IMG/VR virus record: IMGVR_UViG_3300008050_000268
Span: 1 to 25,973 of that record
Strand: one strand, 5' to 3'
Length of the DNA stretch: 25,973 bases
Source: a virus
Of the stretch, positions 1-25,973 are shown piece by piece; the stretch's first letter is position 1; each line of letters opens with the position of its first letter. The position numbers were made by a program, and so were the translations under genes. The notes beneath the pieces are model-generated. The model saw only the letters and a list, made by a program, of their open reading frames with translations. It searched no databases and was not told the origin of the DNA.

Positions 1-8
1 AAAGTAAT

Positions 9-1679
9 ATGAAAATAAAATCTGTAGAATTTAAAAACTTTGCAAGTTACGGAAATCGTACACAAGTAATCGAGTTTGATAAAGATAAAAGTGATCTTTA
101 TTTAGTTCTTGGTGGAAACGGTGCAGGTAAGAGTACACTAGCAAAAGTAATTACATACTTATGTTACGGTAAAGTAGAAGGTTCAACACTAAAGGATTTA
201 CCTAATAGAGTCAATAGCGCTCTTTGGGGTAAGATACATTTAGAATCTAAAAACAATACAGTTGAAATAGAAAGAGGAATTAATCCTGGTATTTTTAATG
301 TAAAAATAAATGGATCCGAATATGATGTTGCAGGTAAAGTAAATTTACAAGATTTTTTAGAAACGGAAATTTATGAAATACCTTACCATGTATTTAAGAA
401 TGTAATTATTTTATCTGTAAATGATTTTAAGTCTTTTATTACAATGTCACCTTATGATAAGAAAAGAATTATAGATAAGATATTTGGATTTTCTATCATT
501 AATGAAATGGCTGAAGCTGTTAAAGAAAAGAGAAGATCTATTATCGAGGAGATCCGAACTTATGATGATGAAATAAGAACTCTTAATGAATCAATAGAAT
601 CTGTAATTGATAAGATAAAACATTTTGAGAAGGTTAGTAAAAACAAAGATGCTGAAAGAATTAAAGTTCTTAAGGAAAAGTTATTGCAACTAAATGAAAA
701 TAGAAAAAAGTTAAAAGATCTCACGTCTGCAACAAAGGTTAACTTAGAAAAATTAGATGAAAATTCAAGAAAGCAAAACAATAAAAAATCAACATTAAAT
801 TCCAAAATTAATACTGTTAAGAAAGAACTTAAGCTGTATGAAAACAATGAATGCCCTACCTGTACAGCTCCTCTTAATTCTGATTTTCATTTAGATATTA
901 AAAAAGAAAAACAAGATTCATTAGATTCTTTGTTTATTAAATGGAATCAAATAAAGGAAGATGCAGAAAAAGCCGAGGGTGAACTAGTAGATCTTAGACA
1001 AAAAGGTAGAAAGATACATGTTAAGGTTGGTCAATTAGAAACTCAGATGGAAGCCATTAAAGATAAACTAATTGAAATGGCTGATAAAGATGAATCTGAA
1101 TCTGGGTCTCATCTTAAACAATTAGTAAAAGATTTTAAAAATAGGAAGGATGATAAATCAACAGGTAAGTTAAAAAGTGAAGGCCAAGATTATTATCTAA
1201 CTATCCTAGAAAACATTATGGGTGAAAATGGAATTAAGAACTTAGCAGTAAGATCTATACTCCCCTCCTTTAATAGCCACATTCAATTAATGGGAAGAGA
1301 AATGGGAATACCGTTTGGGATTAGATTTAATGAAAAGTTTTATTGTTCTCTCCATCATTTAGGAACGGAGATTAGCCCCAAGACTCTAAGTACAGGTGAA
1401 AAGAAAAAAGTTGATTTTGTAATTATCATGGCTTTAATGAAAATGATTAAGGTTAGGTTTCCATCATTAAATATTTTATTCTTGGATGAAATCTTCTCAT
1501 CTATTGACTCCGACGGTGTCTACCATATAATTAACATACTTCATAATACAATTCAAGATATAGGCCTTAATACATTTGTTATCAACCATACAGTTTTACC
1601 GAGTGAATATTTTGATAAAAAGATAGAAATTACTAAAGATGGTGGCTTTAGTGAATTTAACATTGAATCTATTGGATAA
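9..1679 (+). CDS. 46: Recombination endonuclease subunit gp46 (SbcC/Rad50-like ATPase)
   Basis: Large subunit of the T4-type gp46/gp47 nuclease complex, which processes DNA ends for recombination-dependent replication and degrades host DNA. Seen in the 556-aa product: Walker A GGNGAGKST at residues 35-43; a long Lys/Glu-rich coiled coil (about 165-375) broken by a zinc-hook CPTC at 282-285; an ABC signature LSTGEKKK at 460-467; and Walker B LFLDE at 490-494. The length is close to T4 gp46 (about 560 aa, from memory). The ATG at 9 follows a TAA at 5-7 that may end an upstream gene; its usual partner gp47 would be expected there, outside the window. No late-promoter motif is visible in the 8 bases available. 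The family call is secure; SbcC is the cellular equivalent. Confidence 0.93.
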   Translation: MKIKSVEFKNFASYGNRTQVIEFDKDKSDLYLVLGGNGAGKSTLAKVITYLCYGKVEGSTLKDLPNRVNSALWGKIHLESKNNTVEIERGINPGIFNVKINGSEYDVAGKVNLQDFLETEIYEIPYHVFKNVIILSVNDFKSFITMSPYDKKRIIDKIFGFSIINEMAEAVKEKRRSIIEEIRTYDDEIRTLNESIESVIDKIKHFEKVSKNKDAERIKVLKEKLLQLNENRKKLKDLTSATKVNLEKLDENSRKQNNKKSTLNSKINTVKKELKLYENNECPTCTAPLNSDFHLDIKKEKQDSLDSLFIKWNQIKEDAEKAEGELVDLRQKGRKIHVKVGQLETQMEAIKDKLIEMADKDESESGSHLKQLVKDFKNRKDDKSTGKLKSEGQDYYLTILENIMGENGIKNLAVRSILPSFNSHIQLMGREMGIPFGIRFNEKFYCSLHHLGTEISPKTLSTGEKKKVDFVIIMALMKMIKVRFPSLNILFLDEIFSSIDSDGVYHIINILHNTIQDIGLNTFVINHTVLPSEYFDKKIEITKDGGFSEFNIESIG

Positions 1680-1683
1680 ATAG

Positions 1684-1691
1684 TATATAAA
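1684..1691 (+). promoter_or_regulatory. Late-type promoter element TATATAAA
   Basis: The element TATATAAACAAA lies 21 bases before the ATG at 1705 and matches the repeated element upstream of most transcription units here. There is no recognisable -35 box. By analogy with the T4 late promoter TATAAATA it is probably read by the gp55-type sigma factor encoded at 4906. Confidence 0.6.
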
Positions 1692-1704
1692 CAAAGTGTA
1701 ATGC

Positions 1705-2661
1705 ATGTCATCTTATAACCAAGAATTTAACAAGGATAATACTATACTTAGGTACTTAGTGGTAGGTATGCTAGCTGAGCTTAGTAAAAAGGTTTACTAT
1801 TATAATCAAATAGATGAGGATACTCTGAAAAAAATAGAAGTCCCTTTCTTCTATTCAATATCTGGAAATGAAAGGTTTCTTTTAGATAATTTTATGTTTG
1901 ATGCCGAAAAGGCAGGCAAAGCAATTGGAGACTATGAAGTAGTACCAAGAGGTATAGTACAGATGAATTCATTAGCTATTGACTCAAGTGCACAAACTAA
2001 TAAATTTACAAGAGCAGAGTTTGTTAGAGAGTGGGAAGGTGTTTTAAAAACCTTTTCTTTAATGACCAACTTTTTACCGGTTACATTAGGATTCAGTGTA
2101 ACATTAATATGTTCTAATAATTTAGAAATGTTAAAGGTTAGTGAATCTATAATGAGTAAACTGTATAAAGGTACTTTATTTAATTGTGACCTAGGTATGT
2201 TTAGGGTAAATGCAGCAATGATAGTACCAGAAGATTATTCACAAGATAGATTATTCGAATGGGGATTAAATGACAAAAAAGAATTTCAAGTTACTTTTGA
2301 TATGGAATTACAATCATTTATGCCAGTGTTTGAAAGCGGTATTTTACTATCTGAAATTGATTTTATTACCAAGGAGGCTATTAAATCTAATCCAAATTCT
2401 GCAGGTGTAGGGCAATTAAGATGTGACAGTAATGGTAATATGGGTATCTATTTTGGTGGTGTATTTCAGAAGTTTAACTTTACTGATGATAACATACAGG
2501 TAGCACCAAATACCAACATGTTAAGTAATCAATCATATAACACAACCACAAGTAAGGAAGTTGGTGGTCCTTATGATGAAAGGGAGATAGATTCATCTCC
2601 TCCCCCAGTAGAACCGAGTGATAGCAAGATTTATAGAAATGCTGGCAACGATGAAGGATAA
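1705..2661 (+). CDS. Probable tail sheath stabiliser / tail completion protein (gp15-like)
   Basis: In T4, gp15 caps the top of the contracted-type tail and joins sheath and tube to the neck. The 318-aa product shows the same order of features as I recall for T4 gp15: an N-terminal helix beginning ILRYLVVGMLAEL (position of RRYATLMGDLF in T4), then a VPFFYSISG strand (IRVPITYAS in T4), a middle segment VVPRGIVQMNSLAID (ILPRINL), a beta segment FLPVTLGFSVTLICSNNLEM followed by a VSESIMSKLY helix (ELSIFTRYEDDMFQIVEQI), and a final beta strand pair ending QSFMPVFE. The last 55 residues are Pro/Ser/Asp-rich and probably disordered. It has its own late-type promoter. This is pattern matching from memory, not an alignment; another neck or head-tail connector protein is the main alternative. 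Confidence 0.5.
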   Translation: MSSYNQEFNKDNTILRYLVVGMLAELSKKVYYYNQIDEDTLKKIEVPFFYSISGNERFLLDNFMFDAEKAGKAIGDYEVVPRGIVQMNSLAIDSSAQTNKFTRAEFVREWEGVLKTFSLMTNFLPVTLGFSVTLICSNNLEMLKVSESIMSKLYKGTLFNCDLGMFRVNAAMIVPEDYSQDRLFEWGLNDKKEFQVTFDMELQSFMPVFESGILLSEIDFITKEAIKSNPNSAGVGQLRCDSNGNMGIYFGGVFQKFNFTDDNIQVAPNTNMLSNQSYNTTTSKEVGGPYDEREIDSSPPPVEPSDSKIYRNAGNDEG

Positions 2662-2681
2662 TTAACTCTAAGTTCTTAGAA

Positions 2682-2689
2682 TATATAAA
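2682..2689 (+). promoter_or_regulatory. Late-type promoter element TATATAAA
   Basis: GAATATATAAAACAAA lies here, with TATATAAA starting 27 bases before the ATG at 2709. It matches the window-wide late element and has no -35 box. Confidence 0.6.
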
Positions 2690-2708
2690 ACAAATCAAAT
2701 TCTATAAT

Positions 2709-4811
2709 ATGGAAAAAGTTATTAAAGAAGGACAAACTCAAGTTTACGCAGGCGGTGCAATTGACCGTCAATATGGTGTTAACACTGATGCTCCTTACCT
2801 TAATTCACCACCACAACAATTAATTGACATTGTTGGAGTTTTATTTACACAAAGCGGTAAAACAAAACTAGATGGTAAAAATGGTAAAATAGTTGAAGGT
2901 GGACCAATGACGGATGCACAAGTACTTGCAACTCTTGTAGGTATGGGAACTCCGCAACAATTAGCAATGAGTGCTATTAATGCCTTCAAAGGAAATCAAA
3001 CAGAAATTACAGAACATAATAATAAACAAAAAAATCATAACGAAATGAAATTTACAATCGCTGAACTGCACGAAAATGTTATGAAGAGCATGGAGGCTTT
3101 AAAGGTAATGAATTCGGATAATTCCAGAGTTTCTTATACTGCTAAGAATGCCCTTAACATTTTACAAGAATCTCTAAAGGCATTCCCTATGAGGTTTAAA
3201 AACGAAGAAACTGAAGTAATCAGTGAAGAAATAGAAAATAGTGTTAATCCTATGCTTAAGTTTAGTATTGCTAAACAACTTCACAGAGACTTAGCTGCTT
3301 CAGATTGGATTAATCCAATCAAGGAATTAAGATCATATATATCTGATGTCTATTCTGATGCCAAATGGTCTTTCAGAATATCTGAGGCTATTGAAAGAAC
3401 AAGAACACAAAGAGGTAAAATGTATGAAGGTCTTGGAAATGATTTAGAAGGCTTATTAACAGAATCTTCTGATACTATTAAATCTAAGTTTTCTGCTATT
3501 GCTGCAAAGAACCCATGGTCAATGGATTGTAAAGCAATTATTAATGAAATGAAAGCTGAAGATAATAAAGCTGCTTCAAATGGTGGTGGAGTTATTTCTA
3601 CTATTCTTTCACCAGTTTTAGAATCAGAAAACGGTTTAACATTCCACTTACATGGAAAGAATTATAATTTTGATGGAAAAACAATTTCAGAAACAGAAGT
3701 TAAAGACCCAAGATTCTTTGATGTATTAGAAGGTCTAGGCATGTTTAAAAATACTAACGGTACTTTAGTTACTTTTGGTGAAGGAAATAATAAAACTTTA
3801 GAATACAATTTAACTGAAGGTACTATTAAATTAGGAAAGACTGATTTATCAAATGCTAGTATAATTGAATTAAAGGAAGCATTGCTTGCAACTAATTTCT
3901 TTGGTTATAGAAACCAATGGAAAATTGATAAGGCATGTAAATTCTTTGAATCTGCTGAACTACTTGCTGAAATGGATAACTTTACAAATATTACTTCATC
4001 TGAATTTAAAGACTTATTTTTAACTATGATTGCTGTTGGTGCTGGTAATGCTCACATAGGTGAAGGAATCTACATTAATAAAGTTAATCTTGGAATGCAA
4101 ATGAATGAAATGATATTAGTTTCTACGGCAACTGAAGCTGTTGAATTAGTAAAAGAATTTATTAATTATGATGCTTCCCAAATTCTTTCAGAAAGATTAA
4201 TCGCTGAAAATGATGAAACTGCAAAACTTAATAAATCAAGAGCTGATATTTCAGATAAGATATCTTTCTTAGAAGAAAAGAAGGCAAAGGTAAAAGAAGC
4301 TATTAATAAACTCGGTGAAACTGAGGAACTTACTGAAGCTATGAATCTTTTACAAGAAGAGATTGCTAAGTTTGAAAAATCTTTACAAGAAACTTATGAT
4401 GTAGTAACTCTAGGTGGAAATAAAGGTGATAAATCAAAAACTCATGATGGTGAAGATTACGAAGAAGAAGATGAAAAGGATGAATCAGCTAATGAAAAAT
4501 ATGATGATGTTGTATTAGGCGGAAACAAAGGTGATAAATCTAAAACTCATGATGGAGAAGATTACGAAGATGAAGATGAAAAGAAAGACGAAGCAGTAAC
4601 AGAAAAAAAAAGTCGTAACGATTATTTAAACGACGGATATGTTGAAGCTGAAGTTAATAAGAATGCCAATGGTCTTAGAAAAGGTACTGAAGTTTTTGTA
4701 AGTGCTGAAGACTATACTTCTTTAGGTGATGATGATCAATTAGAATGTATTGACCCTAAAACTGGGAAAACTACTATTTGTAACAAGAGCCAATTAAACG
4801 TTAAAATTTAA
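2709..4811 (+). CDS. Unassigned 700-aa protein, probably virion-associated, with acidic tandem repeats
   Basis: I do not recognise the family. Visible parts are: residues 1-112, Gly/Pro/Gln-rich; a very Asn/Lys/His-rich linker around 104-112; from Met113 a mostly helical region beginning MKFTIAELHENV; a mixed domain around 300-480; a coiled coil at about 490-560; two 35-residue acidic repeats at 563-632, each with the core LGGNKGDKSKTHDGEDYE; and a small C-terminal domain of about 65 residues with alternating beta-type sequence. Late-type promoter, position among structural genes and acidic tail (T4 core protein gp67 also has one) suggest a head or core component; this is inference. MKFTIAE contains a possible prohead-protease site (IxE). 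The DNA encoding the linker looks like a promoter leader (see findings), so the gene may be a fusion of two genes. A strong terminator follows. Confidence 0.8.
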   Translation: MEKVIKEGQTQVYAGGAIDRQYGVNTDAPYLNSPPQQLIDIVGVLFTQSGKTKLDGKNGKIVEGGPMTDAQVLATLVGMGTPQQLAMSAINAFKGNQTEITEHNNKQKNHNEMKFTIAELHENVMKSMEALKVMNSDNSRVSYTAKNALNILQESLKAFPMRFKNEETEVISEEIENSVNPMLKFSIAKQLHRDLAASDWINPIKELRSYISDVYSDAKWSFRISEAIERTRTQRGKMYEGLGNDLEGLLTESSDTIKSKFSAIAAKNPWSMDCKAIINEMKAEDNKAASNGGGVISTILSPVLESENGLTFHLHGKNYNFDGKTISETEVKDPRFFDVLEGLGMFKNTNGTLVTFGEGNNKTLEYNLTEGTIKLGKTDLSNASIIELKEALLATNFFGYRNQWKIDKACKFFESAELLAEMDNFTNITSSEFKDLFLTMIAVGAGNAHIGEGIYINKVNLGMQMNEMILVSTATEAVELVKEFINYDASQILSERLIAENDETAKLNKSRADISDKISFLEEKKAKVKEAINKLGETEELTEAMNLLQEEIAKFEKSLQETYDVVTLGGNKGDKSKTHDGEDYEEEDEKDESANEKYDDVVLGGNKGDKSKTHDGEDYEDEDEKKDEAVTEKKSRNDYLNDGYVEAEVNKNANGLRKGTEVFVSAEDYTSLGDDDQLECIDPKTGKTTICNKSQLNVKI
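3016..3047 (+). promoter_or_regulatory. Possible internal promoter/start inside the 700-aa gene
   Basis: ATAATAATAAACAAA at 3016-3030 is identical over 15 bases to the promoter-like sequence before gp55 at 4881-4895. An in-frame ATG (codon 113) follows at 3045. This could direct a 588-aa shorter product, or be the relic of an intergenic region absorbed into the reading frame. A-rich sequence makes chance resemblance a real possibility. Confidence 0.3.
4395..4604 (+). repeat. Tandem in-frame repeat, 2 x 105 bases (35 residues)
   Basis: Repeat 1 is 4395-4499 and repeat 2 is 4500-4604, both exactly 35 codons in the 700-aa gene. The shared core LGGNKGDKSKTHDGEDYE is identical in protein, while many third codon positions differ (GGTGGAAAT against GGCGGAAAC). 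The duplication is therefore not recent and the protein sequence appears to be kept by selection. Confidence 0.85.
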
Positions 4812-4840
4812 AACTCATAACTATGAGTATCTATTATAGA

Positions 4841-4876
4841 AAAGCCGATAGGAATAATAAACTATCGGCTTTTTTT
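4841..4876 (+). terminator. Rho-independent terminator after the 700-aa gene
   Basis: AAAGCCGATAG (4841-4851) pairs perfectly with CTATCGGCTTT (4862-4872) around a 10-base loop, 11 bp in all, and the T run continues to 4876. It separates the upstream unit from gp55, whose promoter-like sequence begins at 4878. Confidence 0.88.
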
Positions 4877-4877
4877 G

Positions 4878-4895
4878 TATATAATAATAAACAAA
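4878..4895 (+). promoter_or_regulatory. Variant late-type promoter for gp55
   Basis: TATATAATAATAAACAAA lies directly after the terminator T run and 28 bases before the gp55 ATG. It keeps the TATATAA start and the AAACAAA end of the common element but has extra AT-rich bases between them. It could mean autoregulation by gp55 or a different promoter class. Confidence 0.45.
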
Positions 4896-4905
4896 CAGTT
4901 ATGAT

Positions 4906-5271
4906 ATGGCAAGAAAAAGAAACTACCTAAATAATAGAGATCTTTTAGAAGAAATAATTAAATCTAAAGAGTTGGATGAGCTTACCCCAAAGGCATTAGA
5001 GTTTCTAATGTTATTAGCTGATAAGTGTTCCAGAAAATTATCCTATGCAAACCCTGATGATAGACAAGACTGTATAGCATCGGCTTATATGGATTTATTT
5101 AAATATTGGAGAAATTTTAATCCTGAAAAATCTACTAATGCATTTGCTTATTTCACAGAGATATGTAAAAGAGGATTTGCTAAAGGTTGGAATAAACTCC
5201 ATCCTAGAAAATATGCAGGAACAGTTTCTATTAATGGTAGTGCTGATAGTGATGGTATTTATACAATATAA
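4906..5271 (+). CDS. 55: Late-transcription sigma factor gp55
   Basis: Small sigma-70-family factor that steers host RNA polymerase to late promoters, in T4 together with coactivator gp33 and the sliding clamp gp45. The 121-aa product carries the N-terminal NYLNNRDLLEEIIKS segment that matches NYVNNKELLQAIIDW of T4 gp55, then a sigma region-2-like block from about residue 40 to 105: LLADKCSRKLSY, then DDRQDCIASAYMDLFKYWRNF, then FNPEKSTNAFAYFTEICKRGF. It is shorter than T4 gp55 (about 185 aa) because the C-terminal tail is missing; that tail contacts the clamp in T4, so clamp contact may differ here. It is first in a unit with gp4 and the 191-aa gene (2-base gap, then a TAATG overlap). The TATATAAA elements across this window are its likely targets. 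Confidence 0.85.
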   Translation: MARKRNYLNNRDLLEEIIKSKELDELTPKALEFLMLLADKCSRKLSYANPDDRQDCIASAYMDLFKYWRNFNPEKSTNAFAYFTEICKRGFAKGWNKLHPRKYAGTVSINGSADSDGIYTI

Positions 5272-5273
5272 TA

Positions 5274-5753
5274 ATGAGTATCAAGAAGGTAAAACCAACC
5301 CCTCGTTCAGGATATAAGCAAGGTTATTATAAACCTATTAATCCACAAAAGTATATAGGGGAACATCCGATTATATACAGAAGTAGTTGGGAGAGGAAAT
5401 TTTGTCATTGGTGCGATCATAATGAAGAAGTAATCAAATGGGCATCTGAACCATTCTCAGTGAAATACTTTAATATGCTAGATAAAAAGTTTCATAATTA
5501 TTATCCTGATTTTTATATGAAAATGGATAAAGGTGAAGGTATAATTGAAGAATTTGTTGTTGAAATAAAACCTAAGGCTCAATTACAAAAACCAAAAGCA
5601 CCAAAAAGAAAAACTGCAAAGGCATTAAAAAACTTCCAACATGGATATGAAACTTATGTTAGAAACCTTTGTAAAACTGAAGCATTAAACAAAATGGCAA
5701 AACAGAGAAATCTTAAAGTTATGCTTTTAACTGAAGACTCAAAATTATTCTAA
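5274..5753 (+). CDS. 4: Head completion protein gp4 (PD-(D/E)XK-like fold)
   Basis: In T4, gp4 (also called gp50) finishes the DNA-filled head before tail joining. The 159-aa product matches the T4-type pattern closely: a basic N-terminus, NPQKYIGEHPIIYRSSWE at residues 23-40 (T4: NPKKYKGNHPIIYRSSWE from memory), ending in Glu40; then PDFY with Asp79; then VVEIKPK with Glu97 and Lys99. Glu, Asp and ExK together form a TnsA/restriction-like nuclease arrangement, though nuclease activity in this family is not something the sequence proves. The C-terminal 60 residues are Lys-rich. The start at 5274 lies 2 bases after the gp55 stop, and the stop overlaps the next ATG as TAATG, which suggests translational coupling. 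Confidence 0.87.
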   Translation: MSIKKVKPTPRSGYKQGYYKPINPQKYIGEHPIIYRSSWERKFCHWCDHNEEVIKWASEPFSVKYFNMLDKKFHNYYPDFYMKMDKGEGIIEEFVVEIKPKAQLQKPKAPKRKTAKALKNFQHGYETYVRNLCKTEALNKMAKQRNLKVMLLTEDSKLF

Positions 5754-6328
5754 TGGCAATAGTAGGATCCTTTCAAGAAGATTTAGATATTTACCTTGCA
5801 GATTATAAAGGTAGAACTGGTGCGTCTAAACAATCAGATAAAGAATTAAAGAGTATAGGTAGTATCGCTAAAGGTACATTAGAAAATGGAAAAATGTATT
5901 CTTTTGAATATTTTACACCTGATGAAACTTTTTATGATACATACCCAATAGTATTAGGTCTAGGTAAAAGTATTGATAATCACCAATTGGCTGTAAATCT
6001 ACATTACATTCCTTATGATGCTAGAATACCTTTCATCTCGGATGTAGTAAGATCTTTTAATAATGTTATCAGTTCATCAGTAAATAAATCACCAGGTAAT
6101 CCTAGTGCTCAACAGAGATTAAGTGAATTTACTTATGATAATTTAAAGAAATCATTAGGTAGAAAATATAATCTTACTTATGCGGTAAGACAATATAGAA
6201 TGGATAGAATAAGAAAACCAAGGATGTTAGGTTATGAAGATTGGTATATAGGTGCCGTTAATAATCAAAACCATTTCTTTGGAGGAAATATAAATGAGGC
6301 ACAAGCATTATATTACAAGAATATATAA
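5753..6328 (+). CDS. Conserved T4-superfamily protein, 191 aa, probably head/neck or baseplate
   Basis: The middle of the protein carries GKMYSFEYF, then YDTYPIVLGLGK, then LAVNLHYIPYDAR (about residues 47-91). I know this pattern (YYDxFPLV followed by LNLHYLP) from uncharacterised structural proteins of marine T4-like phages, but cannot tie it to a numbered T4 gene. The C-terminal half is basic (SLGRKYNLTYAVRQYRMDRIRKPR). In T4 the neighbours of gene 4 are 2 and 53, so gp2 (DNA end protector) or gp53 (baseplate wedge) were considered; the LysM-like segment expected in gp53 is not visible. Its start overlaps the gp4 stop by one base, and its stop codon lies inside the next promoter element at 6322. 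Confidence 0.75.
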   Translation: MAIVGSFQEDLDIYLADYKGRTGASKQSDKELKSIGSIAKGTLENGKMYSFEYFTPDETFYDTYPIVLGLGKSIDNHQLAVNLHYIPYDARIPFISDVVRSFNNVISSSVNKSPGNPSAQQRLSEFTYDNLKKSLGRKYNLTYAVRQYRMDRIRKPRMLGYEDWYIGAVNNQNHFFGGNINEAQALYYKNI

Positions 6329-6329
6329 A
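6322..6329 (+). promoter_or_regulatory. Late-type promoter element TATATAAA
   Basis: GAATATATAAACAAT starts 27 bases before the portal ATG at 6349. The TAA stop of the preceding gene (6326-6328) lies inside the element, so coding and promoter sequence overlap. Confidence 0.6.
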
Positions 6330-6348
6330 CAATAAAAGATAGAACAAT

Positions 6349-7998
6349 ATGGCAGGTTTTACTGACAGAAGAGGACCCTTAAGTACCGGGAATCCTGTAA
6401 GGAAGATTTTAAAGGATCTTTCTAATTTAGGCATGGCTTACGATGATATGATTATCCGTAATTCTCGTGCAGTAGGTTTCACTGAAAATCAAATGGGTTA
6501 TACCTTTAATCCAATGGGCTCTGATGCCGATGATATGTATAGCGCATTTGCTGCACTATCATTAACAGATACTACAATGAAAAAGAATATCTCTATTTTT
6601 GATAGGGATTATGAAAGAAAGAGAGACCAACTTAGAGAATACGCAGTACAAGATGAAATAGAAGATATCTTAGATGTAATCACAGATGAAGCAATTGTAT
6701 TTGATGAATCTAACTTTATGGCGTATGGTGATTTTCACGGTCATATTGCAAGTTCTATTGAAGATGAAATTGGAGATGTATATAATAATCTATACAATTA
6801 CTTTGGTTTTAATGATTCTGTACAACCTTGGAATTATTTTAGAAAATGGTTAGTAGATGGGTTCTTGGCATTTGAGATAGTTTATAATGATAAACAGACA
6901 GAGATTATAGGATTTAAAGAATTGGATCCTATTTCCTTAATGCCAGGTATTGATACTGACACTGGAAAGAAGCAATGGGTACAGTACCAAGGGCAGGGTG
7001 CTAAAGAAAGAAAGCTATGGGATTCACAAATCATTTATCTTTCTTATTCTTCGATTAACTCACCAATGAGAATATCTTATGTTGAAAGATTAATAAGATC
7101 ATTTAATCTTTTAAGAATAATGGAAACGACTAGAATTATCTGGGCTGTTTCTAATGCTTCATTTAAAACTCAGTTTATTATACCTGTCGGTGGTAAATCT
7201 AAGACTAGGGCAAAGCAATCACTTGCACAGCTAATGAATTCTTACCGAGAGGTAGTTGATTTTAACCAAGAGAGTGGTGAAATCGTAACTAATGGAAAAC
7301 CAATGATGCCATTTAATAAGGAATATTGGTTACCTTCAAAGGATGGTGAATCTCCAGAAATTAGTACAATCGGTGGTGATGGACCAGATCTTGGTGATAC
7401 TGAATCTCTTAAGTATTTTGCTGATAGATTAAAAATGGCTTCTAAGATTCCTTTCTCAAGGTTTGATAAGGAAGGTGGAAATACATATGATATGGATGCC
7501 AGTGGAATGTTAAGAGACGAGATCAAATTTTCTAAATTCATTGATCGCTTAAGATCCATATTCCAAGAAATACTAGTTAAACCGATGTATCTTCAAATGT
7601 GCATCAATCATCCAGAGTTAACAAATGACGTTTCTTTTAAATCAGGCTTAGGGCTTAATTTCGTTAAGGATAATGTGTTTGAGGAAATGAAAGAAATGGA
7701 ATTACAGACAAAGCGAGTTGATTTTATTGGTAACTTAAAAACTCAATTAAGTACAATGACTGCTGAAATGGAGGAAATTCCATACTTCGATTTAGGATTC
7801 TTGGTTAAGAGATACGGTGGATTTACTCGTGAGGATTTAAAGGCTAATGCCAGAGCTAAAGAAAGAGCTGATTTAGAGAAGGAAGGATTTGCTGAAGGTG
7901 ATATTGAAAAGATCCTTTTAGGTGCTGATAAGGCAGATTTTAAACCAGAAGAAAAAGCAGGAGGGGTTGATGAAGATCCATTAGCAGACCTTGGATAA
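6349..7998 (+). CDS. 20: Portal vertex protein gp20
   Basis: Twelve subunits of this protein form the ring at one capsid vertex through which gp17 pumps DNA and to which the neck attaches. The 549-aa product (T4: 524) has the conserved N-terminal block REYAVQDEIEDILDVITDEA at about residues 103-122, a clip/stem region with IGFKELDPISLMPG, LPSKDGESPEISTIGGDGPD, then LKYFADRLKMASKIPFSRFD (about 355-374), a signature stretch of T4-type portals, and DEIKFSKFIDRLR. The acidic C-terminus (last ~20 residues) is probably disordered. It starts its own unit behind a late-type promoter and leads the order portal - protease/scaffold - capsid; T4 has 20-67-68-21-22-23, so genes equivalent to 67 and 68 are not seen between them. 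Confidence 0.92.
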   Translation: MAGFTDRRGPLSTGNPVRKILKDLSNLGMAYDDMIIRNSRAVGFTENQMGYTFNPMGSDADDMYSAFAALSLTDTTMKKNISIFDRDYERKRDQLREYAVQDEIEDILDVITDEAIVFDESNFMAYGDFHGHIASSIEDEIGDVYNNLYNYFGFNDSVQPWNYFRKWLVDGFLAFEIVYNDKQTEIIGFKELDPISLMPGIDTDTGKKQWVQYQGQGAKERKLWDSQIIYLSYSSINSPMRISYVERLIRSFNLLRIMETTRIIWAVSNASFKTQFIIPVGGKSKTRAKQSLAQLMNSYREVVDFNQESGEIVTNGKPMMPFNKEYWLPSKDGESPEISTIGGDGPDLGDTESLKYFADRLKMASKIPFSRFDKEGGNTYDMDASGMLRDEIKFSKFIDRLRSIFQEILVKPMYLQMCINHPELTNDVSFKSGLGLNFVKDNVFEEMKEMELQTKRVDFIGNLKTQLSTMTAEMEEIPYFDLGFLVKRYGGFTREDLKANARAKERADLEKEGFAEGDIEKILLGADKADFKPEEKAGGVDEDPLADLG

Positions 7999-8018
7999 AA
8001 ACTCCACAAAGATTGTAA

Positions 8019-8026
8019 TATATAAA
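8019..8026 (+). promoter_or_regulatory. Late-type promoter element TATATAAA
   Basis: GTAATATATAAATCAAA starts its TATATAAA core 26 bases before the ATG at 8045, in the gap after the portal gene. It matches the window-wide element. Confidence 0.6.
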
Positions 8027-8044
8027 TCAAATAACTAGTAGAAA

Positions 8045-9751
8045 ATGTCAGGAAAAAAATTATTGATTCTCGAAAGACAGAAATCAAATTTAGATATAAC
8101 TACCGCAGAGGACGGTTCTGTTGTATTAGAAGGTGTATTTACCGAATTTGATGTTAAGAACAAGAATAACCGAATTTACGAGGAAAAGGAAGTAATGCCT
8201 CATATTAACGAATTACAAGAAAAGGTTAAAACTAATAAGCTTTTAGGTGAATTAGATCATCCTAAAGATTTTGATGTTAGTTTAGCTAATGTATCACATG
8301 TTGTGGAATCATTAGATTATAACAAAGATAAGAAACAAGTAATCGGTAAAATTAGATTATTAAATACTTCTAAAGGTAAGGAAGCACAAGCACTTATAAA
8401 GGATGGTATTCCTTTACACATTTCAAGTAGAGCTGCTGGTACAGTAGATGAAAATGGTAAAGTTAAAATCAAAAAGTTCTTCACATATGACTTAGTAGCA
8501 GATCCTGGATTTGAGAATGCTGAGTTATCAAGAGTAAATGAATCATTTGGTTTAAGTAATGATAATGATATATTAATCTACGAAATGAAAGAAACTGAAA
8601 ATAACACCGATAATAAAAAAGATTTAACAATGGAAAATAATAATTTTGTAACTGTTGAAGATTTTCAAAAGTATACTGAATATGTATCTGGGGTTCTAAG
8701 TAATGTTAAAGAGTCTACTAATTCTAATAATGATGAGGTGATGGAAAAACTTATTAAGTACACAGAGCACGTTGCAGAGAAAGTAAATCAGGTTACTGAT
8801 TATGCTGAATACTTATCCGAAAATCTAGATAAAAATATTTCATACTCTGATTACTTAGCAGAGAATGTAAATTCAATTAAAGACTATGCTGGGTATTTAG
8901 CTGAAGAGCTTGATGGAAGTATTCAATATGCTGAGCATGTTGCTGAAATGTCAGATAAGGGAATTCAATTCTCTAACTATGTTGCTGAAAACTTAGAAAA
9001 GAGTATTAATTATTCTGAGTATGTAGCTGAAAAGGTTGACCAGAATATTGCTTATTCTGAATATCTTGGTGAAAATGTAGATAAGAGTATTAAATACTCC
9101 GAATATATTGCCGAAAACATTAATGCACCTAAAGGTGAATCACTTAATGAGGCTGATGAAGTAGAAACTAAAGAAACTAAAACTGAAGAAGTAATAGTTG
9201 AAACTAAAGTTGAAGATATTAAAGACTATAAAGATTCAATCGATGAGAAATTAAATAAACTTATTTCTGCTGCGGAAACTAAAAACGTTTCTGAAATGCA
9301 CTTTATGAATTTCTTAGGAGAATCTAAAAAGAATCAATTTAATTCTTTATCTGAAGATAAGCAAGCTATGATTGTAGAGTCAATGAATGCTAAACCGATT
9401 ATGTCTACTATCCAAGCTGAAAATATTTGGGAATCTAATTTTGTTGAAAAGAAAAGAGAATTAGATGTAGTTTCTGATATGCCAGAAAAATTTAAAGAAA
9501 AATGGGATAACCTTTCTGAAAATAGAAAAGAACAAATTATTTCTGAATCAAGGTTCCACCCTATAAATAATCAATATGGAATTAATAACTTCTGGTCAAC
9601 AAGAGATCTTAGGGATACTCAAATTGTAACAGAATCTATTAATGAAAGTAAAACTGCTGCTGAGTCTGCAACCACTAAAGAGCCATTAGTAAATGAATCT
9701 TTTAAAAATGACTTAATAGAAAAAATGAAATTCAGATTAGGTAGAATCTAA
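8045..9751 (+). CDS. Prohead protease-scaffold fusion (gp21-gp22-like)
   Basis: Residues 1-170 are a herpesvirus/T4-type prohead protease: VLEGVFTEFDVKNKNNRIY, then ELDHP with probable catalytic His72, then HISSRAAG with Ser127 or Ser128, then VADPGF with Asp153. In T4 this enzyme (gp21, about 212 aa) matures head proteins by cutting after [L/I]xE and removes the scaffold. Here the frame continues for nearly 400 residues: an Asn/Asp/Lys linker (about 181-195), Met196, nine 14-residue repeats (239-364), an acidic stretch, and two related 34-residue segments (431-464, 486-519). The tail is helical, acidic and sits where scaffold gp22 lies in T4, so it is probably the scaffold. An in-frame ATG at 8630 could give a separate 373-aa scaffold. 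The protease call is firm; the scaffold role is inferred from position and composition. Confidence 0.87.
   Translation: MSGKKLLILERQKSNLDITTAEDGSVVLEGVFTEFDVKNKNNRIYEEKEVMPHINELQEKVKTNKLLGELDHPKDFDVSLANVSHVVESLDYNKDKKQVIGKIRLLNTSKGKEAQALIKDGIPLHISSRAAGTVDENGKVKIKKFFTYDLVADPGFENAELSRVNESFGLSNDNDILIYEMKETENNTDNKKDLTMENNNFVTVEDFQKYTEYVSGVLSNVKESTNSNNDEVMEKLIKYTEHVAEKVNQVTDYAEYLSENLDKNISYSDYLAENVNSIKDYAGYLAEELDGSIQYAEHVAEMSDKGIQFSNYVAENLEKSINYSEYVAEKVDQNIAYSEYLGENVDKSIKYSEYIAENINAPKGESLNEADEVETKETKTEEVIVETKVEDIKDYKDSIDEKLNKLISAAETKNVSEMHFMNFLGESKKNQFNSLSEDKQAMIVESMNAKPIMSTIQAENIWESNFVEKKRELDVVSDMPEKFKEKWDNLSENRKEQIISESRFHPINNQYGINNFWSTRDLRDTQIVTESINESKTAAESATTKEPLVNESFKNDLIEKMKFRLGRI
8759..9136 (+). 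repeat. Nine 42-base (14-residue) repeats in the scaffold part
   Basis: Residues 239-364 form nine units in exact 14-residue register, each starting Tyr or Phe: for example YAEYLSENLDKNIS, YSDYLAENVNSIKD, YAEHVAEMSDKGIQ, YSEYVAEKVDQNIA, YSEYLGENVDKSIK. The consensus is Y[SA]EY[LV]AEN[VL]DKSIx. Fourteen residues equal two heptads, fitting a continuous amphipathic or coiled helix. A further related segment begins at Tyr210. DNA copies differ at many positions, so the array is old. Confidence 0.9.
9335..9601 (+). repeat. Diverged duplicated segment in the scaffold C-terminal part
   Basis: Residues 431-464 and 486-519 align without gaps at an offset of 55. Shared positions include LSE (435-437 and 490-492), an Ile at 443/498, Pro-Ile at 451-452/506-507, Asn460/515 and Trp462/517. 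About 8 of 34 positions are identical, so this is an old or weak duplication. Confidence 0.5.
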
Positions 9752-9878
9752 TCTAAAAGATATTAATCGAATGGTTAAGAAGAAAAGAACCGAGGCGATT
9801 AAAAACGGAATTTAATAAATTCCACCAAAGCTGACAAATTTAAATCTGTCAGTGATTGCGAAAAATAATTTTTTAAAA
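9752..9878 (+). promoter_or_regulatory. Structured leader of the capsid gene
   Basis: This 127-base gap has no TATATAAA element. It holds a 7-bp hairpin GGAATTT (9807-9813) with AAATTCC (9817-9823), and a 22-base imperfect palindrome from CTGACA (9831-9836) to TGTCAG (9847-9852), whose inner arms also pair except for one mismatch. A 14-codon frame starting with ATG at 9771 (MVKKKRTEAIKNGI, stop at 9813-9815) lies upstream. The leader could be an RNA processing or stability element for the most abundant late transcript. Confidence 0.45.
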
Positions 9879-11618
9879 ATGTACGCAAATCAATTAATCA
9901 ACGAGGCCGAAGTTCAAAAGACTTGGGGCCCTATCATTGAGGAGGCTACTGGCGTTACTGAAAAGTCTAAGTTATCTTGGATGTCTAAGTATTGTCATTA
10001 CCATAACCTTAATGAAAGTGTATATAATACTGTACACTTAAATCCTAACATGAATGTTCAAGGTATGAATGCACCAACTTTCCCGGCTGCACCAACTACT
10101 ATGAATGCATTCCAAGGACAAGACGTAGGATCTGGTGACAGACCGTTTTCTTTGCTTCCACTTGCTATGCAAGTTGCTGCTCAGACTGTAGGTTTAGACT
10201 TAGTTCCTGTTGTACCAATGCAAGGCCCTATGGGAGTTCTTACTTACTTAGACTTTGTATATGGTGGAGGTCGTGTAACAGCAGCTGGCGGAATCGCTAC
10301 TGACAGTGCACCACTATTAATTAAAGCTCCATTAACTCAAGTTACTGGAACAACTTTAGCTGTAGACTCTATCGTTTATGTTGGTACAGGAACAAATGCA
10401 TCTTACGAATTAACTTACGTAGGCGTTTCTAGAATTGACGGATATCCAATTTTCCGTGTAAGAGGTAATAGCATCGATGAGGTGACTACTAACTTTTCAC
10501 AAGGTGAAGAAGGATATGAGCCAATCTATACTGCTGTAGAAGGCGTTACTCCTACTAGTTTTTATAGCGATGCCGCTCTAACAACTGACTTAGGTGACTT
10601 TGACGGTGCTGCTGAATATGTTAAAGCTTTAGAAGACCACATCTCTGGTTTTTCTGGTAATGCTTTTGAAGCTAACAACCCAACAACAGGTGCTCCTGGT
10701 TTTGCAACCGAGAATATCGATGGTTTAGATCCTTACCAAAGAGGTAATGGTGAAGCTACACCTGATAATATCATGGGTCTAAGTTTATTTAACAAATCAG
10801 TTGCTGCAAAAACTTTCCAAGTTGCTGCTGCCGTAACTAGAGAACAAGTTCAAGATCTGAAGCAATTCGGAATTGATGCTGTTGCTCAAGTTGAAGCTGT
10901 ATTGGTAAATGAGTTAACTCAATCTATTAACAAATACATCTTGGATAGAATCTTCAGAAATGGAGCTACTAATGCAAGTAATGTAAATACTGTTGATAGT
11001 ATATTCTTATCTCAATCGTTTGGTGACGGTACTACTGCAACTAACGTTGCTGGTTTCAACCTAGGCGCTGGTAACAATAGTAACGCTCCTGCTATCACAT
11101 TAGGTGCTGGTTCTGCCGTAACTAATGTATCAGGTGGTGGAGAAACACAAGGAACAGTACAACGTAGGTTGTTTACTAAAGTACTTGCTGCTTCTAACCT
11201 AATCGCAACAAGAGGAAGAAGAGGACCTGCTACTTTCGCTGTATGTTCAGGGCAAATCGCTACTGCACTACAGGATGTTTCAGGATTCGTACCTTACCCT
11301 TTATCAAACACAGTTAATCAAGCTGGTGGATCTTTATATCCAATCGGTGCAATTGCTGGTGTAACTGTTTATGTTGATCCAAACATGGCTTGGACTGACT
11401 TAAGAGTTGCTGTTGGTAGAAAAGGTGATGGTAATTCTCCTGGTTTAGTATTCATGCCTTACTTAATGGCTGAATCTGTTGAGACAATCGCAGAAGGAAC
11501 TATGGCTCCTAAGATCGCGGTTAAATCTAGATTCGCTTTAGTAGACGCAGGTTTCCACCCAGAAACTATGTACTATACTGTAGCATTCGCTACTTTTGAC
11601 GGTGTAAGTTTAATCTAA
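9879..11618 (+). CDS. 23: Major capsid protein gp23
   Basis: Main shell subunit of the head (HK97-type fold). The family is shown by LPLAMQVAAQTVGLDLVPVV with VPMQGPMGVLTYLDFVYGG (about residues 90-130), by FQVAAAVTREQVQDLKQFGI with a following helix ending INKYILDRIF, and by a late GRRGPATFAVCSGQIATALQ. The frame is open from a GTG at 9852, but the ATG at 9879 gives MYANQLINEAEV, like N-termini of T4-type capsid precursors, so I take it: 579 aa (T4: 521). Precursor cleavage by the protease is expected after [L/I]xE; candidates are INE at 7-9, IEE at 20-22 and LNE at 44-46. Expression is probably very high: codons are more C-ending (TTC, AAC, GAC, ATC) than in neighbours. It ends before a strong terminator. 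Confidence 0.93.
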   Translation: MYANQLINEAEVQKTWGPIIEEATGVTEKSKLSWMSKYCHYHNLNESVYNTVHLNPNMNVQGMNAPTFPAAPTTMNAFQGQDVGSGDRPFSLLPLAMQVAAQTVGLDLVPVVPMQGPMGVLTYLDFVYGGGRVTAAGGIATDSAPLLIKAPLTQVTGTTLAVDSIVYVGTGTNASYELTYVGVSRIDGYPIFRVRGNSIDEVTTNFSQGEEGYEPIYTAVEGVTPTSFYSDAALTTDLGDFDGAAEYVKALEDHISGFSGNAFEANNPTTGAPGFATENIDGLDPYQRGNGEATPDNIMGLSLFNKSVAAKTFQVAAAVTREQVQDLKQFGIDAVAQVEAVLVNELTQSINKYILDRIFRNGATNASNVNTVDSIFLSQSFGDGTTATNVAGFNLGAGNNSNAPAITLGAGSAVTNVSGGGETQGTVQRRLFTKVLAASNLIATRGRRGPATFAVCSGQIATALQDVSGFVPYPLSNTVNQAGGSLYPIGAIAGVTVYVDPNMAWTDLRVAVGRKGDGNSPGLVFMPYLMAESVETIAEGTMAPKIAVKSRFALVDAGFHPETMYYTVAFATFDGVSLI

Positions 11619-11643
11619 GCAATTAGGTTATAATATACTTTTT

Positions 11644-11673
11644 AAAAAGGTTCGCTTCGGCGGACCTTTTTTT
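11644..11673 (+). terminator. Rho-independent terminator with UUCG tetraloop after gp23
   Basis: AAAAAGGTTCGC (11644-11655), loop TTCG (11656-11659), GCGGACCTTTTT (11660-11671), then more T. It makes a 12-bp stem with one G-U pair. A C(UUCG)G loop is exceptionally stable and typical of T4-type terminators. It closes the portal-protease-capsid block. Confidence 0.93.
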
Positions 11674-11690
11674 GTCTTATATCCAGTGAA

Positions 11691-11698
11691 TATATAAA
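11691..11698 (+). promoter_or_regulatory. Late-type promoter element TATATAAA
   Basis: GTGAATATATAAAAAAA lies just after the capsid terminator. The core starts 25 bases before the ATG at 11716, so the following gene is transcribed independently of gp23. Confidence 0.6.
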
Positions 11699-11715
11699 AA
11701 AATTAATATAAAGAT

Positions 11716-12870
11716 ATGAAAACATTAAAATCATATAATCAATTTATAGCTGAATCTGATAATGTAGATGAAGGCATTACTGATATTAAAGGTATTATGT
11801 CCAATCCTATTAAATATAAGAAGATTAAAAATAATGCTAAAAAGTATCAACAGACTAAAGTTCAGATATCTTTAAATAATTTAGATTACGAAAAGAAGAA
11901 GCAAGCATCTAAAGGAGAATTAGATTCAAAAACTAAAGAAGCATTAAAAGTTGCAAATGCTACTAAGAATACTGCATTAAAGGATAAAGCTTCTGCTATA
12001 AGCCAAAGAATGAAAGATCTTGCTACAACAGAACCTCTTAAAAAGGTTGTAACTATTGCAACTACAAAGTCAAACCTAGCGGCAGCAGAAACTGCGCTTA
12101 AGGCTGCTGATGGTGAAGAATCAAAACAACTTAAGATTAGAATTAAAAAATTAGCAGGTAAAGCTGCTGACGCTCAACAGGCATTAAAGGATTATGAATC
12201 TGAAGGTGGGAAGGATTCTAAATCAGCTTCACCGGCAAATGATGCAGGTAACACAACAGATGCTGAAAGGACTAAGTTAGATAAAGAAAAAACTGATAAG
12301 GCTAAAGAAGCTCAAAATCAATCAAAAGAAGATATTGATAAACTGGTTAAAGATGCTAAAGCTGCATATGATAAAGTAAAAGATGGTGAAGATGCTAAAG
12401 CTAAGTATGATGCTGAAATTAAATTTAAACAAGCACAACAGAAAAAGGCCAAGTTTGATAACAACGATGAATTATACAAAGGTTTAGGTAATGACATTGG
12501 AGAGATAATGAAAAAGCAACAAGACTTAGATAAACCTGATACTGCTAAAGATAAGATTGCTCAATTAGAAGGTAAAATAGCAGCCCAAGATAAAATTCAA
12601 AAGGAAAGGTCAGAAAAAATTGATAAGTTAAAGAATGACTTGGACAAAGCTAAAATCAATAAAAATACTGGGAGATCATCACAAGGTGAAATAAATAAGA
12701 TTAAAGATTCAATCCAACAAGCAACTGAAGATTTAAAGCGTTCTAAAGATGAAGAGAAATCACTAAGAAAGAAACTAAAACCATTAGCAGACAAAGAATT
12801 TGGAGAATCTTTTGCTCCATTAGAAGAATCGGTTTCTCAAAAGTTTAGAAGGCTAATGAATAATGTATAA
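11716..12870 (+). CDS. Probable packaged internal head protein with capsid-targeting N-terminus
   Basis: The 384-aa product starts MKTLKSYNQFIAES. T4 internal proteins II and III start MKTYQEFIAEA (from memory); that leader targets them into the prohead and is cut after FIAE by gp21. The match of MKT plus FIAE at nearly the same spacing, in a gene directly after the capsid gene with its own late-type promoter, suggests a head-internal protein. The rest is Lys/Ala/Asp/Glu-rich, almost free of aromatic residues, strongly helical and coiled-coil-like (about residues 50-350). The C-terminus ESFAPLEESVSQKFRRLMNNV is distinct and also holds LEE. No catalytic motif is visible. An alternative is a scaffold or core protein in the role of T4 gp67/gp68. 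Its end overlaps the next start by 8 bases. Confidence 0.8.
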   Translation: MKTLKSYNQFIAESDNVDEGITDIKGIMSNPIKYKKIKNNAKKYQQTKVQISLNNLDYEKKKQASKGELDSKTKEALKVANATKNTALKDKASAISQRMKDLATTEPLKKVVTIATTKSNLAAAETALKAADGEESKQLKIRIKKLAGKAADAQQALKDYESEGGKDSKSASPANDAGNTTDAERTKLDKEKTDKAKEAQNQSKEDIDKLVKDAKAAYDKVKDGEDAKAKYDAEIKFKQAQQKKAKFDNNDELYKGLGNDIGEIMKKQQDLDKPDTAKDKIAQLEGKIAAQDKIQKERSEKIDKLKNDLDKAKINKNTGRSSQGEINKIKDSIQQATEDLKRSKDEEKSLRKKLKPLADKEFGESFAPLEESVSQKFRRLMNNV

Positions 12871-13354
12871 GGTAAGACACATTAATTTTGGATGGTATAA
12901 AAGGAGGCATGGTATTCTATTGGAGAATCTGCCTCCTTTGAAGCAAAAACTTTTATTGGAGCATAATCATATGAAATGGCTAGATTCTGATGTAGATGTT
13001 TTTGAGATTATATTTAAAATTGAGGATATGAACGAACATGAAAAGAATCCTAACCGTATACTCTGGAACCCTTTTAGAGAAACCTTTACAAACATAAAAG
13101 AATTAGAAAAAGATTCGGATCTTATAGAATGGAATTGCAGTATTTGTAAAACTGAAATTAAATCAAGGATGGATTCTAAGAAGGTTGAAAACTTTGTCTG
13201 TAACAAATGTTCAGAGGCCCATAACTCACGGAACAACAGAGTTGATCAAAGAATAATAGATTCGTCAATCAAATTTAATAAACACTGCAAATCATTACTA
13301 AAAGGTGAACAGAGGGAGTTTATGACTTATGCACGAAGATCATCTAAAGGCTAA
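12863..13354 (+). CDS. Small zinc-ribbon protein of unknown function
   Basis: This 163-aa product is not recognised. Residues 92-125 form a four-cysteine ribbon: WNCSIC, then after about 20 residues FVCNKC. The first 90 residues hold short hydrophobic helices and many charged residues; the C-terminus is basic (SLLKGEQREFMTYARRSSKG). A DNA- or RNA-binding role would fit but is not shown. The start overlaps the previous gene by 8 bases (translational coupling likely). Its last 15 bases overlap the end of the convergent minus-strand gene. A long hairpin lies in codons 13-26 of this gene. Confidence 0.75.
   Translation: MYKVRHINFGWYKRRHGILLENLPPLKQKLLLEHNHMKWLDSDVDVFEIIFKIEDMNEHEKNPNRILWNPFRETFTNIKELEKDSDLIEWNCSICKTEIKSRMDSKKVENFVCNKCSEAHNSRNNRVDQRIIDSSIKFNKHCKSLLKGEQREFMTYARRSSKG
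12900..12939 (+). other. Long inverted repeat inside the zinc-ribbon gene
   Basis: AAAGGAGGCA (12900-12909) pairs perfectly with TGCCTCCTTT (12930-12939). Inside the loop ATTCT (12914-12918) pairs with AGAAT (12924-12928). No T run follows, so it is not an ordinary terminator. GC-rich arms of this length are rare in such AT-rich sequence. Confidence 0.7.
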
Positions 13355-14134
13355 TGCATCTGCTATTGTTATCCTAGGAAATATTTTTAAATTACTGGTA
13401 GGGCATGCATTATAAATTTGAATATCCTTTCCTTTTAATGCATCTTTTAAAATATCAAAACCAGGCAAAAACTGTTCCTTATAAATTTTAGCTCCTGTGG
13501 CATTAACTGGATAACCATCGTGAAAATGACTACCTTCAGATGTCTGTCCCATATCATAACCTAATAAAACTATTCTTTTAGCACCTAGGTGTATGGCTAA
13601 ATTTATAGCAGCATATCCACTATTATTACCATGTGCTACAGAGTTAGGTGATGTTTCAATTCCAAACTTCTTTCCTCTCCTTAAAAGATTGACATGCCCT
13701 GGGTATGCTTTAGGTCTAATTGTATATTTTAAACCTTTAAAATTATTAATCTCTTCCTCTAACCAAGTAAAAACTCTACCATCGGTCCAGTATACCGCGT
13801 CGGCCTGAGGGTAAAATTTCAAAGCCTTATTAATTGCTATTGTTTTTTTACCTCTTAATGAGTTCCAAGTAAATCCTTTAAGAGAAGGGCCGCCTCCAAT
13901 TAAATAAACAGTTTCTCCTTTCCATAATGGTTCTACTTTAGTATACTTCCATTTTTGCTTAGGACCGTTTTGTATATAATTTGATTTATTTTTGTTTACT
14001 GATGTTACTGTTTTTACTCTTTTTATTGTGGACTGCCCAATCTTCCCTCTATTAATTCTACTTTTAGAATTTTGAGAAATCTCGGTGGGAACTGTGATTT
14101 TAACAATCTTTCTTATTTTTCTTGCCCTTCTCAT
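13340..14134 (-). CDS. MptE/DUF115-like Rossmann protein (possible glycan or nucleotide-sugar enzyme)
   Basis: Only minus-strand gene in the window; 264 aa. Residues 1-65 are very basic, Ser/Thr/Asn-rich and probably disordered. The domain starts with ETVYLIGGGPSLKGF (about 74-88), a nucleotide-binding-type turn, followed by KKTIAINKALKFYPQADAVY, then VAHGNNSGYAAINLAIHLGA with RIVLLGYDMG (about 168-197), then HFHDGYP, and a last strand IQIYNACPTSNLKIFP. This arrangement is shared by the MptE-like/DUF115 family and resembles GT42 sialyltransferases (GNGPSL, then SGVYMCAVAIALG, then IYLSGIDF). Known relatives act on pterins or transfer sugars; which applies here is unknown. No late-type element is clear upstream of its start, although the reverse strand there is very A/T-rich. 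It converges on the zinc-ribbon gene (15-base overlap) and diverges from gp44. It looks like an inserted cargo gene. Confidence 0.82.
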   Translation of the reverse strand: MRRARKIRKIVKITVPTEISQNSKSRINRGKIGQSTIKRVKTVTSVNKNKSNYIQNGPKQKWKYTKVEPLWKGETVYLIGGGPSLKGFTWNSLRGKKTIAINKALKFYPQADAVYWTDGRVFTWLEEEINNFKGLKYTIRPKAYPGHVNLLRRGKKFGIETSPNSVAHGNNSGYAAINLAIHLGAKRIVLLGYDMGQTSEGSHFHDGYPVNATGAKIYKEQFLPGFDILKDALKGKDIQIYNACPTSNLKIFPRITIADALAFR

Positions 14135-14187
14135 GAATGGATTTATTTTATTATTTATTTAGGTTAAAACAAATGTGTTTTTGTCCA

Positions 14188-14200
14188 TATAAAAATAAAT
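14188..14200 (+). promoter_or_regulatory. Possible promoter TATAAAAATAAAT before gp44
   Basis: CATATAAAAATAAATC starts its TATAAAAA core 24 bases before the ATG at 14212, the spacing seen for other elements. It is intermediate between the local TATATAAA and T4 TATAAATA. gp44 is not normally a purely late gene, so a middle promoter is equally possible. Confidence 0.4.
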
Positions 14201-14211
14201 CTAATTCATAT

Positions 14212-15174
14212 ATGAAGAATATCCAAAATATGCTTTTAACAGAAAAGTATAGACCAAAATCATTAGACGATTTAATAACACCACAAAGAGTAGGGGAAAA
14301 ATTAGGAAAGGGTGTTTATCAACATTTATTATTGCATGGTAGTCCAGGAACCGGTAAAACTTCTGCTGCTAAGGCATTAGTTAAACATTTCAATCACCCT
14401 TATCTTTATATTAATGCATCTACTGATACATCGGTTGATATTGTAAGAAATAGAATTACTGACTTTTGTGCTAATCGTTCTATTATGGATGAGCCAGGAA
14501 AAATGAAGGTTATTATTCTTGACGAGATTGATGGTGTATCCGATCAATTCTTTAAAGCTTTAAGAGCTACTATGGATCAATTCGCCGTGAATGCCAGATT
14601 TATAGCAACATGTAATTATATTAATAAAGTACCAGATCCTATTCAATCAAGATTTGAAATGATTGATTTTGATTTTAGTAAAGAAGAAGAAACTGAAATA
14701 ATGAAAAGTTACATTATGAGGATTTTTCAAATATGTAAAGAAGAAGGTATTGGAATTGATAAACATGCAGCAGTTGAGTTAGTAAAAAGAAAGTTTCCTG
14801 ATTTAAGAAATATGTTAAATCAATTACAAGGATTTAAATCACAAGGTGTAGAAACTATAACTGTTGATGATATTAAAAAATTCAGTTCTGTATATAGAGA
14901 TATTTATGATCTTGTTATTGATGGAGAAGATCCTGTAAAAAATTATCAATACATGTTATCCAATTATGCAAATAGAACGGATGATGTGTTATCTTCTTTA
15001 GGTGCTGAATTTATAGACTTTATTAAACAGGATAGACAATCATATGTACAATTTATTCCACAGATAATTGTAACGGTTGCAAAATATCAAGCACAACGAC
15101 AACAGGTAATAGATCCTGCAGTATCAATGCTTGCATGTATATATGAATTACAAACAATAGTAAACGGGGCATAA
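14212..15174 (+). CDS. 44: Sliding-clamp loader large subunit gp44
   Basis: AAA+ ATPase that, with gp62, loads the gp45 clamp for the replisome; in T4 the clamp also activates late transcription with gp55. Seen, numbering from the ATG at 14212: LTEKYRPKSLDDLITP at 9-24, the typical clamp-loader entry; Walker A GSPGTGKT at 43-50; Walker B IILDEID at 101-107; sensor 1 TCN at 133-135; QSRFEM at 145-150, equivalent to the SRC arginine-finger motif. The frame is open back to 14137, but the extra 25 residues (hydrophobic, Cys-rich) do not fit the family; starting at 14212 gives 320 aa against 319 in T4. Its TAA shares an A with the next ATG (TAATG). Confidence 0.92.
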   Translation: MKNIQNMLLTEKYRPKSLDDLITPQRVGEKLGKGVYQHLLLHGSPGTGKTSAAKALVKHFNHPYLYINASTDTSVDIVRNRITDFCANRSIMDEPGKMKVIILDEIDGVSDQFFKALRATMDQFAVNARFIATCNYINKVPDPIQSRFEMIDFDFSKEEETEIMKSYIMRIFQICKEEGIGIDKHAAVELVKRKFPDLRNMLNQLQGFKSQGVETITVDDIKKFSSVYRDIYDLVIDGEDPVKNYQYMLSNYANRTDDVLSSLGAEFIDFIKQDRQSYVQFIPQIIVTVAKYQAQRQQVIDPAVSMLACIYELQTIVNGA

Positions 15175-15827
15175 TGGCATACGGTGTACATAAAAACACA
15201 GAAGAGTTTGAAGAACAGTTAGTACAATACACAGGTTCTAAATACGCGGTCACTGTAGATAATATGAGCAATGGTTTATTCCTTGCTTTATATTATGAAA
15301 ATTATATAATGAATGCATGTAATGATATTATCACAATTCCTAGTAGAACCTACCCATCTGTGCCTTGTGAAATAATCCATGCAGGTTTAAAGGTTGCTTG
15401 GGATAATGACCACCCACAAGTTAAGGATGGAAAATTAACAGGAGCTTATCAGTTAGAAGGTTCTAATGTATGGGATTCAGCATTAACATTTACCGCTGAT
15501 ATGTATAAATCTAAAACTCATACGTGTGTTTCTTTTACTGGGCCTTATAAACATTTTAAATTATCTAAAGGCGGTGCAATACTAACTGATAGTTTAAAGG
15601 CATACCATTGGTTTAAAAGAGCAAGGTATTCAGGAAGAAGAGAATGTTCTTACCATGATGATAACTTTGATATGATTGGGTGGAATTTTTATATGATGCC
15701 AGAGTTAGCAGCTAGAGGATTATTATTAATGAACCAATTTTATAATCAGGATGGTACTAAAAAGCACCAAGAAGATTTATCATTACCTTATCCTGATTTA
15801 TCACAATTTAAAATATACAATAAATGA
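15174..15827 (+). CDS. Short DegT/DnrJ/EryC1-type sugar aminotransferase-like protein
   Basis: PLP-dependent fold type I family that aminates nucleotide-linked keto sugars. The 217-aa product shows the motif order of the family: VTVDNMSNGLFLALYY (26-41), then DIITIPSRTYPSVPCEIIHA (51-70), VAWDN (74-78), WDSALTFTADMY with probable cofactor Asp101, then SFTGPYKHFKLSKGGAILTD with Lys126 six residues before GG, the usual place of the PLP lysine, and GWNFYMMPELAARGLLLMNQF, like the family GYNxRMxxxxAAxGxxQL. Full enzymes have about 370-400 residues; the C-terminal domain is missing, with a clean stop and no downstream remnant (the next gene starts at 15824 in another frame). It may be a minimal enzyme, a partner-dependent half, or a relic. 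It is translationally linked to gp44 and to the next small gene. Confidence 0.82.
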   Translation: MAYGVHKNTEEFEEQLVQYTGSKYAVTVDNMSNGLFLALYYENYIMNACNDIITIPSRTYPSVPCEIIHAGLKVAWDNDHPQVKDGKLTGAYQLEGSNVWDSALTFTADMYKSKTHTCVSFTGPYKHFKLSKGGAILTDSLKAYHWFKRARYSGRRECSYHDDNFDMIGWNFYMMPELAARGLLLMNQFYNQDGTKKHQEDLSLPYPDLSQFKIYNK

Positions 15828-15979
15828 GAGCACAATTTTTAGAAAAGCTAATAAAGAAGTTTCCTAATAATATGGAGTTAGGGGAGGCAGTCAGATCATA
15901 TTATTGGTTAAGAAAAAAGAAATTAACTAAAGATGAATGTGAAGGAAAAGTTTTGAAATCTTCTTTCAGAAGTCTTTAA
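15824..15979 (+). CDS. Small basic protein, 51 aa, unknown
   Basis: The start overlaps the aminotransferase-like stop as ATGA, a typical coupled start. The product begins MRAQFLEKLIKKFPNNM, continues ELGEAVRSYYWLRKKKL and ends VLKSSFRSL; it is basic and mostly helical, with no motif I recognise. Real-gene evidence is the coupled start, a complete frame filling the gap before RNase H, and ordinary codon use for the window. It could be a small DNA- or protein-binding regulator; this is a guess. Confidence 0.6.
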   Translation: MRAQFLEKLIKKFPNNMELGEAVRSYYWLRKKKLTKDECEGKVLKSSFRSL

Positions 15980-16010
15980 TCTTTGTTATAATTATATTAA
16001 ATAACTCAAT

Positions 16011-17237
16011 ATGAAAAAAACCGGCAGACACACATTTGTCATAGATGGAAATTATTTTCTATTTAGAACACTATATGTACTTCCTAGCAGATCCAAAAAG
16101 GCAGGTCTATTAGGTACAGAAGAAGATGTGCAAATCTTTGTCAAAAAATTGGCAACTGACTTTGCATACCAAATTAGATTATTTGAAGGTCTTATTGATA
16201 AGGTCGTTTGGACGGTAGATTCAAGATCATGGAGAAAGGACTTTTACCCAGAGGCAGAATATAAAGGTAATCGTAAACAAAACGATGCTCTTAACTGGGA
16301 GAACTTTTCAAAAGCAACAGCCGATTTTATTTCTATCTTATCTAAGCAAGGTGTTATTATTTCTAAAATAGATGGTGCTGAAGGTGATGATTTAATGTAT
16401 GCATGGAATACTGAATGTCTTGCAAATGACAAATCAGTTATTATGTTTACTGGAGATAGAGACTTAGTTCAATTAGTAGACAAGAGTAAAAATAATAATA
16501 CTCATACTATTTTATTTTCACCAGCTCATAAAAAATTATATACTTATCAAGGATTTTCTGAATGGATGGATTCTCAAACTAAAGAAGAACAATCTGATAA
16601 TGTATTTGATGTTCTAAAAACATCTATATCACCAGAGAATCAGGCTAAGAAATTACTTAAATCATTAGTTGCAAAGAAAAAGGTTTCTATTATAGAAGTT
16701 GATCCTGAAGACTTTCGTTTTCGTAAAGTACTAACCGGTGATGCTGGTGATAATGTACCTCCTGCTTATTACTATAAATCTAAGAATAGAAGGTATGGTA
16801 TTAGTGAGAAAAAGGCGACTGCTATTATTGCCGAGTTCAAAGAAAAACACGGCCACTTATCTCATATGTATCTTTATAACGATGAGTATATTACTGACCT
16901 AGCAAATATGACTATAAGAGTTATGAATGCAAAACATATGAGCCGAGAGCAGATTATTTCTAATCTAAAGTCTAATGTTAATCTTATGGTCCTTGCCGCT
17001 GAATCAATCCCAGAAGGTATCCTAGATGAAATGTTTAAATCAGTAGAGTCTAAAATGAATATAAAAGGTTTGCAATTAAAAACAATTTCTACAATGAAAT
17101 CTATTTTAGAGAATACTGAATATGTTAAAGAAACTGATAGTTCTTTTAAGGCTTCATTTTTTAAGGATGATGATTCTAATGAGTCAAATGATATGTCATT
17201 TATCATTAATAAAAAATCACAAGGAAAAATATTCTAA
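16011..17237 (+). CDS. rnh: RNase H / 5'-3' exonuclease (FEN family)
   Basis: T4-type RNase H removes RNA primers and adjacent DNA from lagging-strand fragments. Metal-binding motifs of the flap-endonuclease family are seen in order: VIDGNYFLFR (Asp12), VVWTVDSR (Asp70), DFYPEAEYKGNRK (77-89), EGDDLM (Glu124, Asp126, Asp127), FTGDRDLVQLV (Asp149, Asp151) and LTGDAGDNVPP (Asp244, Asp247). A helix-hairpin-helix-like part follows (YGISEKKATAIIAEF). At 408 aa it is longer than T4 RNase H (305): about 90 residues separate the fifth and sixth motifs instead of about 40, and it has an acidic, Ser/Asn-rich C-terminal tail ending FIINKKSQGKIF. Weak AT-rich promoter-like sequence (TATAAT at 15987) lies in the 31-base gap upstream. 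Confidence 0.9.
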   Translation: MKKTGRHTFVIDGNYFLFRTLYVLPSRSKKAGLLGTEEDVQIFVKKLATDFAYQIRLFEGLIDKVVWTVDSRSWRKDFYPEAEYKGNRKQNDALNWENFSKATADFISILSKQGVIISKIDGAEGDDLMYAWNTECLANDKSVIMFTGDRDLVQLVDKSKNNNTHTILFSPAHKKLYTYQGFSEWMDSQTKEEQSDNVFDVLKTSISPENQAKKLLKSLVAKKKVSIIEVDPEDFRFRKVLTGDAGDNVPPAYYYKSKNRRYGISEKKATAIIAEFKEKHGHLSHMYLYNDEYITDLANMTIRVMNAKHMSREQIISNLKSNVNLMVLAAESIPEGILDEMFKSVESKMNIKGLQLKTISTMKSILENTEYVKETDSSFKASFFKDDDSNESNDMSFIINKKSQGKIF

Positions 17238-17268
17238 GTTTTTTGTTAAACCTTTTTCTTTTTCTTCA

Positions 17269-17276
17269 TATAAATA
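17269..17276 (+). promoter_or_regulatory. Promoter element TATAAATA (exact T4 late consensus)
   Basis: CATATAAATATAAAATAA follows a T/C-rich stretch after RNase H. The TATAAATA core starts 20 bases before the ATG at 17289. It is the only upstream intergenic site here that reads exactly as the T4 late consensus. Confidence 0.5.
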
Positions 17277-17288
17277 TAAAATAATTCT

Positions 17289-17705
17289 ATGAAACTATTT
17301 GACTATATAAAAGTGCTTTTTGGAAAAGATGTTCATTGGGATAATGTCAGTAATTATGACAAGTCTAAAAATTCATTTATGACCAATCGTTTTATGGGAA
17401 TTAAATTTCCTATGCAAGCAAATATGTTTAATACTTTAAAGGTTGATCCAGTGGGGCAAGCAGAAGCATGGAGATTAGTATCTTCTAAGTTTAACAGAGT
17501 TCCTGGTTTTATTTACACTAAAGTAAAAAAATCTGCTAAGCAAAAGGCAAAAGAATGGAGTCCTAATCCTAAAGCAAAAGAGATGTATATGAAATTTAAC
17601 GAAATAGGTGAAAGAGAATACAGAGAAGCTCTACAATTTAACCCATCACTAGTCCAATCCTCGATAGATATACTAGAAAAACAAATGGGTAATGATGTTG
17701 ATTGA
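17289..17705 (+). CDS. Probable clamp-loader small subunit (gp62-like)
   Basis: gp62 is the single small subunit of the T4 clamp loader, poorly conserved in sequence. The 138-aa product has an N-terminal LFDYIKVLF, then YDKSKNSFMTNRFMGIKFPM followed by QANMFNTL, and a helical C-terminus (EYREALQFNPSLVQSSIDIL). Gp62 of marine T4-like phages, as I recall it, has the same order: FxFLKxIN, then YNPFMVNRGLSYFxDTVLxANEMN, then a helix ending ALxxL, at a similar length. T4 gp62 itself is longer (187 aa). Position next to RNase H and near gp44 supports the role, although in T4 genes 44 and 62 adjoin. Its end overlaps the next gene by 14 bases. Confidence 0.55.
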   Translation: MKLFDYIKVLFGKDVHWDNVSNYDKSKNSFMTNRFMGIKFPMQANMFNTLKVDPVGQAEAWRLVSSKFNRVPGFIYTKVKKSAKQKAKEWSPNPKAKEMYMKFNEIGEREYREALQFNPSLVQSSIDILEKQMGNDVD

Positions 17706-18360
17706 TAATAAATTTGAATTAGGGATACCTACGCACATTATGTTTACTTTGTATAAGTATGATTACTTTGATAGTGTCATTATAAGTAGAGTGAAAAAAG
17801 AGTGTAAAAACTTATCTAAAATAGAAGGTGAGTACATTGTGAAAAAAGATTCATTTCTTAATGCTATTAAAACCAGTAAACGAATTAGGAATGAACTTGC
17901 AAAGGCTGAAGATTTTGGTTATGTTCCTAACCCTTCTGTTAAACCTAATTCTATTTATTTTCTAGGATCTATATTTAGTAGGCTGCCTAATTTAGAATTT
18001 TTAACTATTAAAGTTAATGATGATAAGAAATTCACCAGACTAGTTAAAAATGAAGCAGGGCACCAAGTATTAAATTTTCATTTTAGTATAGTTGAAGGAA
18101 TTTTTGATTTAACTCAACTATTGTCAAGAGAAGAGCTGGACGAATTTAACAAAACTCTTATTAATTTTCAAATACTAAAAAATAAGTATTTGGAGAGAAA
18201 GCCTTATTTTTACATGAAGGCTACTGCTATTATGGATATTCTAACCTCAATGGAAGTAGAAGGGAAAATAAGTACTTTTCATATTTTAGACCATATTGAT
18301 CCTAAGCTAGAAACAGACGATCCGATCCTAATTGTAAAAACCGACTATACACCATATTAG
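17692..18360 (+). CDS. Unknown 222-aa protein in the replication block
   Basis: I do not recognise this protein. It begins MMLIDNKFELGIPTHIMFTL, has mixed alpha/beta character throughout, and includes FGYVPNPSVKPNSIYFLGSI in the middle, a charged helix SREELDEFNKTLINFQILKN near residue 145, and an acidic C-terminus. There are no Cys pairs, P-loop or transmembrane segments. It overlaps the gp62-like gene by 14 bases, so it is probably translated with it; a replication or late-transcription role (for example a gp59 or gp33 counterpart) can be imagined but nothing in the sequence shows it. Start could be 17692 or 17695 (two consecutive ATGs). Confidence 0.72.
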   Translation: MMLIDNKFELGIPTHIMFTLYKYDYFDSVIISRVKKECKNLSKIEGEYIVKKDSFLNAIKTSKRIRNELAKAEDFGYVPNPSVKPNSIYFLGSIFSRLPNLEFLTIKVNDDKKFTRLVKNEAGHQVLNFHFSIVEGIFDLTQLLSREELDEFNKTLINFQILKNKYLERKPYFYMKATAIMDILTSMEVEGKISTFHILDHIDPKLETDDPILIVKTDYTPY

Positions 18361-18373
18361 ATTAGTAGATGAA

Positions 18374-18381
18374 TATATAAA
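18374..18381 (+). promoter_or_regulatory. Late-type promoter element TATATAAA
   Basis: GATGAATATATAAACAAA is one of the best matches in the window. The core begins 24 bases before the ATG at 18398, supporting that start rather than the TTG at 18392. Confidence 0.62.
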
Positions 18382-18397
18382 CAAATAATGTTTGTAT

Positions 18398-18823
18398 ATG
18401 AAATCTTTTCTTAGCCGATGCTGTGAATCAAAACGTGAATGTATTACTTATTTAGTAGTATTCTTATGGGTGGCCGTTGGTATTACTGCTACATATTTTG
18501 ATACTAACTTTACTCAATTAGCAGGTTACTTTATTTCTTTAACTGGATTTGTAGCATCATATATCTTTGGTGAGAGTATGAGACCAAGTACAGATTCTTC
18601 AATATTTAGAAAAGGTAAAAACAGTAAAAGAGAAAATTTAATGTATATCACAATTGCTCTTTGGACTATTATAGGAGTCTGGGTAATTGTAAAAAGGGCA
18701 GATCTCATGGGAGCAGCCGCATACTTTGCTGCTCTAACGCCCTTTGTTGGTTCTTATATAATTGGAGAAACTTTTAAAAAGGAAAATGATTCACAAGATT
18801 CATATGAACAAATAAATTCATAA
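18398..18823 (+). CDS. Four-helix membrane protein made of two duplicated halves
   Basis: The 141-aa product has four hydrophobic segments, about 16-35, 38-58, 81-98 and 103-123. Residues 11-63 and 76-128 align without gaps at an offset of 65, with about 20 of 53 identical: SKRE, LW, Gly, A-x-YF, LT-x-FV-x-SYI-x-GE. The protein therefore arose by duplication of a two-helix unit. Both SKRE segments and the charged C-terminus are likely on the same side of the membrane. No signal peptide motif or enzymatic residue is seen. A holin or other inner-membrane lysis or exclusion protein is possible; position alone (before neck genes) does not decide. The ATG at 18398 is preferred to an in-frame TTG two codons upstream. 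It ends 3 bases before the next gene. Confidence 0.8.
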   Translation: MKSFLSRCCESKRECITYLVVFLWVAVGITATYFDTNFTQLAGYFISLTGFVASYIFGESMRPSTDSSIFRKGKNSKRENLMYITIALWTIIGVWVIVKRADLMGAAAYFAALTPFVGSYIIGETFKKENDSQDSYEQINS

Positions 18824-18826
18824 TCA

Positions 18827-20788
18827 ATGGCAGTTAATGGAAGAAAAACAGATGCTAATGGAGATGCTATATTAATTAGTCTCCAAGAACCTTACAAGAA
18901 TGTAGTCGAAGTAATAGGATATACCGATGTAACTAAAGGAGAAGTTTCAGGTCTCTATTATAATAAACAGTTTAGGTGGGGTGTTGATGGTGTAACTTAT
19001 TCTGATTATATTGATCTTACTAATGTAAATTTAGAAGCATTATTATTAAATCCTGCAAAACCTTTTTGGATACAATACCGATATGAACAAGTAGGTGATG
19101 GGGAGTTAGAATTTGAATCTATAGCACTGGAAATTGTAACAGACGGTGGTGTAATTTGTAGAATTCCACAAGTTGAGTGTGGGGCTGAAGGTTGCGTAGG
19201 TACTCCTAATCTTGTAGTTGATTGCTGTGGTGAACAATGGAACCCTTATGATTTATCTAGAGCATCATCAATGTATAATCAATTATCTGCAATAACATCT
19301 AACATGTTTGGTTTTTGTGTTGATTACTTTAAAACAAAAGCAGATCAAAGAAGCCGAGATGTCATTCTTAAAGAATATTCCTTATTTGATGTAATTTCAG
19401 AAGCTGAAGTAAAAATCTTAATTCCTGATAATGATCTCCCAACAAGAGAAATTCAGTTTAATCCTATGATGATGGATTTTCCTGTACAGTTTGAAGTTCA
19501 TATTGTAAAATCTGCCTTTGAGGCTGTTTTCGGTTTAGGTGCTAAGCCTGAGATGAGAGACTATTTATATTTTAAAGATTATATGAATCGTATGTATGAA
19601 GTTGATGCAATTGCTCAAGCAGATGATTTTCTTTATGCAGGTTCTTATTGGAGAGTAAGCTTAGTACCTTATCAACAAAGAACTGCTGTTATGTTTGAGG
19701 ATACGACAGCAGGCAAAAATATAGAAGCAAATACAAAGGCTTTAGTTTCCGATGTAGAAGATAAATTTAAAGTTGAAAGAGAAAATGAATACAGGGATGT
19801 TAGGAAAGATAATCAATATAATACTATAGGAAGTTTATGTAATGACTATGTAAGAAGGGTATTAGATAAAAAATTAATAATTAAAGAGGAGAATGTTTAT
19901 AACCAATGGACAATAATTTCTAAATATCATTATAAGCTAGGTTCTATGGGAACTAGGAATGAAGCTATAAAATACCAGTATGAAGGTGGGTGGGATAGTG
20001 AAGAAGATAGAGCATTCACCTTTTGGGTAAGGCCACAGTATAAAACACCATTAGGTAATAATGTACTTATCTTATCAATTGTAAATAATAGTGGAAAGGT
20101 ACAATTTAATACCAGTGGGTTACCTACTTTTGGTAATGCAATATCCATTGGAGACTGGGTAGAAATAAGAGGAACACAATCATATAATGGGATTGGTAGA
20201 GTTATTGAAATAATAGGTGACTCTGTTGTTATAGATGAAACTTATGTGGATGATATAATTACAACAGGTTCACCTAGTTTTAATAAGGAGGCAACTAATA
20301 ATTTTATGATTTATGAAAATGATTTATTACCACCAACTCAACATGTTTCGTTTACATATACACCTAATTGGTTTATTATGAAGATAAATGAAACTTATTA
20401 TAAATGGGAATTACCACAATCATTAATTAAGGGTGAATGGTATGCTATGGTGATTAATTTAAACTCCACCGCAAGACAGTTAGGATTATTTGTTTATAAT
20501 ACTCTTGAAACATCTGGTGTTGTCAATCCAGAATTCACATCTACTTTAAATCTAATATTTAATAAAACTCAAAATTACACTCCAACATCCGTGATAGATG
20601 ATCAGGCTTGGAAACTTTTAGGTTGTGAAACAGATTTAACAAATATAAGAATTTGGAAAAAGCCTATAGAAGAAGAATTACAATCCTTAATACTTAGTCA
20701 ATACGTTGTAAAGGATACACATCTGACCTTACTTTTAGACAATGCCTCCCCTCAATTATTATTACAAGATGTAACAGACGCCAGATAA
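18827..20788 (+). CDS. Virion structural protein: gp14-like neck core with C-terminal LamG-like domain
   Basis: The 653-aa product sits where T4 has neck genes 13-14, before terminase. Residues about 205-290 read PVQFEVHIVKSAFEAVFGLG, then RDYLYFKDYMNRMYEV and YAGSYWRVSLVPYQQRTAV; neck protein gp14 of T4-like phages has a similar order (FG, D-x-x-YFP, L/M-x-EI, then F-Y). N-terminal part (1-130) is beta-rich, with a Cys cluster at about 110-133 (CRIPQVECGAEGC and VVDCCGEQW). Residues about 345-640 look like a concanavalin/LamG-type beta sandwich: AFTFWVRPQY, VSFTYTPNWFIMKIN, GEWYAMVINLNSTARQLGLF, LTNIRIWKKPIEEELQS. Such domains often bind sugars. A shared unit with the preceding membrane gene is likely (3-base gap). 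The gp14 assignment is tentative; the LamG-like call is moderately firm. Confidence 0.6.
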   Translation: MAVNGRKTDANGDAILISLQEPYKNVVEVIGYTDVTKGEVSGLYYNKQFRWGVDGVTYSDYIDLTNVNLEALLLNPAKPFWIQYRYEQVGDGELEFESIALEIVTDGGVICRIPQVECGAEGCVGTPNLVVDCCGEQWNPYDLSRASSMYNQLSAITSNMFGFCVDYFKTKADQRSRDVILKEYSLFDVISEAEVKILIPDNDLPTREIQFNPMMMDFPVQFEVHIVKSAFEAVFGLGAKPEMRDYLYFKDYMNRMYEVDAIAQADDFLYAGSYWRVSLVPYQQRTAVMFEDTTAGKNIEANTKALVSDVEDKFKVERENEYRDVRKDNQYNTIGSLCNDYVRRVLDKKLIIKEENVYNQWTIISKYHYKLGSMGTRNEAIKYQYEGGWDSEEDRAFTFWVRPQYKTPLGNNVLILSIVNNSGKVQFNTSGLPTFGNAISIGDWVEIRGTQSYNGIGRVIEIIGDSVVIDETYVDDIITTGSPSFNKEATNNFMIYENDLLPPTQHVSFTYTPNWFIMKINETYYKWELPQSLIKGEWYAMVINLNSTARQLGLFVYNTLETSGVVNPEFTSTLNLIFNKTQNYTPTSVIDDQAWKLLGCETDLTNIRIWKKPIEEELQSLILSQYVVKDTHLTLLLDNASPQLLLQDVTDAR

Positions 20789-20795
20789 CCTGGAA

Positions 20796-20803
20796 TATAT
20801 ATT
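20796..20803 (+). promoter_or_regulatory. Variant late-type promoter TATATATT
   Basis: GGAATATATATTACAAAT keeps the GGAATATATA left half and the ACAAA right part of the common element. It begins 23 bases before the small terminase ATG at 20819. Confidence 0.45.
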
Positions 20804-20818
20804 ACAAATAACTTATTA

Positions 20819-21430
20819 ATGGAAGATAACTCAAAAGACAGGTTTAGAGATAGTATTGGTGATTTACTTAATGATTTACCAGACGAGGTACCTGGATTAG
20901 ATGAAACACCTGAATTACCTAAAGTAAGAATAGAAAGTACACAGGCAGTTGCATTAACTAAAGCTAAAGGTAAAGCTAAAAAGGTAATGTCCAGTTTACT
21001 TAAATTTTACTTAAGCGAGGAAATTATTGCAGAGCATGAATATATCCAAGCAAAGTCTCAATTAGACGAATACGCATTAGGTATGTTAATCCGACAAATG
21101 GAAAATAGTGAAATAGCTATTTCTACATTAATGGACACAATCCACGAAGGTGATGTATCACCAAGAATGTTTGAGGTACTTAGTGATTTACAGAGGACTC
21201 TTTTAGATATTATTAAAAGCCAAACTATGTATATGGTTGCAATTGAAGAAAATGCTAAAAAGACATCGAGAGATATTGATGTTTATCATGGTAGTACCGA
21301 AACTAATTCCAAAAAGCAAAGTGGTATTAAATCAAGAGGGACAAAAGATTTAATGAGAGCTTTACAAGAAACTATTAACGAAGAAGATATACAAGATGTC
21401 GATAGCGATGAAAATGAAAATGAAGAATAA
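20819..21430 (+). CDS. 16: Small terminase subunit gp16
   Basis: Small subunits form rings that recognise DNA and regulate the packaging motor gp17. The 203-aa product (T4: 164) has an acidic, disordered N-terminus (DLLNDLPDEVPGLDETPELP), a long helical core at about 45-150 with KAKGKAKKVMSSLLKFYLS, QLDEYALGMLIRQMENSEIA and LSDLQRTLLDIIKSQTMYMV, and an acidic C-terminus with runs of Asp/Glu/Asn. The coiled-coil core with conserved positions and its place directly before gp17 identify it. Its last 35 bases overlap the co-chaperonin-like gene. Confidence 0.82.
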   Translation: MEDNSKDRFRDSIGDLLNDLPDEVPGLDETPELPKVRIESTQAVALTKAKGKAKKVMSSLLKFYLSEEIIAEHEYIQAKSQLDEYALGMLIRQMENSEIAISTLMDTIHEGDVSPRMFEVLSDLQRTLLDIIKSQTMYMVAIEENAKKTSRDIDVYHGSTETNSKKQSGIKSRGTKDLMRALQETINEEDIQDVDSDENENEE

Positions 21431-21689
21431 TTATATTCTTACACAAGAAGTTCCCCAGACCGAAAGAAAAACTGAAAGTGGATTAATTATTCCTGGAGAA
21501 AAGTATAATAGGATTGCTTTAGTTTTAGAAGTAGGAGGTAATCTAGAAGTTAAGAAGGGTAATAAGATAATAAAAACAATAGGAAAGGGTACTGAATATA
21601 CTTTAGATGGAAATAAATATGAAATCTTACATATAAATAGTATCTTGGCCGTAATAGAAGAAGATGGCACAGAAACCACAAGCGCCTAG
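21396..21689 (+). CDS. GroES/gp31-like co-chaperonin
   Basis: T4 gp31 replaces host GroES on GroEL so the large capsid protein can fold. This 97-aa product follows the GroES layout: a first strand NNYILTQEV (I-L-T against V-I-V in GroES), a mobile-loop-like ERKTESGLIIPGEKY with a hydrophobic LII tripeptide where GroES has IVL, a strand RIALVLEVGG (GEVLAVG in GroES), then KKGNKIIKTIGKGTEYTLDG and a last strand ILHINSILAVIEE (SESDILAIVE in GroES). Possible in-frame starts are ATGs at 21396, 21408, 21414 and 21420; the core fits any of them. It overlaps gp16 by 35 bases and gp17 by 26, so the three are co-translated. Gene 31 is not beside terminase in T4. Chaperonin partner and capsid folding role are inferred. 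Confidence 0.72.
   Translation: MSIAMKMKMKNNYILTQEVPQTERKTESGLIIPGEKYNRIALVLEVGGNLEVKKGNKIIKTIGKGTEYTLDGNKYEILHINSILAVIEEDGTETTSA
21632..21639 (+). promoter_or_regulatory. Possible late promoter TATAAATA for gp17 inside the co-chaperonin gene
   Basis: CATATAAATAGT starts its exact T4-type core 32 bases before the gp17 ATG, within the spacing range of the other elements (20-35). It is also ordinary coding sequence (His-Ile-Asn-Ser), so chance cannot be excluded. Confidence 0.33.
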
Positions 21690-23481
21690 CGCAGGATTTG
21701 ACTTTAATGTTGGAAAAGCTCAACAATCTTTTTCATGGACTAGTGAAGCAGTAGAACAGTTAATGTTTGCGATAGAAGAAGGCTATAAAATCCAAACCAC
21801 TCCATTTTATGAAGGCAATCCTAATTTAAGAAAGGGTAATATTGTTTTTAATTATACTTCTGAAGAACTTAAAGAAATTAAAAAGTGTGCAAAGGATATT
21901 GTATATTTTGCAAACACCTATTGTACTGTAATGACCGATGAGGGGTTGCAGACTATTACATTAAGACCTTACCAAGAAGATATGTTAAGGCAATTTCAAT
22001 CAGAGAGATTTAATATATGTTTAGCAAGTAGGCAAGTTGGAAAAACAATTTGCTCTTCTATTTTTATTGCCTGGTACTCTTTATTTAATTTTGATAAGAA
22101 CTCTCTTATACTTTCAAATAAGGGAGCTACAACAAGAGAAATTATTGATAAAGGTAAAACTATACTAGAACATTTACCATTCTTTTTAAAACCAGGTACT
22201 CTTAAATGGGATGTATTTAATTCTAAGTTTGATAATGGTTGTAGGATAATAGGCCAAACTACCACGAAGAAAGCAGCAATCGGTTTTACTATTCATTTAT
22301 TATTCATGGATGAGTTTGCTCATATACCTGCAAATTTTGTAAATACTTTTTATGAAAACGTATATCCAACGGTATCTGCATCTGCTAATTCCAAAGTTAT
22401 TATAACAAGCACCCCTAATGGCTTCAATAAATTCTATGACATATATACTGCTGCAGATAAGGGGCTAAGTGAATATACACCCTTTAGAGTGGATTGGTGG
22501 GATGTACCAGGGAGAGATGAGAAATGGATGAAACAAGAAGTTGCAAACCTAGGTAGTGAAGAAGCATTTAATAGACAATATGGAAACCAGTTTATAGCTA
22601 GTTCATCATTGCTATTAGGTGCAGATAGTCTTAAAAAATTAACCACAAACCAAATAGAATTTGTACATAGAGAAATGGTAGAGTTTGAAGATGAACATGT
22701 AGATTATTCTGGTTTGCTATGGGATCCTGAGTTTAATTTAGAAGATTGTGAAGAAGATGAAAATTATTGGTGTTTTTCTGTTGATATTGCTGAAGGGACT
22801 GGTGGAGATTATTCTATTATTAATATTTTTAAAATAGAGCTCATGGAGGAGAAGGATTGGAAGAAGGTAACTTCACCTGGTAGCTTTATTGATTTTTACA
22901 GAATTAGGCAAGTGGGCAGATTTAGAAGTAATGACCATACGATTGAAGAGTTTGCAAAATCTCTTTATATTTTAACTTATGATGTTTTTCATTCAGAGAA
23001 TGTAAAATTAATTATAGAATGGAATCTGTTTGGTGGTGAATTAATAAAAAGAATGGAAACCGTATTCCCACAGAGAAATGATTTTGATGAAGAGGCTGTA
23101 GTTAAATTTAAACACCGTATAGATGCAAGAACTAAACAATTTGGATTAAAGGTAAAAAAGGATAACAAACCTATTTTTTGTCAAAACTTCAAAAAATACA
23201 TAACTCAGAATAAAATAATTATAAAGGATAAGCAAACGGTATATGAAGCAGCAACTTTCGGTAAAATGCCAAATGGTACTTATGCAGGACAATTAGGCCA
23301 TGATGATTTAATAATGACATGTATAAATAGTTCTGAATTCTTCTTTACATTAGATTTTTCCGATTTTGCTGAAGAGATTCATGATGTAGCAGAACAAGGT
23401 GTTCAAGATAAAATTGATACTATCTTAGAACAAGATGCAAAAGGAGGACAACTGAATTTCGATATCTATGACCTGGTATAA
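21664..23481 (+). CDS. 17: Large terminase gp17 (packaging ATPase and nuclease)
   Basis: Motor that docks on the portal, pumps DNA into the head and cuts it. Seen in 605 aa (T4: 610): adenine-binding-type RPYQEDMLRQF (101-111), Walker A SRQVGKT at 122-128 (T4: SRQLGKT), Walker B LLFMDE at 212-217, coupling motif TSTP at 248-251, a hinge, then the RNase H-like nuclease with SVDIAEG (Asp374), IEWN (Glu452) and GHDD (545-548). The tail ends GQLNFDIYDLV. The ATG lies 26 bases inside the co-chaperonin gene and behind a possible TATAAATA site. The next gene is the sheath gp18, the same order as T4 (16-17-18). Confidence 0.94.
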   Translation: MAQKPQAPSAGFDFNVGKAQQSFSWTSEAVEQLMFAIEEGYKIQTTPFYEGNPNLRKGNIVFNYTSEELKEIKKCAKDIVYFANTYCTVMTDEGLQTITLRPYQEDMLRQFQSERFNICLASRQVGKTICSSIFIAWYSLFNFDKNSLILSNKGATTREIIDKGKTILEHLPFFLKPGTLKWDVFNSKFDNGCRIIGQTTTKKAAIGFTIHLLFMDEFAHIPANFVNTFYENVYPTVSASANSKVIITSTPNGFNKFYDIYTAADKGLSEYTPFRVDWWDVPGRDEKWMKQEVANLGSEEAFNRQYGNQFIASSSLLLGADSLKKLTTNQIEFVHREMVEFEDEHVDYSGLLWDPEFNLEDCEEDENYWCFSVDIAEGTGGDYSIINIFKIELMEEKDWKKVTSPGSFIDFYRIRQVGRFRSNDHTIEEFAKSLYILTYDVFHSENVKLIIEWNLFGGELIKRMETVFPQRNDFDEEAVVKFKHRIDARTKQFGLKVKKDNKPIFCQNFKKYITQNKIIIKDKQTVYEAATFGKMPNGTYAGQLGHDDLIMTCINSSEFFFTLDFSDFAEEIHDVAEQGVQDKIDTILEQDAKGGQLNFDIYDLV

Positions 23482-23500
23482 AAAGTTATAGGTTAGTGGA

Positions 23501-23508
23501 TATATAAA
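23501..23508 (+). promoter_or_regulatory. Late-type promoter element TATATAAA for the sheath gene
   Basis: AGTGGATATATAAAAAAAGC begins its core 35 bases before the ATG at 23536, the longest spacing seen, followed by a purely A/T leader. Confidence 0.58.
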
Positions 23509-23535
23509 AAAAGCAAATAAAAAAAATAATATAAG

Positions 23536-25973
23536 ATGGCACTAGATCCGAAAATCGCTTCGATTAAAGCTGCAGGAACATACAGATTTGAGTTTGACAA
23601 ATCTCAAGTAGTTAGTATTCCTGCTAATCAGACAAGATTAATTGTCGGTTTCTCTAAAACAGGACCTTTTAATACTCCGGTATTTGTACCTGACACCGCA
23701 TTCTTTAAACAAGTTTATGGTGATATTGATAGAAACTTAGAAAGAAAGGATTCGTTTTTCCACAGAAGCTGTTTAGCAGCATTGGAAAGAGGACCTATTC
23801 TTGCACTTAATCTATTAAACTTAACAGCTGCCGATAAGGTAGAGTATATTAAATTTGGTACAGCATCAACCCCTGACGTTCAGGCTAATGCTGGTGCCTT
23901 AGGTGAATATCAAAACTTCTATAACAGAGATAAATTCTTTTATCCTGACTCAGATTCATTCTTGGATAATGTAGGAGCAAATAAATTAGACTTTAGTTCT
24001 AGTACGACTAATGATTTATTAGACATGGTTAATTTAGGACAAAATCCTTTATCAGTTATTGTAAGAAAATCATCAGCTGCAAACTCTACTGGGTTTAACG
24101 TAACTGCAGAAGAATGGTATGGTGCTGCAAATGTACCAGGCTATTTAAATAAAGATAGTTTAGTATCTGACTTCTTAGTAGATATATTTGTAATTGATGG
24201 AAACTTTGGTGGAGATTTTGCTTCGGCTACTCCTTATGAAAGGTTTGAATCAGATCCAATATTCCAAACTTACTTTGATGCTACACAAGGATTACAAAGA
24301 AGATTATTTGATTCTGATGCAACTGATACTAAGATTGCTGAATTCTTTAACGAATCAGAAGTCAGTGTTATTGCAACTTATACTGCATCATTACTTCCTA
24401 ACTTCACAGATCTATTAGGTAATAACCTTTTTGTAGAAAAAGTTGTTAATGCTGATACAGCATCTACTGGTTTATTCTGTGCGGTGAACGAAGATCTATT
24501 TGATGGTGATACATTAATTGATGGTGTTGCAGGAGGAATTGATTTAATAGGTCATAACCTTGAATATACACAATCTACTTCAATCCAAGATGATGTTAAC
24601 TTCTTATCATATAGTGGATCAATTGTTTCTGATTTAAGTTATGCCGGAACTGGTAGTACACCGAATGTAATATCACAAGGTTCTGAAACTATTTCTGTAG
24701 TTGCATTATCAAGTACAAATATTCAAATCCAATTACAAGGTGTCGTAGGTGATCCTCTGTTTGATGCATTCTCTGCAATGTCTGCAAATAGTACAACAGC
24801 AGTAGGAACATATATCTTAGGATTAAATAATGGAAAATATATTCCAGTTATATCTCATCAAGTTGTAGGTAACACTGTAACATTAGTAATGTCAGGTGTT
24901 GGTTCAACAATAGCAGACTTCGGTACAGTAGGTTCTACATATACATATCTTAATGAAGCTGACTTTGGTTTTGTAACTGATGAACTTCCACTCGCTGACC
25001 CTTCAAATTCTAATATTATTGGTGGATACGGTTCAACATTATATAGCCAATTTTCAAATGGTACTCTTACTGATGGTGATGAGGCTGTTTATGAAGAGAC
25101 TGGGATTCAATATACTTCATTCTTAGTGTTTAACGCATTAGATTATGGATTTATTCATACCGGTTCGCCTACAACAGGTGGTAATACAATTGCAATATCT
25201 GATTCAGAATATTATTTACCTTCTGTTCAAGTTACACCTTATGAACAAGATTCATTTGATACAATAACACCACATGCGCAATTTACAGTAGGTGGTGCTG
25301 GTACATTCTTAAGTTCTGATGCTGTTGCTTATGCCGTTGGTACTTTAGGAATCCAAACACTTAAAGGTGCTAATAATGTTTCTATTGATCTTATAGCAGA
25401 TTCAATTTCTGAAACTGCATTAAAACCTAACCAGGTATTAATAGCATCTGATAATCCTGATGCTGCTGATGTTAAGGTTGGAAATTATTTAGTACACTTT
25501 GAAGGTTCTGTTAGCATACCGCATTCACGATTAACAAGAATTAATGTTGTACAAGGCGGTTTAACAAATGCTGAGTACAGTACTATACCTTCAGGTAAAA
25601 CTGCATTATTAGTAACATGTCAAAGTGAAGTTTCAGTAACTACCGCAGGTGCTATTAAAAAGGTGGAGTTATATTATCCAATTGATGCATGGGTAGATTA
25701 CTTAAATGTATTTACATTAGATGGTTTTGATTTAACAGCTGCCCATTGTCCAAATGGAACTAATGGAAGACAAAATGAAATCTTAAACGGTACTTTAAAT
25801 GGAACTAATTTATTTAAAGCATTAACCAACAGAGAAGTAATTAACTTTAGATATATTGTAGATACATTCGGAAACGGTATTGAAAGTGGATCTAAATCAA
25901 TCTATACAGTATTAGCTTCTACAAGGAAAAACGCATTTGCAATATTAAATGCGCCATCTGCTAAGGACTTTAA
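23536..25973 (+). CDS. 18: Tail sheath protein gp18 (3' end beyond the window)
   Basis: Contractile sheath subunit surrounding the tail tube. The frame is open from the ATG to the window end: 812 full codons, no stop. It begins MALDPKIASIKAAGTYRFEF, then VVSIPANQTRLIVGFSKTGP (a typical sheath N-terminal strand pattern), FVPDTAFFKQVYGDIDRNLE, FFHRSCLAALERGPILALNL, and further on PLSVIVRKSSAANSTGFNV, a domain-I-like VDIFVIDGNF. The last part, REVINFRYIVDTFGNGI followed by TVLASTRKNAFAILNAPSAK, matches the conserved C-terminal core of sheath proteins. T4 gp18 has 659 residues; this one already exceeds 812, so it carries one or more extra, Gly/Ser/Thr-rich beta domains in the middle (about residues 300-660). 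Position after gp17 is as in T4. Confidence 0.9.
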   Translation, partial: MALDPKIASIKAAGTYRFEFDKSQVVSIPANQTRLIVGFSKTGPFNTPVFVPDTAFFKQVYGDIDRNLERKDSFFHRSCLAALERGPILALNLLNLTAADKVEYIKFGTASTPDVQANAGALGEYQNFYNRDKFFYPDSDSFLDNVGANKLDFSSSTTNDLLDMVNLGQNPLSVIVRKSSAANSTGFNVTAEEWYGAANVPGYLNKDSLVSDFLVDIFVIDGNFGGDFASATPYERFESDPIFQTYFDATQGLQRRLFDSDATDTKIAEFFNESEVSVIATYTASLLPNFTDLLGNNLFVEKVVNADTASTGLFCAVNEDLFDGDTLIDGVAGGIDLIGHNLEYTQSTSIQDDVNFLSYSGSIVSDLSYAGTGSTPNVISQGSETISVVALSSTNIQIQLQGVVGDPLFDAFSAMSANSTTAVGTYILGLNNGKYIPVISHQVVGNTVTLVMSGVGSTIADFGTVGSTYTYLNEADFGFVTDELPLADPSNSNIIGGYGSTLYSQFSNGTLTDGDEAVYEETGIQYTSFLVFNALDYGFIHTGSPTTGGNTIAISDSEYYLPSVQVTPYEQDSFDTITPHAQFTVGGAGTFLSSDAVAYAVGTLGIQTLKGANNVSIDLIADSISETALKPNQVLIASDNPDAADVKVGNYLVHFEGSVSIPHSRLTRINVVQGGLTNAEYSTIPSGKTALLVTCQSEVSVTTAGAIKKVELYYPIDAWVDYLNVFTLDGFDLTAAHCPNGTNGRQNEILNGTLNGTNLFKALTNREVINFRYIVDTFGNGIESGSKSIYTVLASTRKNAFAILNAPSAKDF

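Follow-up and report, generated by a model that had tools for sequence, protein, structure and literature searches.

A T4-type S77 prohead protease fused in one gene to an apparent head scaffold, with a probable nested scaffold start

The stretch of DNA analysed here, referred to as the window, is the 25,973-base IMG/VR virus fragment IMGVR_UViG_3300008050_000268, which carries a T4-type head module. The module includes a DNA end protector gene (5753-6328), the portal protein gene (gp20; 6349..7998, plus strand; Portal_T4, E 9.6e-73), a single 568-aa open reading frame that joins an S77 prohead protease to a scaffold-like polypeptide (8045..9751, plus strand), the major capsid protein gene (gp23; 9879..11618, plus strand; Gp23, E 2.6e-31), and a gene for a candidate internal head protein (11716..12870, plus strand), whose product begins with the capsid-targeting-like peptide MKTLKSYNQFIAE↓S (↓ marks a known or predicted cleavage position). 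The portal gene is the upstream neighbour of the fused gene and the capsid gene comes directly after it, while the slots for gp67 and gp68 are absent between portal and protease in the window. The initial annotation had read 8045-9751 as protease and scaffold in one polypeptide, and the frame is indeed open for all 568 residues. About 20 nt upstream of it lies TATATAAAT (8019..8027, plus strand), which resembles a T4-type late promoter, would presumably act as one, and is kept in relatives. For the capsid gene, the open reading frame list gives a GTG start at 9852, whereas conservation among relatives favours the ATG at 9879 (MYANQLINE...). A 264-aa open reading frame at 13340-14134 lies on the minus strand amid plus-strand genes and carries an LIGGGPSLKG motif.

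The N-terminal half is an S77 protease by every test made, i.e. profile, catalytic residues and fold. Residues 1-166 (8045..8542, plus strand) match PF03420 (Peptidase_S77) with an E of 5.7e-15 and 55.8 bits against a cutoff of 27, and the product of the fused gene matches phrog_207 with an E of 3.5e-38. The AlphaFold model, built on a 52-sequence alignment, is confident over the protease part (pLDDT about 90), and Foldseek aligns this part with T4 gp21 (5JBL; E 3.9e-9, TM 0.71-0.74 over the target), which is the closest solved structure both by sequence and by fold. The His, Ser and Asp residues pointed out initially are invariant in 52 homologues: the catalytic His72 (GELDHP; 8258..8260, plus strand) aligns to the T4 position, the catalytic Ser128 (SSR; 8426..8428, plus strand) aligns to T4 ASR/SSR, and Asp149 (TYDLV; 8489..8491, plus strand) is the probable third catalytic residue.

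T4 gp21 cleaves at the motif L/I-x-E (PMC9026906), and conserved candidate sites suggest that the protease of the window would also cut after L/I-x-E. A predicted auto-cleavage site, V164-N-E166↓S167 (8534..8545, plus strand), would free the protease from the scaffold; N165 and E166 are invariant in alignment A3, and T4 gp21 has a similar candidate C-terminal processing site, ITE↓S, near the equivalent place. The protease domain ends with the pattern [LIVM]xE[SAG] in 121 of 122 fused and in 27 of 27 split proteins, the sole exception (L099) being a protein with an insertion in the protease domain. In this protein, from Desulfovibrio phage 7757, an intein-like insert beginning with Cys (CFLSNNFNVLTPNGWVHF...) breaks the S77 frame immediately behind LGELNHPS. 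In the capsid protein of the window, LNE46↓S47 is the predicted maturation site, and [LIM]NE[SN] is conserved before the predicted mature start across relatives.

The C-terminal half, residues 196-568 (373 aa), was initially described as an acidic helical domain of 370 residues, and this description holds, with a net charge of -32, a pI of 4.6 and a mostly helical AlphaFold prediction. It contains 16 L/I-x-E sites against 6.5 expected, a number reached in 0 of 5000 shuffles. Nine tandem 14-residue repeats (residues 239-364; 8759..9136, plus strand), with the consensus Y-S-E-Y-[LIV]-A-E-N-[LV]-D-K-S-I-x, form a rod, and most of its repeat units hold a capsid-targeting-like motif together with a cleavage-like motif. 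The rod has a 3.5-residue periodicity of 20.3, compared with 6.5 at the 99.9th percentile of the null, and AlphaFold predicts long helices over residues 204-359 with low confidence (rod pLDDT 40-55). The number of clean 14-residue copies is 9 in the family of the window, 10-12 in four of five huge phages and 14 in L188; the array of the remaining huge phage, LR756500, is degenerate, and none was found in PTm1 or L181.

The rod is followed by a hypervariable insert (residues 365-393; 9137..9223, plus strand), delimited by the alignment and by AlphaFold disorder at 360-392. In many relatives (L002, L044, L061 and L073 among them), the insert between rod and C-terminal domain is Cys/His-rich, with CxxCGKxHE and often further Cys; the motif looks zinc-binding, and the copy in the window is without it. 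A module (D/K)VVLGGNKGDKSKTHDGEDYE occurs twice in a 700-aa open reading frame at 2709-4811 and once in the scaffold insert of a relative's fused gene (L068), which indicates a linker module common to two different genes. Residues 394-527 (9224..9625, plus strand) form a helical C-terminal domain that is conserved and looks internally duplicated; AlphaFold models a helical domain at 393-520 confidently, followed by a final helix at 551-565. Lak (E 8e-10), PTm1 (E 2e-7) and MA9V-2 (E 1e-4) have a homologous domain, and in them, as in the window, it belongs to a fused S77 frame (ORF-300 in PTm1). The polypeptide ends with a second VNE↓S motif and a basic amphipathic helix (residues 549-568; 9689..9748, plus strand), which from the model is a candidate capsid-protein-binding peptide. 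The initial annotation mentioned neither the repeats, nor the cleavage-like VNE↓S site ahead of the linker, nor the distinct C-terminal domain.

This half is called a scaffold on the grounds of position, acidity, helicity and cleavage-site density, as no gp22 sequence homology was found. By hhalign, the fused scaffold matched the T4, cyanophage, PA5oct-like, Ackermannviridae and Campylobacter scaffolds with a probability below 1%; Pfam, PHROG and NCBIfam gave no convincing match for it, and no match to phrog_237. Profile-profile alignment thus detects no homology of residues 196-568 to gp22. The initial placement of this half in the scaffold position stood: it occupies the gp22-type place between the protease and the major capsid gene, where no other scaffold gene is found. 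Another reading of the same half is that residues 167-568 are an oversized C-terminal targeting propeptide and that the true scaffold is another protein, such as ORF 11716-12870, ORF 2709-4811 or the product of a gene outside the window. A precedent is the SPN3US protease gp245, whose C-terminal propeptide is self-removed and has been proposed to direct the protease into the prohead (PMC7411985), and the reading is consistent with the missing gp22 homology, with the lysine-rich ORF 11716 beside the capsid gene and with the 24 L/I-x-E sites of ORF 2709. However, neither ORF has a homologue in 116 loci of the huge-phage family (part of which end too early to reveal one), and these loci keep the fusion; ORF 11716 has just 3 L/I-x-E sites; and the same slot in split relatives holds a separate scaffold. 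A mere tail would also not need the conserved and constrained nested start described below. We therefore consider the propeptide reading unlikely, and residues 196-568 apparently act as the head scaffold.

The two halves are joined by a disordered A-rich linker (8543..8629, plus strand; from the AlphaFold model and the sequence). Its Asn/Asp/Lys composition, remarked on in the initial annotation, is real, and residues 185-203 are predicted to be disordered. The ATG that follows (8630..8632, plus strand; Met196) is in frame and is the predicted start of a free scaffold of 373 aa and 43 kDa, a proposal that Met conservation, synonymous constraint and start context all support. Among 115 distinct linkers of variable length, Met is present in the aligned column in 112 and within 2 residues in 114, whereas the top residue of the flanking columns reaches just 38-65%; Met196 is the sole column above 90% in residues 180-201. 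Behind otherwise unrelated linkers, the pattern M-x(2-6)-[FY]-V-T recurs after the nested start and resembles the N-terminus of a gene.

Synonymous variation was analysed in 43 unique sequences of the window's own family, which were also thinned to 29, 19 and 12. The strongest synonymous constraint of the gene among close relatives is at 8606-8629. With 43 sequences, variation at the nested ATG is the lowest of the 566 windows scored along the gene (observed/expected 0.24, compared with 0.66 gene-wide), and this position keeps rank 1 or 2 at all four thinning levels. Amino-acid-matched permutation gave 0/5000 for -8..+4 around the nested ATG and 0.0004-0.003 for four other windows that take in the upstream side, yet 0.11, which is not significant, for a window wholly downstream; the six other conserved Met codons show no comparable constraint. 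A model of start context was trained on 134 other gene starts and compared with about 1930 internal Mets; in it, the nested ATG scores 4.48 (medians 4.84 for gene starts and -4.46 for internal Mets) and outscores 99.8% of the internal Mets. The context is A/T-rich, with no Shine-Dalgarno-like motif seen at these gene starts. A separate promoter for the nested start was rejected, as no TATAAAT lies upstream of 8630, the one at 8021 preceding the full gene; internal initiation on one mRNA is therefore preferred.

The alternative to internal initiation is a plain fusion with one product, in which protease and scaffold would be made 1:1 as in P2 gpO and Met196 would be kept for other reasons. P2 has protease and scaffold in one gene (PMC8508860), and since neither PTm1 nor L187 has an ATG, GTG or TTG where the two parts of its fused gene meet, a fused protein can function without this nested start. 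Still, this reading leaves unexplained why Met alone persists while linker sequence and length change, why the ATG shows synonymous constraint and a start-like context, and why the segment after it reads as a gene N-terminus; we judge it quite unlikely. In the huge-phage family, the nested Met is 98.5% conserved, but the synonymous constraint is weak (best windows p about 0.02-0.05). From these comparisons, we strongly infer the nested start for the lineage of the window, though not as a universal feature of fused proteins.

All of the 80 nearest IMG/VR relatives, with 71-89% identity in their best segment, have the same single fused frame, and so do more than 100 loci further removed, where the capsid gene is nearly always next, without a separate scaffold ORF; Lak was an exception in this search to the capsid gene being the next ORF. 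Uncultured huge phages of 462-735 kb also carry the fusion, and it occurs in Lak-A1 and in Tenacibaculum phage PTm1 and Chryseobacterium phage MA9V-2, in both of which the fused ORF stands just before the annotated capsid gene. An assembly or sequencing error that removed a stop codon between the halves, in favour of which there is nothing but the window being a single contig, is rejected as practically excluded by the conservation of the intact frame in those 80 contigs and in distant huge phages, and by 74 further hits of an 18-nt junction pattern, 72 of which lie inside recognisable fused frames and 2 of which end at a contig edge in the same reading frame. Names in GenBank of the kind 'prohead core scaffold and protease' carried no weight as evidence for fusion because an unfused protein is named likewise; the PTm1 ORF bears the annotation 'prohead core scaffolding protein and protease', which the unfused gp21 has too. 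In MA9V-2 (L090, 3911-7534), the fusion reaches 1207 aa, and its segment 464-576 matches phrog_858, a starvation-inducible regulator (E 5e-13). On a contig from a Bacteroidales MAG (L265, 3164-3635), the C-terminal part of the protease is in frame with an aminotransferase-like fragment at the contig end, a joint that is probably a chimeric assembly.

The initial annotation had also called for a search for relatives that keep two genes. T4, cyanophages and the PA5oct-like group do so, as do DLP6, Campylobacter F352 and Ackermannviridae; in split relatives, a protease (about 210 aa), a scaffold (250-390 aa) and the capsid gene follow in the same order. In the PA5oct-like group, the protease and scaffold genes are mostly separated by 11-34 nt and in some cases share a frame, so that little separates the fused and split states. 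In an unrooted tree of 48 protease domains, a branch with support 98 sets 30 of the 31 fused rows apart on one side; a second fused case, that of Xanthomonas phage phiXF1, is long-branched and stands among split rows. As the tree is unrooted, fusion and fission are both possible, and the initial reading of the linker as a former intergenic leader, which takes the two-gene order as ancestral, is one of these two possibilities. Bacteroidota hosts are suggested for the clade of the window by the cultured fused phages, all of which infect this phylum, and by related contigs in MAGs that include Psychroflexus, Bacteroidetes and Bacteroidales.

Taken together, it is probable that this one gene encodes a T4-type S77 protease fused to a head scaffold and that the nested ATG at 8630 yields free scaffold. 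The proposal is based on the fusion, its conservation, the protease fold, the gene order, the constrained start-like ATG and the conserved sites, and from these we infer the scaffold function, internal initiation, an excess of free scaffold and every cleavage. Full-length translation would give a protease-scaffold fusion whose own scaffold part brings it into the prohead core, and the same mRNA, translated from the internal ATG 8630, would give the free 373-aa scaffold. A surplus of scaffold over protease is expected from the T4 copy numbers of 576 for gp22 and 100 for gp21 (PMC5694885). The 14-residue repeat rod and the C-terminal domain would then build the core, with the basic C-terminal helix probably contacting the capsid protein. 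Once the shell is complete, the protease would free itself at VNE166↓S, cut the capsid protein at LNE46↓S and shred the scaffold at its numerous [LIV]-x-E sites, of which almost every repeat holds one.

The locus resembles T4 genes 21 and 22 in the S77 family and fold (5JBL), in the order portal-protease-scaffold-capsid and in the L/I-x-E cleavage logic. It differs in that T4 has two genes, a gp22 without the 14-residue array, scaffold parts without sequence homology to those here, and the gp67 and gp68 slots. T4 gene 21 also has an internal start, given as Met45 in PMC9026906 and falling 22 codons into the ORF annotated in NC_000866, but this start lies inside the protease and not at the scaffold boundary. 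The layout itself resembles, by analogy, the logic of lambda C/Nu3, P2 O and herpesvirus UL26/UL26.5, placed on a T4-type protease. In lambda, an N-terminal protease is fused to the scaffold and Nu3 is nested in frame within C, the protease being of the SppA/S49 type and unrelated to S77; the gene studied here likewise has the protease N-terminal to the scaffold in one frame and a nested in-frame scaffold start, here predicted, but differs in its S77 protease, repeat rod and C-terminal domain. The overlap of C and Nu3 is cited in PMC8508860. A Pfam search of the fused protein gave no match to the lambda (S49) or herpes (S21) protease families. In herpesviruses, the nested scaffold product is made from its own transcript. 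UL26/UL26.5 (UL80a/UL80.5 in HCMV) combine a protease-linker-scaffold fusion with a nested scaffold, release sites and a capsid-protein-binding tail (PMC7920273). The predicted layout of the fused gene is the same, and its protease fold is weakly similar (Foldseek E about 0.05), although herpesviruses are eukaryotic viruses with a different protease family. P2 gpO comes from a lineage other than the T4-type phages, and we know of no separately encoded scaffold start in it.

The fusion is thus real and its logic ordinary, whereas the combination is new and the match between repeat and targeting sequence unexpected. No description of an S77 protease-scaffold fusion was found in the literature searched, most subscription papers being outside its reach, nor was any discussion of the fusion in PTm1. 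A protease-scaffold fusion with a nested scaffold, as known in lambda and herpesviruses, is indicated also for an S77 protease, and the fusion distinguishes a whole clade of large T4-type phages, most of them uncultured. With the scaffold visible as a repeat array of countable units, each with a candidate cleavage site in nearly every case, the system is an approachable one.

The repeat match concerns the peptide that sends internal proteins into the T4 core. T4 ipII and ipIII begin with MKTYQEFIAE↓A according to the T4 record, and mutagenesis of the capsid-targeting sequence assigns residues 4 and 7 (Tyr and Phe) to targeting and 8 and 10 (Ile and Glu) to processing (PMC9026906). Most rod repeats match the ipIII pattern Y4, F7, I8 and E10 as Y-x-x-[FY]-[ILV]-x-E, although the predicted repeat sites mostly have Asn after Glu where the ipII and ipIII sites have Ala instead. 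A fused protein contains this pattern 8.6 times on average, mostly at a spacing of 14 residues; its mean in the scaffold half is 8.84, compared with 0.07 in shuffles, and other ORFs of the same loci contain 47 occurrences in 325,341 residues. Most of these 47 are N-termini of proteins encoded next to the capsid gene on its downstream side, i.e. ORF 11716 in the window and its counterparts in relatives, which begin with MKRVKSYNEFIAES or MAKLKTYSEFVNEA. The rod therefore looks, in sequence, like a tandem array of the targeting peptide, and the match suggests a way for the core to recognise its cargo. It is possible, though doubtful, that the rod is an array of capsid-targeting modules and that internal proteins, ORF 11716 for one, gain entry to the head by imitating a single scaffold repeat. 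If so, one maturation step would dissolve the scaffold and free the cargo, as the motif would be a cut site too, and repeat copy number could act as a setting for core length. The match may instead reflect a shared cleavage preference combined with helical periodicity rather than functional mimicry. ORF 11716 is conserved solely in the window's own family, and its C-terminus, PLEE↓SVSQKFRRLMNNV, recalls the VNE↓S motif and basic helix that end the fused scaffold.
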